64,000 nucleotides of DNA from Streptomyces humicola. Its GTDB lineage: Bacteria > Actinomycetota > Actinomycetes > Streptomycetales > Streptomycetaceae. The position numbers and the translations under genes are program-made. This document shows, one piece after another, positions 1-64,000 of this stretch (position 1 is its first letter; the number at the start of each line of letters is the position of its first letter). The stretch covers positions 124,001-188,000 of the forward strand of contig NZ_JANFNG010000004.1 of assembly GCF_024436035.1 (NCBI RefSeq). Direction: 5' to 3'. The notes below the pieces were generated by a model that was given only the letters and a program-made list of their open reading frames with translations, was not told the origin of the DNA and ran no database searches.

Positions 1-1251
1 CGCGGTGCCGATCGAACCGCCCACCTGCTGCGAGGTGTTGACCATCGCGGAGGCCACACCGGCGTCACGCGGCTGGACGCCGTGGGTCGACAGGCTCATC
101 GCCGGCATGAACGCCGTACCCATGCCGAGGCCCAGCAGGATCTGGGCGGGCAGGATCAGCGCGACGTAGCTGCTGTCGACCTTGAGCTGCGTGAGCATCA
201 GCATGCCAAGCGCCGCCACGACGAAGCCAGGGCCCATCAGCAGCCGCGGCCGCACCCGCGTCATGAGCCGGGCACCGATCTGCGTCGAGCCGGTGATCAT
301 GCCCGCGACCATCGGCAGGAACGCCACACCGCTGACGACCGGGCTGTAGCCCTTGACCACCTGCAGGTAGTAGGTGAGGAAGAGGAAGAGCCCGAACATG
401 CCGATGACGGCGAGGCCGAGCGAGGCGTAGACGCCGCCGCGGTTCCGCTCGGTCACGACGCGCAGCGGCAGCAGGGGCGCCTTGACCTTGGACTCGACGA
501 GCGCGAAGGCCGCGAGCAGTACGGCAGCGGCCACGAACAGGCCGATGGTCACCTGCGCGCCCCAGCCGTCGGACTCGGCCCGGGTGAAGCCGTAGACAAG
601 GGAGACGAGTCCGGCGGTGGCGAGCACCACGCCGGGGATGTCGAGGCGGCCGCGGTTACGGCCTTCCGCGGGCTCACGGATGACGGTGATGGCACCGGCC
701 ACCGCGACGACGGCGAAGATGACGTTGACGTACAGGGCCCAGCGCCAGTTGAGGTACTCGGTGAGCACGCCGCCGAGGATGAGGCCGATGGCACCGCCAC
801 CGCCCGCGATCGCACCGTAGATGCCGAACGCCTTGGCGCGTTCCCTGGCCTCGGTGAAGGTCACGGCCAGGAGGGAGAGCGCGGCCGGTGCGAGCAGGGC
901 GCCGAACGCGCCCTGCAGCGCCCGCGCGCCGAGCAGCATCCCGGTGTTGACGGCGGCACCGCCGAGCGCGGAGGCACCGGCGAAGCCCAGCAGGCCGGTA
1001 ATGAAGGTGCGCTTGCGGCCCACCATGTCGGCGATGCGGCCGCCGAAGAGCAGCAGTCCGCCGAAGGCCAGCGTGTAGGCGGTGATCACCCACTGCCGGT
1101 TGCCGTCGGATATGCCGAGGTCTCTTTGGGCCGACGGCAGGGCGATGTTCACGATGGTCGCGTCGAGCACGACCATCAACTGGGCTATGGCGATGAAAGC
1201 AAGCGCCTTCCAGCGCTTCGGGTCGAGCTGCGGATTGTCGGTCGCAGGCAT
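1..1251 (-). CDS. MFS drug exporter, DHA2 (EmrB/QacA) type, 3' end outside window
   Basis: This is the N-terminal 417 residues of a 14-TM-type major facilitator, probably a proton-driven exporter of drugs or toxic metabolites in the cytoplasmic membrane. The translation opens MPATDNPQLDPKRWKALAF, then a helix with the DHA-type motif LDATIVNIALP, then loop 2-3 motif A (GGRIADMVGRKRTF). About ten hydrophobic segments are visible before the window edge. The ATG at 1251 is the first good start. The tetR at 1533-2177 lies upstream in the same orientation, separated by a 280-bp spacer, a common exporter/repressor arrangement. Family is clear; substrate is unknown. Confidence 0.9.
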   Translation of the reverse strand, partial: MPATDNPQLDPKRWKALAFIAIAQLMVVLDATIVNIALPSAQRDLGISDGNRQWVITAYTLAFGGLLLFGGRIADMVGRKRTFITGLLGFAGASALGGAAVNTGMLLGARALQGAFGALLAPAALSLLAVTFTEARERAKAFGIYGAIAGGGGAIGLILGGVLTEYLNWRWALYVNVIFAVVAVAGAITVIREPAEGRNRGRLDIPGVVLATAGLVSLVYGFTRAESDGWGAQVTIGLFVAAAVLLAAFALVESKVKAPLLPLRVVTERNRGGVYASLGLAVIGMFGLFLFLTYYLQVVKGYSPVVSGVAFLPMVAGMITGSTQIGARLMTRVRPRLLMGPGFVVAALGMLMLTQLKVDSSYVALILPAQILLGLGMGTAFMPAMSLSTHGVQPRDAGVASAMVNTSQQVGGSIGTA

Positions 1252-1459
1252 GGGAGTGACCACCTAGGTGTGCGAGAAGTCGATACGTGGATATGCAGGG
1301 TTATGCGGAAACAAGCGGAAATTCCGCCGGAATCAAGGGCCGGGAAGGAGACAAGACCGGGCCGAAGGGGGTTCAGGAGCAACTCAGGAGGGGGCGAGAG
1401 GGGTGAGGGAGCAGGAGTGAAGTGCGGGTCAGGTCTGAAGTAGGTCAGGATCAGGGTCT

Positions 1460-1530
1460 GAAGTGAAGGTCGGGGCCGAAGTGAAGGCTGAGGCCAAGTG
1501 AAGGCCGGGACCGAAGTGAAGGTTGGGACT
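1460..1530. repeat. Four tandem copies of an imperfect 18-bp repeat
   Basis: The spacer between tetR and the exporter carries four head-to-tail copies of a unit like GAAGTGAAGGTCGGGGCC (1460-1477, 1478-1495, 1496-1512 with one base missing, 1513-1530). A weaker partial copy precedes them. No ORF or known operator is visible. Copy number would be expected to vary by slippage, which could alter the spacing between the two genes. Confidence 0.75.
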
Positions 1531-1532
1531 GA

Positions 1533-2177
1533 TCAGGACTTCCGTTGCAGGTCCTCGAGCGTGGTGGGGGTCCCCGGCAGTGCGGACCGCCCCGGCGCCC
1601 GCAGCCCGTCGAGGAATAGCTGCAGATGACGGTGGACGAACTGGTCGATGTCGAAACATCCCGTGCCGGGCAGTGGCCGGGTGAGCTGGGAGATCATCAC
1701 CATCACGTCGCCGAGCGCCACGTCGGCCCGCAGCCGCCCGGAGCGATGCGCCGCCGCCACGACGGCCCCGGCCGCCCGCGTCAAGTGGTCGCGTACGGCG
1801 AGGAGTTCGGGGTCGTCGGCCTCGAACGCCCCGGAGAGCAGCGGGCAGAGCGCGCCGATGCGCTCGTCCGCGGCACGGTGCACGAAGCGTTGCAGCGCCG
1901 CGAAGCCGTCCGGCTCCTCGGCGAGCGCCGCCTGCGCCTGTTGCGTGGTGCGCTCCATCACCGACAGGACGATGGTGCGGAGCAGATCGCGGCGGTCGGC
2001 GAAGTTCCGGTAGAGCGTCGCGTTGCCGACGCCCGCACGCCGGGCGATCTCGTCGAGCGGGATGTCGGGACCGTGCTCGACGAGCGCTTCACGCGCGGCG
2101 GCGACGATGCGCTCGCGGTTGCGGGACGCGTCCGCCCGCAGCCGGTGCTTGCGGTGCGTGACCATGGTCGCGGTCAT
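1533..2177 (-). CDS. TetR/AcrR family transcriptional repressor
   Basis: This 214-aa DNA-binding regulator probably represses itself and the exporter downstream. The N-terminal HTH is clear (ASRNRERIVAAAREALVEHG, then DEIARRAGVGNATLYRNFAD at about residues 15-60). An all-helical ligand-binding domain follows. The ATG at 2177 is chosen because the strand reads GGAAGGGAG about 9 nt upstream; the frame stays open much further, but those residues are not TetR-like. Two identical-arm palindromes at 2226-2281, 50-100 bp upstream, are likely operators. Ligand unknown. Confidence 0.9.
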   Translation of the reverse strand: MTATMVTHRKHRLRADASRNRERIVAAAREALVEHGPDIPLDEIARRAGVGNATLYRNFADRRDLLRTIVLSVMERTTQQAQAALAEEPDGFAALQRFVHRAADERIGALCPLLSGAFEADDPELLAVRDHLTRAAGAVVAAAHRSGRLRADVALGDVMVMISQLTRPLPGTGCFDIDQFVHRHLQLFLDGLRAPGRSALPGTPTTLEDLQRKS

Positions 2178-2225
2178 GGCTGCGGGCTCCCTTCCGTGCG
2201 AGTTTGTGCGAGGCCTGTATGAATG

Positions 2226-2281
2226 CGGGGAGAGATTCCCCGTATCGCTCATCGTACGGTTAAACGGGGAACGCTTCCCCG
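2226..2281. promoter_or_regulatory. Two 17-bp palindromic operators for the adjacent TetR
   Basis: The sites CGGGGA-GAGAT-TCCCCG (2226-2242) and CGGGGA-ACGCT-TCCCCG (2265-2281) have identical 6-bp arms and 5-bp spacers; their centres are 39 bp apart. They lie just upstream of the tetR start. Identical paired palindromes beside a tetR gene usually mark autoregulation; that role is inferred. Confidence 0.7.
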
Positions 2282-2296
2282 GAATTTCACGGCGCG

Positions 2297-2314
2297 GCGT
2301 GACGTACGTCACGC
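2297..2314. promoter_or_regulatory. 18-bp perfect palindrome upstream of the NADH dehydrogenase
   Basis: GCGTGACGTACGTCACGC is a perfect palindrome about 110 bp upstream of the dehydrogenase start and differs from the adjacent TetR operators. It could be the site of a separate regulator (the half-site GTGACGT is loosely CRP- or Rex-like), but no regulator can be named from this. Confidence 0.45.
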
Positions 2315-2421
2315 AGCAAGCGGCGCGACGGCACCACCCGGACGCGAGCTCGTCGTGCGTACCACGTGACGTCCCCCGACGATTGGGGTAGGGGCAGGGC
2401 ACCCGAGAAGGGACGGACACC

Positions 2422-3798
2422 GTGGCACGACCCAGGATTCTCGTTGTCGGCGCCGGTTTCGCCGGTGTCGCATGCGTACGCCGTCTGGAGCGCAGGCTCC
2501 CACCGGGTGAAGCAGACATCGCGCTGGTCACGCCGTACGCCTACCAGCTCTATCTCCCCCTGCTCCCCCACGTCGCGGCCGGGGTGCTCACCCCGCAGTC
2601 GGTGGCCATCTCGCTGCGCCGCGGCAAGCACCGCACCAAGGTCATCCCCGGTGGCGCGATCGGCGTGGACGCCAAGGCCAAGATCTGCGTCGTCCGCAGC
2701 ATCACCGGCGAGATCGTCGACGAACCCTACGACTACATCGTCCTGGCACCCGGGAGTGTCACCCGCACCTTCGACATCCCCGGTCTGAAGGAACACGGGT
2801 GCGGGATGAAGACCCTCGCCGAGGCCGCATACATACGGGATCACGTCATCGCACAGCTCGACCTGGCCGATGCGAGCCAGGACGAGAGCGAGCGGGCCTC
2901 GCGGCTGCAGTTCGTCGTGGTCGGTGGCGGATACGCAGGTACCGAGACCGCCGCCTGCCTGCAGCGGCTCACCACCAATGCGGTCAAGCGCTACACGAGC
3001 CTCGACCCCACGCTGATCAAGTGGCATCTGATCGACATCGCGCCCAAGCTGATGCCGGAGCTCGGCGACAAACTCGGGCGCAGCGCGATGGAGTGCCTGC
3101 AGCGGCGCGGCATCGAGATCTCCCTCGGCGTCTCGGTCGCCGAGGCGGGCCCCGACAAGGTCACCTTCACCGACGGCCGGGTGATCCCCTCCCGCACCCT
3201 GATCTGGACCGCGGGCGTCGCCGCGAGCCCGCTGGTCGGGACGCTCGGCGCGGAAACGGTACGCGGGCGGCTCGCCGTCACCGCTCAGCTGACGCTGCCG
3301 GGCTTCGACGGTGTCTTCGCGCTCGGCGACGCCGCGGCCGTGCCGGACCTGGAAAAAGGGGACGGCGCCGTCTGCCCGCCCACCGCGCAGCATGCGCACC
3401 GCCAGGGCAAGAAGGCCGCCGACAACATCATCGCCTCGATGCGGGGCGAACCGCTCTCCCCCTACATGCACAAGGATCTCGGCCTCGTGGTGGATCTCGG
3501 CGGCCGCGACGCGGTCTCCAAACCGCTCGGCGTGGAGCTGCACGGCATCTCCGCCCAGGCCGTGGCACGCGGCTACCACGTCTCGGCGATGCGCACCAAT
3601 GTCGCCAAGTCACGGGTGCTCGCCGCCTGGGCGCTCAACGCCACGGCCGGCGACGACTTCGTCCGCATCGGCTTCCTGAAGGGGCGGCCGCCGCCGCTGG
3701 GCGAGCTCGACTACGTCGACGGGGACGGCTATCTGACCCCGCAGCAGGTGCGAGAACACACCGCATCCGTCATCGCGCGGATGCCGGAGCACGGGTGA
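2422..3798 (+). CDS. Type II NADH dehydrogenase-like FAD/NAD oxidoreductase
   Basis: This 458-aa flavoprotein resembles NDH-2, which oxidises NADH and passes electrons to quinone without pumping protons. Rossmann motif GAGFAG (residues 10-15) binds FAD. A second dinucleotide fold begins at VVVGGGYAGTE (about residue 166) for NAD(P)H. The FAD-contact motif ALGDAAAVP is near residue 305. GTG 2422 follows a GAAGGGA ribosome site. The C-terminal membrane-anchor helices of classical NDH-2 are not obvious, so it may be peripheral. It is divergent from tetR across a 244-bp promoter region. Quinone use is inferred from family. Confidence 0.88.
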   Translation: MARPRILVVGAGFAGVACVRRLERRLPPGEADIALVTPYAYQLYLPLLPHVAAGVLTPQSVAISLRRGKHRTKVIPGGAIGVDAKAKICVVRSITGEIVDEPYDYIVLAPGSVTRTFDIPGLKEHGCGMKTLAEAAYIRDHVIAQLDLADASQDESERASRLQFVVVGGGYAGTETAACLQRLTTNAVKRYTSLDPTLIKWHLIDIAPKLMPELGDKLGRSAMECLQRRGIEISLGVSVAEAGPDKVTFTDGRVIPSRTLIWTAGVAASPLVGTLGAETVRGRLAVTAQLTLPGFDGVFALGDAAAVPDLEKGDGAVCPPTAQHAHRQGKKAADNIIASMRGEPLSPYMHKDLGLVVDLGGRDAVSKPLGVELHGISAQAVARGYHVSAMRTNVAKSRVLAAWALNATAGDDFVRIGFLKGRPPPLGELDYVDGDGYLTPQQVREHTASVIARMPEHG

Positions 3799-3960
3799 CG
3801 GAGTACGAGTGACGGAGTAGGGGTGACGGGCGCGGGTGACCGGGCGGCGGCCCGCGGCGGCGGTGCAGCCTCCGCGAGCCGCCATCCGGGTGATGTGTCA
3901 CTTCGCCGGCGAGCGGGGACGGTCTGCGCGCGGCGGCGCCGCCGAGTCGGCGGACTCAGC

Positions 3961-4020
3961 GGCCACGCCGAGCAGTTGGCGTGGCCCGAGATCGTCGCGG
4001 GCGGCAAACTTGCGACGATC
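3961..4020. terminator. Two tandem hairpins between convergent genes
   Basis: The first is GGCCACGCC/GGCGTGGCC (3961-3969 with 3978-3986, 8-nt loop). The second is GATCGTCGC/GCGACGATC (3990-3998 with 4012-4020, 13-nt loop). They lie between the 3' ends of the dehydrogenase (+) and the cyclophilin-like gene (-), as expected for a bidirectional terminator without a U-tract. The rest of 3799-4184 holds only short GGAGTA/GTGACGG repeats right after the stop. Confidence 0.6.
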
Positions 4021-4184
4021 GTACCCGGCACCGGATTCGCGGCCATGCGTCGTCGCCGCAGGACCGGCAGGCAGGGCTGATCTCCCGATCTCCCGATCAG
4101 ACTCCGCACCGCTGCGCCCCGGCCCGCCCATCGCGCCCCGGGGGTTCGGCCACGTGGTCCGGCCCGCCCGCAGCGGACGCCGGG

Positions 4185-4562
4185 TCAGCCCTCGTCGATG
4201 CGATCGACGGTGACGGGGTCGCCGCCGCGCACGGTCCGCAGCACCTCGGGGTCGCCATCGAGCGCGCCGAGGATGTTGCAGGGGCTCGCCAGACGGCACT
4301 CGTCACCGCGGGAGATCGGCGTGGGCCCGTAGGGCAGGGCCAGGCTGTCGCCGTCCGTCCAGAACGCGACCGTCCCCGGCGCGACCACTTGCTGGGCGTC
4401 GGGCTCGCGGTCGGGGCTGATGGGGGTGGAGAAGTAGACCTCCTCACCCCAGGTGTTGGCCGAGGAGGCGATGGGGAGCGCCTCCCACAGGGCCTTGGAC
4501 GTCGGGGTCTCGGTCAGCGTGGCGGTGGCGTGCCCGGCCGGCCACAGGATGCGTATCCGCAC
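4185..4562 (-). CDS. Cyclophilin-like fold protein
   Basis: This 125-aa protein belongs to the small bacterial/archaeal cyclophilin-like beta-barrel family (the group containing Thermotoga TM1367). Hallmarks are an opening MRIRILWPAGHATATL, an ALPIASSANTWGEEVYFSTP block, and LPYGPTPISRGDECR before the C-terminus. Family members lack the cyclophilin catalytic residues and have no firm biochemical role. GTG 4562 is preceded by AAGGAGGAGC, an excellent ribosome site. It appears monocistronic. Confidence 0.85.
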   Translation of the reverse strand: MRIRILWPAGHATATLTETPTSKALWEALPIASSANTWGEEVYFSTPISPDREPDAQQVVAPGTVAFWTDGDSLALPYGPTPISRGDECRLASPCNILGALDGDPEVLRTVRGGDPVTVDRIDEG

Positions 4563-4829
4563 GGTGCTCCTCCTTCATGGACGTCATGTGCCGACCAGCA
4601 GCGAACCCCCCACTTCAACATTTTGTCAATGCCCACCGCGGCGCAGCCCGCGCCATCGATCGCGCGCAACGAAGGGTAGCCCGAGGTCCGCAGCCCCGCC
4701 TGAAGGTTTGTGACCGAAGGTCTGTGACCCACCATTGGGATATTCAGCATATTTCACCCGTGAGCCGGCCGGCAGACGCTGACCCAATATCCACAAGGGT
4801 GTCGAGATTCTGATGATGGAGCCCCGCGA

Positions 4830-4963
4830 ACCCGCGTCGGCTTCGGGGCGTCCTGCTCGGCCTGGCGGATCCACTCCAGGAGGACTAATCCGCGTTGACG
4901 GCTGATGGGGTCGGCAAAAGTGCGGGTGATGTCCGGGCAGGCGAGCTGGATCTCGGTTTGCAA
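4830..4963 (-). pseudogene. Probable ISL3-type transposase fragment
   Basis: The minus strand reads about 40 residues including LACPDITRTF and LLEWIRQAEQDAPKPTR, which resemble the middle of ISL3-family transposases. Nothing before or after continues the protein, and no terminal inverted repeats are visible. The remainder of 4563-4969 shows nothing I can support. Confidence 0.4.
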
Positions 4964-4969
4964 GGTCTG

Positions 4970-5230
4970 TCACACGGAGGCGGGTCGGCTGCCCACACCT
5001 GGCGCGCCCGGCGTGGGTGCCGCGGCTGCGCCGTATGGCGAGGGTTTGCGAAGCGCTTCGGCGGTGGTCCGCAACGACGTCTCCAGGACCGTCAGCCGGT
5101 GCAGCGGGTCCATCAGATTCGCGCCCGTGGCCGCCAACGAGGTTGCGTGTGACGTCGTCGGGCGGTGCTGGGCGGGGTGCGCGGCATCGTCCGCGGAGTA
5201 GTTACCTGTCGGCAGGGCGTAGGCGGCCAT
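4970..5230 (-). CDS. Small hypothetical protein
   Basis: This 86-aa frame has good actinobacterial third-position GC and a plausible amphipathic stretch (MDPLHRLTVLETSLRTTAEA at about residues 40-59). It has only a weak ribosome site (AAGG about 12 nt upstream). It lies between transposase remnants, so it may itself be a fragment. No family recognised. Confidence 0.3.
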   Translation of the reverse strand: MAAYALPTGNYSADDAAHPAQHRPTTSHATSLAATGANLMDPLHRLTVLETSLRTTAEALRKPSPYGAAAAPTPGAPGVGSRPASV

Positions 5231-5320
5231 CGCGAGGGTGCCTTGCCGACGCCCGGATGAACCGGGGGATCGACGCGTTCCGCAAGACCACGCTTACGAA
5301 TGAAGCACGCACCACGTAGC

Positions 5321-5530
5321 GACGTCGATGCTGAGGCGCGTGGGATCGGCTACGTCTTCGCCGTGGAATGCGACTTCCAGCTCACCACGTCCGGGCACAA
5401 GCGGCTGCGCGCCAACCAGGCCCTCGAACTGGTCGAGCCGGAAGGCTGGAGCCGCCGCTCGGCCGAGTGGGGCACGCGGGGCCCGTGCTACGACGACTGG
5501 GCCTGGATCGCCACCAGCTGCCAGGTCGTC
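5321..5530 (+). pseudogene. IS701-like transposase remnant
   Basis: About 70 residues contain ARGIGYVFAVECD and CYDDWAWIATS, matching the segment of IS701-like DDE transposases around GIGYVFAVACDHR and YYDWAW. The N-terminal catalytic half and the C-terminus are missing. It lies just past the end of the ACP operon and marks an old insertion at the island edge. Confidence 0.65.
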
Positions 5531-5600
5531 TCATGGAGCGCCTTGAGGCCGCGTTTTCCGCGGTTCAAAAGCACAATCCGCCACGCAATGCGTCGTTGAT

Positions 5601-5858
5601 TCAATCTCTCGTACGCCAGCAACGATCTGTGAGGAAGTCGGCGACGTCCGCCAGTGTGGTCAGGGACGGGTAGTCGTCCTCGTCGATGCGGCAGCCGGTG
5701 CGGTCGCTCAGCGTTTCGACAAAGCCCAGGAAGTCGAGGGAGTCGAGTTCCAGGGTATCGCGGAACCTCTCGTCGGGGGCGAGGGAGTCGAAGTCCGCGT
5801 CGGGGACGATGCTTGTGATGGCCTCCTTGACGATGCCGAGTGCTTCTTCGCGGGTCAT
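5601..5858 (-). CDS. Acyl carrier protein
   Basis: This 85-aa ACP has the phosphopantetheine attachment motif LELDSLDFLGFVE; the serine of DSL (about residue 40) would be modified. It begins MTREEALGIVKEAI and is acidic, as ACPs are. It is the last gene of a five-gene operon and its ATG overlaps the E2 stop (ATGA). An ACP coupled to a 2-oxoacid dehydrogenase is unusual: an acyl group made by E2 might be passed to the ACP thiol, or the ACP may serve lipoyl (octanoyl) supply. Both are inference. Confidence 0.88.
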   Translation of the reverse strand: MTREEALGIVKEAITSIVPDADFDSLAPDERFRDTLELDSLDFLGFVETLSDRTGCRIDEDDYPSLTTLADVADFLTDRCWRTRD

Positions 5859-7147
5859 AGCTGCTCCGGTTGCTGCAGGAGGCGGTCGACGGTGGCGAGG
5901 TAGCGGGCTCCGACGGCGCCGTCGCTCGCCCGATGATCGGCCGACAAGGTGGCCGTTACGGTGGGCCGCACGCCGAGGAGCCCGTCGACGGCGGTGGGAC
6001 GCATCACGACCTTGCCGAAGCCGACGAGCGCCACCTGGGGTGGGTAGATGACGCCGAACACCGCTTCCACACCCTGGTCCCCGAGGCTGGTCACGGTAAT
6101 GGTCGGGTCGGCGGTCTCGGAACCGCGCAGCCGTCCACTGCGGGCCCGAATCGTCACGTCCTTCAAACGCCGCATGAGGTCGGGTAGTTCGAGCGTGTCG
6201 GCGTCGTGGAGGGCGGGTGCGACGAGGCCTACGCCGCGGAGGGCGACGGCGACGCCGAGGTGGACGGCGGTGGCGGGGACGAAGTGGTCGTCGGTCCAGA
6301 AGCCGTTGAGCTGCGGTACGTCGTGGAGGGCGAGAGCGGCCGCCTTCAGCAACAGAGCAGCGGGGACAAGGCGTTCGGCTACCGGGGCGCGGCGGTTGTG
6401 GTCGCGCATCCACGTGTCGGCCGCTGCGAGGTCGATGGTGGTGGAGAGGTAGTAGTGCGGGATCTCCCGTTTGGAGCGGCTCATCAGATCGCCGATGGCC
6501 CTGCGCATGGCCGCGGACCGGTCGGCGGCGGTGCGGGCGGCCGCGGCCTTCCTCGCTTCGGCCTTCCTGGGCTCGGCTTTGGGGCCGGCCTTGGGTTCGG
6601 CGTGCCCTGCCACCTTGCGGATGTCGTCGGCGCGTACGGTGCCGCCCGCGCCACTGCCCGTCACCCGGCGCAGGTCGACGCCGAGCACGTCGGCGAGCCG
6701 ACGGGCGAGGGGGGTGGCGCGCGGCCGGGTCCGGGCCTTGTCCGCCGCGGCGTGGTCCACATCGGCGCGGGTGATCGTTCCGCCGGGTCCTGTGCCGTGG
6801 ACGGTGGTCAGGTCCACGCCCTCCGCCGCGGCCAGCCGTCGTACCAGGGGCGAGTGCACCTCGTCGACCGCGCCGGCGACAGGCGGTGCGACCGGGGCGG
6901 CCTGCGGGGGGGCTGCAGCGCCGATCTGTGCGAGCGGCGTACCGACGGCAACCGTCGTACCGGCTTCGACGAGCAGCCGTTCCACGGTGCCGGAGCCGAA
7001 GCACTCGACCTCGATGGTGGACTTCGCGGTCTCGACGACGGCGACGACATCGCCCTTGTGCACGGTGTCGCCGGGGTGCACCAGCCATTCCAGGAGGGTG
7101 CCCTCCTCCATGTCGGCGCCGAGCGACGGCATCGTGAATTCGGGCAC
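5855..7147 (-). CDS. 2-oxoacid dehydrogenase E2, lipoyl acyltransferase with two E1/E3-binding domains
   Basis: This 430-aa E2 would transfer an acyl group from lipoamide to CoA. A lipoyl domain holds VVETAKSTIEVE (Lys42 lipoylated). There are two consecutive peripheral-subunit-binding domains: SPLVRRLAAAEGVDLTTVHG (about 99-132) and TPLARRLADVLGVDLRRVTG (about 145-179). A catalytic domain follows, with SADHRASDGA near residue 405. Most E2s have one binding domain. GTG 7147 starts one base after the E1beta stop. An Ala/Lys-rich linker (about 180-200) precedes the catalytic domain. No E3 gene is nearby, so lipoamide dehydrogenase must come from elsewhere. Confidence 0.9.
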   Translation of the reverse strand: MPEFTMPSLGADMEEGTLLEWLVHPGDTVHKGDVVAVVETAKSTIEVECFGSGTVERLLVEAGTTVAVGTPLAQIGAAAPPQAAPVAPPVAGAVDEVHSPLVRRLAAAEGVDLTTVHGTGPGGTITRADVDHAAADKARTRPRATPLARRLADVLGVDLRRVTGSGAGGTVRADDIRKVAGHAEPKAGPKAEPRKAEARKAAAARTAADRSAAMRRAIGDLMSRSKREIPHYYLSTTIDLAAADTWMRDHNRRAPVAERLVPAALLLKAAALALHDVPQLNGFWTDDHFVPATAVHLGVAVALRGVGLVAPALHDADTLELPDLMRRLKDVTIRARSGRLRGSETADPTITVTSLGDQGVEAVFGVIYPPQVALVGFGKVVMRPTAVDGLLGVRPTVTATLSADHRASDGAVGARYLATVDRLLQQPEQL

Positions 7148-7148
7148 G

Positions 7149-8171
7149 TCAGTCCACCGCCCGGTGCACTGCGGCGACGATGTCCTCGACCTGCGGCAGC
7201 GCCGCTTGCTCCATGTGATGGGCATACGGGATGGGCACTTCGGCGCTGCACACTCGTTCCACCGGCGCGTCGAGTTCGTAGAAGGCGTTCTCCATGATGC
7301 GGGCCGAGATCTCGGCAGCGAGGCTGCCGGTGCGCCAGGCCTCGTCGACGACGACCGCACGGTGGGTACGTGCCACGGTCGCGGTGATCGCATCCTGGTG
7401 GAGGGGGCGCAGCGTGCGCAGGTCGAGCACCTCGGCGGAGATCCCGGCCTCCGCCAACTGCTCTGCCGCGTCGAGTGCCTTGGGCAGGCAGCCTCCGTAT
7501 GTGATCAGCGAGATGTCGCGGCCCTCGCGTCGTACCGCGGCCGAGGTCAGGTCTGCCGGGCCCGCGTCCTCGGCGGACGGTCCCGAGAGGTTGTAGAGCG
7601 AGCCGTGCTCGAAGATGATGACCGGATCGGGGTCGGCCAGCGCGGGCGCCAGCATGTGGCGGGCGTCCTCGATCGTGGCAGGGGCGAGGACGCGGATGCC
7701 CGGGATATGGGCGTACCAGCCCTCCAGGCTGTGTGAGTGCTGGGCGGCGAGCTGGCGGCCCGCGCCCGTGGTCATCCGGATCACTAGAGGGACTGGGAGC
7801 TGGCCGCCGGACATGTGCAACAGCGTGGCGGCGTTATTGAGGATCTGGTCGAGCGCGAGCAGGCTGAAGTTGACCGTCATGATCTCGACGATCGGGCGCA
7901 TGCCAGCGAGCGCGGCGCCGATCCCCGCGCCGGTGAACGCCGACTCCGACAACGGCGTGTCACGGATCCGCTCCGGGCCGAACTCCTCCAGCATGCCCAG
8001 GCTGACGCCGAAGGCTCCCCCGTACCGGCCGACGTCCTCGCCCATGAGGAAGACCCGCTCGTCGGCGCGCATCGCCTCGCTCATCGCCTGCCGCATCGCC
8101 TCGCGGTACGTCGTCGTGGCAGTGGCGGAGGAGGCACGCGGTTTTTTCGCGGTCGTCGCTGTCGTGGTCAT
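7149..8171 (-). CDS. 2-oxoacid (pyruvate/acetoin-type) dehydrogenase E1 beta
   Basis: This 340-aa transketolase-like beta subunit pairs with E1alpha to bind thiamine diphosphate. It shows [37 protein letters not shown] (the family ED-GxxGG-F block) and, toward the C-terminus, [12 protein letters not shown] and [17 protein letters not shown] Thr/Lys-rich leader of about 20 residues precedes the domain. ATG 8171 overlaps the E1alpha stop (ATGA). The oxoacid cannot be read from sequence; the acetyl-CoA synthetase in the operon suggests pyruvate or acetoin chemistry. Confidence 0.92.
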
Positions 8172-9184
8172 CTCGCCGCCCTCGTCGGGGTGACCGGGCT
8201 GGTGACGAAGCGCAGCAGCTCGTCCGCCGGCTCCTCGGGCGCGCGCTCGGCAGCCCGGACGGCGCCTGCCACCTCGTTCGCGGCCCGCCGCTCCAGTGCG
8301 GCGAGCGCCTCGTCGTCGACTTCCCCGTCGTCGCGCAGCTGCCGGGCCAGGGCGTCGATGGGGTCGCGGGCCTTCCATTCCGCGATCTCCTCCTTGGTGC
8401 GGTAGCGGTCCGGGTCGTACATCGAGTGGGCGCGGTAGCGGTAGGTGCGCAGCTCCAGGAAGTGCGGGCCGGCACCGGCCCGGATGCTCTCGGCGGCCTG
8501 CCGGGCCGCATGTTCGACGGCGAGTACGTCCATGCCGTCCACGGGCCAGGAGGCCATGCCGTAGGAGGCGGCGCGTAGGGCGAGGTCGGTCTGGGCGTGC
8601 TCCCGCTTCAGCGCGGTGCCCATCGCGTAGAGGTTGTTCTCGCAGACCAGCAGCAGCGGCAGTCGCCACAGCGCCGCGAGGTTGGCCGTCTCGTGGAACT
8701 CGCCTTCGGCGAAGGCGCCGTCGCCGAAGAAGCAGCAGGTCACGCGGGGCTGTCCGCGCATGCGGTCGGCGAGCGCGAGGCCGGCGGCGAGCGGCAGGCC
8801 ACCGCCGACGATGGCGCTGCCGCCGTAGAAGCGGCGGGAGGCGTCGAACATGTGCATGGAGCCGCCGCGGCCGCGGCTGCAGCCGCTGGCCTTGCCGTAC
8901 ATCTCGGCCATCACCGCCTCGGCCGGGATGCCGCGGGCCAGCGCGTGTCCGTGCTCGCGGTAGGTGGCCACCACTGCGTCGTCCTCGGTGAGCGCCTGGT
9001 TGACGCCCACGGCGACCGCTTCCTCGCCGATGTACAGGTGCACGAAGCCGCGGATCACGGACGCGCTGTACAGCTCCACGCAACGCTCCTCGAACCGCCG
9101 GATGCGCAGCATGCCGTAGAGCAGTTCGCCACGGTGCCGGAGCGCCGGGGCATGCCCGTCGGTGCGCGTACGGTGCGGGCTCAC
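8168..9184 (-). CDS. 2-oxoacid (pyruvate/acetoin-type) dehydrogenase E1 alpha
   Basis: This 338-aa subunit decarboxylates a 2-oxo acid with thiamine diphosphate. The ThDP motif runs from [14 protein letters not shown] through LLVCENN (about residues 147-180). [20 protein letters not shown] is typical of acetoin/pyruvate E1alpha, and [19 protein letters not shown] carries the phosphorylation-loop equivalent. GTG 9184 overlaps the acetyl-CoA synthetase stop (GTGA), so translation is probably coupled. With E1beta, E2 and ACP it forms one transcription unit. Confidence 0.92.
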
Positions 9185-11001
9185 GGCACTCCCCCGCTTT
9201 CTGCGCTCTCGACGGTCTCCAGCGCGGAGATGTCCCCTTCCGGCAGGCCGAGCTCGCGGGCCCGCAGCAGCCGACGCATCACCTTTCCGCTGCGGGTCCT
9301 GGGCAGGTTCTGGTCGAAGGCGATCTCCCGGGGTGCGACGGCAGGGCCGAGCCTGCGCCGGGCGAAGGCCAGCAGCTCACGTCCCAGCGCGTCGCTCGGC
9401 TCGTGGCCGGGCTTGAGCGAGACGAAGGCCTTGACGATCGCACCCGCCACCTCGTCAGGCTTGCCGATCACACCGGCTTCCGCCACCGCAGGATGCTCCA
9501 TCAGGGCGCTCTCGACCTCGAACGGACCGATCAGGTGCCCGGCCGACTTGATGACGTCATCGGCGCGCCCGACGAACCAGAACCAGCCGTCGGCGTCGCG
9601 GCGCACCAGGTCACCGGTGAGATACCAACGGCCGGCGAAGCACGCGTCGTAGCGCACCTTGTCATGCAGATAACCACGGAACATCGACGGCCATCCAGGG
9701 CGCAGCGCCAACTCTCCCTCGGTGTCCGGCCGTTCGATGACCGTGACGCGGCCGTCGGTGACCGCGGCGCGACCGTTCTCGCCGCGTTCCAGTACGGCCG
9801 CCTCGACGCCGGGCAGCGGCCGGCCCATCGAGCCCGGCCGAATGTCGCATGCGGCGAAGTTCGCGATCATGATGCTGCCTGTCTCGGTCTGCCACCAGTT
9901 GTCATGGATCGGCAGTCCCAGCACCTCCTCCCCCCACAGCACAGCCTCCGGGTTGAGCGGTTCGCCGACCGAGGCGATGAACCGCAGTGCCGACAGATCG
10001 TAGGAGCGAGGCAGGTCGTACGGGCCTTCACGCGGAGTTGCGCGCATCAGCATCCGTACCGCCGTCGGGGCGGTGTACCAGACGGTGACATGCTCGTCCG
10101 CGAGGATCCGGTACCAGCGGCGGGCATCGAAGTCACCTTCGTCAACGATCACGGTGATCCCGTGGGTGAGCGGCGCGATGATGCCGTACGAGGTGCCGGT
10201 GACCCAGCCGGGGTCGGCCGTGCACCAGTACACGTCATCCGGGTGCAGGTCGAGCGCGTAGCCGGCGGTGGCGTGGTGGGCGACGACGGCCTCGTGGACG
10301 TGCACCGCGCCCTTGGGCGTGCCTGTCGTGCCGCTGGTGAAGTGCAGCAGCGCCATCTGCTCCGGACCGGTGGGCGCAATGGTGAACTCGTCGGGCGCCG
10401 CCTCCATCGCCTCCTCATAGCCGAGAGTGCCCGGGAGGTCAGCGTCGCGGCGGCCGACGATCAGTACGTGCTCCAGGCACGGCAGCCGGTCGCGGCTCGC
10501 GGCGACCTTCCGCCGATACAGCGCCTCCGTGGTCACCAGCACGCGCGCGTCACCGAGCCGCAGCCGCTGCTCGACGGGTCCGGGCCCGAAGGCCGAGAAG
10601 AGCGGGCAGACCACGCCGGTGTTCTTCAGCGTGCCCAGGACGGTGGTGTACAGCTCGGGACAGCGGCCGAGCAAGGTGAACACCCGCTCCTCCGCCCCGA
10701 CTCCGAGCCGCCGCAGCACGCTCGCGAACCGGTTGGTACGACGGGCCAGCTCGGCGAAGGTGACGGAGCGGACCCTATCGTCACGCCCGATACAGCGCAG
10801 CGCCACATGGCCGCCCCGACCGTGCGCCACGTGCCGGTCGACCGCCTCGTAAGCGATGTTCAGCCCCTTGCCGCCCGGCAGGCCGGACAGCTGCTCACGG
10901 GCCCGGGCCCAGTCGAACCGCGCGCATTCGCGCTCGTAGTCGCCGAGATTCGGCGCCACGCGCGGGTGCGATGCCTTGCGGATGATCGTCTGCTCCGCCA
11001 T
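9181..11001 (-). CDS. acsA: Acetyl-CoA synthetase (AMP-forming), AcsA-type
   Basis: This 606-aa ANL-superfamily ligase would activate acetate (or another short acid) to acyl-CoA via an acyl-adenylate. Adenylation motif [19 protein letters not shown] is near residue 230; [10 protein letters not shown] carries the acetyl-CoA synthetase Trp; YLTGD and [10 protein letters not shown] (catalytic Lys near residue 571) follow. ATG 11001 has a strong GGGAGGAGG site. It is the first gene of the acs-E1alpha-E1beta-E2-ACP operon and has DevR-like palindromes at 11025-11038 and 11077-11090. Confidence 0.92.
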
Positions 11002-11024
11002 GGCGAGCCTCCTCCCCTGCGCAT

Positions 11025-11090
11025 AGGACCCACGTCCTCGCCACCAAGCGTCCGACGACGATCGCCCGCGGGGCAGGGGCCGAACGTCCC
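11025..11090 (-). promoter_or_regulatory. Two DevR/DosR-like palindromes upstream of acsA
   Basis: GGGCCGAACGTCCC (11077-11090) is 76-89 bp upstream of the acsA start. A weaker AGGACCCACGTCCT (11025-11038) is about 24-37 bp upstream. Both follow the 5-4-5 pattern GGGnC-N4-GnCCC seen at other island promoters. Confidence 0.6.
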
Positions 11091-11137
11091 CGGCCAGGGC
11101 CGATCGACGCTAGCCGGTGAGGAACCGACGCCGTCGG

Positions 11138-11791
11138 TCAGAGGGGCAGGTTGACGTGGGAGGCGAGCTTCAGGGCGGCGGCCCAGGTGAGGTACATCAG
11201 CCACAGGCCGGTGAGGAGGTGGAACAGGCCCAGAGCTCGCTCGCCGAGGCTCACCTCCATCTCGGTGCCGTCGGAGCGGGTGTGGGTGCGCACGCCGAGC
11301 CGGAAGCTGGCGAAGACGTCGCTGACGTAGATCGCAGTCAGCCCGCAAAAGAGGGTGCCGACCGGCCAGTCACCAGCGCGGAAGAAGACCACGATGCCGA
11401 GGATGGAGATCAGGACGAAGGCGATCGCCATGAATCCGTTGGGTCGGGGGTCGCTGCCGAGGTAGCGGCCACCGCCGATGGCGAACCAGTGCACGCCGTA
11501 GGCGGTGAACGCCAGCGCCGCCATGTAGAGAGGCGGTTCGCGGAAGGTGTGGAACCAGGCCAGCCCGATGAACAGGTAGACCCCGGTAAGGAACTGCATG
11601 AATCCGGGCATCCAGATGCCCCATAGACCGGTGGTTTTGTCCACGCCCGGCGAACGGCGCGGATAGCCGAACAGCTCCTCCGGCCCCCAGATGAGGTAGC
11701 CGGTGCCCAAGCCGAAGAACCCGACCGCCAGCGGCGGAAACGTCGACACCGGGAGCGTGACGGGTAGCTGCGCAAGCGTCATCGCATGCAT
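11138..11791 (-). CDS. Multi-pass membrane protein, acetate-transporter (GPR1/FUN34/SatP)-like
   Basis: This 217-aa protein has about six hydrophobic helices. The layout PPLAVGFFGLGTGYLIWGPEE, IWMPGFMQFLTGVYLF and ALAFTAYGVHWFAIG parallels the acetate-uptake family (conserved polar residues in helix 1, GxxQxxxG-like helix 2, AYGxFW helix 3). The canonical NPAPLGL signature is replaced, so membership is tentative. Its position just upstream of acetyl-CoA synthetase supports acetate or another short acid as substrate. ATG 11791 or the in-frame ATG 11782 could be the start; I keep the longer. Confidence 0.6.
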   Translation of the reverse strand: MHAMTLAQLPVTLPVSTFPPLAVGFFGLGTGYLIWGPEELFGYPRRSPGVDKTTGLWGIWMPGFMQFLTGVYLFIGLAWFHTFREPPLYMAALAFTAYGVHWFAIGGGRYLGSDPRPNGFMAIAFVLISILGIVVFFRAGDWPVGTLFCGLTAIYVSDVFASFRLGVRTHTRSDGTEMEVSLGERALGLFHLLTGLWLMYLTWAAALKLASHVNLPL

Positions 11792-11946
11792 TTCGAATCG
11801 GGCCGCTTCCGAAGGGTACGGGGCAGGGGCTTCAACTTGTCACTCAGGCGATCACGGTGTGTGCGGATGTGATGTACCACCGCAGCGGCCGTTTGCTCGC
11901 ACCGGCGCGCTCCACTTCACTCTGTTGGGCGCAAACCTCCTGGCAG

Positions 11947-11960
11947 GGGTCCTTCGGCCC
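11947..11960 (+). promoter_or_regulatory. DevR/DosR-like palindrome upstream of the DUF1918 gene
   Basis: GGGTCCTTCGGCCC lies 63-76 bp upstream of the start at 12023. Its complement, GGGCCGAAGGACCC, differs by one base from the site at 25217-25230. It also lies in the leader of the divergent membrane-protein gene. Confidence 0.55.
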
Positions 11961-12022
11961 TGGCGCAGCAATCGTGATGGGCGTTTGCTCAAAAGAGACC
12001 GAAAGCGGCGGAAGGGGCCACC

Positions 12023-12247
12023 ATGAAAGCTGAAGTCGGAGACCTGGTGATCGTCGAGAGCCCCACCACCGGCACACTGCGGCGCGAGGGCGAGATCGTG
12101 GGGCTTCACCACGCGGACGGGACACCGCCCTATGACGTGCGCTGGGCCGACACGGGGCGCGTCACCCTCGTCTACCCAGGTCCGGATGCCCACGTCCAGC
12201 ACATCGAACACATCTCGGGCACCCGCCAAGGAGACGGCTCCTCGTGA
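12023..12247 (+). CDS. DUF1918 domain protein
   Basis: This 74-aa actinobacterial protein matches the DUF1918 pattern: MKAEVGDLVIVESPTTG, then REGEIVGLHHADGTPPYDVR, WADTGRVTLVYPGPDAHV and a His-rich end. The fold is a small SH3-like barrel and its function is unknown. Members often sit beside universal stress proteins and CBS proteins. The ATG is preceded by GGAAGGGGCC. Confidence 0.88.
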   Translation: MKAEVGDLVIVESPTTGTLRREGEIVGLHHADGTPPYDVRWADTGRVTLVYPGPDAHVQHIEHISGTRQGDGSS

Positions 12248-13003
12248 TCACACGAGTGCGCATGCCGCACCGCCCAGGGGCTGCCGGGCACGACCGGTGA
12301 GCCCTGTGTCGGCCTTCACGACGCCCGCCACGGCAAGCACCAGCTGCGCCGCTTCCCGCTCAGCTGCGCGCGGACCTTCAGCGCGCCGTGCGGCACTCCG
12401 ACCCCGCCAACCCGTGCCCTCCACCTCGGCCTCGGCTACGGCGCGGCCCTGTTCAACTTGCGCGCCGCTTGCCCGTCGCCGCCGGGCGCGCGGCTGGGAG
12501 CTGGCCGCCTCGCTGCTGCTCGACCCCGCGGACCCGGAGCCGCTCGCGACGGTGCAACGGGCCGGCCCCGCACGCCCCGAGGACAACCTCGCCGAGCTGT
12601 ACCCCGCAGTCCACCGTCGGCCCACCAGGCGCTACCCCATCGCGGAGAAGGGCATACCCGACGCCGTGCAAGATGCTTTCAGCGACGCCGCCCGCGGTGA
12701 AAGAGCACATCTGGCGTCCCCTTCGCGTGGCACGTGCAGTTGCTGCTCGAGCTCGTCCATGATGCCGAGGGCCGCGATGCCACGGACCCCGGCGCCAGGG
12801 AGGATGTGGCCCACCGGACCCGCATCGGCGCGATCACCGCTACTGACAGCATCCCCGAGTACGCCTTCGGCCGCGCAAGCGGGGAGGCAAGGCCCCGGTC
12901 CGAGACTTCGCCGGCAGAGGGCCAGTGGCTGACCGCGGTGCCACCGCGTTCGAGCAGACGCGGCACCTGGCCCTGCTTGGCATCGCCCACGATCACGGGC
13001 ACG
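12248..13003. other. Intergenic stretch with unassigned coding-like remnants
   Basis: About 750 bp separate the DUF1918 gene from the end of the ATPase operon. On the plus strand short coding-like pieces can be read in different frames (for example ARGWELAASLLLDPADPEP and LAELYPAVHRRPTRRYPIAE around 12490-12640). They do not join into one protein and match no family I know. It looks like a decayed gene. Confidence 0.35.
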
Positions 13004-13630
13004 TCACCGGTCAGGCGGAAGGCGCTCACGGGTGTGCGCTTCGGCGGCCCAGCGGCGGCGGACCGCGTCCTCGTGCTCGGTCTGCTCCAGGGCGAGTTCC
13101 GTGGCGGCGAGCTGTTCGGTGAGGCGGGGGATCCAGTGGCGGCGCAGTGCGCGGACCCGTCGGCGGGTGGCGAGGACTTCGGCGCCGATGATGCGGGTGG
13201 CGGCGCGGGCGGCGGCGTAGTCGGCGGCGGCGAGCAGCGCGTCGCGGTAGGCGGCCTCGGCGTGGAGCAGGGCGGTGTTGCCGGGAGCCGGTTCGGTGGG
13301 GGCGCGCACCGCCGGTGTGCAGGTGGCGCCAGAGGGGTGCCGCACGCCCATGGACGTCGCCCATTCGACGGTGACGTCCGCGGGCTCCACCACGCTCGCG
13401 GCCTCCAGGGCCTGCTCGCCTCCCAACAGCACCCCTCGCAGAAGCCAGGTTTCGGCGTCCCCGAGGCGTGTCTGCCAGTCGCGGCCTGCTGCCTCCTCGG
13501 CACGCAGGCGGCGTTCGTGCTCAGTACGCAGGATGCGTAGCTTCTGGTCGAGCAGATCGGCGCCGCGTGTCGCGACGTCGATGCTGTGGCGCAGACGCAG
13601 GCGCCCGGCGCGCCCGGGAGGGATGCTCAT
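13004..13630 (-). CDS. A/V-type ATPase subunit D (central stalk)
   Basis: This 208-aa protein should be the coiled-coil rotor axle of the A/V-ATPase. It opens with an RAGRLRLRHSIDVATRGADLLDQK-type helix, as in subunit D, contains RRRVRALRRHWIPRLTEQLA and ends in a long alpha-helical, charged tail. Its start overlaps the B-subunit stop by 4 bp. It is last in the nine-gene operon, the usual position of D after A and B in archaeal operons. Confidence 0.88.
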   Translation of the reverse strand: MSIPPGRAGRLRLRHSIDVATRGADLLDQKLRILRTEHERRLRAEEAAGRDWQTRLGDAETWLLRGVLLGGEQALEAASVVEPADVTVEWATSMGVRHPSGATCTPAVRAPTEPAPGNTALLHAEAAYRDALLAAADYAAARAATRIIGAEVLATRRRVRALRRHWIPRLTEQLAATELALEQTEHEDAVRRRWAAEAHTRERLPPDR

Positions 13631-15039
13631 CCGCCCGCCCCCTTCTCGTGGGCGTCGATCAGCGCGTCCGGGAGCATGGTGAGCTCACTGCGCTCCAGGG
13701 TGAGCAGCACCTGCCACCCGCGTTCCAGGGTGTCGTCCAACGTCCGTGTCTCTTCGGGTCGTTGGTCCATGAAGCGGTACAGGAAGGCGTCACCGAGCTC
13801 CAGATAGCGGCGGTCAGCCCGGCTCAGTGCCGCCTGGCCGACCAGCTCGGCGAGCTCACGCACCTGCCGTGCCCGGGCGAGGGCGGCGAGCAGCTGTGCG
13901 GCCACGTCGAGATGGTCATCGCGGGTGCGCCCCGGACCGGCGCCGAAACGCATCAGCCGGGAGAGCGAGGCCAGGGCGTCCACGGGCGGGTAGACACCGC
14001 GTGCGTGCACGTCGCGGGAGAGTACGATCTGGCCTTCGGTGATGTAGCCGGTCAGGTCGGGGACGGGGTGGGTGATGTCGCCCGCGGGCATGGTGAGCAC
14101 CGGCACCACGGTGACCGAGCCCGGCCGCCCATCGATGCGTCCGCACCGCTCGTAGAGGGAGGCCAGGTCGCTGTAGAGGTAGCCGGGGTAGGCGCGACGG
14201 GCCGGGATCTCGCCACGGGCCGCGGAGACTTCGCGCAGCGCCTCGGCGTAGGTGGTCATGTCGGTCATGACGACGAGGACGTGCCTGCCGGCGTCAAAGG
14301 CGAGGTGTTCGGCGACGGTGAGCGCCAGACGTGGTGTCAGGATCCGTTCGATCACGGGGTCGTCGGCGGTGTTGAGCAGCAGAACCAGTTCGCTGGCAGC
14401 GGACCGTTCCTCCAGGGCGTCGCGGACGAAGGAGGCATCGGCGTGGGTGAGGCCCATGCCGGCGAAGACAACGCTGAACGCCTGACCCGCGGCGGTGGAC
14501 TGGGCCGCGATCTGGGTGGCGAGCTCCAGGTGGGGCAGCCCCGCGACGGAGAAGACCGGCAGCTTCTGGCCGCGCACCAGCGTGGTGAGCGCGTCGACGG
14601 CGCCGACTCCGGTGAGGACCGGATCGGCGGGCGGCTGTCTGCGCGCGGGGTTGATCGGCACACCGCCGACAGCCGCACTCGTGGCCCCGAAGACGGGAGG
14701 CCCGCCGTCGACCGGCTCGCCGCGCCCGTTGCAGACCCGGCCCAGCCAGCCCGTCCCGACGGGGATGCGCAACGGTGTACCCGCGAAGGCCATCCGCACG
14801 CCTGCCGGGTCCATGCCCGCGGTGTCCTCCAGCACCTGCACGACAGCGAGGTCGCGATTGACTTCGAGGACCAGGCCGTGCCGCTGTTCACCGGAGTGGA
14901 GGGTGATGCGTACGAACTCGTCCCAGCCGACCCCGGTCACGCCCTCGACGACGGCGAGCGGGCCGCGCAGTTCGCGTACCGCCGTGTACTCGACCTCACT
15001 CCACGCCATCCCGGACGTCCATGTCGTCCCCGTCGTCAC
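13627..15039 (-). CDS. A/V-type ATPase subunit B (non-catalytic)
   Basis: This 470-aa regulatory nucleotide-binding subunit forms the hexameric head with subunit A. Features: YTAVRELRGPLAVVEGVTGV at the N-terminus, GRVCNGRGEPVDGGPP, a degenerate P-loop region (FSVAGLPHLELATQIA) without GxxxxGKT, and MTDMTTYAEALREVSAARGE, matching B subunits of Thermus and Enterococcus. Lack of a Walker A lysine distinguishes B from A. It overlaps both neighbours by 4 bp. Confidence 0.92.
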   Translation of the reverse strand: MTTGTTWTSGMAWSEVEYTAVRELRGPLAVVEGVTGVGWDEFVRITLHSGEQRHGLVLEVNRDLAVVQVLEDTAGMDPAGVRMAFAGTPLRIPVGTGWLGRVCNGRGEPVDGGPPVFGATSAAVGGVPINPARRQPPADPVLTGVGAVDALTTLVRGQKLPVFSVAGLPHLELATQIAAQSTAAGQAFSVVFAGMGLTHADASFVRDALEERSAASELVLLLNTADDPVIERILTPRLALTVAEHLAFDAGRHVLVVMTDMTTYAEALREVSAARGEIPARRAYPGYLYSDLASLYERCGRIDGRPGSVTVVPVLTMPAGDITHPVPDLTGYITEGQIVLSRDVHARGVYPPVDALASLSRLMRFGAGPGRTRDDHLDVAAQLLAALARARQVRELAELVGQAALSRADRRYLELGDAFLYRFMDQRPEETRTLDDTLERGWQVLLTLERSELTMLPDALIDAHEKGAGG

Positions 15040-16769
15040 GACAGCTCCCCCAGCCGGGCGAGCACCGCGTCCCGCCGCGCCGCAACGCCCGCGGCGTCGT
15101 GCGGACCGCTCTCCTCGCGGGCGCGCAGCAGCGGCGTGAAATCGGCCTCCTCGACGGTGGCTGCGGGCACACCGGAGTCGACCAGACGGCGGCAGCGGTC
15201 CACCACGTCCAGTACGGCCTCGGCGAGCGCCGTGGTCTTCTCAGGACCGCAGAAGGCGTCCCGCTCCGACAATGCGCTCTGCTGCAGCAGGCCCTCGCGG
15301 ATCAGCCGGCCGCCGAGAACGCCGATCCGTTCGCGGTCGGGGAGTGCGGTGATGCCGACCAGGTCCACAAGGTCGGCGAGCCGGTCCGCCTCCGCCAGCA
15401 GCGCCGCCGTCCTGGTGCGCCGCCGGACCCAGTCCGGGTCGCCGGCCTGCGCGTGGCCCGCGCCGACTGCATCGGTGTCGCGTGAGAAGGAGCCTGACCA
15501 CGAGATCGCGGGGTAGTGACGGGCGTAGGCGAGGTCCCGGTCGAGCGTCCACAGACAGCGCACGAAGCGTTCGGTGTGCGCGGTGACGGGCTCGGTCATG
15601 TCCCCGCCCGGCGGGGAGACCGCGCCGATCACGGTCACCGAGCCCCGGGCGCCGCCGAGCGTCGTCACCGCCGCCGCCCGCTCGTAGAAAGCGGCGATCG
15701 CCGACGCGAGGCCCGCCGGATAGCCCTCCTCGGCGGGCAACTCACCGGTACGGGAGGCGAATTCGCGCAGCGCCTCGGCCCACCGGGAGGTGGAGTCGGC
15801 GATGGCCACGACGTCGAGTCCCATGTCGCGGAAGTACTCGGCCACCGTGGCGCCGGTGTAGATGCTCGCCTCCCGGGCCATCATCGGCATGTTGGAGGTG
15901 TTGGCGATGGTGACCGTACGGTCGGCGAGCCGGCCCCCGGTCCTCGGGTCCTCCAGCGCGGACAACTCCGCGATGACGTCGGCCATTTCGTTGCCGCGTT
16001 CGCCGCAGCCGATGTAGACGATGACGTCGGCGTCGCACCACTTGGCGATCTGTTGCAGCAGTACGGTCTTGCCGGTGCCGAAGCCGCCGGGAACGGCGAC
16101 GGTGCTGCCCCGGGCGACGGGGAAGAGCAGATCGATCGCGCGCTGGCCGGTGTTCAGGGCCTCGCGCGCCTCGACGCGCTCCAGGACCGGGCGGGGCGTG
16201 CGGATCGGCCAGTCGCACACCATCCTCACCTCGGCGTCCGCCACGACGGCCACCACGGCGCCGCTTGGGTAGCTCCCTTCGGGCGCGATCCGCTCCACCG
16301 GCCCGGAGCGGCCCGGCGGTACGAGGATCCGTACCGGCACCGGGCCTGCCGTACGCACCTCGCCGAGTACGGCGCCTTGCGTCACCTGCTGCCCTTCGGT
16401 GACGCGGGGCGTGAACGTCCATGTGCGACCACGGTCCTGTGGGCGGTTCGCGCCCGGGACCAGCCACTCTCCGGCGGCGGAGAGCGGACGCAGTAGGCCG
16501 TCGAAGATCCCGCCGAGCAGTCCGGGCCCGAGCCGGGCCGACAGCGGGGCGCCCCGCGGACGGGCGCGGTGCCCGGGGGCCAGGCCGCCGGTGTACTCGT
16601 ACGCCTGGACGGTGACCACGTCGCCGCTGATCGCCACCACCTCCCCGGGCAGCGCGGCGTCGCCGAGCGAGACCAGGTCGTACATGGCGGTACCGCCGGT
16701 GTACTCCATCTCGATCAGCGGTCCGGCAACCCGCAGGATGCGGCAGGGCTCACCCTTCACGGGGTTCAC
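15036..16769 (-). CDS. A/V-type ATPase catalytic subunit A
   Basis: This 577-aa catalytic subunit hydrolyses or makes ATP. The Walker A segment is VPGGFGTGKTVLLQQIAKW, with GGFGTGKT in place of the usual GPFGSGKT. YIGCGERGNEM holds the catalytic glutamate, and ADSTSRWAEALREFASRTGE follows. The A-specific non-homologous insert lies at about residues 110-190 (GGIFDGLLRPL, FTPRVTEGQQV). GTG 16769 gives a GTGA overlap with the E stop, like other junctions in this operon; GTG 16778 or ATG 16796 would add a few residues. Confidence 0.92.
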   Translation of the reverse strand: MNPVKGEPCRILRVAGPLIEMEYTGGTAMYDLVSLGDAALPGEVVAISGDVVTVQAYEYTGGLAPGHRARPRGAPLSARLGPGLLGGIFDGLLRPLSAAGEWLVPGANRPQDRGRTWTFTPRVTEGQQVTQGAVLGEVRTAGPVPVRILVPPGRSGPVERIAPEGSYPSGAVVAVVADAEVRMVCDWPIRTPRPVLERVEAREALNTGQRAIDLLFPVARGSTVAVPGGFGTGKTVLLQQIAKWCDADVIVYIGCGERGNEMADVIAELSALEDPRTGGRLADRTVTIANTSNMPMMAREASIYTGATVAEYFRDMGLDVVAIADSTSRWAEALREFASRTGELPAEEGYPAGLASAIAAFYERAAAVTTLGGARGSVTVIGAVSPPGGDMTEPVTAHTERFVRCLWTLDRDLAYARHYPAISWSGSFSRDTDAVGAGHAQAGDPDWVRRRTRTAALLAEADRLADLVDLVGITALPDRERIGVLGGRLIREGLLQQSALSERDAFCGPEKTTALAEAVLDVVDRCRRLVDSGVPAATVEEADFTPLLRAREESGPHDAAGVAARRDAVLARLGELS

Positions 16770-17284
16770 AGTGCCCACAGCGCCTCCGCGTCGCATCGTT
16801 CCAGTCCACGGGTGGCCAGGGCGTCCAGGGTGAGATCGACGCGACGGCCGGGAGCTACGGCTACCACTCCCCCGCCGGGGTGCTCCTCGACGGACGCGTC
16901 CGGGCCGAGGAGCCGTCGGGCGCGCGCGGCGAGCCGGTCGCGGATGGCGGGATACTCCTCAGCGTGCCGCAACTCCCTCACACCTTCGGTGACCTGGCGG
17001 CGCAGCTCGGCGTAGACCTCGCTGCGCGCGGCGAGTTGGCGAGCCCTGGCAGCACGGTGGGCGTGCATGCGCAGCTGCCTCGCCGCAGCCGCGCCGTCGG
17101 CCTCGCCCTGGCGGCGGGCCTCGTCGAGGATTGCCTGTGCCTCGGCGCGGACGGCGTCGAGGGTCTGGGCTGCGTCGGCGCGGGCTTGCGCCAACAGCGC
17201 ATCGGCGTCCGTCCGCGCGGCGCGCAGCAGTGCGGTGCGAACCGGCGCGAGTGCGTCGGCCTGTCCGGCCTGCGGCGTGGTCAT
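16766..17284 (-). CDS. A/V-type ATPase subunit E (peripheral stalk)
   Basis: This 172-aa protein is a long Ala/Arg/Glu-rich coiled coil (about residues 15-100) followed by a small C-terminal domain (GVVAVAPGRRVDLTLDALAT), the architecture of subunit E, which with H forms the stator stalks. ATG 17284 overlaps the F stop (ATGA). The frame is open upstream, but those residues are not E-like. The C-terminal motif resembles the GG-h-hh-s-GRI-hDNT region of E, in degenerate form. Confidence 0.8.
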   Translation of the reverse strand: MTTPQAGQADALAPVRTALLRAARTDADALLAQARADAAQTLDAVRAEAQAILDEARRQGEADGAAAARQLRMHAHRAARARQLAARSEVYAELRRQVTEGVRELRHAEEYPAIRDRLAARARRLLGPDASVEEHPGGGVVAVAPGRRVDLTLDALATRGLERCDAEALWAL

Positions 17285-17502
17285 GGCGGCATCACCGCCG
17301 TGAGCGGGCGGGTGGACTCGACGATGCCAGGGCCGAGGGCGTCGGCCGCGGCAGGGGTGACGATGACCAAGGTGACCTCGTCGGACAAGGCGCGCCATGC
17401 TTCGCGTACGGCGTGCGGGTCCTCGGCCACCAGCACGGTCACCCCGGCCAGGGCGAGACCGGTCACCCTGACCTGCTCCCCGATCGCCGCCGCCGAACCC
17501 AT
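17281..17502 (-). CDS. A/V-type ATPase subunit F
   Basis: This 73-aa protein is shorter than typical F (about 100 aa). It keeps the CheY-like core: an AAIGEQVRVTGLALAGVTVL opening, with the G-x-x-x-x-x-G-x-x-L-AG pattern of F, and EVTLVIVTPAAADAL. F caps the rotor and regulates coupling. It lies between K and E as in related operons, and its stop overlaps E by 4 bp. Confidence 0.72.
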   Translation of the reverse strand: MGSAAAIGEQVRVTGLALAGVTVLVAEDPHAVREAWRALSDEVTLVIVTPAAADALGPGIVESTRPLTAVMPP

Positions 17503-17504
17503 GG

Positions 17505-19370
<1,866 letters not shown>

Positions 19371-19384
<14 letters not shown>

Positions 19385-20303
19385 CAAACGCCTCCAGCGG
19401 CTGCCCGCCGCGTGCGGCCAGCTCCAGAGCGGCCCGCACCCGCCACGCGTCGGCCGACATCACCGCGATGGCCCCGATGACCGCGGAGGCATCGAAGCGG
19501 GAGCCCCTCAGCAGGTCGAAGCCATCCTGCTCGAGCCGCGTCCACCAACGTGTTTCGGCCCGCCACAGGTTGCGCGCGTCGTCGACACCGTCCATCACCC
19601 ATCGCGCCACGCGCGGCAGGCGCTGGCGGAACTCCGCGAAGGACGGGGCGCCGACGGCCCCAGCGCCGAGGATGCGGGCGGCGCGCCGAGCGGTCGGCGA
19701 TGTCATGGGGCGGTCAGCCAGATACCTCTCGCGGGCGACGAGCAAAGCGGCACGGCCCGAGGCCCAGCCCTCCGCCCACGGCACAGCGGCGGCAGTGCGC
19801 TCGGCAGCCGCGATCCGCATCCCGGTGGCCACCGCGGCGGGGGAGTCGCCTCCCGGGTCGCCCCAGGCCGAGGCAGCCAGCACGGCTCGCACGTCGGCCG
19901 GTGTTCCCGTCCTGGCCAGCCGAGGCCAGGCCGTCGCCAAAGCTCCGAGCCGGTAGGGCTCCGGCGCTGCCCCCGCCGGATCTTCCAGCGACCGCAGATG
20001 GCTTTCGACGTTGGCAATCTCGAACCCGGCGGCAAGGAGCCGCACCGCGCTCACGCCGGCTCGCGGCTGCCAGCCCGCGAGCACCCGCAGATGCCACAGC
20101 AGGGCCGCCGCGACCACCCGCTGCGCCTCGGCAAGGGTGGCCTCCGTCGCCAGGTGGCGCCGGTAAGGACCCGCGGCCAGGTAGCGCACCGCCTCGCCGA
20201 GCGTCACGGCCGCCGCCACCTCCCGGGCGCCGGAAGCGCCCACGCACCGGGAGGAGTGCATGGCCCGCGCCCGCGTCACGCCGGCCACCCATCCCGCGCC
20301 CAC
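19371..20303 (-). CDS. A/V-type ATPase subunit C/d
   Basis: This 310-aa mostly helical protein should be the funnel connecting the c ring to the central stalk. It has repeated three-helix segments with conserved LRVLAGWQPRAGVSAVRLL, FEIANVESHLRSL and, near the C-terminus, MSADAWRVRAALELAARGG. Similarity to archaeal/Thermus C is weak but position and length fit. GTG 20303 follows the H stop directly (TGAGTG). Confidence 0.75.
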
Positions 20304-20735
20304 TCAAGCTCCCCCCTCGCCGAGTCCTTGGACTATGTCCGCCACCACCCGCTCGACGAGTTCGGGCATCCGTTCCCTGGCCCGGCGGCACAGCTGGTCG
20401 GCTTCGCGTTCCCCGAAGGCGAGGAGCTCGGCTGCCTCGGCCTCGGCAGCGTCGCGCACCCGGGCCACGGCATCCCCCCTGACCTGCGCGGCACGCTCCC
20501 TTGCCTGTGCCAGGATCTGCGCGGCCTGCCGGTCCGCGGTATGCCGGATGCGTTCGGCGTCCTGTGCTGCCGCGTCCCGTATCGACCGGGCCTGCGACTC
20601 GGCGTCGTCCAGCAGCGACAGGGACGGCTGGAGTTCGGCGGCGATCTCGGCCGAGCGGTCCGCGGGCACACCGGTGGCCGCCCCGGGGGTGCCGGCCGGG
20701 CGGAACCGCATCAGGAAATCCCGGAACCCCGCCAT
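20304..20735 (-). CDS. A/V-type ATPase subunit H/G (peripheral stalk coiled coil)
   Basis: This 143-aa protein is dominated by an Ala/Glu/Arg/Gln coiled coil (about residues 45-125; AEIAAELQPSLSLLDDAESQ, ILAQARERAAQVRGDAVARV), as in the H/G subunits that pair with E. It is the first gene of the ATPase operon. ATG 20735 has GGAGGAGGG five bases upstream and is preferred to the longer open frame. A DevR-like palindrome lies 96-109 bp upstream. Confidence 0.75.
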   Translation of the reverse strand: MAGFRDFLMRFRPAGTPGAATGVPADRSAEIAAELQPSLSLLDDAESQARSIRDAAAQDAERIRHTADRQAAQILAQARERAAQVRGDAVARVRDAAEAEAAELLAFGEREADQLCRRARERMPELVERVVADIVQGLGEGGA

Positions 20736-20825
20736 GAGAGCCCTCCTCCTGCTCGGCCCCTCTTCCAGTGTCCACACGGGCCTGAGCCTGTCGCCTGCTA
20801 TTGCGCTGTCTGCGCCGCCCGCCGG

Positions 20826-20849
20826 GGTATGGGCCATCCGTCCCATACC
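20826..20849. promoter_or_regulatory. 24-bp palindrome with embedded DevR-like box, ATPase/CBS divergent promoter
   Basis: GGTATGGG-N8-CCCATACC is a perfect 8-8-8 inverted repeat. It overlaps GGGCCATCCGTCCC (20831-20844), which differs by one base from the site at 32840-32853. It lies between the divergent ATPase operon (start 20735) and the CBS gene (start 20975) and could serve both. Confidence 0.65.
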
Positions 20850-20974
20850 TGGGCCATTGCGCACCTTGCCGTCCCCGTGCGCAGCGGCGGAAGACTGGCA
20901 TCACTGGCAATGACCGACTGCGGTCACCGCCAGCGACGCACGTGAACGGGCGGAGAAGCTAACGAGGAGGCACC

Positions 20975-21838
20975 GTGAGCGAGCGCGAGCACCACGCCGC
21001 CGGATCAGAAGCGCGCCGTACCCTGCCGGGCCGCACGTGGCGGCCGGACGAACAGCAGCGCCAGGACATGCTGATGCGCTACCTCGGCGCAGTCGCCGCG
21101 ACGTCGGCGGCGCGGGCCGCAGAAAGGCCGCAGACCTTCGGCGAGCCCGAGCCCCAGTCGGCGCCACTGGAGCATCCGAGGCCGGAGGGCCCGTCGGCCG
21201 CGCAGCAGCCGGTTCGGGAGGTGATGGATGTACCGGCGGTCTCGGTCCCGGACACGATGCCGTTCCTCGACATCGCCCGGACCCTCTCGCGTCTCCACCT
21301 CAGCTCCGCCCCGGTCGTCGACGCCGACGACCACGTCCTCGGTGTCGTATCGGAGTCCGACCTGCTGGCGAAGGCCGCTGTGGAGGCCACCGAGCAGCAT
21401 TCGGGCCCGATCGGCAGGCTCCGCGAACACCGGCTCTACGACAAGGCCCAGGGCGAGACGGCGTCCACCCTGATGACTGCACCCGCGATCAGCGTCCACC
21501 CCGGTACGCCGGTCGCCGATGCCGCCTGGCTGGCCGCCCGTTCCCGCCTCAAGCGGCTGCCGGTGACCGACCACAAGGGCCGGCTGGTCGGTGTCGTACG
21601 CCGGATCGCATTGCTGCAAGCCCTCATACGCGACGATGCGAAGATCCGCGAGGAGATCGAATCCCGCATCATCGAGCACGAGTTCCGGCTCGACCGCGGT
21701 GCCGTCGGCGTACACGTCACCAACGGAGTGGTCGACGTCGAGGGGCGGCTGGACCGGAGCCTGATTCCCCAACTGCTCGAGGAGATAGGGGAGATCGGCG
21801 ATGTCGTCGGCGTGGTCGACCACGTCACCGCCATCTAA
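20975..21838 (+). CDS. CBS-pair and BON domain protein (long N-terminal form)
   Basis: This 287-aa cytoplasmic protein has an N-terminal polar region (about 1-78), then CBS1 (VREVMDVPAVSVPDTMPFLD to GVVSESDLLAKA), CBS2 (ASTLMTAPAISVHPGTPVAD to LKRLPVTDHKGRLVGVVRR) and a C-terminal BON domain (GVHVTNGVVDVEGRLDRS). CBS pairs usually bind AMP, ADP or ATP and sense energy charge; partner unknown. GTG 20975 follows AACGAGGAGG. It is divergent from the ATPase operon. Three other intact or partial paralogues lie in the island. Confidence 0.88.
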   Translation: MSEREHHAAGSEARRTLPGRTWRPDEQQRQDMLMRYLGAVAATSAARAAERPQTFGEPEPQSAPLEHPRPEGPSAAQQPVREVMDVPAVSVPDTMPFLDIARTLSRLHLSSAPVVDADDHVLGVVSESDLLAKAAVEATEQHSGPIGRLREHRLYDKAQGETASTLMTAPAISVHPGTPVADAAWLAARSRLKRLPVTDHKGRLVGVVRRIALLQALIRDDAKIREEIESRIIEHEFRLDRGAVGVHVTNGVVDVEGRLDRSLIPQLLEEIGEIGDVVGVVDHVTAI

Positions 21839-21945
21839 TGTCCTGCGCCGGGAATCCGTTCACGAGACGAGGCGAGGCGTTCGAGGATCTCGGCGGCGGT
21901 CTTCATCCAGGCGAAGGGGGCGTGGGTTGTCGTTCAGGCACGCTG
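21835..21945 (-). pseudogene. IS630-family transposase C-terminal remnant
   Basis: The minus strand encodes FAWMKTAAEILERLAS followed by a serine/arginine stretch and PGAGH-stop, the conserved tail of IS630 transposases (PFxWTKTADEIL...ISGAGH). A one-base slip separates it from NDNPRP just upstream. Its stop overlaps the end of the CBS gene. Confidence 0.7.
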
Positions 21946-21952
21946 GGACGAG

Positions 21953-22138
21953 GTGATGGGCGTCGAGTACCTGAAGCGGCTCCGCCGCGTCCTGACCCTC
22001 CTCGCCGCCAGAGGTGAGGACTTAAGCCACGCCCTGCCCGTCTACAGCGGCGCCGGATTCACCCCTGAACTTCGCGCCGCCGAAGCACGAGGAGAGGTAA
22101 TTATGGTCGGCCTCGACCAGCTCCACGACACACGTTGA
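21953..22138 (+). pseudogene. Truncated C-terminus of an ATPase-like protein
   Basis: About 60 residues (VEYLKRLRRVLTLLAARG, LPVYSGAGFTPELRAAEARG, VIMVGLDQLHD) resemble the end of AAA-type ATP-binding/DUF234-like proteins, where a nuclease-like domain ends with a SGAGFT-type motif. The N-terminus is gone, replaced by the IS630 remnant. There is no own promoter or ribosome site. Beyond it, 22139-22268 shows nothing. Confidence 0.5.
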
Positions 22139-22268
22139 CCCCAGGAAGGCCGGTGGCAGCAGTGAGTTCACGCCACGGCATCCCCTGGCCCTGGGAAGTC
22201 ATCGTTCCTGTCATAGCGGCATCGCCTTCGCAGGGCCGCACACGCGCAGGACACCCGTCTTCGACGTA

Positions 22269-22282
22269 GGGACCTGTGGCCC
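22269..22282 (+). promoter_or_regulatory. DevR/DosR-like palindrome upstream of the SHOCT gene
   Basis: GGGACCTGTGGCCC lies 67-80 bp upstream of the start at 22349 and fits GGGnC-N4-GnCCC. Of the island sites it is closest in its first half to the mycobacterial DevR half-site GGGAC. Confidence 0.55.
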
Positions 22283-22348
22283 GTGTACCCAGGAGGCCGA
22301 CAAGGGGGAAGCTGCTGTCATACCCGTTTCCGGCGGGAGGCGGTCGCC

Positions 22349-22635
22349 ATGGCTTTCCTGATCATCTTGGTTGTCGTGCTGCAGATGTGCACGCGGGGAC
22401 TGTTGAACATGCATCCCGCACAGCCCGCGTCTCGTCGCGGTGCCGTGCGTCGGCCCGAGGACAAATCTGCCAGGTCGCCCGAGGGCGGTGCGCGATGGGA
22501 GCGGCGATCCGAGCAGGCCGAGCAGTTGCTCGTCGGCAGGCTTATGGCGGGCGTTGCGACCGGCGGGAGTACCGGGAGGCGATGGAACGGCTGGCCCGCG
22601 ACGACGCTGTGTGCAGTCCGCTGCAGGCGCCCTAG
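22349..22635 (+). pseudogene. Small membrane protein with SHOCT-like tail, frameshifted
   Basis: The frame begins MAFLIILVVVLQMCTRG (one TM helix) after GGGAGG, runs through a polar linker to RRSEQAEQLLVGRLMAG, then leaves frame. The SHOCT continuation CDRREYREAMERLARDD is in another frame right after. One missing base near 22550 explains this. Intact relatives are about 80-100 aa with a TM helix and a C-terminal oligomerisation motif. It may be a real mutation or an assembly indel. Confidence 0.6.
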
Positions 22636-22712
22636 CTGCGTGGCACCCCACCTATCCGTCAGCCAGGTGGGGCGGCGCTCGAGCAGCGCCCTGAGCAGGA
22701 GGTGAAAAGCGC

Positions 22713-23612
22713 ATGGAAACGTCAGCCGAGCACGCGGCTGTGGTCGTCGGCGTGGACTTCACGCCGACCGCAGAAGGGGCTCTCGGGGCGCTGGCCTGGG
22801 CCGCGGATGAGGCCGCGCTCCGGCATCTGCCGCTCCACATGGTCCACGCCATCGAGGAACCCCCTCACGGGTACCGCACAGCCGAGCTGGACAGACTCTG
22901 GTCGCCGTGGCACGCGGCGGTGCGCACCGCCTGTGTCCGGGAACTCGAGGCCCTGCGTCACTCGGTGCTGCGCCGACACCCAGATCTTGTGGTGGTGGCT
23001 GAGCGCGCCGATGGACGGCCGGCCGAGGTGCTGGCCAAGCGGGCACACGGCGCCACGATGGTGGTCGTCGGCTCCCGGCAGCTGGGCACGGCGCGGGATG
23101 TGTTCACCCGCGGCGCGGTGGGGATGCCCCTGATGGCGCAGGCCTCGTGCCCGGTGGTCGTGGTCAGGGGAAGCGAGCGCGCCGCGCGCGGACCGTCCCA
23201 TCTGGTCGTGGTGGGGGTCGATGGCTCCGAGGTCTCGAGGCCGGCAGTGGAGTTCGCCTTCGAGGAAGCCGCCTTCCGCGACGCCCACCTGCTGGCCCTG
23301 GCGGCGTGGCGACCGGCCTACCGAGACACGGAACCCGATGCCGACACCGAGCAGGAGTGGCGGCGAGTGCTGGCGGAGGCCACCGCGGGCTGGCAGGAGA
23401 AGTACCCCGAGGTGCACGTGCGGCATGAGCTGGTACGCGGGCATCCCGTGCACGTGCTCAGCGAGGCGGGCGCCGATGCGATCGCCCTGGTGGTGGGCAC
23501 CCGCGGGATGGGAGGGTTCCCCGGACTGCTGCTCGGCTCGGTCAGCCAAGGCGTCATGCACCACGCCCAATGCCCGGTCGTCGTCGTACCGCACAGGTCT
23601 GTACAGGCATGA
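22713..23612 (+). CDS. Tandem universal stress protein (UspA family)
   Basis: This 299-aa protein has two UspA domains: about 8-150 (AVVVGVDFTPTAEGALGALA to VVVVRGS) and about 158-295 (LVVVGVDGSEVSRPAVEFAF). The second ends with the ATP-binding motif GTRGMGGFPGLLLGSVSQ. The first has the looser GSRQLGTARDVFTRGAVG. Actinobacterial tandem USPs bind ATP and are induced by hypoxia and starvation. The ATG follows AGGAGGTGAAAAGCGC. Confidence 0.93.
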   Translation: METSAEHAAVVVGVDFTPTAEGALGALAWAADEAALRHLPLHMVHAIEEPPHGYRTAELDRLWSPWHAAVRTACVRELEALRHSVLRRHPDLVVVAERADGRPAEVLAKRAHGATMVVVGSRQLGTARDVFTRGAVGMPLMAQASCPVVVVRGSERAARGPSHLVVVGVDGSEVSRPAVEFAFEEAAFRDAHLLALAAWRPAYRDTEPDADTEQEWRRVLAEATAGWQEKYPEVHVRHELVRGHPVHVLSEAGADAIALVVGTRGMGGFPGLLLGSVSQGVMHHAQCPVVVVPHRSVQA

Positions 23613-23843
23613 CCTGACCGGAGCCCACGGCCACGTGGCGCATGCTCTGGCTGCATACCCCAAGAGGGTCGGATGGCCCATCGACGTACCCATTAGGCCC
23701 TGTACGGCTGCCGGGCGGTGGGGCCTACTGAAAGTGACGAGGAGGACGGAGCGCAGACGCGGAGCAGCGGAGCAGCAATCCGCGCACCGCGCAAGCTAAT
23801 ACCCCAACAAGCGGGTTGTCCTCCCCGCCGTCTTTGTTCGAGT

Positions 23844-23880
23844 CCCCTGGCCCGGGGAGGTCGGTACCCCGGGCCAGGGG
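23844..23880. terminator. Strong bidirectional hairpin terminator
   Basis: A perfect 14-bp inverted repeat (CCCCTGGCCCGGGG at 23844-23857, partner at 23867-23880, 9-nt loop) lies between the convergent USP gene (+) and the BON remnant (-). The rest of 23613-23891 holds no gene I can support. Confidence 0.8.
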
Positions 23881-23891
23881 CCTCGCTGCTC

Positions 23892-24120
23892 TCATCGCCG
23901 TATCGCCGCTTGGCGCACCGTGTCGTCGATCTCGTACTCCATGCGGTTGGTGACGTCGACGGTGCCGTCCACGGTCTCGCACGGGCGTATCGCGAGCGGA
24001 ACGAGGCTCTTACGCTCCACGGTGCCGCTGAGCGTGACATGCCCAACGGTGACCTGGCGGTCACCGTTGCCGGGGCCACACCCAGTGTTCGGGTCAGGAC
24101 GTCGCCGAAGATCTCCATGA
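23892..24120 (-). pseudogene. CBS-BON protein remnant (BON end only, frameshifted)
   Basis: The minus strand reads MEIFGDVLTRTLGVAPATVT, equivalent to the linker-BON junction of the CBS-BON proteins here, then shifts frame and continues VGHVTLSGTVERKSLVPLAI, CETVDGTVDVTNRMEYEIDD. Both CBS domains are missing. Codon usage is still good, so the loss is recent, or a minimal BON protein with one indel remains. Confidence 0.7.
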
Positions 24121-24196
24121 CGGTCACCGGAGGCCTCCAAGTGGTTGTGGTTGTTTGATCGTTGCCGGTGTTGCGCTCTTTGGGCGCCGGGTGTGG

Positions 24197-24652
24197 TCAG
24201 CGGGCATGGGTGATGGTGACGCCCGTGGGGTGGGAGGCGGGTTCGGCCAGCTTGCCCAGCCGCATGTGGAGGCTGGCCTGATCGAGCTCGGGCACCTGGC
24301 GTGTGAAGGTGTCCTGTCCGACAGTGGTGCATTCCCAGGCGTTGGTCTCGGCTGCCACCATGGTGAGCAGCCAGGTGGCGTAGATCCGCTCGTTGCTCCC
24401 GTCGTCGAGGTACAGGCCGTTCCAACTGGTGACGGACTCGGCGTCGCTGCGGTCGTTGTGCCAGGCCACCGTCCAGCCCAGGACGGTGCCGTAGCCGGGT
24501 CGTGTGGTCGTTTCGTAGCGCCCCACCAGGGCGTACGGGCCGGCCGAGTGCCCCGTGGCCGAGACGTAGGTCCCGGTGACGCCCCCGAACGGGTCCGTGG
24601 TGAGCCGCATGTGGGAGCCGAGCTCGTTGTACCAGTCGCCGGCGACGACCAT
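24197..24652 (-). CDS. Streptavidin/avidin-family biotin-binding protein without signal peptide
   Basis: This 151-aa protein aligns along the whole streptavidin beta-barrel: GDWYNELGS (residues 5-13), GVTGTYVSATG, LVGRYETTT, VLGWTVAWHND, NGLYLDD, IYATWLLTM, NAWECTTVGQDTFTR. Biotin contacts of streptavidin are kept: N9, L11, S13, Y29, S31, W64, S73, T75, W77, W94, L96, W106 and D114 (N23, L25, S27, Y43, S45, W79, S88, T90, W92, W108, L110, W120, D128). The 3-4 loop differs (V47 is T, A50 is S). ATG 24652 has GGAG seven bases upstream and there is no secretion signal, so it should be cytoplasmic, unlike secreted streptavidin. It follows the broken HPF gene. Confidence 0.9.
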   Translation of the reverse strand: MVVAGDWYNELGSHMRLTTDPFGGVTGTYVSATGHSAGPYALVGRYETTTRPGYGTVLGWTVAWHNDRSDAESVTSWNGLYLDDGSNERIYATWLLTMVAAETNAWECTTVGQDTFTRQVPELDQASLHMRLGKLAEPASHPTGVTITHAR

Positions 24653-25115
24653 CTTCCCTCTCCTTCCTTCGGCACTAGTCGGCGGTGTGATCAGGCCGTA
24701 GTGCCCGTCGTAGCGGTGGAAGTCGGGGCGGTGCGCGGGTTCACTGCCACGGCACCACTCGTGCGCGGCCGCCTGCGGCATGCCGCTCGCCGGGCCGCCC
24801 AGCCCCGGCTCAGCCGCGCAAGCCGGTGCTCCAGTCGGTCACACAGCAGGTTGACTGCCTCCGGCACCGACCCTGCAGCCACGCGCGCCCGCGCCGAGCG
24901 GCCGTTGACATCCACAGCGGCCTGAGCCATCGCCGACCGCCGCACTGCCGGGTCCCGCCCCTGGGCCAGTCTCGTCCTTGCGAACAGCACGAGCCCATCG
25001 GCCCGGCGACAACGTCCAGCACCTTGGTCCGCACGGCCTCCACCAACTCCGGCGGGACGTCGCCTTGAACCCTCACCTGGACCTGAGGAACCTGCTTGGT
25101 GGCCGAGCGGTTCAT
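24653..25115 (-). pseudogene. Long-form ribosome hibernation factor (HPF/RaiA-like), frameshifted and internally deleted
   Basis: ATG 25115 (after GGGAGGACGGC) starts MNRSATKQVPQVQVRVQGDV and PPELVEAVRTKVLDVVAG. A frame change near 25000 leads to LVLFARTRLAQGRDPAVRRS, AQAAVDVNGRSARARVAAG and CDRLEHRLARLSRGWAARR. A second change near 24780 leads to HEWCRGSEPAHRPDF, joined directly to HRYDGHYGLITPPTS. The last motif resembles the extreme C-terminus of long actinobacterial HPFs, so the dimerisation domain between is deleted. The final frame runs without a stop into the avidin gene. Confidence 0.65.
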
Positions 25116-25216
25116 GCCGTCCTCCCACATCTCCGGCACTGCGCGATCCCCGCCGCTGTGTGCGTCCTCAGGCCCTGTCATCTCCACGCTCACGCGCGGG
25201 CGGCTCAGCGGTGGAG

Positions 25217-25230
25217 GGGCCGAAGGTCCC
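25217..25230. promoter_or_regulatory. DevR/DosR-like palindrome, HPF-avidin / P-ATPase divergent region
   Basis: GGGCCGAAGGTCCC lies 102-115 bp upstream of the HPF start (minus) and about 190 bp upstream of the P-type ATPase (plus). The divergent intergenic region is otherwise featureless. Confidence 0.6.
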
Positions 25231-25417
25231 CGCTCGGGGGAATGCGGTCCAGTCCTCAACGAGGGCGCCATCAACGCCGTACGAGACAACCGCACCCGGA
25301 TTGTCCTCCCCGTCGCTTGTGCGCGGTGCAGGCCTCACCACCCCTTTGGACCGCGCGTCGCGGCGTCCTCGTCTGCGTGGGCTTAGCGTGGATCCGTAGA
25401 TCACGATGGGGTGAGCG

Positions 25418-28183
25418 ATGTCCGAGGGGAGCAAGGAGACGGCGACGCGGGTCCAGACCTTCATGGAGCCGACCCCGGAGGAGCCACCGGATCTGCTGCT
25501 GCGTCATCTGCACGCCTCACGCCACGGACTGTCGACACGGGAGGCCGCACGGCGGCTCGTCCAGTACGGGCCGAATGAACTGCGAAGGCGCGGTGGGCGC
25601 CAATGGCCCCAGGAACTGGCGCGGCAGGTGACGCATCCCCTCGCCATGCTGCTGTGGGTCGCGGCAGCGCTGTCCTTCGCCGTTGGCAGCCAAACGGTCG
25701 CCATCGCCGTACTGCTGGTGATCCTGCTCAACGCGCTGTTCGCCTTCGTACAGGAAATGGAGGCCGAACGAGCCGTCGAGACGCTGGCTCAGTATCTGCC
25801 CCAACACGCCACAGTGCTGCGCGACGGCGAACCTGCCCTCATCGAGGCCACCGCGCTCGTCCCGGGTGACATCGTCGTGCTCGAAGAGGGAGACCGCATC
25901 GCGGCCGACATCCGGCTGCTGTCCGGTGCCGTCGACGTGGACATGTCGACGCTCACCGGTGAGTCGGTGCCGGTGCTGCGCTCAGCGGAGCTGACCGACC
26001 TCGCGGCCCACCGCCTGGATGCTCCGGATCTCGTCTTCAGCGGCAGCAACTGCACCGGCGGCGAAGCCCAAGGCGTTGTGTTCGCCACGGGCATGCACAC
26101 CCAGCTGGGACGGATCGCCGCCCTGTCCGAACGCGTGAAAGAACGGCCGAGCCCACTGGAGGCGCAGGTCCGTCGCGTCGCGTGGCTGATCGCCTGCATC
26201 GCCATCGGCATGGCGATCGCCTTCGTCCCCGTGGCCATGTTCGGCGCCGGCCTGTCGATCAGAAACAGCGTCGTCTTCGCCGTCGGCCTGCTCGCCGGCA
26301 ATGTCCCCGAGGGACTGCTACCTGTCATCACCCTCGCTCTGGCGGTAGCAGTGAGCGCACTGGCCCGCAGGGGAGCGCTGGTCAAACGCCTCAGCGCCGT
26401 GGAAACGTTGGGATCGACCGACGTCATCTGCACCGACAAGACGGGGACGCTCACCGAGAACCGCATGCGCCCCATGACCGCCTGGACCAGCAGCGCGGTG
26501 GTCGACCTCGGCCCGAATGCGCACGTTCGGGAGCCGGACGCCTCGATTACCGCTCTGACGGAGTGTGCGGTGGCCTGTACCAACGCGTTCCTTGAATCCG
26601 GCGAACCGGGGGACGGCGGTCCTGCGGAGCGAGCCGTCGGTGATCCCACCGAGATCGCGCTACTCTTCGCCGCCCGTCTGCTCGGCGCGGACGTCGACCC
26701 GACCGCCCGGGAGCGACGGCGGCGCCACCAGTACGAGTTCGATCCCACGCGAAAGCTGATGTCCACCCTGGACGCCGACACGGCCTGCGACTGGCTGCAC
26801 ACCAAGGGCGCCCCGGAATCTGTCCTGCCACGCTGCGACGGCGTCCTGACGCCGGACGGCGAACGGATCGCGCTCAGCGAGGCTGAGCGGGCCCGCATCA
26901 CTTCGCAGGTCGAGCAGTTCGCCGGCCATGGACTGCGGGTGCTCGCACTTGCCCGCCGCGCCCTGCCACCAGGCCAGGAGCCGCCCGCCCGCGACGACGC
27001 CGAGCGCGAACTGTGCTTCCTCGGCCTGGTCACCCTGCTCGACCCGCCGCGCCCGGACGCAGCCGAGGCCGTCGCCCGCTGCCACTCTGCAGGCATCCGC
27101 ATCATCGTCATCACCGGCGACCACCCCCTCACCTCGGCGGCCATCGCCCGCCAGGTCGGCGTCGGCGGCGAGGACCCCACGGTGATCAACGCACAAGCCC
27201 TCGGCCACCTGCACGAGAAACAGCTCGACGCATTCCTGGCCGACGGCCGCGAGATCGTCTTCGCCCGCTCCTCCCCCGAGGCGAAGCTGCACATCGCCGA
27301 GGCACTGCGCGCCGAGGGGCACGTCGTCGCCATGACCGGGGACGGTGTCAACGATGCCCCCGCTCTGCGCAGCGCCGACATCGGGATCGCGATGGGCCGC
27401 TCGGGCACCGATGTCGCGCGGGAGGCGGCGACCATGGTGCTCACCGACGACAGCTTCGCCACCATCGTCGCCGCGATCGAGGCGGGCCGTCAGGTCTACG
27501 ACAACGTCCGCAAGTTCATCATCTACATCTTCGCCCACGCCACCCCCGAGGTCGTGCCGTTCCTGGTCTTCGCGCTCGCCGGAGGCGCGGTCCCGCTGCC
27601 GCTGACCGTGCTGCAACTGCTCGCCTTCGACGTCGGCACCGAGACGCTGCCCTCACTGGCTCTCGGCCGGGAGCCGACCGAATCCGGCACCATGGAGCAG
27701 TCGCCACGTCCGCACAACGAACCCGTCATCCGCGCGCCCATGCTGGTGCGCGCATGGCTGTTCCTCGGGCTGATCGTCGCGGCGCTGCAGATGGGCGGCT
27801 TCTTCTACGTCCTGACCCGGGCCGGCTGGCACCCCGGCGCTCCCACGGGCCCCGGCGCCCCTCTGCACCACGCCTACCTGCAGGCCACCACCATGAGCTT
27901 CCTCGGCATGATCGCCGGCCAGATCGGCACCGCCTTCGCCGTGCGCACCCAGCGCGCCTCCCTCCGCTCGATCGGCGTCTTCAGCAACCCGTATCTGCTG
28001 GCCGCCATCGCCGCCGAACTCGTTCTCGCCGCCTTCTTCGTCTACGCCCCGCCCATGCAAGCGCTCCTCGGAACATCCGCTCTGCCCGCCCACGATCTGG
28101 CGCTCCTCCTGCCGTACCCGGTCACCGTGTGGGGCGCCGACGAACTTCACCGCTGGCTGCGCCGCCGCACAGCAGTCCACTGA
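25418..28183 (+). CDS. P-type cation-transporting ATPase (P2 type)
   Basis: This 921-aa membrane pump has an N-terminal cation-ATPase domain (LHASRHGLSTREAARRLVQY) and TGES in the actuator domain. GNVPEGLLPVITLALAVAVS is in TM4, DKTGTLTENRM carries phosphorylated Asp340, and KGAPE, MTGDGVNDAPALRSADIGIA and a six-helix C-terminal cation domain follow. VPEGLL resembles Na/K- and Ca-type P2 pumps; the transported ion is not certain. It is a single gene; the CBS protein follows after 150 bp. Confidence 0.93.
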   Translation: MSEGSKETATRVQTFMEPTPEEPPDLLLRHLHASRHGLSTREAARRLVQYGPNELRRRGGRQWPQELARQVTHPLAMLLWVAAALSFAVGSQTVAIAVLLVILLNALFAFVQEMEAERAVETLAQYLPQHATVLRDGEPALIEATALVPGDIVVLEEGDRIAADIRLLSGAVDVDMSTLTGESVPVLRSAELTDLAAHRLDAPDLVFSGSNCTGGEAQGVVFATGMHTQLGRIAALSERVKERPSPLEAQVRRVAWLIACIAIGMAIAFVPVAMFGAGLSIRNSVVFAVGLLAGNVPEGLLPVITLALAVAVSALARRGALVKRLSAVETLGSTDVICTDKTGTLTENRMRPMTAWTSSAVVDLGPNAHVREPDASITALTECAVACTNAFLESGEPGDGGPAERAVGDPTEIALLFAARLLGADVDPTARERRRRHQYEFDPTRKLMSTLDADTACDWLHTKGAPESVLPRCDGVLTPDGERIALSEAERARITSQVEQFAGHGLRVLALARRALPPGQEPPARDDAERELCFLGLVTLLDPPRPDAAEAVARCHSAGIRIIVITGDHPLTSAAIARQVGVGGEDPTVINAQALGHLHEKQLDAFLADGREIVFARSSPEAKLHIAEALRAEGHVVAMTGDGVNDAPALRSADIGIAMGRSGTDVAREAATMVLTDDSFATIVAAIEAGRQVYDNVRKFIIYIFAHATPEVVPFLVFALAGGAVPLPLTVLQLLAFDVGTETLPSLALGREPTESGTMEQSPRPHNEPVIRAPMLVRAWLFLGLIVAALQMGGFFYVLTRAGWHPGAPTGPGAPLHHAYLQATTMSFLGMIAGQIGTAFAVRTQRASLRSIGVFSNPYLLAAIAAELVLAAFFVYAPPMQALLGTSALPAHDLALLLPYPVTVWGADELHRWLRRRTAVH

Positions 28184-28216
28184 CACAGCAGCCGAGGGCC
28201 GGTTCGGACCCACGGG

Positions 28217-28230
28217 AGGCCGAACGGCCC
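28217..28230 (+). promoter_or_regulatory. DevR-like palindrome or arm of a hairpin
   Basis: AGGCCGAACGGCCC lies 103-116 bp upstream of the CBS start at 28333. It also pairs with GGGCCGGTTCGG (28197-28208) as a possible terminator of the P-type ATPase gene, so its role is ambiguous. Confidence 0.4.
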
Positions 28231-28332
28231 ATGGGCGATCAAGTATGAGAGACGGACTCTGGTCATGTGACCGCGTCTGTCCCGCGGTCGCGCACAACCG
28301 TTTTCGCCGGATTCACTGAGATGAGGCACGTC

Positions 28333-29019
28333 ATGCCGCACAGCCCGCACATCGTCTCCGACGTCATGACGCACACCGTCGTCGCCGTGGGCCGCAGCGC
28401 CTCGTTCAAGGAGATCGTCCGGACGATGGAGCAGTGGAAGGTCAGCGCCCTGCCCGTGCTCGCAGGCGAGGGCCGTGTCATCGGCGTCGTCTCCGAGGCC
28501 GACCTGCTGCCGAAGGAGGAGTTCCGCGACAGCGACCCCTCCCGCATCGAACAGCTGAGCCGCCTCGCCGACCTCGCCAAGGCCGGGGCGACCACCGCCG
28601 AGGAGCTGATGTCCACCCCTGCGCTCACCGTGCACGCGGACGCCACCCTCGCCCAGGCCGCGCGCATCATGGCCCACGGCCGCGTCAAGCGGCTGCCGGT
28701 GATCGACGCCGAGGGGCACCTGGCGGGCGTCGTCAGCCGCAGCGACCTGCTGAAGGTCTTCCTCCGCACCGACCAGGACATCGGGGACGAGGTGCGCCGC
28801 GACGTGATCGGGCTGCTCTTCCCGAACGCCTCGCCACCCGTGGAGGTGACGGTGGACGAGGGTGCGGTCACCCTGCGCGGCCTTATCCCGGACGCCTCGC
28901 TCATCCCCATCGCCGCCCGGCTCACCCGCGCCGTGGAAGGCGTCGTCGACGTCGAATGCCGGCTCACCGCCACACGGCGACAACGCTTCGAGCCCCCGGT
29001 CGCCGGGCCGCGATCCTGA
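28333..29019 (+). CDS. CBS-pair and BON domain protein
   Basis: This 228-aa protein has CBS1 (VSDVMTHTVVAVGRSASFKE to VIGVVSEADLLPKEE), CBS2 (AEELMSTPALTVHADATLAQ to GRVKRLPVIDAEGHLAGVVS) and BON (VEVTVDEGAVTLRGLIPDA). It is probably an adenylate-sensing regulator of energy metabolism; target unknown. ATG 28333 lies six bases after TGAGATGAGG and matches the starts of paralogues; ATG 28321 is the alternative. It is a paralogue of the proteins at 38761 and 40245. Confidence 0.88.
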   Translation: MPHSPHIVSDVMTHTVVAVGRSASFKEIVRTMEQWKVSALPVLAGEGRVIGVVSEADLLPKEEFRDSDPSRIEQLSRLADLAKAGATTAEELMSTPALTVHADATLAQAARIMAHGRVKRLPVIDAEGHLAGVVSRSDLLKVFLRTDQDIGDEVRRDVIGLLFPNASPPVEVTVDEGAVTLRGLIPDASLIPIAARLTRAVEGVVDVECRLTATRRQRFEPPVAGPRS

Positions 29020-29281
29020 GCCTGGTCCCCGAGCGGCCGCCTCCACCGGTGCTCCGCCGATCGGCGCCGGCCCGCCGTAGCCGTCGGGTGCCACAACTGC
29101 TTGTCGTCGCATTGCCGGAAGCGCGGACCCACGATGCCATGGAGCTCATGAGGCCCGCCGCGCGCCTCATCCGGCGTCGGTCATCGCTCCCTCGCAGGCA
29201 GCCCGCAAGGCCCTCGCCCGGGCACTGTGCACGGTCGGCGCCGACCTCGTCGAGCCGCTCGCGGGACGGGGGCGCTGAGCG
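29020..29281 (+). other. Short gene fragment between CBS and GH65
   Basis: A frame ending just before the GH65 start reads ARKALARALCTVGADLVEPL-AGRGR and seems to continue an upstream ARTHDAMELMRPAARLIR in another frame. The pieces look coding but match nothing I know. It may be a small broken gene translationally coupled to GH65. Confidence 0.3.
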
Positions 29282-31700
29282 ATGGAGACCACGCCCCCGA
29301 TCGGCCCGCCCGACTGGACCTGGGTGTACGAGGGGTACGACCCCCGCCAGGAGCGACTGCGTGAATCCCTGTGCACCCTCGGCAACGGCTACTTCGCCAC
29401 CCGGGGTGCCGCGCCCGAGTCTGTCACCGGACCCGCCCACTACCCCGGCACCTACGTGGCGGGCTGCTACGACCGCCTCACCTCCGAGGTCGCCGGACGG
29501 ACGGTGGAGAACGAGGACCTGGTCAACCTGCCCAACCTGGCTTCCTCTGCGCATCGCCGCCACCGACGCCCTGCCCGCCTCCATCTGGTTCTCCCCCGAC
29601 CACAGCGCTCTGGTGAGCCACCGCCGCCTCCTCGACCTGCGCCGCGGCGTCCTCACCCGCCGGCTGCGCTTCCGCGACCGGCACGGCCGTCACCTCGGCG
29701 TCGAGCAGGTGCGCCTGGTGCACATGGGCGATCCGCACCTGGCCGCGATGCGGACGACCTTCACCGCCGAGGACTGGTCGGGCGCGCTGGAGGTCGAATC
29801 CGCGCTCGACGGCCGAATCACCAACAGTGGAGTCGAGCGGTACCGCGACCTGAACGGCCACCACCTGGGCCCGGTCCGCACCGGGACCCTGCGCGACGAC
29901 ACCACCGTCTGGCTGCGGTGCGCCACCATCGCCTCCGACATCCGCATCGCCATGGCCGCCCGTACCGCCGCCGAGCCGCCGGTCGCCGTGGCCTCGCATC
30001 TGACCGGCCCCATGGCCGCTCACCACCTCGCCGTGGAGGTCGCCCCGGGCCGCCCCGCCGTCGTCGACAAGACGGTCGCGCTGCACACCTCCCGCGACTC
30101 CGCGATCAGCGATCCGCTGGGGGCGGCGCTCGAGCGGGTAGCCCGCGCGCCGACCTTCGAGGCGCTGCTCGCCGGCCATGTCGCCGCCTGGGACCACCTG
30201 TGGCGGCGCGCCTCGCTCGATGTCCCCGACGAGGCCGGCCGCATCCTGCGGCTCCACCTGTTCCACCTGCTGCAGACGCTCTCCCCGCACACTGCCGAGC
30301 TCGATGTCGGCGTCCCGGCGCGCGGACTGCACGGTGAGGCCTACCGCGGTCACGTCTTCTGGGACGAGCTGTTCGTCCTGCCCTACCTGAACCTGCACTT
30401 CCCCGAGGTGTCCCGAGCGCTGCTGACCTACCGTCACCACAGGCTGACCCGCGCGCTTGCCGCCGCCGAGGACGCGGGGCACGTCGGTGCGATGTACCCG
30501 TGGCAGAGCGGCTCGGACGGTCGCGAGGAGACCCAGGAGCTCCACCTCAACCCCCGCTCGGGCCGCTGGCTTCCGGACCACACCCGGTTGCAGCACCACG
30601 TCGGCTCGGCCATCGCATACAACGTGTGGCAGTACCACCAGGCCAGCGGGGACACCGAGTTCCTGCACACCAAGGGTGCAGAGATGCTGCTCCAAATCGC
30701 CCGCTTCTGGGCGGGCGCCACCGTCCACGATCCCGGCACTGACCGGTACCGCATCCGCGGCGTGCTCGGCCCGGACGAGTACCACGACGCCTACCCCGAC
30801 ACCGAGGAACCGGGCATCGACGACAACGCCTACACCAACGTGGCCGCTGCCTGGGTCCTCGCCCGCGCACTCGACGTGGTCCGCATGCTGCCCCCGGCGC
30901 GCGCCGCCCAGCTCTGCGAACGCATCGAGCTGCACTCCGGCGAACTCGCCCGCTGGGAGGAGGTCTCCCGCCGCCTGCACGTCCCCTTCCACCGGGGCGT
31001 CATCAGCCAGTTCGACGGCTACGGCGACCTCGCCGAGCTGGACTGGCACGCCTACCGCGCCCGCTACGGGGACATCCGGCGACTCGACCGGATCCTGGAG
31101 GCCGAAGGCGACTCCGTCAACCGCTACCAGGCCTCCAAACAGGCCGATGTGCTGATGCTCGGTTACCTCTTCTCGCCCGCCGAACTCCGAGGGCTCTTCC
31201 GACAGCTCGGCTACGACCTCGACGACGAGCAGTGGCGGGACACCGTCGACTACTACCTGCGCCGCACCAGCCACGGCTCGACGCTCAGCGAGCTGGTCCA
31301 CGGCTGGGTACTGGCCCGGGCGCGGCGCGCGGACGCCTGGACGTACTGCCAGGACGCGCTCGTAGGTGACGTCGCGGACGTGCAGGGCGGCACGACCGAA
31401 GAGGGCATCCACCTCGGGGCCATGGCCGGCACCGTCGACCTGGTCCAGCGTGGCCTGACCGGTCTGGAGACCCGCGAGGACGCACTGTGGTTCGACCCGG
31501 CTCCCCTTCCCGAGCTCTCCGAATTCGGGTTCACCCTTCACTACCGCGGGCACTGGGGAATTACCGTCCGGCTCAGCCACGGGCAGCTGCGCATCGGCGT
31601 CCCATCCTCGGCAGAGGAGCCCATCCGGGTGGTGTTCCGCGGCCGCGAATGGACGGTCCCGCCGGGCGATCTGCTGCGCCTGCCGACCGCCAAGAGATAG
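29282..31700 (+). pseudogene. GH65 glycoside phosphorylase/hydrolase with one frameshift
   Basis: Ignoring one extra C at about 29537, this encodes an 805-aa GH65 protein, the family of maltose, kojibiose and trehalose phosphorylases. The N-terminus (WVYEGYDPRQERLRESLCTL, GNGYFATRG) is in one frame; from WLPLRIAATDALPASIWFSP the rest continues in another. GHVFWDELFVLPYLNLHFP, the catalytic-acid motif GPDEYHDAYPDTEEPGIDDN and ASKQADVLMLGYLF are intact. No HAD phosphatase domain is fused. A role in stored disaccharide breakdown is a family-level inference; substrate unknown. Confidence 0.8.
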
Positions 31701-31843
31701 TGCCGGGTTCGGGCCTGTTGATCCCGTAACGGGGATATATGCCCCAAGCGCCGATCGGGATGCGGCGGACACCCGCCGTGTCAGCGGCGAGCCCGTTCCG
31801 GTGATCTGTACGAATCGGTGAACGCGGCCATCAGCTGCGGGCC

Positions 31844-31860
31844 GACCAGCCAGGCTGGTC
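31844..31860. terminator. Short hairpin between convergent GH65 and USP
   Basis: GACCAGC-CAG-GCTGGTC forms a 7-bp stem with a 3-base loop, 46 bp past the USP stop on the minus strand and about 145 bp past the GH65 stop. No U-tract is visible. Confidence 0.45.
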
Positions 31861-31905
31861 GCCGGGCCTCGGTTCTGAGCGGATCTGAGCCCGCTCCCCG
31901 GGCGG

Positions 31906-32763
31906 TCAGTCGTGTGGGACGACGGCGACCGGGCACGGTGCGTGGTGTATCACCGCGTGTGCGACGGGGCCCAAACGGGTGCCCATCGGTCGCTGCGTGC
32001 GGCGCCCGACGACCAGCAGTCTGGCGTCTGAAGCGGCCTGCACGAGGTGCTGCGCCGGACGTTCGAAGACAACCTGGTCGTGCACGGTGACATCGGGATG
32101 TTTCTTGTGCAACGGCCGCAGCACTGTCGCGAGCGCTTCCCGTTCCTCGACCCTGAAGTCGATGCCATCCGGTATGTAGCCGTAGCTCGGCGGGGAGTGC
32201 CAGGCGTAGACGGCGCGCAGCGGCGCCTTGTGCACGGCGGCGAAGTCGAACGCGAATTCGATCACGGCCTCACAGGGGTGGCCGAGATCAGCTCCGACGA
32301 GCACCTCACGCGGTGTGCCGGACGCCTCCCCTGTCCCAGGCTCGTCCACGGCGCGGACGAGGACGACGGGCCGTTCCGCCTTCGCGACGACGGCCAGTCC
32401 CACGGAACCTGCGAAGAATCCGGCGACGGTGCCAAGGCCTCGGGATCCGAGCGCGAGAAGCTCGGACTCCTTCGCGACGTCGAGTAGCGCCGGGTCCGGC
32501 AGGTTCTCGATGGTCTCCACCGTGATCTGCAGGTCCGGTTGGCGGGATGCGATGTCCTTCGCTGTCTGGTCCATCATGCGGTCGGGCCAGTGTTGTTCCC
32601 CTGCCGGCTCGGACGGTGTCGGCGGCAGGTGCTTGGGCAGCCACTCCCAGGCGTAGACCAGCTTCAGCGGCAGACCCCGCATCTGTGCCTCACCGGCCGC
32701 CCAGTGGGCGGCGGCGACGCTCTCGGGAGAGCCGTTCAGGCCGGCGGTGACGGGACGGACCAT
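31906..32763 (-). CDS. Tandem universal stress protein (UspA family)
   Basis: This 285-aa protein has two UspA domains (about 5-140 and 155-283). The first contains LALGSRGLGTVAGFFAGSVG, close to the ATP-binding consensus; the second has LLVVGRRTQRPMGTRLGPVA and ends CPVAVVPHD. ATG 32763 has GGAGG nine bases upstream and is preferred over an earlier in-frame start. The gene is divergent from the cyclic-nucleotide-binding gene, with three DevR-like palindromes between. Confidence 0.92.
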   Translation of the reverse strand: MVRPVTAGLNGSPESVAAAHWAAGEAQMRGLPLKLVYAWEWLPKHLPPTPSEPAGEQHWPDRMMDQTAKDIASRQPDLQITVETIENLPDPALLDVAKESELLALGSRGLGTVAGFFAGSVGLAVVAKAERPVVLVRAVDEPGTGEASGTPREVLVGADLGHPCEAVIEFAFDFAAVHKAPLRAVYAWHSPPSYGYIPDGIDFRVEEREALATVLRPLHKKHPDVTVHDQVVFERPAQHLVQAASDARLLVVGRRTQRPMGTRLGPVAHAVIHHAPCPVAVVPHD

Positions 32764-32839
32764 CAGTACCCACCTCCAGGTCATACAGCGTGAGCACCCA
32801 TTCCGTTAAGGCTGGCGTGTCCGGTGCCGCGCGGAGCAG

Positions 32840-32928
32840 GGGCCATACGTCCCCGCACCGGGCCGACCGGCCCCACCCGCCACCATGGCCCGGGTAGGCC
32901 CCGCCCTGCCCCATTGGACCCTTGGCCG
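32840..32928. promoter_or_regulatory. Cluster of three DevR/DosR-like palindromes in a divergent promoter
   Basis: GGGCCATACGTCCC (32840-32853) and GGGCCGACCGGCCC (32860-32873) lie 77-110 bp upstream of the USP start. TGGACCCTTGGCCG (32915-32928) lies 73-86 bp upstream of the cyclic-nucleotide-binding gene. The first two centres are 20 bp apart, two helical turns, as in paired DevR sites. Confidence 0.65.
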
Positions 32929-33000
32929 TCCCGTGCGCTCGAAGAAATCATGAGAAATCATGAGGAGCAGAGGTAGAGACACCGAGGAGGCGCAACAGCG

Positions 33001-33477
33001 ATGACCGGGTCCGGCACCACCCTTGGCAGCGGTCTGTTCCGCGCCATTCCGGCCGACAAGCACAAGGCGCTCATGGGGCTGAGCCGTGAGGTGGGCTTTG
33101 CCCGCGGCGTCCGCATTTTCGAAGAGGGCGCCAGGGCGGACCGCTTCTGGGTCCTGCGTTCCGGCCGGGCCGCGCTCGACCTGCACGTACCAGGGCGCCG
33201 CGCCGCCGACGTCGAGGTGCTCGAGGCGGGGGACCTGCTTGGCTGGTCCTGGCTGTTCCCGCCGTACGTGTGGCACCTGGGTGCGCGGGCGCTGACCGAG
33301 GTGGCCGCCGACGAATTCGACGCCGAGGCGGTGCGTGCCCTGTGCGCGAAGGATCCGGAGCTCGGACAGGCGGTGACGCTCGCTGTCGGGGCCGTCATCG
33401 GCCACCGCCTGATGGCCGCCCGCACCCGGCTGCTGGACCTGTACGCGCCGTACGGCAGCGGCCCGCCGCGCGGGTGA
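33001..33477 (+). CDS. Cyclic-nucleotide-binding domain protein without HTH
   Basis: This 158-aa CRP-type effector domain has RAIPADKHKALMGLSREVGF, FEEGARADRFWVLRSGRAAL, VEVLEAGDLLGWSWLFPPYV and a C-terminal helix. The PBC core seen in classical CRP (GELAL....PRAA) is altered and there is no DNA-binding HTH. It may sense a nucleotide or redox state and act on a partner protein. The ATG follows GAGGAGGCGC. PPK2 follows after 7 bp, so the pair is probably co-transcribed. Confidence 0.82.
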   Translation: MTGSGTTLGSGLFRAIPADKHKALMGLSREVGFARGVRIFEEGARADRFWVLRSGRAALDLHVPGRRAADVEVLEAGDLLGWSWLFPPYVWHLGARALTEVAADEFDAEAVRALCAKDPELGQAVTLAVGAVIGHRLMAARTRLLDLYAPYGSGPPRG

Positions 33478-33484
33478 GCCTGTC

Positions 33485-34333
33485 ATGTCGGGCGGCTCGT
33501 CGGCGCTGTCGCGGCCGGTGTACGCGCGCGAACTGCTCCGGCTGCAGACGCAACTGGTCACGTTGCAGGACTGGTTGCGAGCTGAGGACGCCCGGCTCGT
33601 CGTGGTCTTCGAGGGGCGCGACGCGGCCGGCAAGGGCGGTGCCATCAAGAGGGTCGCCGAGCGGCTCAACCCCCGCTGGGCGCGGATCGTGGCACTGCCC
33701 GTTCCGACCGAACGTGAGCGCACGCAGTGGTACTTCCAGCGGTACGTCGAGCATCTACCCGCGGCCGGAGAGATCGTGCTGTTCGACCGCAGCTGGTACA
33801 ACCGGGCGGGCGTCGAGCGCGTCATGGGCTTTTGTACCGAGCAGGAGCACCGCCTGTTCCTGCGCCAATGCCCAATCTTCGAGCAGATGCTCATCGACGA
33901 CGGGATCATGCTGCGCAAGTACTGGTTCTCGGTGAGCGACGCCGTCCAGGAGCAACGCTTCCGCAGCAGGCTCATCGACCCCACCCGGCGTTGGAAGCTC
34001 TCGGCCATGGACCTGGAGTCGATCACGCGGTGGGAAGCGTATTCGCGGGCCAAGGACGAGATGTTCGCCCACACCGACACATCTGAGGCGCCCTGGTATG
34101 TCGTCGAGAGCGACGACAAGCGCAGCGCCCGCATCAATATGATCGCCCATCTGCTGGCGAGCGTTCCGTACCACGAGATCGATCGTCCCCCGCTCCGGAT
34201 TCCGGCGCGTCCGCCGTCCTCCGGCTACCAGCGTCCGCCGCGTGATGTTCAGACCTACGTGCCCGACCACGCCGCAGCGCTGGCGCACTCGGAGGGGTGT
34301 CGGCGGAAGCGGGGATCAGCCGTACGGCCGTGA
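33485..34333 (+). CDS. ppk2: Polyphosphate kinase 2 (PPK2)
   Basis: This 282-aa P-loop kinase transfers phosphate between polyphosphate and nucleotides. Walker A is FEGRDAAGKGGAIKR (about residues 43-57), Walker B is VLFDRSWYNRAGVERVM, and the lid region follows. The length fits a single-domain class I PPK2, which usually phosphorylates NDPs from polyP. PolyP-driven ATP regeneration would suit energy stress. Its last 200 bp overlap the 3' end of the formate dehydrogenase gene on the other strand. Confidence 0.92.
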   Translation: MSGGSSALSRPVYARELLRLQTQLVTLQDWLRAEDARLVVVFEGRDAAGKGGAIKRVAERLNPRWARIVALPVPTERERTQWYFQRYVEHLPAAGEIVLFDRSWYNRAGVERVMGFCTEQEHRLFLRQCPIFEQMLIDDGIMLRKYWFSVSDAVQEQRFRSRLIDPTRRWKLSAMDLESITRWEAYSRAKDEMFAHTDTSEAPWYVVESDDKRSARINMIAHLLASVPYHEIDRPPLRIPARPPSSGYQRPPRDVQTYVPDHAAALAHSEGCRRKRGSAVRP

Positions 34334-36992
34334 CCTTGTACTCGGGGCAGGATGTCGCCGTATCGGCGTGGTCCGAGGTCAGGGTGTTCACTCCGCTCGC
34401 CGGGAAGTGGAAGGAGCAGAAGAGCTGGCCGGGGGCTGTCTCGTGGCCCGTCCTGGTGACGAGGTGAGCGCGGCCGTGGCGGCTTTCCACGGTCACCGGG
34501 TCGCCGTCGTGCAGGCCGTGGCGGGCGGCGTCGTCGGGGTGCACATCGAGGTGATCGGTGGCGTCGAGCCGGAGGTTGTCGGTGCGCCGGGTCATGCTGC
34601 CGGAGTTGTAGTGGGCCCAGCGGCGCCCGGTGACGAGAAGCAGCGGATAGTCGTCGTCGGGCTGTTCACCGGGCGGGAGGTAAGGGGCTGCGGCGAGGTG
34701 CGCGCGTCCGTCGGGGGTGGCGAAGCGTTGCCGGTAGAGCTTGGCCTGGCCGGGGTGGTCGGGGTCGGGGCACGGCCATGGGATGGCGCCTTGGCGGTCG
34801 AGGCGTCGGTGGGAGAGCCCGGCGAAGTGTGGTGCGATCAGGGCGCATTCGGCCAGTGCGGCGGCCGGGGTCGGGCATCCGAGGTCGACGCCGAAGGCGG
34901 CGGCCAGCGCGTGCACCGCGGCGAAGTCGCTGCGTGCCTGGCCTGGTGGGTCGACGGCGGGCCGCACCCGCTGGAACCGGCGGTCGAAGTTGACGAAGCT
35001 CCCGTCCTTCTCCAACCAGGAGGCGACGGGCAGGACGACATCGGCCCTGCGTGCGGTCTCCGACAAGAAGAGCTCGTGGCAGACGACCATCGGGCATGCC
35101 GCTATGGCCTCGGCGACACGGTTGGCGTCGGGATCTGTCGCACAGACGTCCTCTCCCACGATCCACAGCGCACGCAGTGTGCCGGACCGGGCTGCCGCGA
35201 ACATCTGGGGAATGCGCATCCCGGGCCGCGGCGGCACCGGAGCGCCCCACACCGCCTCGGCCCGAGCCCGCGCCACCGGATCGGTCACCTTGCCGTAGCC
35301 AGGCAGCACATCCGGCAACGCGCCCATGTCGGAGGCGCCTTGGACGTTGTTCTGACCGCGCAGCGGATTGACCCCGTAGCCGCGGTCGGTGCCCACCGCG
35401 CCGCGCAGGATCGCCAGATTGGACAGCGCGCGCACGCCATCGGTGCCGTGCAGGTGCTCGGTCACGCCCAGGCCGTAGACGATCGCGGGCCGCTGGGCAC
35501 GCCCGTACAGCCGCGCCGCGGCGACCAGGTCCTCGGGGGGCACACCGGTCAGGTCGGCAACCCGGCCGGGAGAGTAGTCGGCGACGAGCGCCGTCAGCTC
35601 CGGCAGGCCGGTTGCCCGCTGCCGCAGGAAGTCCTCATCCACCAGATGCTCGGCGAGCAGGACATGCGCGATGCCGTGGCAGAGGGCGACGTTGGTGCCC
35701 GGCCGGGGCCGCAGGTGGACGTCGGCGTGCAGCGCGAGCCCGACCGCCCTCGGATCGGCGACGATCAACTTCGTGCTATGCAGCGCGCGTTGGAGAAGCC
35801 GTGCGCCGATCACCGGGTGCGCCTCGACGGGGTTGGCGCCGACCACCAGCAGGCAGTCGGCACGTTCGACGTCGTCGAAGCTGTCGGTGCCGCCGGGCAG
35901 GCCGAAGGAGGCCGTCAATCCGGTGGCGGACGGCGAGTGGCACAGCCGTGAGCAGTTGTCGATGTTGTTGGTGCCGATGGCCACCCGCATGAACTTCTGG
36001 ATCAGGTAGTTCTCCTCATTGGTCGCGCGGGCCGACGAGATGGCGCCGACCGCGTCAGGTCCGCCGACGGTGATGGCCTCACGCAGGCCGCGGGCGATAC
36101 GGTCGAGCGCCTCGTCCCAACCGACCGGCTCCAGACGTCCGCCCCGCCGCAGCAGCGGCCGAGTGAGGCGCTCGGGCGAGCGGAGGAAGCCGTGCGCGAA
36201 ACGGCCTTTGACGCACGCGTGCCCACGGTTGACCGGGCCGTCCAAGTCCGGCAGCACGGCGCTGACGTCGCCGTCACGCGTGACGACCTCAAGAGAGCAG
36301 CCGACACCGCAGTAGCCGCAGGTAGTGCGCGTACAGGTGCCGGGCGCAGGGGCGGCGGCTGCTCCAGGTGCCAGGCCGGGTTGGCTGATCGCGCCCGTCG
36401 GGCAGGTCGTCACGCAGCCGCCGCAGGCGACGCAATCGGAATCGGCCCACAGGCCGCCGGTACCGGGCGCGACGACGGTGTCGGAACCCCGGCCCACCAG
36501 GGTGAGCGCGAAGGTGCCCTGCACCTCGGCGCACATCCGCACGCACCGCCCGCAGGCGATGCACAGGTCACGGTCGAGATGCACATAGGGATGGGAGTCG
36601 TCTCCGCCACGGCCGCCGATGCCCTGCGCCACCTCGGGGCCGATGTCCAACCTTCGGCACAGAGCCGCGAGTTCACTGCCCGATCCCGTATCGAGGGCCC
36701 GCGGCGGCAAGGCAGAGGCGATCAGCTCCACGGCATCGCGCCGCAACGCCTCCAGCTCTTCGCCGGCCGTCTCGATCCGGTCGCCGAAGGTGGCAGGGGT
36801 GACGCAGGCGGCGGTGACCGCGCCGCTCGTGCCGCCCGTGCGGACCAGGCAGGTCCGGCAGGAGCCCGCCGGGGTCAGCCGGTCGTCATGGCAGAGCGTC
36901 GGCAACTCGATCTCGGCTGCGCGGACCGCGTCCAGCAGGGAGGCGCCGTCGGGCACTTCGACGTCCCGGCCGTCGACCTCGACCCTGATCAC
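34134..36992 (-). CDS. Formate dehydrogenase alpha subunit (molybdopterin, Fe-S)
   Basis: This 952-aa catalytic subunit of an NAD-linked formate dehydrogenase has an N-terminal [2Fe-2S] domain (LPTLCHDDRLTPAGSCRTCL), then [4Fe-4S] ligands (CIACGRCVRMC, CVACGGCVTTCPTGAI). The Mo-bisMGD domain opens with TTCGYCGVGCSLEV. The active-site residue is cysteine (SRLCHSPSATG), not selenocysteine. A C-terminal cofactor domain (FHFPASGVNTLTSDHADTAT) ends near 34330. The last 65 residues or so are Arg/Ser-rich and are the antisense of ppk2. GTG 36992 overlaps the beta-subunit stop (GTGA). Confidence 0.92.
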   Translation of the reverse strand: MIRVEVDGRDVEVPDGASLLDAVRAAEIELPTLCHDDRLTPAGSCRTCLVRTGGTSGAVTAACVTPATFGDRIETAGEELEALRRDAVELIASALPPRALDTGSGSELAALCRRLDIGPEVAQGIGGRGGDDSHPYVHLDRDLCIACGRCVRMCAEVQGTFALTLVGRGSDTVVAPGTGGLWADSDCVACGGCVTTCPTGAISQPGLAPGAAAAPAPGTCTRTTCGYCGVGCSLEVVTRDGDVSAVLPDLDGPVNRGHACVKGRFAHGFLRSPERLTRPLLRRGGRLEPVGWDEALDRIARGLREAITVGGPDAVGAISSARATNEENYLIQKFMRVAIGTNNIDNCSRLCHSPSATGLTASFGLPGGTDSFDDVERADCLLVVGANPVEAHPVIGARLLQRALHSTKLIVADPRAVGLALHADVHLRPRPGTNVALCHGIAHVLLAEHLVDEDFLRQRATGLPELTALVADYSPGRVADLTGVPPEDLVAAARLYGRAQRPAIVYGLGVTEHLHGTDGVRALSNLAILRGAVGTDRGYGVNPLRGQNNVQGASDMGALPDVLPGYGKVTDPVARARAEAVWGAPVPPRPGMRIPQMFAAARSGTLRALWIVGEDVCATDPDANRVAEAIAACPMVVCHELFLSETARRADVVLPVASWLEKDGSFVNFDRRFQRVRPAVDPPGQARSDFAAVHALAAAFGVDLGCPTPAAALAECALIAPHFAGLSHRRLDRQGAIPWPCPDPDHPGQAKLYRQRFATPDGRAHLAAAPYLPPGEQPDDDYPLLLVTGRRWAHYNSGSMTRRTDNLRLDATDHLDVHPDDAARHGLHDGDPVTVESRHGRAHLVTRTGHETAPGQLFCSFHFPASGVNTLTSDHADTATSCPEYKVTAVRLIPASADTPPSAPALRRGRARRSEHHAADAGSRRTADAPESGAGDDRSRGTERSPADGRSY

Positions 36993-38665
36993 GGCTCCCA
37001 CCCCGCGAGCCGGTCTCCGTAGGCGCGGGCGAGGCTGCGCACCGCGGGCGGGATGCGCCTCCCGAACGCACACAAACTGGCCTCCGACAACACCTGTAGC
37101 ATCCGCTCGTACCCGGCCGCGGGAGGGGCGCCTGCAGTCGCGAACTCCAGCCCGCGCCGCGAGCCCACACGGCACGGCGAACATGCGCCGCAGCTCTCCG
37201 CCGCCGCGAACTCCCAGACGTGCCGCATGACGTCACGCGGATCCACCCGCTCGTCGAAGGCGACGAGCCCGGCGTGGCCGAGAGCGGCGCCTCGGGCCGC
37301 CACATCCCGGTCGGTCAGGGCGACTTCGAGTGCACCCCCCGGCAGGAAACCCCCCAGCGGACCGCCGACCTGCAGGACCGCAAGATCCGCCCCGTCGCGC
37401 AGACCGCCGCCGAGGTAGGTGACGATCCGCCGCAACGAGGTGCCGAACTCGACCTCGTAACAGCCCGGCCGGGCGAACCGCTCGGACAGGCAGACGAGCT
37501 TGGTTCCGGTCTGCTCCGGCGTCCCGCGCCGGGCGTAGGCGGCGCCGCCGTGCTCGATGATCCACGGGAGCGCCGCCAGCGTCTCGACGTTGTTGACGAC
37601 GGTCGGCGCGTCCCACACCCCGTGGTCGGTGGGGTAGGGCGGACGCGGCCGGGAGCACCCCCTGGCCCCCTCCAGGCTCGCGATCAATGCCGTCTCCTCG
37701 CCCGCGACATAGGAGCCCGCCCCCGCGACCACCTCGATCTCCACCGCGACCTGGCTGTCGTGGACGCCGATGCCGAGGTGCCCGTGGTCGTACGCCTCCC
37801 GCACGGCGTCTCGCATCCGTGCAAGCGCCTGTGGATACTCCGAGCGCACCAGCACCACACCCTGACGTGCGCCGCAAGCGAAGCATGCGAGGGCCAGCCC
37901 CTCCAGCACACGTTCCGGATCGGTCTCCATCAGCAGCCGGTCGGCGAACGAACCCGGATCACCCTCGTCGCCATTGGCGACCACCACGGTGTCCTCACTC
38001 CGGCGCACCGCGGCCCACTTCGCAGCCACCGGGAAGCCCGCGCCGCCCCGGCCGCGCAGCCCCGATGCGGCCACCTCCGCCTGGACGCCGTCGGCGGTCA
38101 TCGCCGCCACCGCCCGCGGCCACACCTGCCAGCAGCCCTGGTCGGCGATGATCCCCGCCAGCAGCACCGGGTCGCCGGTGGCATCCGCCGCCGGAATGCG
38201 CGGAGCCTGCGGCCGTTCGCGCCCCGCGAGCTGGCCGGCCAGACCCCGGCCCACGCAGGGCGTATCGCCGTCGAGCACCGCTGGACCGGCGTAGCAGTAC
38301 CCGAGACAGCGCACGGCCTGCACCGAGACCGCACCGTCGGCGCTGACATGACCACAGGCCGTGCCCAGCTCCTGCTCGACCTCGGAGATGTGCCTTCCGC
38401 CTCGCGCGGCGAAGCACGCCGTGCCCGCGCAGACCCGCACATGGCGGCGGCCGTGCGGGGCGGCCAGGTCCGCGTAGTAACTGGCCGGACCGAGCCCGGC
38501 CGCAGCCGGAAGCCCCACCCCGCGGGCGATCGAGGGCGCCCATGCCTCAGGACCGGCCGTCGTCCCCTCACGGGCGCTGCCCAGCTGCCCCAGCAACCGT
38601 CCCGCGGCCCGCCCTCGCCGCCCGGCAAGGGCACGGAAGGCGTCGAAGCGACCACCCGCGTCCAT
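36989..38665 (-). CDS. Formate dehydrogenase beta subunit, NuoE-NuoF fusion (NAD and FMN binding)
   Basis: This 558-aa diaphorase subunit passes electrons from the alpha subunit to NAD+. The N-terminal thioredoxin-like [2Fe-2S] domain (about 80-180) carries CAGTACFAARGG and VQAVRCLGYCYAGP. The NuoF-like part has LRGRGGAGFPVAAKW (NADH/FMN loop), ANGDEGDPGSFADRLLME, GAGSYVAGEETALIASLEG and the [4Fe-4S] motif ESCGACSPCRVGSRRG. ATG 38665 (GAGG eight bases upstream) is chosen over a longer open frame. No separate gamma subunit or FdhD is in the window. Confidence 0.92.
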   Translation of the reverse strand: MDAGGRFDAFRALAGRRGRAAGRLLGQLGSAREGTTAGPEAWAPSIARGVGLPAAAGLGPASYYADLAAPHGRRHVRVCAGTACFAARGGRHISEVEQELGTACGHVSADGAVSVQAVRCLGYCYAGPAVLDGDTPCVGRGLAGQLAGRERPQAPRIPAADATGDPVLLAGIIADQGCWQVWPRAVAAMTADGVQAEVAASGLRGRGGAGFPVAAKWAAVRRSEDTVVVANGDEGDPGSFADRLLMETDPERVLEGLALACFACGARQGVVLVRSEYPQALARMRDAVREAYDHGHLGIGVHDSQVAVEIEVVAGAGSYVAGEETALIASLEGARGCSRPRPPYPTDHGVWDAPTVVNNVETLAALPWIIEHGGAAYARRGTPEQTGTKLVCLSERFARPGCYEVEFGTSLRRIVTYLGGGLRDGADLAVLQVGGPLGGFLPGGALEVALTDRDVAARGAALGHAGLVAFDERVDPRDVMRHVWEFAAAESCGACSPCRVGSRRGLEFATAGAPPAAGYERMLQVLSEASLCAFGRRIPPAVRSLARAYGDRLAGWEP

Positions 38666-38760
38666 GGCACCATCCTCAGCACGCTGCACACCGGCCGCAT
38701 CCCGGCAGCCCGCCCGGCGACGGGCGGGCCACGGAGTGGCGGAACTGCCGCACGGCCCCG

Positions 38761-39489
38761 TCATCGCCGCCGCGTCGCGCGCGATCCCGTGGCGTGCGCT
38801 GAGCCGGGGCCCTCCGACACGCCGGCACCCAGGCCTGTGTCGTCGTGCGCCCACTCAAGGTGCGCATGCACGGCCACGACCCCGTCTACGGCTTCGCACA
38901 GACGCACCGCGACCGCGATGATGCTCCGGCGCTGCAGCCTCCCGCCGAGGGTCACCACGCCGTCGCGTACGTCCACGTGCACCATGGCCGGATCGGCCCA
39001 CAGCGCGTCGATGAAGACACCCTGCAGAATCTCCGCCGCGATGGCCTCGTCGTCCCGCAGGAAGACCCTCAGCAGGTCCGCACGGCTCACGATGCCGACG
39101 AGGCGTCCGTCGTCATCCAACACGGGCAGCCGTTTCACGTGATGGCGTTCCATCACCCGGGCCGCCTCCGGTACCGCCATTTCGGGGCGGGCCGTGAACA
39201 CTGGAGACGACATCACCGCCGCCGCCGTCTCGCCGCGCCCCTTCCACCGCTCCCCCGGCCGCAAGTACAGCCCACCGGGCGCGGTGTCCGGGCCAGGACG
39301 CAGCGACTCCTTCACCATCAGATCGGCCTCCGAGACGATCCCCAGCAGGCGGCGCTCCGCATCGACCACCGGCACGGCGGTGACGCCGTGCTCTGCGAGC
39401 ACAGCCACAACCACCTTGAACGGCACATCGGGGGCGACGGTGACCGGCGTGCGCGTCATGACCTCCTCCACCGTCCGATGCCTCACCAT
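38761..39489 (-). CDS. CBS-pair and BON domain protein
   Basis: This 242-aa protein starts MVRHRTVEEVMTRTPVTVAP. CBS1 ends GIVSEADLMVKESL; CBS2 spans AAAVMSSPVFTARPEMAVPE to HVKRLPVLDDDGRLVGIVSR; the BON domain contains VHVDVRDGVVTLGGRLQRR. ATG 39489 is preceded by GGAGG about ten bases away. It lies in the ADH-CBS-XRE-CBS-FDH operon, directly upstream of the formate dehydrogenase genes, so it may tune them to adenylate levels (inference). Confidence 0.88.
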   Translation of the reverse strand: MVRHRTVEEVMTRTPVTVAPDVPFKVVVAVLAEHGVTAVPVVDAERRLLGIVSEADLMVKESLRPGPDTAPGGLYLRPGERWKGRGETAAAVMSSPVFTARPEMAVPEAARVMERHHVKRLPVLDDDGRLVGIVSRADLLRVFLRDDEAIAAEILQGVFIDALWADPAMVHVDVRDGVVTLGGRLQRRSIIAVAVRLCEAVDGVVAVHAHLEWAHDDTGLGAGVSEGPGSAHATGSRATRRR

Positions 39490-39551
39490 CGCCACCAGCC
39501 CTCCTTCCATCGCCCAGCCCTTTTGCCCTCTTGCCCCTCGCACGCCGCGGG

Positions 39552-40238
39552 TCAGGTACCGACGCGGATCCGCCGCCCCGTGACCTTCAACGGGTTGATA
39601 CGGATCCATACGTCGCGTTCGCCGCCCGCCCAAGGCTTCGAATAGGCCTGTTCGTGCAGACGCCGCACCGACTCGGGATCGCTGACCTGCTCCGCCTCGC
39701 CTATGACGAGCACACTCCACCCCTGGCTGAGTGCCTCGTCGACGTGGTCCACCTCGAACGCGACTTCCCGCGTTGCCGCCACTGCGGGCGCGGCGTCGGG
39801 GGCTGTCCTGAAGACGATGGCGCCGTCGATGACCGAATAGTTGACGGGCAGGATCGCAGGGCCGGCAGCGGTGGTCACCGCCACCCTCCCGACCCCGTGC
39901 GTGGTCAGCCTGGCGCGGCACTCCTCGCGATCCATCTCGACTAGCTGCGGGTGATACCCCGCCCGGCCGGTGCCGGGCGGCAGATCGACTCCGCCACCGA
40001 GGAGTTCGGAGACGGTGGTATCCAACGCCCCGGCCAGTCGCAGGAGTGCGCCCATGTCCGAGTCGGCCGGCTGTTCTTCCACATAGCGCAGGTAGTTGGC
40101 CGCCATCCCGGCCCGCTCGGCTGTCTCCCCGCGGCTAAGACCGAGTTTCCTGCGCCGCTCGGCGACTCGCCGGCCGATGTCTCCTGGATTGAGGCGCGAT
40201 ACGCCCCTCGCCCCGCCCGGCGCCGCCTTCTCAGCCAT
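39552..40238 (-). CDS. XRE-type HTH fused to a flavin-binding PNPOx-like domain
   Basis: This 228-aa protein has an N-terminal HTH (IGRRVAERRRKLGLSRGETA, ERAGMAANYLRYVEEQPADS at about 15-65) and a C-terminal split-barrel pyridoxamine-oxidase-like domain (GVGRVAVTTAAGPAILPVNY, VAFEVDHVDEALSQGWSVLV), which in relatives binds FMN or F420. Such fusions may be redox-sensing regulators. ATG 40238 lies nine bases after AGGAAG; GTG 40241 is the alternative. It is 4-7 bp from the upstream CBS gene. Confidence 0.85.
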   Translation of the reverse strand: MAEKAAPGGARGVSRLNPGDIGRRVAERRRKLGLSRGETAERAGMAANYLRYVEEQPADSDMGALLRLAGALDTTVSELLGGGVDLPPGTGRAGYHPQLVEMDREECRARLTTHGVGRVAVTTAAGPAILPVNYSVIDGAIVFRTAPDAAPAVAATREVAFEVDHVDEALSQGWSVLVIGEAEQVSDPESVRRLHEQAYSKPWAGGERDVWIRINPLKVTGRRIRVGT

Positions 40239-40244
40239 CACAGT

Positions 40245-40946
40245 TCACTTCCTGCTGGCGCCAGTGCCGGCGGACGAGCGTGCGCCGCTCTCGTCGAGGT
40301 CGTCGCGCTCGTACTGCAGATGCTCCTCGACGCATACGACGCCGTCCACGCTCTGGCACAGCCGCAGCAGGACCGGGACCAGGCTGCGGCGGGCCACGCT
40401 GCCGCCGAGGGTGACCTGGCCGTTCTTCACCTCGACGTGGACCGCGAGGGGCGACTCCCTCAGCGTCCGCACAACGACGTCCTCGGTGATCTCGTCGCGG
40501 ATCGCGCTGTCCCGGCGCAGGAAGACGCGTAGCAGGTCGCTGCGGCTGACGATGCCCACCAGCCTGCCCATCTCATCGACCACGGGCAGCCGTTTGACGC
40601 CACGGTCCTGCATCTCGCGGGCGGCCTCGACCACGTTCCACTCCGGCCGCGCGCACACCACCGGGCTCGACATCAGGCCCTCGGCCGTCGTCGCCTCGGA
40701 CGCGGCGCGCTCATGGGGCTGTTGGGGCGTCGGGCTGATGCGGCCGGAGGGGTCGGGCCTGCCGGTTTCCTTTCGCAGCAGATCGGCCTCGGAGACGATG
40801 CCCACCGGCTGATCGCCGGCGTCCACGACAGGGACCGCGGTGATGTCGTGCTCGTCGAGCAGTTTGGCGATCTCCTTGAAAGGGGTGGTGCGGTGCACGC
40901 GCACCACCATGTGCGTCATGAGGTCTGCGACTGTCCGGTGACGCAT
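40245..40946 (-). CDS. CBS-pair and BON domain protein
   Basis: This 233-aa paralogue of the protein at 38761 opens MRHRTVADLMTHMVVRVHRT. CBS1 ends VGIVSEADLLRKET, CBS2 has AEGLMSSPVVCARPEWNVVE to GVKRLPVVDEMGRLVGIVSR, and BON has VHVEVKNGQVTLGGSVARRS. It follows the alcohol dehydrogenase stop by 12 bp and precedes the XRE protein by a few bases. It is close to the template from which the BON remnant at 23892 derives. Confidence 0.88.
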   Translation of the reverse strand: MRHRTVADLMTHMVVRVHRTTPFKEIAKLLDEHDITAVPVVDAGDQPVGIVSEADLLRKETGRPDPSGRISPTPQQPHERAASEATTAEGLMSSPVVCARPEWNVVEAAREMQDRGVKRLPVVDEMGRLVGIVSRSDLLRVFLRRDSAIRDEITEDVVVRTLRESPLAVHVEVKNGQVTLGGSVARRSLVPVLLRLCQSVDGVVCVEEHLQYERDDLDESGARSSAGTGASRK

Positions 40947-40958
40947 GAGCTGGTCCTT

Positions 40959-42029
40959 TCACGGCTGCGGCAGCAGTGATTCATGGCTTGGCTCCCGGTG
41001 GAGAGCGACTTTGAGCGCCGCTGTGTCGGCCGGGTGCGAGAAGACGTCGTAGGCGTCCTTGATCCGGTCGAACCCGAAGGCGTGGGTGACGAGCGAGGAG
41101 ACCTGCAGGCGCCCCGCGGCCACCATGCGCAACAGGTCCGGCGTGGAGTAGGTGTCGACGAGACCGGTGCTGATCGTCACGTCCTTGATCCACAGATCTT
41201 CCAGGTGCAGCGTCGCGGACCTGCCGTGCACACCAATGTTGGCGACCCGCCCGCCGGGCCGCACCACGCGCGTGCACAGCTCGAAGCTCTCCGGCACCCC
41301 GACGGCCTCGATCGCCACATCCGCCCCGAGACCGTCCGTCAGATCATCGACCAGCTGCTCCGGTCCCTGGGCCGCGTCCGCCACGACATCGGCACCGAGC
41401 TGTTTGGCCGCCTCCATCCGGGCGGGAGCCAGATCAACCGCGACAATCCTGCCCGGCGAGTACAGCTGCGCCGTCAGGATCGCGGCGAGACCGATGGGAC
41501 CGGCACCGACCACGACGACCGTGTCACCCGGCCGTACGCCGCCCTTGAGGACGCCCACCTCGTAGGCGGTGGGCAGGATGTCGGCCAGCAGGACCGCGGC
41601 CTCATCCCCCATCCCTCCCATCAGCGGGTACGTGGACATCTCCGCAAACGGCACCCGCACGTACTCCGCCTGCGTCCCGTTGATCAGATGCCCGAGTACC
41701 CACCCTCCGCCGCCGCGGCACTGGCCGTACATCGCCTGGCGGCAGAAGCGGCAGCGGCCACAGGCCGAGATGCAGGAGACCAATACGCGATCCCCGGGCC
41801 GGATCGCCCGTACGCCACCCCCGACCTCGACCACCTCGCCGACGGCCTCATGCCCCAGCACCGTACCCGGCCTGACCTCGGGCACGTCCCCTTCGAGAAT
41901 GTGCAGGTCCGTGCCACAGATCGTGGTCGTGTCAACACGCACGATCGCATCGGCGGCATCCTCGATCCCGGGATCCGGCGCCGTGTCCCATGAGGACTCC
42001 CCGGGACCGTGGTAGACCAGTGCTCGCAT
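40959..42029 (-). CDS. Zinc-dependent alcohol dehydrogenase family protein
   Basis: This 356-aa medium-chain dehydrogenase has catalytic-zinc residues TTICGTDLHILEGDVP (Cys) and GHEAVGEVVEVG (His-Glu). The structural zinc cluster is CGRCRFCRQAMYGQC, and the Rossmann motif is VVVVGAGPIGLAAILTAQLY. It would oxidise an alcohol or reduce an aldehyde with NAD(P). ATG 42029 follows GGAGGAG. It is first in the probable operon with CBS, XRE and formate dehydrogenase genes, which suggests alcohol and formate oxidation under shared control. Confidence 0.92.
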   Translation of the reverse strand: MRALVYHGPGESSWDTAPDPGIEDAADAIVRVDTTTICGTDLHILEGDVPEVRPGTVLGHEAVGEVVEVGGGVRAIRPGDRVLVSCISACGRCRFCRQAMYGQCRGGGGWVLGHLINGTQAEYVRVPFAEMSTYPLMGGMGDEAAVLLADILPTAYEVGVLKGGVRPGDTVVVVGAGPIGLAAILTAQLYSPGRIVAVDLAPARMEAAKQLGADVVADAAQGPEQLVDDLTDGLGADVAIEAVGVPESFELCTRVVRPGGRVANIGVHGRSATLHLEDLWIKDVTISTGLVDTYSTPDLLRMVAAGRLQVSSLVTHAFGFDRIKDAYDVFSHPADTAALKVALHREPSHESLLPQP

Positions 42030-42114
42030 GCCCCACTCCTCCGTCGTCGCACCACTCACCTCCACCGTGGACCGCATGCGACAGCGCGCATAGGGACAGC
42101 CGGAACTCCACACA

Positions 42115-42128
42115 GGGCCCAAGGGCCC
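42115..42128 (-). promoter_or_regulatory. DevR/DosR-like palindrome upstream of the ADH-FDH operon
   Basis: GGGCCCAAGGGCCC is a near-perfect palindrome 86-99 bp upstream of the start at 42029 and the last GGGnC-N4-GnCCC site of the island. It is close to the transposase remnant that bounds the island. Confidence 0.6.
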
Positions 42129-42184
42129 TAACCGAGCGCCGGATCCCGTCGGGTCACTGAACGGCGTCGTCGGGCGACCTCGTC

Positions 42185-42553
42185 ATGCGAACGGCGAGGC
42201 ACTTGCTCCTTCCGCTGGTACCACCTGGCGAGACCCTCTGCCGTCACGGCGATCACCAGCACCACGTCCTCGTGGGCACCACCACCGCCGCGGGTGAACG
42301 ACGCACCGGCGAAAGCGACGAGGAACGCGGCTTCAACCGCGCCGAACACCTCCAGCAGATCCCCGACGGCACCGCCATCCAGGAAGACATCTACCAAGGG
42401 CGCAACGACGCCGAATCAACGAACACACAGCTCGACGCCTCCCTCTGGAACCGTCGCATGATCGCCTTCGGCGCCGAAGCCCAAAGGCTGGTCATGCTCG
42501 GCTTCGCCCTCTCCCAGAACGCCACGAGCGCCCGCATCCACGAACAGCGGTAG
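42185..42553 (+). pseudogene. Transposase C-terminal remnant
   Basis: The C-terminal 60 residues (QEDIYQGRNDAESTNTQLDA, SLWNRRMIAFGAEAQRLVML, GFALSQNATSARIHEQR) resemble the end of IS1182-like transposases (RNDAES..NxxLD...LWxRR). Upstream residues look frameshifted (GFNRAEHLQQIPDGT is still readable). No IS ends are seen. The flanks 42030-42184 and 42554-42767 hold only the palindrome and tRNA promoter region. Confidence 0.5.
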
Positions 42554-42767
42554 CGAGATACCCGGACTCTCACACAGAAACCAGACGATCACTCACCGTA
42601 GTCCGCTCACTCACCCGCCTCACATCCGCTAACCTGTCGGGCGAGCACCTCGCAAGCACCGGGCACCCCAGCGCGCCCGCGCTGCCTGAGAGTGCTGCTC
42701 GCAAGGCTTGCCAGGTCCTTGGCGAGAGGCGTTCCGCGCATTTTCATCAAGGATTCCACCAAGCCCC

Positions 42768-42840
42768 GCCTCAGTAGCTCAGGGGATAGAGCACCGCTCT
42801 CCTAAAGCGGGTGTCGCAGGTTCGAATCCTGCCTGGGGCA
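42768..42840 (+). tRNA. tRNA-Arg (anticodon CCT)
   Basis: This is a 73-nt cloverleaf. The acceptor GCCTCAG pairs with CTGGGGC (one T-G pair), the D arm has AGCTCAGGGG, the anticodon stem-loop is CCGCT-CTCCTAA-AGCGG with CCT at 42801-42803, and the T arm is GCAGG-TTCGAAT-CCTGC. No CCA is encoded. Its 3' half is the typical attB for actinomycete integrative elements, and an integrase remnant begins 70 bp downstream. Confidence 0.96.
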
Positions 42841-42858
42841 CAGCCTCTGACCAGGGAA

Positions 42859-42888
42859 AAGCCCCGGACCGTGATCGGTCCGGGGCTT
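42859..42888 (+). terminator. Terminator of tRNA-Arg
   Basis: A perfect 12-bp stem (AAGCCCCGGACC / GGTCCGGGGCTT) with a 6-base loop GTGATC lies 18 bp after the tRNA. An A-run precedes it, so on the minus strand a T-run would follow; it could also stop the integrase remnant. Confidence 0.85.
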
Positions 42889-42912
42889 GTCCGTGCCAGA
42901 TGACATCTGCAC

Positions 42913-43500
42913 TCACATCGACGAGGGCCGGTCACCAGCAGGCGGGCGGCGCCTGAGCAACCGGTCCATGTGGCTGATCGGCTCATGCTGGGTGTACTGG
43001 ACGACGTGGGTGTACACGTCCGCGGTGATGCTGATCTGGCTGTGTCCGAGGATCTCCATCACGACGCGCGGAGCGACCCCAGCGGTAGTCAGCAGGGTGG
43101 CGCAGCCGTGGCGGGCGTCGTGCAGACGGGTCACCCGGAGCCCGCGCTCTTGGCCACGCGGGTGAACGCCCGGTAGAGATTCGACTTACGCCTTCACTAC
43201 CCCGACCGGTCGTCCAACCGAGCCGCGGCGTGCGACTCGTACTTGCCCAACGTGCTCAACTTCCGGCGCGGCTGAACGACATGCTCCAGCCAGTACGGCA
43301 GCCACTCGGCGCTTCGCCGAACGAGTCGGGACCGGAATGCCGTTCGCCGCGTTTTCGAGCAGTTCACGCCACTTGGCGTCGCACTCCGCCCACGTCTTCC
43401 CGCACGCGAACTTGCGGGCCCGCGTGCCGTCCGGCTGAAGGACGTGAACGGCGGCCTGGTACCGGCCGTGCTTGCGCTTGGTGATCGGTTGTGGGCAGGC
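42913..43500 (-). pseudogene. Tyrosine recombinase (phage/AICE-type integrase) remnant
   Basis: Three pieces of one integrase are readable in different frames: the N-terminal KHGRYQAAVHVLQPDGTRAR and KTWAECDAKWRELLENAANG (43300-43485), the SAM-like LPYWLEHVVQPRRKLSTLGK (about 43230-43310), and the C-terminal catalytic end LHDARHGCATLLTTAG plus EILGHSQISITADVYTHVV (42930-43125). The segment with the first catalytic Arg is deleted. It points at the tRNA 3' end, the normal place for an integrase of a tRNA-integrated element. Confidence 0.75.
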
Positions 43501-44059
43501 AAGTAGCCAGCCCGAATCGCGGCCAGCGTACGGGCCCCGATCTCTCGCGCCACGGCAGCTCCAGCCCAAAGCGGCTCCACACCGTCCGCGCGGTGGGCGC
43601 GCGGCGCTCGCCGCCTTGGTGGTCCGCGGTCTGGTCCGGCGGCCGGCTCGCGCTCGTTTCCGCAGTTGTGGCGGCAGATGCGGCCGCGGTGGCGGCGGCG
43701 GCGCGGCTCATCGCCGTTCGCAGCGCGGCCGTCGTCGCCTGGGCATCCGGAAGCGAGGCGGCAATGCGGGCATACGGTGATGGCTCGTGCAGGTCGGCGA
43801 AGGCGACCGTGCCGTGGCGTGGGCGCATGGCGAAGAAGTCCTGCCCGTCGCGGTGCCGCCACACGCCCAGGTACAGCGTGCCGGGGATGAACAGGCCCCG
43901 TTCCGGGACACCACGCAGGACGCGCCACCAGTCCGGCTGGATGGCCACCTTTCCCACCGCGATCAGCGGCACCCGCACTTCGCGCCGCTGGGCGGCGATC
44001 CTCTCCCACCACGACAGCTGAACCAGCAGATCTTGGCCATCGAGCTTCAGCCGAGCCAT
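43364..44059 (-). CDS. Hypothetical protein (PH-like N-terminal domain), aberrant C-terminus
   Basis: ATG 44059 (GGAGG eight bases upstream) opens MARLKLDGQDLLVQLSWWER, then VRVPLIAVGKVAIQPDWWRV, GVPERGLFIPGTLYLGVWRH and DFFAMRPRHGTVAFADLHEP. This beta-rich pattern of about 115 residues is common in actinobacterial hypothetical proteins and resembles a PH-type fold. After about residue 140 the frame becomes Ala/Arg-rich and runs antisense-like through the integrase fragment in a different frame, so the natural C-terminus was probably lost. Confidence 0.55.
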   Translation of the reverse strand: MARLKLDGQDLLVQLSWWERIAAQRREVRVPLIAVGKVAIQPDWWRVLRGVPERGLFIPGTLYLGVWRHRDGQDFFAMRPRHGTVAFADLHEPSPYARIAASLPDAQATTAALRTAMSRAAAATAAASAATTAETSASRPPDQTADHQGGERRAPTARTVWSRFGLELPWRERSGPVRWPRFGLATCLPTTDHQAQARPVPGRRSRPSAGRHAGPQVRVREDVGGVRRQVA

Positions 44060-44164
44060 GGCTTCCACCTCCTTCCTCCTGCCTACGTCCCTGCGGAGAT
44101 CGCGACCGGATACGGGTGCCGGGTCGTGGCGCCCGTGCCGATGCCCCGGGGCAGTGCGTGCTCG

Positions 44165-44446
44165 TCAGTCGGACGGGGCGGGTACGGCCGCGGCGGGTTG
44201 GATTGACGGGTGCGGAAGAGGACGGCGCTCGACGAGTCGGCCCACCGAGCGCCGGCCGCACTGCGGACAGGGCCAGGCGCCCACGGGGGTGTAGGGGGAG
44301 GGCGTAGGGATGCCGTTGTGGGTGAAGGACTCCCGGTCCCGTCCATGGTCATCCTTGGAGAGCTGAACGTCGTAGTCGATGGTCCATCGGTGCCAGCAGT
44401 GGCCACAGGTGAACTCGGCACGCTCCATGGCATGTTCGGTGATCAT
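44165..44446 (-). CDS. Small zinc-ribbon protein
   Basis: This 93-aa protein has two zinc-knuckle pairs, CGHCWHRW near residue 14 and CPQCGRRSVG near residue 61. Between them is an acidic segment (YDVQLSKDDHGRDRESFTHN). It opens MITEHAMERAEF. Similar small proteins occur near stress genes in Streptomyces; function unknown. ATG 44446 has GGGGAG eight bases upstream; a GTG nine bases earlier is less likely. Confidence 0.7.
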   Translation of the reverse strand: MITEHAMERAEFTCGHCWHRWTIDYDVQLSKDDHGRDRESFTHNGIPTPSPYTPVGAWPCPQCGRRSVGRLVERRPLPHPSIQPAAAVPAPSD

Positions 44447-44625
44447 CGTCTCCACTCCCCTTCTGCTTCCCTCGGCCGCTCGAGCCGCAGCCGGTACAGG
44501 CCCTGGAGGTGAGCTCGTGCACCCGAAGATCCACGGGGTGCGTGACCGGCGGCGCGTCTCTTCGCCGGGTCGCCGGCTGTCGTACCGGCTACGGCCGCGT
44601 CTTTGCCGGTGCGCGTCGAGCCACA

Positions 44626-44663
44626 GGCCCCGGGCCGGACGAACGGGACCGCGGCCCGGGGCC
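44626..44663 (-). terminator. Hairpin downstream of hsp20
   Basis: GGCCCCGGGCC (44626-44636) pairs with GGCCCGGGGCC (44653-44663) across a 16-nt loop, starting 15 bp past the hsp20 stop on the minus strand. Confidence 0.6.
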
Positions 44664-44677
44664 CTTCGGCGGCGCCG

Positions 44678-45097
44678 TCAGCCGGTCAGCTGCTTGTGCC
44701 CGTTGCTGCTGATCTCGATCTTGCGCGGCTTGGCCGCCTCGGCCACGGGGATTCGCACCGTCAGCACGCCGGCGTCGTAGCCTGCCTCGATCTTGTCCAG
44801 GTCGAGGGTCTCGCTGAGGAACAGCTGCCGGCTGAAGGTGCCATACGGCCTTTCGGCCACCAGGATCTCCCGGTCCGCGGCCTGCGGGGCCGGGCGTTCG
44901 GCCCGCACCGTCAGCACGTTCTGCTCAACGTGCAGGTCGATGCTCTCGGGGTCGATGCCGGGCAGGTCGAAATGGACCAGGAAGCAGCCGTCCGCCTCGT
45001 AGGCGTCCATGGGCATGGCCGACGGCTGGGCCATCGTGCCGACCATCTGCTGGGTCAGCCGGTCGAGTTCACGGAAGGGGTCTGTACGCATCAGCAT
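44678..45097 (-). CDS. Small heat shock protein, Hsp20/alpha-crystallin family
   Basis: This 139-aa holdase chaperone opens MLMRTDPFRELDRLTQQMVG. The alpha-crystallin domain runs from DGCFLVHFDLPGIDPESIDL through VLTVRAERP, and a dimerisation loop (YGTFSRQLFLSETLDLDKIE) precedes AGYDAGVLTVRIPVAEAAKP. The C-terminal IxI-type motif is IEI (RKIEISSNG). ATG 45097 has AAAGGAG ten bases upstream. The frame is open upstream to ATG 45190 (MPDAEVYALIEAAHCKGLAA), which also has AGGAGG, so a 31-residue longer form is possible. No CIRCE or HAIR box is seen. Confidence 0.92.
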   Translation of the reverse strand: MLMRTDPFRELDRLTQQMVGTMAQPSAMPMDAYEADGCFLVHFDLPGIDPESIDLHVEQNVLTVRAERPAPQAADREILVAERPYGTFSRQLFLSETLDLDKIEAGYDAGVLTVRIPVAEAAKPRKIEISSNGHKQLTG

Positions 45098-45190
45098 CGC
45101 GGTCACACTCCTTTCGGACAGTGACAGGGCCGCTGCGAGGCCCTTGCAATGTGCTGCCTCTATCAGTGCATATACCTCGGCATCGGGCAT

Positions 45191-45770
45191 ATTGACAACA
45201 GTCCTCCTGATTTTTATCCAGGTACGTGAGGGATCGCCTCTGCAGGGCGCGGCGACCGGCGCTCGGGAGGAGGTGAGGACGACGCCGGGACCGCGACTCC
45301 CGCCCGTGATGATCGAACGCGTGCAACAGCCCCGGACACGTCCATACCCCCGGAGAGGACACGTCGCGTTCTGCAGCCCTCCCCACCGGATGAGAGGTGC
45401 CCCCGTTCTCGGGGCCAACCACTCCTGGCGAACCAGCCCGTTCGGACATGGCCGACGGCCGGAGCCCGAAGTCCCAGAGACCTCGGAGATCGCGGAATCC
45501 CCTGGGAGCACATCGGCCCATACGCGTTGGGAGACGAGCCGTGCGTTGTCACCTGTCCTTCCGGCGAGCTACACAGTTCGCGTGGGGCATCGCAGGAACG
45601 CGTCCGCATCGGGACTGCGGCCGCGTGGCGATGGGTTGACCCGCGATGCTCGCGGGCGACAGCCCGCCCAGCGGTAGCCAGCCGGGACCGGGAACAGGTC
45701 CAGCGCCTTGCCGATCAGGCCGGCGGCGAACTGCAACGGGAGGGCTCCGGCAGATAGTCGTCACCGAGCC
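45191..45770. other. Intergenic stretch without supported gene
   Basis: About 580 bp between hsp20 and the phosphatase. The minus strand near 45680-45750 reads LQFAAGLIGKALDLFPVPAG, which looks coding, but no start, frame continuity or family can be supported. AT-richer sequence at 45160-45230 is probably the hsp20 promoter and leader. Confidence 0.3.
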
Positions 45771-46967
45771 TCAGGGATCGGGCGGCTGCCACTCAACCAT
45801 CAGGATCGTGGCATCGTCACTGAGTCGGCTGTGCCGGTGATCGAGGATGGCGTGGATGAGCAGGCGGAGCACCTCCGCGGCGGTCTGCCCGGCCGCGGTT
45901 GAACGGATGATGTAGTCGGTGAAGCGTTCCAGCCCGAATTCCTCGCCGCCCTCGTTGCGCGACTCCACGACCCCGTCGGTGTAGAGCAGGATCCGGTCAC
46001 CCGGTTCGAGGTGTGTCTCGTGCACCTGAGGCGGTGCGGCGGTCAGGCCGGCGGGCAGACAACCCAGCGGGGGCTCGGCATCTCGCTCCAGGGCTTTGTG
46101 CAGCAGGCGGTCGCGACGGATGAGCAGAGGCGGCGGGTGGCCGCAGTTGCACCAGCGCAGCACACCGGAGGGCATGTGCAGCTGGGTGAAGATGCCCGTG
46201 CAGAACTGCTCCGGAAGCCACTTCGCCAGTGCCTGGTCGACGGTGCCCACGAGTTCGGTCAGATCTGCGCCCTTGCGCCGCGCGTTGCGGCAGCCCGCCA
46301 TGGCCACCGAGGTGGCGATGCCGGACGCCAGGTCGTGACCCATGCCATCGAGGATCGTGGCATGCAAGAGATCCTTGGTGAAGGAATGGTCGAAGGCGTC
46401 GCCGCCCAGGTTGTACGCGGGCTCCAGAACAGCGGTTGACACCACCCGGCCGGTACCGATCGAGCGCGGAGGGAGAAAAGCCCTCACCATCTCAGTGTGC
46501 AGTTGCATCGGACGGGACCGCATGCGCTGCGCGATGGTGTCGCTGTAAGCGCGTTTGGACGTGATCACCAGGGCGAGGACTGACGCCATCGTCTGGCAGC
46601 GCCACAGCTTGAGCCCGTCGAGGGTCTCGGTCTGGATTTCCAAGACGCCAAGCCGCTCCGCGCCGTCGATCAGCGGCAGCCAAAGGGTCAGCCCGCCGGA
46701 CTCCTGTCCCTCCACCCGCAACGAGTCGGTGCGGTACGCCCACCCGGCTATGGACGCGTCGACCTCCAGGTCCGGCTCGCCCTCGATCAGCGGCAGCAGC
46801 CGCCTCTGCTGGAGATCGACCAGGTAGACGACGGCCTGGCCCACGCCCATGTCCTCGGCATACCGGTTCAGCACCCTCGAGAGTTCTGCAGGTGAGGCCT
46901 GCTGGGCAGCCCTGAGCAGCTCTACCAGTGGTCGCTCACCTGCCCCGGACGGCAGACCCTTAGACAC
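45771..46967 (-). CDS. PP2C-family (SpoIIE) serine phosphatase with GAF-like domain
   Basis: This 398-aa protein has an N-terminal GAF-like sensor (about 25-150; MGVGQAVVYLVDLQQRRLLP) and a SpoIIE phosphatase domain (about 165-395): LEPAYNLGGDAFDHSF, ATILDGMGHDLASGIATSVA, WCNCGHPPPLLI, RILLYTDGVVESRN and SDDATILMVEW, with metal-binding Asp residues kept. Such enzymes dephosphorylate anti-anti-sigma factors. The start is GTG 46967 with a weak ribosome site (GAGATGATC). No kinase or antagonist is adjacent. Confidence 0.9.
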   Translation of the reverse strand: MSKGLPSGAGERPLVELLRAAQQASPAELSRVLNRYAEDMGVGQAVVYLVDLQQRRLLPLIEGEPDLEVDASIAGWAYRTDSLRVEGQESGGLTLWLPLIDGAERLGVLEIQTETLDGLKLWRCQTMASVLALVITSKRAYSDTIAQRMRSRPMQLHTEMVRAFLPPRSIGTGRVVSTAVLEPAYNLGGDAFDHSFTKDLLHATILDGMGHDLASGIATSVAMAGCRNARRKGADLTELVGTVDQALAKWLPEQFCTGIFTQLHMPSGVLRWCNCGHPPPLLIRRDRLLHKALERDAEPPLGCLPAGLTAAPPQVHETHLEPGDRILLYTDGVVESRNEGGEEFGLERFTDYIIRSTAAGQTAAEVLRLLIHAILDHRHSRLSDDATILMVEWQPPDP

Positions 46968-47476
46968 AATACGATCATCTCTGCGGCAGTGGGTCGCCGC
47001 AATCCGAAGCCCGGGCCACTGACATCAGGGGTCGCTGCTTGATCACGTGGCCGACGCCCCTCGTCGCCAAACTGAACCACTCTGGACCTACGGCAGCTGC
47101 ACCGCCGACTTCCGCGTATCGGAAGATCATCTCGTCCACACGCGGATTGCCTCATGTGGCGTTCACCCGAGGAAGGTGAAACAGCCGCCGATATCAACAG
47201 GTGACATCCACGCTCGACATCAACATCAACGAGGACGAACTCCCGTTCGGCAGCAGCCTTCCTGACCGGCGGCCGGCAAAGCGGTCGCGGCGTGGCGAAG
47301 TCCTGGCTTCAGCCGCGACGGCGATAGGTCCTTGCTGGCTGAACGGTGCCCGTAACGCTCGTGTTGCTTGACGGCATCGGAGGAGTGAATGATTAGACGT
47401 GTACGGTTCTGTCCCTATCGAGGCAAAAGGTGAGGGATTTGCCGCTGCTCACCAACGTGTGAACTGTGGAGGACCC
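46968..47476. other. Intergenic stretch, nothing supported
   Basis: About 500 bp of divergent promoter region between the phosphatase and the DUF4142 gene. No frame with family similarity is seen. GGAGGAGTG at 47380 and the lower-GC stretch around 47340-47420 may be leader sequence of the DUF4142 gene. Confidence 0.35.
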
Positions 47477-48064
47477 ATGTCCGCAACCCGATCCAGCGCC
47501 GGAACAGGTGCAGTGTGCGCCACGCTTCTGTGCCTCACGGGCGCAACGACCGCCCCGGCCCTCGCTTCGCCGCCCCGGCCATCTGCAACGGTCTCGTCGC
47601 TGGACACCCAGCTGCTCACCGCAGGGCACCAGGGCAACCTCTGGGAGATCGCGACCGGGCAGGCAGCCCAGACGGACGCCACCAGCGCTTGCGTGAAGCA
47701 GGTTGGCGCGGTCTTCATCCGGGACCACCGTGCCCTCGATGCGGGCCTCGTCAAGACCGCGTCCAAGCTGGGCGTGGCCCTGCCCTCCGGGCAGACGGCC
47801 GGCCAACAACGACAGGCTGTCGCACTCAAGGCCGCAGCCAGGACGCGTTCGTACGACGCTGCGTGGCTCAAGGCCCAGTACACGGCACATGTGCAGACCT
47901 TGTCGCTGATCGACAAGGAGATCGCCGCCGGCACCAACCCACAGGTCAAGGCGTTGGCCAAGAGTGCGCGTCCGGTGGTCGAGCGGCACACGCGTCTGGT
48001 CAGCAAGGGTGTCTGCCACTCACCGATGGCCGCGAGCTCACGCCCGTCAGCGTCAGCGCGGTAG
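47477..48064 (+). CDS. Secreted DUF4142 (ferritin-like) protein
   Basis: This 195-aa exported protein has a signal peptide MSATRSSAGTGAVCATLLCL with likely cleavage after APALA (about residue 30). The DUF4142 four-helix domain follows: LLTAGHQGNLWEIATGQAAQ, VKQVGAVFIRDHRALDAGLV, YDAAWLKAQYTAHVQTLSLI. Ferritin-like helical pairs are visible, but His/Glu metal ligands are not obvious. ATG 47477 follows GGAGGACCC; the longer frame lacks a signal. Function unknown. Confidence 0.82.
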   Translation: MSATRSSAGTGAVCATLLCLTGATTAPALASPPRPSATVSSLDTQLLTAGHQGNLWEIATGQAAQTDATSACVKQVGAVFIRDHRALDAGLVKTASKLGVALPSGQTAGQQRQAVALKAAARTRSYDAAWLKAQYTAHVQTLSLIDKEIAAGTNPQVKALAKSARPVVERHTRLVSKGVCHSPMAASSRPSASAR

Positions 48065-48409
48065 CTTGATCCGCCGAGGCGCCCGAGAAGGCCCGGGCAC
48101 CCGATTGTCGTGATCGCGGACTGATCGTGGCGGGGCCCTCCTCTCCCGCATCGCGACGGCGGCGACTACGACCTCATCCGGCCGATAGCCGTGATCACGT
48201 CCCGGCCGTCGAGGCGGAGTGCCGAGCCCGTCGTACAGCGGCGAACCCGAGCTGGCATGATCGCGGCATGAACGAGGCCACAGCCGTTCTCCGGGCGGGA
48301 GTTCTGCGCCGAGGAGGGCAGCTTTCTGCTGAGGCTGGGCACAGATCTGCATTGGGATCACGCCGCCTTCATCAGGCTGGATCAGGCGATGCGGAGCACC
48401 TGTGAGCAG

Positions 48410-48558
48410 AGTGAGGCGACCATCAAGACCCACGTCACCCGGATCCTGTCCAAACTCACCCTCCGCGCCGAGCCCAAGCCGTCGTCGTCACCTACGAGGC
48501 CGGACTGACCGATCCAGGCAGCGCCGACACCGGTCTCGCGATACACGAACGCGGCTGA
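48410..48558 (+). pseudogene. LuxR/NarL response-regulator C-terminal remnant
   Basis: SEATIKTHVTRILSKLTLR is the recognition helix of a NarL-type HTH. After a one-base slip the usual tail AQAVVVTYEAGL continues in another frame to a stop at 48558. The receiver domain and the first HTH helices are missing. The rest of 48065-48619 holds no supported gene. Confidence 0.7.
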
Positions 48559-48619
48559 CATCGCCGTCCGTGGTTGCGGCGTCAGCGGGAAACGCGGAAT
48601 AACCGGGGAGGCCGGCGGC

Positions 48620-49417
48620 TTGGATACGGGCATGCTGACTGTTCGCTACCTCGGCGGCCCCACTGCGCTCATCGAGCTCGGCGGGCGGCGTCTGCTGACC
48701 GACCCGACCTTCGACGCACCCGGCGACTACCCCATCGGGCAGCGCAAGCTGGTCAAGACGGCCGGCCCGGCGATCGGCCCGGATGCCGTGGGCGCAGTCG
48801 ACGCGGTGCTGCTGTCGCACGACCAGCACCCGGACAACTTGGACCATGCGGGCCGTACGTATGCGGCCGAGGCACCGCTTGTGCTCTCCACGCGCTCCGC
48901 CGCGGAACGGCTGCGCGGTCCGGTACGGGCACTGCCCAACTGGGAGTCGTACGACCTGGACGGCGTGCGCATCACCGGCGTGCCGGCGCAGCACGGGCCG
49001 GACGGGAGTGAGCCCCTGGTCGGCGAGGTGACGGGCTTCGTGCTGCAGGGTGAGGGCCTGCCCACGGTGTACGTGAGCGGGGACAACGCCTCGCTGGACG
49101 TGGTGCGTACGATCGCGGACCGCGTCGGCCCCGTCGACGTCGCGGTGCTGTTCGCGGGCGCAGCGCGCACGTCACTCGTCGGCGATCACGATCTCACCCT
49201 GTCCAGCCGAGCGGCGGCCGAGGCAGCGCTGCTGCTCGGCGCCCGCCACGTCGTCCCGCTCCACTTCGAGCACTGGGCACACTTCACGCAGGGTCCGTCC
49301 ACGCTGACGGAGGCGTTCGAACGGGCGGGTGTGGCCGAGAGGTTGCGCTTGCTGAAGCCGGGGGAACAGGCGGAGCTCTACAGGCCCGGCGACAGGCACA
49401 CGCGGCTGGCAGGATGA
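48620..49417 (+). CDS. MBL-fold metal-dependent hydrolase (UlaG-like)
   Basis: This 265-aa metallo-beta-lactamase-fold protein has LTVRYLGGPTALIELGGRRL and LLTDPTFDAPGDYPIG. The metal motif is SHDQHPDNLD, where the usual second His is Gln. Further motifs are GVPAQHGPDG, VYVSGDNASLD and PLHFEHWAHFTQG. Substrate unknown. TTG 48620 has GGGGAGG eight bases upstream; ATG 48632 is the alternative with poorer spacing. Confidence 0.88.
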   Translation: MDTGMLTVRYLGGPTALIELGGRRLLTDPTFDAPGDYPIGQRKLVKTAGPAIGPDAVGAVDAVLLSHDQHPDNLDHAGRTYAAEAPLVLSTRSAAERLRGPVRALPNWESYDLDGVRITGVPAQHGPDGSEPLVGEVTGFVLQGEGLPTVYVSGDNASLDVVRTIADRVGPVDVAVLFAGAARTSLVGDHDLTLSSRAAAEAALLLGARHVVPLHFEHWAHFTQGPSTLTEAFERAGVAERLRLLKPGEQAELYRPGDRHTRLAG

Positions 49418-49446
49418 ACGCGAACCGACGGAAGAGGTGCCAGGTC

Positions 49447-50163
49447 ATGGCAGTTGTCCACCGCACAACACTCACGCCCAACAAGCTGGAGCTCCTTGGC
49501 TCGTGGCTTCCTGCCCAACCGTGGTACCTCGGCACGGGCAGCAAGCCGGAACTGACCAGGGCTGGTGGATTCCGGCTCGACGACCCGCAAGGCGAGGTCG
49601 GGATCGAGTTCATGGCGGTCACGGACGAGTCGGGAGACCGGTCGCGCACCTACCAGGTTCCGTTCAGCTACCGCGGGGCACCACTTGGCGGCGCCGATCA
49701 CGCGCTCATCGGCACGGCTGAGCACGGGGTGCTGGGACGGCGGTGGATCTACGACGGAACCCACGACCCGGTCGTCGTTTCCCAGCTCTTCGCCCTCATC
49801 CTCGGCAAGGCCGTTCCGCAGGCCCAGAGCACGAGCAATACCCCCGAACCGTCCGTTACCGGCTACTTCGTCGCAGAGTCCGACCGCACGGGACCGATTG
49901 AGCGCATGACCGTGACCAGCGGAGGGGACGCCACCGATCTCGTCGTGCACACCACCGCCGTAACCGGATCACCGACTCGACGTCCCAGGCAACTGACCAT
50001 CAGGGTAAACCGCGTCCTGCTGCCGGGCCAGGATGAACCATCCGCCGGTGCGCCAGAGGTGCTGGGTGGTGTGACCGCGGATTGGCATGTGCCGGACGGC
50101 ACCACGGTGCGGGGTTCGTTCGCCGTCGTTCTCGACACCGCGCCGGACTCCACAGCCGGGTAG
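49447..50163 (+). CDS. Maltokinase N-terminal-cap-like domain protein
   Basis: This 238-aa protein matches the stand-alone version of the N-terminal cap of actinobacterial maltokinases: AVVHRTTLTPNKLELLGSWL, RAGGFRLDDPQGEVGIEFM, YQVPFSYRGAPLGGADHALI and GTAEHGVLGRRWIYDGTHDP. The kinase domain is absent. It was probably adapted to another, unknown role. ATG 49447 has an AGAGGTG site nine bases upstream and is preferred to 49414. It follows the MBL gene by 29 bp and may be co-transcribed. Confidence 0.8.
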   Translation: MAVVHRTTLTPNKLELLGSWLPAQPWYLGTGSKPELTRAGGFRLDDPQGEVGIEFMAVTDESGDRSRTYQVPFSYRGAPLGGADHALIGTAEHGVLGRRWIYDGTHDPVVVSQLFALILGKAVPQAQSTSNTPEPSVTGYFVAESDRTGPIERMTVTSGGDATDLVVHTTAVTGSPTRRPRQLTIRVNRVLLPGQDEPSAGAPEVLGGVTADWHVPDGTTVRGSFAVVLDTAPDSTAG

Positions 50164-50657
50164 CGGGTCGATACCGGTCAATTCGCAGCCGGTGTCCCGC
50201 GGATGCGCCGCGACGACGGCGTCGGCCAGACCCGTCCGCCGGTGCCCGAGCCGGCCGTCAGCGACATTCCACCGGCAGACCGCCGTCACCGCAGACAACC
50301 AACCGACGTCAGTGGATGTCCCCGGGGGATCGTGTCGCGAATGAGCCGGCGCAGCCAGCTGTGTGCGGGGTCGGCCTCATGGCGGGGGTACCAATGGTGG
50401 CCTCGTTCACCTCCGCAGTCGCCACCGGTTACCGCATCGTGTCGGTCCTCGTACTGCTGGCCGCCTTTCTGGTCGTCGCCGGACTGCGTCCGCCCTCCCC
50501 CCGTCACGCGCGGACCACAGCTCACGTGCGATGACCGGCCCGGTCATTCCCCGCCGGAGAACTGCTCCCAGGCGGACTGGCGGGAGGTTCTTTCGGGGAC
50601 GTTCACCCGGCTCCCCCCGCTCGGCGTGGTCATGCTCGTCGGATCGGCGGCTGGGGT
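50164..50657 (+). other. Debris upstream of an MFS remnant
   Basis: Only a short hydrophobic piece (GYRIVSVLVLLAAFLVVAGL near 50430-50490) looks coding. It may belong to a second, unrelated membrane-protein remnant or to the same MFS gene as the next feature. No complete gene is visible. Confidence 0.3.
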
Positions 50658-51005
50658 TTGGCGCTGGCCTTGTTCGGTCTTTCGCCGGATCCCTGGGCCG
50701 GGATAGCCTTCCTGGTGCTGGCCGGCGCCGCTGACACGGTTGCCGTGGTGTCCCGGAGCACGATTGTGCAGATGCACACCCCGAATGCTCTGCTCGGCCG
50801 CGTCAGCGCGGCCGAGCAGATGGTCGGCCAGGCCGGCCTCGACATCGGCAACATGCGCGGCGGTCTTGTCGCCGACGCAACCTCAGGCGTCACAGCCCTG
50901 GTCAGCGCGGGTCTGCTGTGCATCGTGGCCGTCGTTCTGATCGGCGCGACCACTCCCGGAATGCGCTGGTTCTCCGGAACACCTCACCGGACGGCACCGT
51001 CGTGA
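50658..51005 (+). pseudogene. MFS transporter C-terminal remnant
   Basis: This is 115 residues with two to three TM helices: WAGIAFLVLAGAADTVAVVS, RSTIVQMHTPNALLGRVSAA, then VTALVSAGLLCIVAVVLIGA. The P-x-x-x-L-G-R-V-x-A pattern is typical of enterobactin-exporter-like MFS proteins in their C-terminal half. The first 300 residues are missing. Confidence 0.6.
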
Positions 51006-51051
51006 TCAACGGCACCCCCCGTGTGCCTGTGCCTTGTGTACGAGGCGAAGG

Positions 51052-52854
51052 TCAGGTGAGTGACAGGTCGTCCGCGTAGATGTTCCCTTGGGCGTACCAG
51101 CCGTGGACGTACACGGTGACCGTGCCCGAGGAGCCAGTGGTGAAGGGGACGCTCAACTGGGCCCAGCCGCTGGAGGAGGTCCAGGTGCTCGCGATCGCTG
51201 CGCCGCTGACGCCGAGATAGGCGTAGCTGCCCTGCACCCAGCCGGTGAGCGTGTAGGACGTGTTCGGCTTGAGCGTCACCGTCTGGTCGCATTCGCCGGT
51301 CTGGCTCGAGGTGGGGGCGACTTCGAGGGCGTGGCTGCCGGAGTGGACCGGGCTGGTGACCACCTGGTCACCGGGCTGGCAGGTCCAACCGTTGAGATTG
51401 CCGGTCTCGAAGGTGCCGTTGACGAGCGAGCCGGAGCCGCCGCCCCCGCCCGGGCCGGTCACGGTGAGGGTGTAGGTCGCGGAGTGGCTTCCTGAGGTGG
51501 CGGAGCCGTTGACCGTGATCGCATAGGTGCCCGCGGCCGCCGAGGACGACGCCGAGGCGGTGAGCGTCGAGGAGCCGCCCGCGGTGACCGACGACGGACT
51601 GAGCGACACGGTGACGCCGGAGGGCGCCCCGCTCGCCGAGAGACTGACCGTCTGCGCCGAGCCCGAGGTCACCGCCGTTGAGACGGTGGCGGTGGCCGAA
51701 CCGCCGGGGGCGACGGAGGCGGACGACGGGGACACGCTCACCGAGAAGTCGTTCGTGCTTGTACCGCCGCCGCTGGTGAACGGCTCGAAGGCGTTGCTGA
51801 AGTACCAGGTCGGCTGGGAGATGCCGGAGCACGAATCCGAGCCGCCGGTTCCGGGGCAGCCGCCGTTGTCACGCTGCAGCGCCCAGAAGGACAGGGTGTT
51901 GATGCCCTTGGAGACCGCCCAGTTCTCCACCGTGGTCGCATCCGCCTGGGTGAAGGTCTCGGCCGAGCCGTAGTCGTCGATGCCGGGCATCTCGGTGACC
52001 CCGATCATGCCCCACAGCTGCGACGAATTCTTCGATGGATACAGGGACTGCAGCTGACTGTAGAGCCCGCCGGCGGCGGTCTCCGTGTCCGTCGCCATCT
52101 CCTGAGTGGTGCCGATGTAGTAGTCGAACGTCATGATGTTGACGACGTCGACCCGGGCGCCGTTCGACACCGCGTTCTGCAGCACCGCCAGGCCGTCGGA
52201 GCTCAGACCGGTGGTGGTCGTCGGCATCGTGTACGAGAACTGCACGGTGTGCCCCGTGCTCGCCGCCCAGCTCTCCACCTGCGCCACCGCTTTGTTGCGG
52301 CGGTCGATCCCGGCGTTGCTGGTGAGCGAGTTGGCCTCGATGTCGAGGTCGATCCTGGTCACGCCGTACGTGGTGACCAGGCTTTCGTAGGCTTGCGCGA
52401 TGGAGTTGACGTCCGTGCAGCTGTCGGCGATGTCCGTGCCGGTGGTGTCGGCCGTGTAACCGCCGAAGGACGGGATGACGTTGCCGCCCGATGCCTGGAT
52501 CGTGGCGATGTCGCTGCCGAAGGTCGAAGAGGAGACCGGCTGGCTCGTGCTCCCGTTCCAGTAGGCGGTGCACGACCCGGCGGAGGCGGTCTGAAGGAAC
52601 GCCATCGTCAGGTATTTGTTGCCCGATTCGGAGGCCAGCGTCGCCGGGCTGTCGCCCGTCCACGCCTCGAAGTACGGTGCGGCAACGTGCGCGGGCAGCG
52701 TCGGCCCGTCGGCCTGTGCTGCGCCGCCCCCGAACACCACAAGGCCCGCGGATGCGGCGGCGGTTGCGAACGCGACGAGCGCGGCGCGTACGGATCCGGG
52801 TCGTCTGGACTTGGGTCGTCTGGACTTGAGTTGTCTGGACTTGGGTCGTCTCAT
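51052..52854 (-). CDS. Secreted GH18 chitinase with Ig-like and C-terminal carbohydrate-binding modules
   Basis: This is a 600-aa extracellular enzyme. A signal peptide with a repeated basic n-region (RRPKS/RQLKS/RRPKS) is cleaved near GGGAAQA-DG. The GH18 domain (about 50-360) has the catalytic core RIDLDIEANS (DxDxE), SYTMPTTTTGLS and VNIMTFDYYIG. An Ig-like module (FSVSVSPSSASVAPGGSATA, about 365-455), a Gly linker and a C-terminal module (LVNGTFETGNLNGWTC to the end) that probably binds polysaccharide follow. ATG 52854 is preceded by GGGAG. A DasR-like site lies upstream. Confidence 0.92.
   Translation of the reverse strand: MRRPKSRQLKSRRPKSRRPGSVRAALVAFATAAASAGLVVFGGGAAQADGPTLPAHVAAPYFEAWTGDSPATLASESGNKYLTMAFLQTASAGSCTAYWNGSTSQPVSSSTFGSDIATIQASGGNVIPSFGGYTADTTGTDIADSCTDVNSIAQAYESLVTTYGVTRIDLDIEANSLTSNAGIDRRNKAVAQVESWAASTGHTVQFSYTMPTTTTGLSSDGLAVLQNAVSNGARVDVVNIMTFDYYIGTTQEMATDTETAAGGLYSQLQSLYPSKNSSQLWGMIGVTEMPGIDDYGSAETFTQADATTVENWAVSKGINTLSFWALQRDNGGCPGTGGSDSCSGISQPTWYFSNAFEPFTSGGGTSTNDFSVSVSPSSASVAPGGSATATVSTAVTSGSAQTVSLSASGAPSGVTVSLSPSSVTAGGSSTLTASASSSAAAGTYAITVNGSATSGSHSATYTLTVTGPGGGGGSGSLVNGTFETGNLNGWTCQPGDQVVTSPVHSGSHALEVAPTSSQTGECDQTVTLKPNTSYTLTGWVQGSYAYLGVSGAAIASTWTSSSGWAQLSVPFTTGSSGTVTVYVHGWYAQGNIYADDLSLT
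52801..52845 (-). repeat. 15-bp tandem repeat in the chitinase signal peptide
   Basis: There are three copies of TCGTCTGGACTTGGG (52801-52815, 52816-52830, 52831-52845) with one change each in the second and third. They encode five-residue basic units (RPKSR) of the signal-peptide n-region. Slippage would alter n-region charge and length. Confidence 0.8.
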
Positions 52855-52946
52855 GAACGCTCCCATGCATGAGAAGGCGGCTGAGATGGACGAACGGATC
52901 TGTGCTGATCCCCAGCCCCCGGACATGGGCGACATCCAACCGACTT

Positions 52947-53000
52947 CGGGGACCCCCGCTGGGGTCCCCGAGCTTGGACTAGACCAATCTCAACTGTCAA
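52947..53000 (-). promoter_or_regulatory. DasR-like operator, -35 box and leader hairpin of the chitinase gene
   Basis: On the minus strand ATTGGTCTAGTCCAAG (52973-52988) closely matches the DasR dre consensus, with a perfect TGGTCTAG core. TTGACA (52995-53000) just upstream can act as -35. Downstream, CGGGGACCCC-CGCT-GGGGTCCCCG (52947-52970) is a perfect 10-bp stem in the presumed 5' leader. Confidence 0.7.
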
Positions 53001-53102
53001 GAGTCCCGGCATGGTTCGCGCACGATATGCGGCCGATTCGCGGCCGAGCACGGACGACGGGCCGCCGGCAGCGCGACGGCCCGTCTGGAAGGAAACCCGT
53101 TG

Positions 53103-53639
53103 CTACGCGTCGAAGTCGAACGCGCCCTGGTCCTTGCGGCCCTCGGACAGCTCGAACCACACTTCCTTGCCCCAAGGCGTGAGGTCGACGCCCCAGTCGC
53201 TCGCCATCGTGTCCACCAGGGACAGTCCACGGCCGCATTCGTCGCCGGGCTGGGCGGCGTGCAGGCGCGGCAGCTCCCGGCTTCCGTCGCGCACATGGCA
53301 GGAGACGACATGGCGGCGCACGACGGTGAGACCGAGGGCGCCGCGCGCGTGGATCAGCGCATTGGCGACCAGTTCGCTGACGAGAAGCTCGGCGGTGCCG
53401 CTCAGGTGGTCAAGACCCCAGCCGGCGAGAGTGTCACGCACTGCGGTGCGCGCTTCACGGCAGGCATGCGGCGACCGGGGAAGGTCCCATGGCCCCGCGG
53501 CGCTCAGGCTCCAGTCGGCAGCCGAAGCGGCAGCGGAAGCGCGGACAGAACCGGGAACGGACACGGACACGGAATCGAGGGCGGGGACAGGGCATGATCC
53601 CGCGGTTTCGGCGGGCCACGTGAGGTGGGTGTGCTGCAT
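53103..53639 (-). CDS. RsbW-like ATP-binding anti-sigma/regulatory kinase
   Basis: This 178-aa GHKL ATPase resembles the many small Streptomyces anti-sigma kinases. N box: LLVSELVANALIHA (about 90-103); G1: LHAAQPGDECGRGLSLVDTM; then DWGVDLTPWGKEVWFEL. ATG 53639 has GGGGAG seven bases upstream. It is divergent from the TetR gene, with its operators between. Partner sigma or anti-anti-sigma factor is not in the window. Confidence 0.88.
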   Translation of the reverse strand: MQHTHLTWPAETAGSCPVPALDSVSVSVPGSVRASAAASAADWSLSAAGPWDLPRSPHACREARTAVRDTLAGWGLDHLSGTAELLVSELVANALIHARGALGLTVVRRHVVSCHVRDGSRELPRLHAAQPGDECGRGLSLVDTMASDWGVDLTPWGKEVWFELSEGRKDQGAFDFDA

Positions 53640-53699
53640 AGGAAGTCTCCCCTGCGACCCCGATCGGAACGCCGACCAGGAATCCGGTCACTACCTCGC

Positions 53700-53745
53700 T
53701 TTACTGGCGCGTAAAGACCATAAACCCGGTTTACCGGGAAGTAAA
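53700..53745. promoter_or_regulatory. Two TTTAC-N6-GTAAA operators for TetR
   Basis: TTTACTGGCGCGTAAA (53700-53715) and TTTACCGGGAAGTAAA (53730-53745) have identical arms and centres exactly 30 bp apart. CCCGGTTTACCGGG (53725-53738) overlaps the second. They lie 10-55 bp upstream of the tetR start and in the leader of the divergent kinase. Confidence 0.75.
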
Positions 53746-53754
53746 GTGCTCAGC

Positions 53755-54414
53755 ATGGTTGATCACTCATCCACATCCTCGGACCGGGGCCGCCGGTCGC
53801 CGCGGCCGACCGACGAGGACATGCTGGATGCGGCCTCCGCCGTGTTCAGCGAGGCAGGATTCCACGCGGCGACGATGGACGCCGTCGCCGCGCGCGCACA
53901 CTCCACCAAGCCCACGCTCTACGCGCACTTCGGCAGCAAGGACGAGCTGTTCGCCAGGTGCGCCGAGCTGGCGGCCGACACACTCCGGAGCGCGCTGTTC
54001 ACGGCATACTCCTCGGCGTCCGAGCTCCCGCTGGAGCAGCAGGTGCGGGCAGGTATGGTCGCGTTCTTCGACTACGCGACCGTCCACCCGGCCAGGTTCC
54101 GGCTTCTCTTCGGCCCGCACACCACAGGCACGGCCTCGGCGGCCCGGCTGCGGCTGATGTCGGAGACCGCGGACGCGATCACTCAGCTGATCAGGAACTT
54201 CACCGAGCGTCACGGGCGGCGGCCCTGGACCACCAGCGCGGAGCTGTGCGCATCGTTCATCGTCGGTATGACGGTCGAAGGCGCTCGGCACACCGTCGTC
54301 ACCGACTCCCTGGACCCCGCGACGGCTGCCGACTTCACCACCCACTTCGCCGTGGCGGCGCTCAGGAACATGGACCCGCACCGCGCCGACGCGATCGACG
54401 GCCGGGAACGCTGA
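53755..54414 (+). CDS. TetR/AcrR family transcriptional regulator
   Basis: This 219-aa repressor has an HTH at TDEDMLDAASAVFSEAGFHA and TMDAVAARAHSTKPTLYAHF (about residues 20-65) and a C-terminal regulatory domain with FFDYATVHPARFRLLFGPHT and a predicted dimer helix. ATG 53755 is preferred; the frame is open upstream through the operators but not TetR-like. The paired operators indicate autoregulation and possible control of the divergent kinase gene. Ligand unknown. Confidence 0.9.
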   Translation: MVDHSSTSSDRGRRSPRPTDEDMLDAASAVFSEAGFHAATMDAVAARAHSTKPTLYAHFGSKDELFARCAELAADTLRSALFTAYSSASELPLEQQVRAGMVAFFDYATVHPARFRLLFGPHTTGTASAARLRLMSETADAITQLIRNFTERHGRRPWTTSAELCASFIVGMTVEGARHTVVTDSLDPATAADFTTHFAVAALRNMDPHRADAIDGRER

Positions 54415-54572
54415 CGCGCGACCGGCACGCTGCCGTGGCTGGAGACAGCCGTCCCGACCTGCGCGTCACCTAAGATCAGACAGGCGTTCACCTGCGCGAA
54501 GGAGACCTCGGAAACCCTGTCAGGTACGCTACATGCCGCTGTACGTCGACCGCCCTAGGAAGAACCGCCTCC

Positions 54573-55670
54573 GTGAGCCTGACCGGCACGCCCTTCTTCG
54601 TCCTTACCGTCGCGGTCCTGGTGCTCGCTACAGTGCTGCTCGCCCTGGTGTGGAATCGAATACCCGGGCCGCGGCCACTTCGCTATGCCGGGCGCCTGGG
54701 CGCGACGATATTCAGCCAAGTCGCCGCCGTTGTCGTGGCGTTGGTTTACATCAACAACACCATGGGGCCGTTCTACGACACCTGGCAGGATCTTTTCGGT
54801 GACGGCGCGAACAACACCCCCGTCGCCAGCAGCACGTCCCAGAACGGCGGTGCCCGGGGAACCGGAGGCTCCGGGGACGTCGAGAAGCTCACCTTCACCA
54901 CCTTCAAGCCCGGCATCCTGCGCGCCGACGCCGTCGGCCCCGCCTCCAGGATCAAGGGCAGCCTGTATGTGTGGCTGCCGCCGCAGTACCACCAGGCCGC
55001 CTACGCCCACACGGCCTTCCCGGTCGTGGAGCTGCTGCCCGGCACCCCCGGCAGCCCCCAGACCTGGTTCGCCGGGATGGACGCCACCACGCCGCTCACC
55101 CGCCTGATCGACGAGGGCAGGGCCAAGCCGATGATCCTGGTCGCGGCCACGCTCAACGTCCTCGGCGGGAACACCGACGCCGGCTGCGCCGACATCCCCG
55201 GCGTCGGCCTCACGGCGACCTGGCTGGCCAAGGACGTCCCCGCGCTGGTCAAGCAGAACTTCCGCGCCGCCACCGGTGCCAGGCAGTGGGCGGTGATGGG
55301 CTACTCGGCCGGGGCCTACTGCGCGGTCAACCTCACCGTGCACCATCCGGACGTCTTCCACTCCGCCGTGAGCCTGTCCGGCTACAACGCCCCCATCGCG
55401 TCACTGGTCACCCGCACCCCGGCCCTGGCCCGAGAGAACAACCCCTATCTCGTGCTGAGGGATGACAGGCACCAGCCCGACATCGCCCTGCTGATGGCCG
55501 GCAGCCTCCAGGACCCCGGCACGGTTCCTGCCGCCAAGGCCCTCCTGGCGGTCCTCCGGCGCCCCGGCGGCAGCGAACTCCTCACCGCCGCCACCGGCGG
55601 CCACACGACCGCGCTCTGGCGCACCATGCTCCCTGACTCGTTCACCTGGATCTCACGCGAATTCGGCTGA
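54573..55670 (+). CDS. Membrane-anchored alpha/beta hydrolase, esterase-D-like
   Basis: This 365-aa protein has two N-terminal TM helices (FFVLTVAVLVLATVLLALVW and a second at about 45-62), a Gly/Ser-rich linker, then a putative-esterase domain related to mycolyltransferases/esterase D: VVELLPGTPGSPQTWFAGMD, nucleophile elbow VMGYSAGAYCAVNL (Ser near 249) and a likely catalytic His in TAATGGHTTALW. GTG 54573 follows AGGAAG. Substrate unknown; the active site would face outside. Confidence 0.87.
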   Translation: MSLTGTPFFVLTVAVLVLATVLLALVWNRIPGPRPLRYAGRLGATIFSQVAAVVVALVYINNTMGPFYDTWQDLFGDGANNTPVASSTSQNGGARGTGGSGDVEKLTFTTFKPGILRADAVGPASRIKGSLYVWLPPQYHQAAYAHTAFPVVELLPGTPGSPQTWFAGMDATTPLTRLIDEGRAKPMILVAATLNVLGGNTDAGCADIPGVGLTATWLAKDVPALVKQNFRAATGARQWAVMGYSAGAYCAVNLTVHHPDVFHSAVSLSGYNAPIASLVTRTPALARENNPYLVLRDDRHQPDIALLMAGSLQDPGTVPAAKALLAVLRRPGGSELLTAATGGHTTALWRTMLPDSFTWISREFG

Positions 55671-55795
55671 ACCTCGCCCCGGTGTGCGTGGCATGCACGC
55701 ATGGGCTGTTCTCCGGTTGCACCGTGACCAGGACACTCCGGCCGCCTGGGGAAAACCGGTCTCGTCGTCGGCCGTGAGCGTGGCACGATGCGGGC

Positions 55796-56347
55796 ATGAG
55801 TGGTGATCTTCGATCCGGGTTCGAGCGCGTGGTGACCGAGCGCCTCGAGCTGCGTGCCGTATCGCTCGACGACCTGTACGGGCTGTTCGCGATCACCTCC
55901 GACCCCGACGCCTACCGGCATTCCCCATGCGACCGGCACACCACCGTCGACACGACCCGCGCGTGGATCGAGCGGGCCGCGGCCCGATGGCGCACCGACG
56001 GACTGAGCTACTGGATCGTCCGGCGCCGCACGGACGCGACGGACGAGCCGGTCATCGGGGTGGGCGGGGTGCAGCGTCACGCCGCAGGAGGGTGGAACCT
56101 GTACTACCGGTTCACGCCATCGGCATGGGGGCAGGGCTACGCGACCGAGCTGTCCCGTGCGGCCATCGCGGCCGGGCGGGCAGTCGATCCGCAGGAGCCC
56201 GTCGTCGCCTGGATCCTCGACCACAATCACGCGTCGCGCCGCGTCGCCGAGCGGCTCGGGTTCACCAACTACGGCGAGCGCATCGACGCCAATGACGGGG
56301 TGCTGCGGCTGATGTACGCGGACAGACCCCCACGTGATCCCCGATAA
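55796..56347 (+). CDS. GNAT family N-acetyltransferase (RimJ/RimL type)
   Basis: This 183-aa acetyl-CoA-dependent acyltransferase has VTERLELRAVSLDDLYGLFA, IGVGGVQRHAAGGWNLYYRF, and the acetyl-CoA loop in PSAWGQGYATELSRAAIAAG (Q/RxxGxG/A as WGQGYA). It ends ASRRVAERLGFTNYGERID. The length is typical. Substrate unknown. Confidence 0.9.
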   Translation: MSGDLRSGFERVVTERLELRAVSLDDLYGLFAITSDPDAYRHSPCDRHTTVDTTRAWIERAAARWRTDGLSYWIVRRRTDATDEPVIGVGGVQRHAAGGWNLYYRFTPSAWGQGYATELSRAAIAAGRAVDPQEPVVAWILDHNHASRRVAERLGFTNYGERIDANDGVLRLMYADRPPRDPR

Positions 56348-56437
56348 CGGCGTGTGGCCGCTCACTCTCCCGGAATCACCGGCGCTGCCGGGCTGTTGGC
56401 CTTATCGATGAGCCAATAGGCCGAGAGGGGTGGCGTG

Positions 56438-57358
56438 ATGCCCAAGGCAGTCCGGTTCGCCGAATACGGCGACATCGATGTGCTGGAGGTCGTCGAGGTC
56501 GATCGTCCCGTGCCCGGGCCCAGGCAGGTGGTGGTCAAGGTGGTGGCCGCCGGGATCAATCCGGGGGAAGCCATGATCCGCAGAGGGCTCCTGCATGACA
56601 GGTGGCCCGCCACCTTCCCGTCGGGCCAGGGCAGCGACTTCGCGGGGATCGTCGAGGGTGTCGGCGAGGGCGTGCAGGGATTCGTGCCGGGCGACGAGGT
56701 GATCGGCTTCACCAATGAGCGTGCGAGCCACGCCGAGTACGTCCTGGTCGCGGCCGACCAGCTCGTCCCCCGGCCCGCGGGCGTCCCGTGGGAGCAGGCA
56801 GGTGCCTTGTTCGTGGCCGGTACGACGGCGTACGCGGCGGTGCGCGCCGTTGCGCTCGGCCCCGGCGACACCGTGGTCGTCTCCGGGGCCGCGGGCGGCG
56901 TCGGTTCGCTGGTCGTCCAGCTGGCCCGGCATGCCGGTGCGACAGTGATCGGCCTGGCAAGCGAGCGGAACCATGCATGGCTGCGCGACCACGGTGCTGT
57001 TCCGGTGGCGTACGGCGAGGGCGTTGCGGACCGGATCCGGGCCGCAACGAGCGGCACCGTCGACGCCTTCATCGACACCTTCGGCGACGGGTACATCGAG
57101 CTTGCCCTCGATCTCGGAGTCGAACGCGACCGGGTCGACACGATCATCGATTTCGCGGGAGCCGAGAAATACGGGATCAAGACGGAGGGCAATGCGGAGG
57201 CCGCGAGCGCCGAGGTACTGGCAGAGCTCGCCGGCCTCATCGACCAGGGGGTGCTGGAGATCCCGATCGCCCGCGCCTACCCCCTGGATGACGTCCGCGA
57301 CGCCTACCGGGAACTGGAGCAGCGGCACACCCGCGGCAAGATCGTCCTCAAGCCCTGA
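56438..57358 (+). CDS. NADP-dependent quinone/zinc-free alcohol-type oxidoreductase
   Basis: This 306-aa zeta-crystallin-like medium-chain reductase lacks zinc ligands. It has MPKAVRFAEYGDIDVLEVVE, VVAAGINPGEAMIRRG, SDFAGIVEGVGEGVQGFVPG and the cofactor motif VVSGAAGGVGSLVVQLARHA. It would reduce quinones or enals with NADPH. ATG 56438 is chosen over GTG 56435; GAGAGGGG lies upstream. It ends typically (QRHTRGKIVLKP). Confidence 0.92.
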   Translation: MPKAVRFAEYGDIDVLEVVEVDRPVPGPRQVVVKVVAAGINPGEAMIRRGLLHDRWPATFPSGQGSDFAGIVEGVGEGVQGFVPGDEVIGFTNERASHAEYVLVAADQLVPRPAGVPWEQAGALFVAGTTAYAAVRAVALGPGDTVVVSGAAGGVGSLVVQLARHAGATVIGLASERNHAWLRDHGAVPVAYGEGVADRIRAATSGTVDAFIDTFGDGYIELALDLGVERDRVDTIIDFAGAEKYGIKTEGNAEAASAEVLAELAGLIDQGVLEIPIARAYPLDDVRDAYRELEQRHTRGKIVLKP

Positions 57359-57488
57359 GCACAGGCGCGCCGTGCCCAGGCTCCGGGGTGCGTGGCGGCG
57401 TTGGCGTCGGGAACGCCCTGGGGTTCGCGTTGTGCGGACTCCTCGCCTGGCGGCGCCTGGCCGCTGCCGCCGACCGGTTGGCGGTCCG

Positions 57489-58031
57489 GTGAACGCCCAT
57501 GAGCCCCGCGAGCCCCACGGGGTCCGTCCGACGTACGCGGAGGTCGGGGCCACCCGCGGCGAGAGGCTTCCGCCCGGCTACCACCACCTCCGCCACCGCA
57601 CGCTGATCGGCCACGGGCGCACCGTCTTCGAGGCGGCGGGCGCGGCGGTGATGGAGTGGCGAATGCATCGCGCCATCCCGGTACGGCTCACCGCACCGCA
57701 GGAGCGGGCGGCGCCCGGCGTCGATGTCACCGTCCTTCTCGGCGTCGGCGGGATCGGTCTGCGGGCGCCCGCCCGGGTGATCTGGACGGCAGAGGATCCC
57801 ACGCGGACGGGCTTCGGGTACGGGACGCTGCCGGGCCACCCGGAGTGCGGTGAGGAGTCCTTCCTCGTCCACCTCGCCGACGACGGACGGGTGTGGTTCA
57901 CCGTCACCGCCTTCAGCCGCCCGGGCTCCCGCCTCACCCGCGCGGCCGGGCCGCTCGTCCCCGTGCTGCAGAAGCTCTATGCGCGGCGGTGCGGCCAGGT
58001 CCTGCGCCGCCTCGCCCGCCCGCGGGAGTGA
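57489..58031 (+). CDS. DUF1990 family protein
   Basis: This 180-aa protein has LPPGYHHLRHRTLIGHGRTV, FEAAGAAVMEWRMHRAIPVR, GFGYGTLPGHPECGEESFLV and FTVTAFSRPGSRLTRAAGPL. It matches the DUF1990 family common in actinobacteria and plants; function unknown. The start is uncertain: GTG 57489 gives the usual N-terminus but has no strong ribosome site. Confidence 0.82.
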   Translation: MNAHEPREPHGVRPTYAEVGATRGERLPPGYHHLRHRTLIGHGRTVFEAAGAAVMEWRMHRAIPVRLTAPQERAAPGVDVTVLLGVGGIGLRAPARVIWTAEDPTRTGFGYGTLPGHPECGEESFLVHLADDGRVWFTVTAFSRPGSRLTRAAGPLVPVLQKLYARRCGQVLRRLARPRE

Positions 58032-58104
58032 CTCATCGCACCGGCGGCACGTACGCCGACCAGCCGTCGACCCAGGACGATCCGGTCAGCGGGATCCGCC
58101 GCCA

Positions 58105-58353
58105 GTCGTGTACCACGAGATCACACCGCCCGAACGACTGGTTCAGACCTTCGAGTACGAAGGCGCTCCGGCGCCGGGTCATGTCCTGTTGGAGACGGTC
58201 ACTTTCGAGGACCTGGGGGACGGCCGGACGAAGGTCACCGGAAGGTCCGTCTTCCAAAGCGTCGACGACCGCGAGGCCATGGTGAAGTCGGGCATGGAGA
58301 CCGGCGCACGGGAGACGATGGAACGCCTCGCCGAACTGCTGGCCTCGCGGTGA
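58105..58353 (+). pseudogene. SRPBCC/AHSA1-like C-terminal remnant
   Basis: About 80 residues (VYHEITPPERLVQTFEYEGA, VTFEDLGDGRTKVTGRSVFQ, METGARETMERLAELLA) are the second half of an AHSA1-type START domain. The N-terminal half is missing and no ribosome site precedes it. Confidence 0.7.
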
Positions 58354-58386
58354 CGCCGACGACGACGTGACTGCTCGTCCGGCGGC

Positions 58387-58704
58387 CTACTCCTCGTCGA
58401 CGTGCTTCAGCTGCATGCGCGCCTTGAGTACGTCGGGGCCACTCAGCGTCGTCCAGAACTCGTGGCCGAGCACGGCCCCGGCGAGCTCACTGCGGCGCAG
58501 CCGCAACGCGTCGACCTGCGCCTGCTGTTCCTCCGTCCACCCCGGCGATGCCTCGTGCTCCACGCCCCGGAAGTCGGCGTACCGCTCGGGCATCGGCATT
58601 GCCCGGTGCGGCAGACGCATGAGCAGGTCGTTGAGCTCGGCGGCGACGTTCCGCAGGGCCCGCTGCAGTTCCAGCAGGTCTTCGGGGAAGTCGAAATCAG
58701 CCAC
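58387..58704 (-). CDS. Hypothetical protein
   Basis: This 105-aa mainly helical, charged protein (FPEDLLELQRALRNVAAELN, MPERYADFRGVEHEASPGWT, EEQQAQVDALRLRRSELAGA) has good codon usage and no known domain. It probably starts at GTG 58704, where AAGGG is very close, so it may be leaderless or weakly translated. Small helical proteins of this kind occur widely in Streptomyces. Confidence 0.7.
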   Translation of the reverse strand: MADFDFPEDLLELQRALRNVAAELNDLLMRLPHRAMPMPERYADFRGVEHEASPGWTEEQQAQVDALRLRRSELAGAVLGHEFWTTLSGPDVLKARMQLKHVDEE

Positions 58705-59111
58705 CCCTTAATCGTACACGTGCTCGAATACCAGCGGGTGGCGTACGCCCTCGTGCCGCGGGGCGGTTCGGCGGGACGTGCGCAGGTTTCGTCTCGCGTG
58801 CTCCGGGCGTCACCCACGCGAGTGCCGTTCCTTGCCACCGACAAGGAACAAGCAAGCATTCTGCGAGAGGGTGCCGCGCGGCGGGGGTGCGGACATGCCA
58901 AACAACCCGCACCGGCTCCGGGAGGCGCCGCGCACACCACCCACCACGCGCTCGCCGACGTACGGCGCCCGGCCGCCCCGCCGCCTCCGTCGTAGCCCGC
59001 TTCTTTGCGCCGAAGGCGCGAGACGAAAGCCGCATCCGGCACCACACCATGCCGCCCCGCGGCGCCACGCCCCGAAGAGCCGGGCCGCACCGGCCCATGG
59101 TAGAGAGGGGC
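58705..59111. other. Divergent promoter region with operator-like palindrome
   Basis: About 400 bp, GC-rich, no supported gene. GTTCCTTG-N7-CAAGGAAC (58827-58849) is a perfect 8-bp inverted repeat with dyad spacing like a repressor operator. It lies between the hypothetical gene (-) and the PfpI-like gene (+). Confidence 0.5.
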
Positions 59112-59855
59112 ATGCGCATCCTCCTCCCGCTCCCCGACCGGGACTTCGACGTCACCGAGGTCGCCGTCCCCTGGCGGCTGCTGCGCGACGCCGGGCACGA
59201 TGTGGTGTTCGCGACCGAGCACGGCGGACGGCCGCCGCAGGCGGACCCGTTGCTGCTCACCGGTGTGCTGTTCGGGCAGCTCGGCGCGGAGGCCGAACCG
59301 AAGGAGTTCTACCGCGAACTCACCGCCGACCCCGCCTTCCTGGGTCCCGTCGGCTGGGACGTCATCGAGCCGCAGGAGTACGACGGGTTGCTGCTGCCCG
59401 GAGGGCACGCAACCGGCATGCGGCAGTACCTCGGCTCCCAGGCCCTGCAGGGGAAGGTCGCCCGTTTCTGGGGGATGGGTCGGCCGGTCGGCGCGATCTG
59501 CCACGGCGTCCTCGTGCTCGCCCGCACCATCGACCCGGCGACGGGCCGCAGCGTCATCGCCGGCCGGCGCACCACCTGCCTGCCCGCGTACATGGAGCGG
59601 AGCGCCTATTACCTCACCGCGTGGCGCCGGGGCCGCTACTACCGGACGTATCCGGCGTATGTCCAGGACGAGGTCGTCGCCGCGCTCGACGACCCCGCCC
59701 AGTTCGAGCGCGGGCCGTTCGAGCTGCGGCGGCGCGGCACGGCCACCGACGACACCCCGGCGTTCGCCGTCCAGGACGGCTCCTATCTGTCCGCCCGTTG
59801 GCCCGGTGACGCCTATCTGTTCGCCCGCCGCTTCATCGCGCTGCTGAACGGATGA
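59112..59855 (+). CDS. DJ-1/PfpI-family protein (class I glutamine amidotransferase-like)
   Basis: This 247-aa protein opens MRILLPLPDRDFDVTEVAVP. The nucleophile elbow is VGAICHGVLVLAR (Cys near residue 132), preceded by YDGLLLPGGHATGMRQYLGS, and a catalytic-type Glu/His arrangement is plausible. Chaperone, glyoxalase or amidase activity cannot be told apart. ATG 59112 follows GAGAGGGGC; the frame is open further upstream. Confidence 0.87.
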   Translation: MRILLPLPDRDFDVTEVAVPWRLLRDAGHDVVFATEHGGRPPQADPLLLTGVLFGQLGAEAEPKEFYRELTADPAFLGPVGWDVIEPQEYDGLLLPGGHATGMRQYLGSQALQGKVARFWGMGRPVGAICHGVLVLARTIDPATGRSVIAGRRTTCLPAYMERSAYYLTAWRRGRYYRTYPAYVQDEVVAALDDPAQFERGPFELRRRGTATDDTPAFAVQDGSYLSARWPGDAYLFARRFIALLNG

Positions 59856-59874
59856 GCGACCGTGTGGGCGCGGG

Positions 59875-62367
59875 TCAGACCAAGTCGCCGAAGGCAGCGA
59901 GCGGCTCGGAACCGTTGGGGGTGAGCAGTTGCTCGGCCCAGATGACCTTGCCCTCGGGGGTGTAGCGGGTGCCCCAGCGCCGGGTGAACTGGGAGATCAG
60001 GAAGAGCCCGCGCCCGCCCTCGTCGGTGGTGCGCGGATGGCGCAGATGGGGTGAGGTGCTGCTCGCGTCGGCGACCTCGCAGATGAGCGTGTTCTCGTGG
60101 ATCAGGCGCACCCGGATCGGCCCCGAGGCGTAGCGGATGGCGTTGGTGACGAGTTCGCTGACGACCAGCTCGGTGGTGAAGGCGAGTTCGTCCAGGCCCC
60201 AGGCGCTCAGCTGCCGCAGCGTCACCTCGCGCGCGCCTGCGACCTGGGCCGGGTCGTTCGTCAGCTCCCAGGACGCGACGCGGTCATCGCCCAGACTGCG
60301 GGTCCTGGCGAGCAACAGGGCCACGTCGTCGCAGGGGTGAGCCGGTGCCAGGTCGCCGACGACTGTGTTGCACAGGCCTTCGAGCGAGCCGCCCTGGGCT
60401 TCCATGGCCCGGCGCAGACGCTCCCGCCCGCCTTCGGACGAGGCGCTCTTCGGGCCGTCGCCGGCGAGCAGGCCGTCGGTGTAGAGGGCGAGCACACTTC
60501 CTTCGTCGAGGGTGAACGCCACTGATTCGAAGGGCAGTCCGCCGACCCCGAGGGCTGGGCCGCGCGGCAGGTCGGGGAAGTCCACGGTGCCGTCGGTGGC
60601 GACGACCGCGGGCGCGGGGTGGTTGGCGCTCGCCATGCTGCACTGGCGGGTGACGGGATCGTAGACGACGTAGAGGCAGCTGGCCCCCACACCGTGGGCG
60701 TCGGCGGCCGCCGTGTCCTCGTCGTCCTCACGGGAGGAGCGGCCGACCAGGTCGTCGAGGTGGGCGAGGAGTTCGTCAGGGCGCAGGTCGAGATCGGCGA
60801 GGGTCTGTACGGCGGTGCGCAGCCGTCCCATCGTGGCGGCGGCGTCGATGCCGTGCCCGATCACGTCGCCCACGACGAGCGCCACCCGGGCCCCGGACAG
60901 CGGGATCACGTCGAACCAGTCGCCGCCCACACCGGTCAGTTCGTCGGCCGGCCGGTAGCAGGACGCCACCTCGACGGCCACCTGCTCCGGCAGGCCGTGC
61001 GGCAGCAGACTGCGCTGCAGCGCGAGAGCCGCGTCGCGTTCGCGGGTGTAGCGGCGGGCGTTGTCGATGCAGACCGCCGCGCGGGCGACGAACTCCTCCG
61101 CCAGCCTGACGTCGTCCTCGTCGAACGCCGCGGGGGATTCTCGGCGGTAGAACGTGGTCACCCCGAGTGTGGCACCCCGGGCGCAGATCGGCACCACCAT
61201 CGCGCTGTGCAGGCCGAGTTCACGGAAGAGCGCGGCACGGCCGCGGGGGATGTCGGTGGCCCATTCCACGGCGAGCGGGTCGAGCCGCTCCACACGCCAG
61301 GACGTTCCGCTCTCCAGGGCGCGGATCGGCGGCGATCCCCTGTGGTACGAGGCCGGGTGCCCGATCTCGACCACCTCCTCGGGGGCGGCCTCGCGGACCG
61401 AACGCTGGCCTGCCCGGCGCAGTACCACCGTGTCGGTGGCGTCGAGCCGCAGTGGGCAGGGCTCGGCGCCGCTGAACACCGTGTCGAGCAGGTCGACGGC
61501 GACGCAGTCCGCGAGGTCGGGCACGGCCACGTCGGCGAGGTCCTGAGCGGTCTGCAGCACGTCGAGGGAGCGGCCGATGGTGGCGCTGGCCCGGTCGAGG
61601 AGGGCGAGGCGGTGGCGGGAGCGGTAGCGGTCGGTGATGTCGACGACCGTGTAGAAGACGCCGAGGGCGTTGCCGGCGTCGTCCTCCAGCCGGGTGAACG
61701 ACATCGAATGGGCGCGTTCTCGGTCCGGGTCGGAACGGGGGCGGCCGATGTGTTCGTAATCGGCGACGGTCTCGCCGGTGTCGAGCACCCGGCGCATCTG
61801 TTCCTCGATCACCTTGGCGTTGAGGCCGGGCTGGATCTCGCCCAAGCGCCGTCCGAGCCGCGCCGCACGCGGACCGCCGCCGAACCGCTCCAGTGCCGCG
61901 TTGGACCACACGTAGCGCAGATCGGTGTCGACCACGGCCATGCCGATGGCCGATTGGGCGAGCATGCGTTCGGGGAAGCTGCGGCCCATTGCCCAGCCCG
62001 GAGAGCCCGTCATGTCGACGGCGAGGACGAGCCAGCACGGGCGGCCGGCGCTGTCCGGCATCGGGACGACGCGTACGCCGAGCGTCGCCTTGCGGCCGTC
62101 GCAGCGCACCGCCTTCAGGACACCGGCCCAGCCGGCGTCCTTGCGGCATCGCTGCGCCAGGTCCGGCATCCTCGCCGCGTCGTCGGGGGCAAGCAGGGTG
62201 GCGACGCATGTGCCGAGGACGTCCGCGGCCTGGTGGCCGAGCACGCGCTCAGCGTCCTTCGTCCAGTTCCTAACGATTCCGCGGTCGTCGAGAAGCAGTG
62301 TGGCGGCCTCCGCCACGTCGAATGATGCTCGCGGTCCGGTGAGGTTCTCTCCCACAGGTATCCCCAC
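59875..62367 (-). CDS. PAS-PAS-GAF-PP2C-HATPase signalling protein
   Basis: This is an 830-aa cytoplasmic multi-domain regulator: PAS (about 15-115), PAS (about 130-250; [20 protein letters not shown]), GAF (about 265-430; [20 protein letters not shown]), SpoIIE phosphatase (about 455-675; [40 protein letters not shown]) and an RsbW-like kinase domain (about 695-815; [37 protein letters not shown]). It combines phosphatase and anti-sigma kinase, as in Streptomyces SpoIIE-type proteins. The start is GTG 62367. Confidence 0.93.
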
Positions 62368-62562
62368 AGCCAGCCACTCCGTCTGCGCACGCTATCCCCA
62401 GTCCGTGCGCTTTTAATCATGTATTGGCGGTTATCACCACTCTACGGCCCATGGCAGGCCTCCATGCGGGTGCGCCGGGCGCGGCGGAGACGGCAGAGAA
62501 GGAGAAGGCAGAGAATTGGAATGAGTGACGCGCACAGGGACGGCCGATGCGAAGGAGCCGCG

Positions 62563-63618
62563 ATGCCCGCCGACACCGCCCCCGCCGACAGCGGCCGCGC
62601 CGGGACGATGGCCGCGTGGGTCGTGGAGCGCCCGGGCCCGGCCGGCTCCGGCCCGTTGCGCAAGGTACGGCGCGACCGGCCGCAGCCGGGGCCCGGCGAG
62701 CTGCTGATCGATGTGCGCGCCTGTGGCGTGTGCCGTACCGACCTCCATCTGGCCGAGGGGGATCTCCAGCCACACCGGCCGCGGTGCACACCCGGACACG
62801 AGGTCGTCGGGCGGGTAGCGGAGGCGGGCGCGGGGGCGGAATCTCAGGGGTTCGCGGTCGGCGACCGGGTCGGCGTCGCATGGCTGGCGGGGACGTGCGG
62901 CCAGTGCCGGTACTGCCGCAGGGGCGACGAGAACCTCTGCCCCCACTCGCGCTACACCGGGTGGGATCTCGACGGCGGCTACGCCGACTACACGGTGGCG
63001 GACGCCCGTTTCGCTTACCGGCTGCCGGACGACGACCGGCCCGACGAGGAGCTCGCACCCCTGCTCTGTGCGGGGATCATCGGCTACCGTGCGCTGCGCC
63101 GGGCCGAGCTGCCGCCCGGCGGGCGCCTCGGCATCTACGGCTTCGGGGCCTCCGCGCATCTGACCGCGCAGCTCGCCATCGCACAGGGTGCCACCGTGCA
63201 CGTGCTCACCCGGGCCGAGGAGGCGCAGCGGCTCGCGCTCGATCTCGGCGCGGCCTCCGCGCGGGGCGCGTACGACGCCCCTCCGGAACCGCTGGACGCA
63301 GCGATCCTCTTCGCGCCGGTCGGCGACCTCGTGCCGGTCGCGCTCGCCGCGCTCGACCGGGGCGGCACGCTGTCGGTCGCGGGCATCCACCTGAGCGACA
63401 TCCCCGTCCTGCGCTACGAGGACCACCTGTTCCAGGAACGTACGCTGCGCAGCGTGACCGCCAACACACGCGACGACGGCCGCGCCTACCTGGCCGAGGC
63501 GGCCCGGCTGCGCCCGCGCGTGCAGGTGCAGCGCTACCCGATGAGCCGCGCCGACCAGGCGCTGGCCGACCTCGCGGCGGACCGCGTCAACGGGGTGGCC
63601 GTCCTGATGACCGACTGA
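62563..63618 (+). CDS. Zinc-binding alcohol dehydrogenase (AdhA-like)
   Basis: This 351-aa medium-chain dehydrogenase has catalytic zinc [15 protein letters not shown] (Cys) and [12 protein letters not shown]. The structural zinc cluster is [15 protein letters not shown], and [20 protein letters not shown] is the cofactor fold (GFGASAH rather than GxGxxG). ATG 62563 has AAGGAG five bases upstream; ATG 62521 is the alternative. It would convert alcohols and aldehydes; substrate unknown. Confidence 0.9.
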
Positions 63619-63620
63619 GC

Positions 63621-64000
63621 ATGCCGGGGCAGCAGAACGGCGACGACAGCGATGAGCGGCCCCTCCCACGGTTCTCACGGCCCGGCCGCGCCTGGTGGCT
63701 CGGGGCACTCGTCGTCATCGTCGCCGCCGTGGTGACCGCCCTGACCCGGCGCGCCGAGTTCGTGAACGCCTCCCGGCTCATCGCGCGGGTGGACGTGGCC
63801 CGGCTCGCGGTCGCGATCGGCTTCGAGGCGGCGTCGCTGGTGGGCCTGGCGGCGATGGAGCGGTGGCTGCTGCGGGCAGGGCAGGCGGCGGCGCGGCTGC
63901 GCCTGATGGTGGCGCTGACGGTGGCGGCCAACGCCGTTGCCGGCGTCCTGCCGGGCGGGGCGGCGTTCTCGTCCGCGTGGTACTACCGGCAGTTGCGCAG
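63621..64000 (+). CDS. Lysylphosphatidylglycerol synthase TM-type (UPF0104) membrane protein, partial
   Basis: This is the N-terminal 126 residues of an integral membrane protein. After a polar start comes a TM helix (WWLGALVVIVAAVVTALTRR), a second (LAVAIGFEAASLVGLAAMER) and LTVAANAVAGVLPGGAAFSS, the conserved motif of the flippase-type TM domain. ATG 63621 begins two bases after the ADH stop, so the two are probably co-transcribed. The 3' end is outside the window. Confidence 0.8.
   Translation, partial: MPGQQNGDDSDERPLPRFSRPGRAWWLGALVVIVAAVVTALTRRAEFVNASRLIARVDVARLAVAIGFEAASLVGLAAMERWLLRAGQAAARLRLMVALTVAANAVAGVLPGGAAFSSAWYYRQLR

Follow-up and report, generated by a model that had tools for sequence, protein, structure and literature searches.

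A leaderless streptavidin homologue among stress genes in Streptomyces humicola, with suggested low-oxygen control

Introduction

Among the closest known relatives of the gene studied here are the streptavidin genes, which, according to the accessible part of PMC13111796, adjoin the acidomycin and stravidin clusters; the same source reports synergy between streptavidin and stravidin. For bacterial avidins more broadly, the available portion of Laitinen et al. (2021; PMC8033661) describes gene neighbours carrying mobile-element and defence terms and proposes outward roles for the proteins. Of the putative bacterial avidins it surveyed, only about 50% are predicted to carry a signal peptide, so leaderless bacterial avidins were already implicit in 2021. 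This contradicts the first-pass annotation of our locus, which had described the known avidins as secreted. As late as 2026, the biological role of avidins was still called poorly understood in the accessible text of PMC13425791.

A second system that bears on the locus is the OsdR/DevR dormancy regulon. In the part of PMC5069765 available to us, OsdR (SCO0204) of Streptomyces coelicolor is presented as a DevR orthologue that recognises AGGGCCGATCGGCCCT-type sites, and Table 1 gives the sites before SCO0167 and narG2 as AGGGACCTTCGGCCCC. The main text of that paper contains none of the terms "avidin", "hibernation" and "ribosome", while the main text of PMC8033661 contains none of "hypoxi", "ribosom" and "Kitasatospora", and both of its uses of "stress" refer to animals. 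Among the matches listed in the open-access literature, as far as their accessible portions go, none links avidins to dormancy or to the ribosome hibernation factor (HPF), which is weak evidence of absence.

Here we describe an avidin gene of Streptomyces humicola within a 64-kb stretch of one contig, C44:124001-188000 (the window, meaning the whole stretch analysed), together with its relatives, its neighbours and its upstream sequences.

Results and Discussion

An avidin gene without an export leader

The minus-strand open reading frame at 24197..24652, which begins with the ATG at 24652 and whose stop codon ends at 24197, encodes a leaderless streptavidin homologue of 151 aa. In a Pfam profile search the protein matched PF01382 (Avidin) with an E value of 8.4e-25 and 87.8 bits (cut-off 24). 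A sequence search found 177 PDB sequences at E <=0.001, and the best 60 of these 177 are streptavidins or variants of them, covering residues 3-123 or slightly less. The profile match, together with the predicted fold, confirms a genuine avidin gene at this position. A plus-strand reading of 24197-24652 was rejected, as the codon-bias caller retained the minus-strand frame alone and the Pfam support belongs to that frame. A Shine-Dalgarno sequence, AAGGAG (24660..24665, minus strand), lies 8-13 bases 5' of the avidin ATG, in agreement with the clear ribosome site described in the first-pass annotation.

Export potential was scored as the greatest 11-residue mean hydropathy within the N-terminal 40 aa, which is a hydropathy test and not SignalP. 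The window avidin reaches 0.75, compared to 2.30-3.19 in four secreted avidins; read from their own starts, 28 leaderless rows range from 0.14 to 1.38. We also considered whether an upstream start could add a signal peptide, and this was ruled out. The in-frame upstream extension (24653..24781, minus strand, 43 aa, ATG at 24781) encodes the last part of an HPF C-terminal domain (...FHRYDGHYGLITP...), is similar at the DNA level to a segment on contig C19 that matches PF16321, and has a hydropathy maximum of just 0.04 with no hydrophobic segment. Since this extension is the hydrophilic tail of an HPF gene, no start at the window avidin yields a signal peptide. The longer in-frame extensions of relatives reach 1.75 (L025) and 1.73 (L076), below the 2.30 of the weakest secreted avidin. 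The absence of an export leader from the window avidin, as originally claimed, is well supported by these values.

Fold and biotin pocket

A structure model of the 151-aa protein, built with 20 sequences and of middling confidence (mean pLDDT 76.7), has eight strands arranged in an antiparallel barrel, the first strand starting at residue 5. Structure comparison gave Z 17.7 over 118 residues for tamavidin 2 (37% identity), in a tie with streptavidin at Z 17.3 (about 45% identity over the barrel). Of 20 streptavidin ligand-shell positions, which we take to be the biotin-contact set, 16 are identical in the window avidin and four differ (V47>T33, N49>H35, A50>S36 and L124>T110). The ureido, sulphur and ring contacts of biotin are retained, and lid loop 3-4 is altered. 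The intersubunit Trp120 of streptavidin corresponds to W106, which at most hints at a tetramer. Biotin binding by the window avidin is predicted from these features. They also bear out the initial description of a protein that keeps essentially all the streptavidin contact residues and has a changed 3-4 loop (T33, H35, S36), and the superposition on streptavidin proposed with that description returned the expected barrel.

The same pattern extends to the leaderless relatives described below. In an alignment of 27 leaderless proteins, S27, G48, W79, W92 and W108 are invariant (27/27), S88, T90 and W120 are retained in 26 and D128 in 25. The change at position N49 is lineage-wide, with H in 15 proteins, R in six, P in five, Q in one and N in none (0/27), and N23 is replaced by S in 8/27. 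From this conservation, the leaderless lineage has retained most of the pocket with an altered lid. Positions 47, 49 and 50 of the lid, and position 25, vary within the group, as might be expected if the barrel bound another ligand (a biotin precursor or other metabolite); however, the contact residues kept in 25 to 27 of the 27 proteins argue against this, and we consider it very unlikely. The lineage-wide replacement of N49, with N23>S in 8/27, suggests a pocket that may release biotin faster than streptavidin does.

A leaderless avidin lineage

PF01382 was present in 9 of 120 relatives and in 18 of 394 family genomes; among 396 genomes from across the phylum, the one genome with a match was that of S. 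humicola itself. A pattern scan of named genomes located 23 avidin loci in Streptomyces, Kitasatospora, Streptacidiphilus, Amycolatopsis and Dactylosporangium. Of 31 aligned avidins, 27 are leaderless and four have a clear hydrophobic leader. These four come from Amycolatopsis, Dactylosporangium and, in two cases, a genome with a true streptavidin (G348). In the tree, the four secreted proteins form one side of a 100/100 branch and the 27 leaderless proteins lie on the other. L046 and L079 were left out of the 31-protein alignment because they appear frameshifted, and L046 was included in the neighbour counts. With a paralogue in its own genome and membership of this lineage, the window avidin is not a lone oddity.

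Several further avidin genes were observed. The apparently frameshifted leaderless genes lie at 8001-8359 of L046 and 9240-9649 of L079. In two Kitasatospora-type genomes, a small protein (MDE-FF-AG--YR...) is encoded next to a leaderless avidin of a second, shorter type (L042 8410-8736, L044 7302-7757). Distant avidin-like proteins, apparently leaderless, are encoded in another family of the same order (L021 9089-9457, L023 5622-5990). Relatives on plasmids amount to 39 records (37 from Rhizobium and two from Streptomyces), all below 60% identity. A phage origin was considered and rejected, with no phage match and no relative in viral contigs.

HPF-avidin units

The 7.07-Mb genome carries two avidin genes, the window copy and a leaderless paralogue on contig C19 (L013 8537-8992) with 85% protein identity. 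Both frames are open, and dN/dS between them is 0.27; as paralogues, the two copies count once as evidence. Each lies 3' of a broken HPF gene in the same orientation. Compared with the C19 copy, the HPF remnant in the window (24691..25115, minus strand) has lost about 350 bp and shows single-base gaps, and it is not among the matches of the PF16321 genome scan. The C19 HPF gene is broken into two frames and has an in-frame TGA. The aligned HPF codons of the two copies give a dN/dS of 0.35, so the HPF breaks look recent and do not establish that only avidin is under selection.

On C19, the HPF C-terminal segment and the avidin gene overlap in a common ATGA stop/start, and in the window an open 194-aa frame runs from the HPF C-terminal end through avidin. 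We considered a working HPF-avidin fusion and rejected it, as the HPF frames are broken in both copies; the shared ATGA and the 194-aa frame are taken as an operon relic. The genes next after the C19 avidin encode HSP20 and DUF2267 proteins, with a divergent FtsH gene (named by eye) and a GAF-GAF-histidine kinase gene about 3.4 kb off. HPF also adjoins avidin in S. meridianus, where an intact HPF gene and the avidin gene diverge from an OsdR/DevR-type box, and lies about 2.4 kb from avidin in L038.

One reading of this association is that avidin binds to acyl-CoA carboxylases and pyruvate carboxylase through their biotinyl-lysine and keeps them inactive in dormancy, as a metabolic counterpart of HPF parking ribosomes. 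Besides the proximity of HPF at these four loci, two points of general biochemistry count in its favour: most of the biotin in a cell is attached to protein, and the changed lid position N49 touches biotin at its carboxylate end, where biotinyl-lysine has an amide. On the other hand, acceptance of protein-bound biotin by this pocket is purely hypothetical here, and the broken state of both HPF genes beside the S. humicola avidins means that the two need not be paired. We regard carboxylase inhibition as unlikely.

Stress-gene neighbourhoods

The first-pass annotation placed the avidin gene inside a stress island, and Pfam matches agree. A tandem universal stress protein (USP) gene lies at 22713..23612 (plus strand, PF00582), a second USP gene at 31906..32763 (minus strand; Usp matches at 155915-156763 of the contig, C44), a gene for a cNMP-binding (CRP-like) domain protein at 33001..33477 (plus strand, PF00027) and a DUF1918 gene at 12023..12247. 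Genes for a P-type cation ATPase (25418..28183, plus strand), transcribed away from the intergenic region that precedes the HPF-avidin unit, and a CBS-domain protein (28333..29019, plus strand) were named by eye, as was HSP20 in the window.

To compare neighbourhoods, we used stress markers drawn from the S. humicola genome only (USP, HSP20, CBS, DUF2267 and HPF, the last being the C19 HPF segment) and searched about 8 kb either side of each avidin gene. Markers were found at 10 of 11 Streptomyces leaderless loci, compared to 2 of 40 windows of 16.5 kb taken at random from two genomes. The corresponding counts were 1/14 for Kitasatospora-type leaderless loci, 0/4 for secreted avidin loci and 0/1 for the Streptacidiphilus locus. 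Fisher tests on the Streptomyces loci gave p values, which ignore relatedness, of 5.4e-8 against random windows, 3.5e-5 against Kitasatospora-type loci and 0.0037 against secreted loci. After addition of five loci searched over their whole 19 kb (L067, L069, L070, L075 and L079), markers lay within about 8-9 kb at 11 of 12 Streptomyces and 2 of 18 Kitasatospora-type loci.

It should be noted that "Kitasatospora-type" denotes genus group g14, in which L027 and L042 come from Streptomyces sp. NRRL B-24484; with these two counted as Streptomyces, the tallies become 11/14 and 2/16. Group g9, the source of L067 and of random windows, is Streptomyces by inference. L071, L072 and L074 duplicate L033, L040 and L035; weak or partial matches in G238 and G165, and L021-L023, were left uncounted; and L028, L041 and L046 are shorter than 16 kb. 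With a wider marker set, some of whose markers were drawn from the tested loci, the Streptomyces exception L037 has RtcB only and Streptacidiphilus L032 has a CBS match.

The recurrent location of Streptomyces leaderless avidins in stress islands is well supported by these gene counts. Island loci occupy several places in the tree (three changes), but no more than one origin is required by the branches with strong support. It is possible that such islands are simply changeable neighbourhoods in which avidin hitch-hikes, so that location says nothing about function or control. The Kitasatospora-type relatives found elsewhere (2/18 near stress genes), the decaying HPF neighbour and the recurrence of USP- and CBS-bearing regions on several contigs of the S. 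humicola genome are all consistent with hitch-hiking. However, neighbouring genes differ among island loci and yet stress genes recur, and the OsdR/DevR-type box described below is conserved. Overall, we judge hitch-hiking fairly unlikely.

The gene locations also bear on whether these avidins are weapons that stay inside until the cell dies and then deprive competitors or grazers of biotin, the role proposed for secreted avidins. Such defence on lysis would fit the patchy distribution (18/394 family genomes) and, in the accessible part of PMC13111796, the streptavidin-stravidin synergy and the position of streptavidin genes near the acidomycin cluster. Against this, stress genes surround the leaderless genes of Streptomyces but not the four secreted ones, and a dormancy-type box would be unexpected for a weapon. 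We hold this explanation to be distinctly unlikely.

Separately, further regions with USP and CBS-like genes and OsdR-like boxes, including some genes that resemble those of the window, were seen at L129 (contig C2), L130-L131 (C19) and L132-L133 (C36). The window itself also contains an apparent A/V-type ATPase-like operon (13004-20735, minus strand, by eye), unexpected in an actinomycete, with A- and B-like subunits at 15036-16778 and 13627-15009 (minus strand, by eye), and a gene for a cyclophilin-like protein at 4185-4562 (PF04126, E 1.4e-33).

OsdR/DevR-type boxes

An OsdR/DevR-type box, GGGGACCTTCGGCCCC (25216..25231, read on the minus strand; 13.2 bits), precedes the HPF start by about 100 bp and the avidin start by about 560 bp. 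It differs by one base from the SCO0167 and narG2 sites, AGGGACCTTCGGCCCC; the scoring matrix was built from 25 sites of PMC5069765, including one near-identical to this box. When the 257-bp region was shuffled 2000 times, a fraction of 0.0015 of the shuffles reached the score of this box, against a background in which 7% of 544 genes at the compared loci reach 13.2 bits (the score of the L028 and window boxes) within 350 bp upstream. The 14-mer GGGACCTTCGGCCC occurs twice in the 7.07-Mb genome, both times before HPF-avidin units, and on C19 HPF is preceded by a further box, which scores 18.2 bits. In an alignment of the sequences 5' of the three units (window, C19 and S. meridianus), the longest invariant run (16 columns) coincided with the box.

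Across the 64-kb window, six boxes score at least 12.5 bits, a threshold set after a first scan at 9.5 bits; shuffled sequences had a mean of 0.98 and a largest count of 5 (100 shuffles). All six are intergenic, the intergenic share of the window being 0.235. Two OsdR-like boxes (32839..32874) lie between the second USP gene and the divergent cNMP-binding gene. At 9.5 bits, boxes were no more frequent in the window than in the other loci compared (0.156 vs 0.185 per kb). The mycobacterial DevR 20-mer had no match in the 64-kb window, a 14-base box pattern with one mismatch occurred there 20 times (24.95 expected, i.e. chance), and a looser pattern occurred 71 times in the whole genome, below the 92 of its reversed control. 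Given these null pattern scans, the regulatory claim rests on the 12.5-bit count with its intergenic placement, the exact 14-mer and conservation.

Immediate upstream regions of avidin genes gave a mixed picture. The best scores within 350 bp of the two S. humicola avidin starts are 5.3 and 5.0, short of the 12.5 bits taken as a box, and L028 is the only one of 11 Streptomyces loci whose upstream region reaches that threshold. L025 and L030 have a common site of 11.2 bits, and upstream alignment revealed a weaker half-site common to L024, L025 and L030. Scores in the L036-L046 group do not exceed 6.9 bits, and no OsdR-type site was seen by eye in their upstream alignment. Upstream of the 14 Kitasatospora-type leaderless genes scanned, no site reaches 12.5 bits. 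Streptacidiphilus L032 has a near-consensus OsdR box, GGGGCCGATCGGCCCT, at 7892-7907, 109 bp before avidin, and its score of 20.6 bits exceeds all 2000 of 2000 shuffles.

A response regulator gene at C2:47042 is osdR-like by eye, its product being 77% identical to one encoded in Kitasatospora L031. It has USP genes on both sides and boxes in the flanking gaps, with none directly before it. Low-oxygen control of the HPF-avidin unit is suggested by these observations. The first-pass annotation had called the avidin "probably hypoxia-controlled". This claim is strengthened to some degree by a box before the HPF-avidin unit that is invariant in three loci and by an osdR-like gene in the genome; on the other side, neither S. 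humicola avidin start has a box within 350 bp, and most other leaderless loci are without a strong one.

A possible role in resting cells

Our preferred reading, tentative and held at a little below even confidence, is that the window avidin is a cytosolic streptavidin of a low-oxygen or dormancy response that sequesters or stores biotin. Low oxygen would activate OsdR, a DevR-type regulator, which would induce the HPF-avidin unit. The genome contains bioB, so the cell probably makes biotin, and avidin would capture and hold free cytosolic biotin in a biotin-making cell that had stopped growing. The held biotin would be less available for charging carboxylases, and the avidin-bound pool could serve as a protected store for regrowth. 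The faster release suggested by the N49 and N23 changes fits storage, as a store would need it. Among the points against the preferred reading, a tight cytosolic biotin binder could be toxic to the cell, and the Kitasatospora-type genes are mostly outside stress islands (2/18). Sequence alone cannot choose between a store of free biotin and a brake on carboxylases.

A broader and more speculative proposal, which we think improbable, is that the cytoplasmic avidin lineage constitutes a biotin-based dormancy switch. A low-oxygen regulator would induce avidin together with HPF, and avidin would clamp carboxylases by their biotinyl domains, or else clamp the free biotin with which they are charged. 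Lipid and anaplerotic metabolism would then be shut in parallel with ribosome hibernation, with release on regrowth.

While the function of the avidin remains at the level of hypothesis, the observation itself is right. A leaderless lineage found in stress islands, with a conserved low-oxygen-type box at some loci, points to an intracellular avidin role, and it may be that some avidins work within resting bacteria and are not secreted weapons. Furthermore, the lineage may supply avidins that fold in the cytoplasm and have a naturally altered lid loop.

Comparison with known systems

Tamavidin 2, an avidin from a mushroom, is made without a leader. The model of the window avidin resembles it over the 118 residues behind the Z score of 17.7, with the aligned barrel starting at chain residue 6; it differs in that tamavidin 2 is fungal and shares only 37% identity. 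Streptavidin of Streptomyces avidinii resembles the window avidin in its barrel (about 45% identity), in 16/20 ligand-shell residues and in Trp120, while the window avidin differs in having no signal peptide and in the lid changes N49>H, V47>T and A50>S. The two also differ in genomic setting, streptavidin genes lying near acidomycin and stravidin clusters according to the available part of PMC13111796 and the window avidin in a stress island. The locus resembles the OsdR/DevR dormancy regulon of PMC5069765 in its type of box, and it has USP genes nearby.
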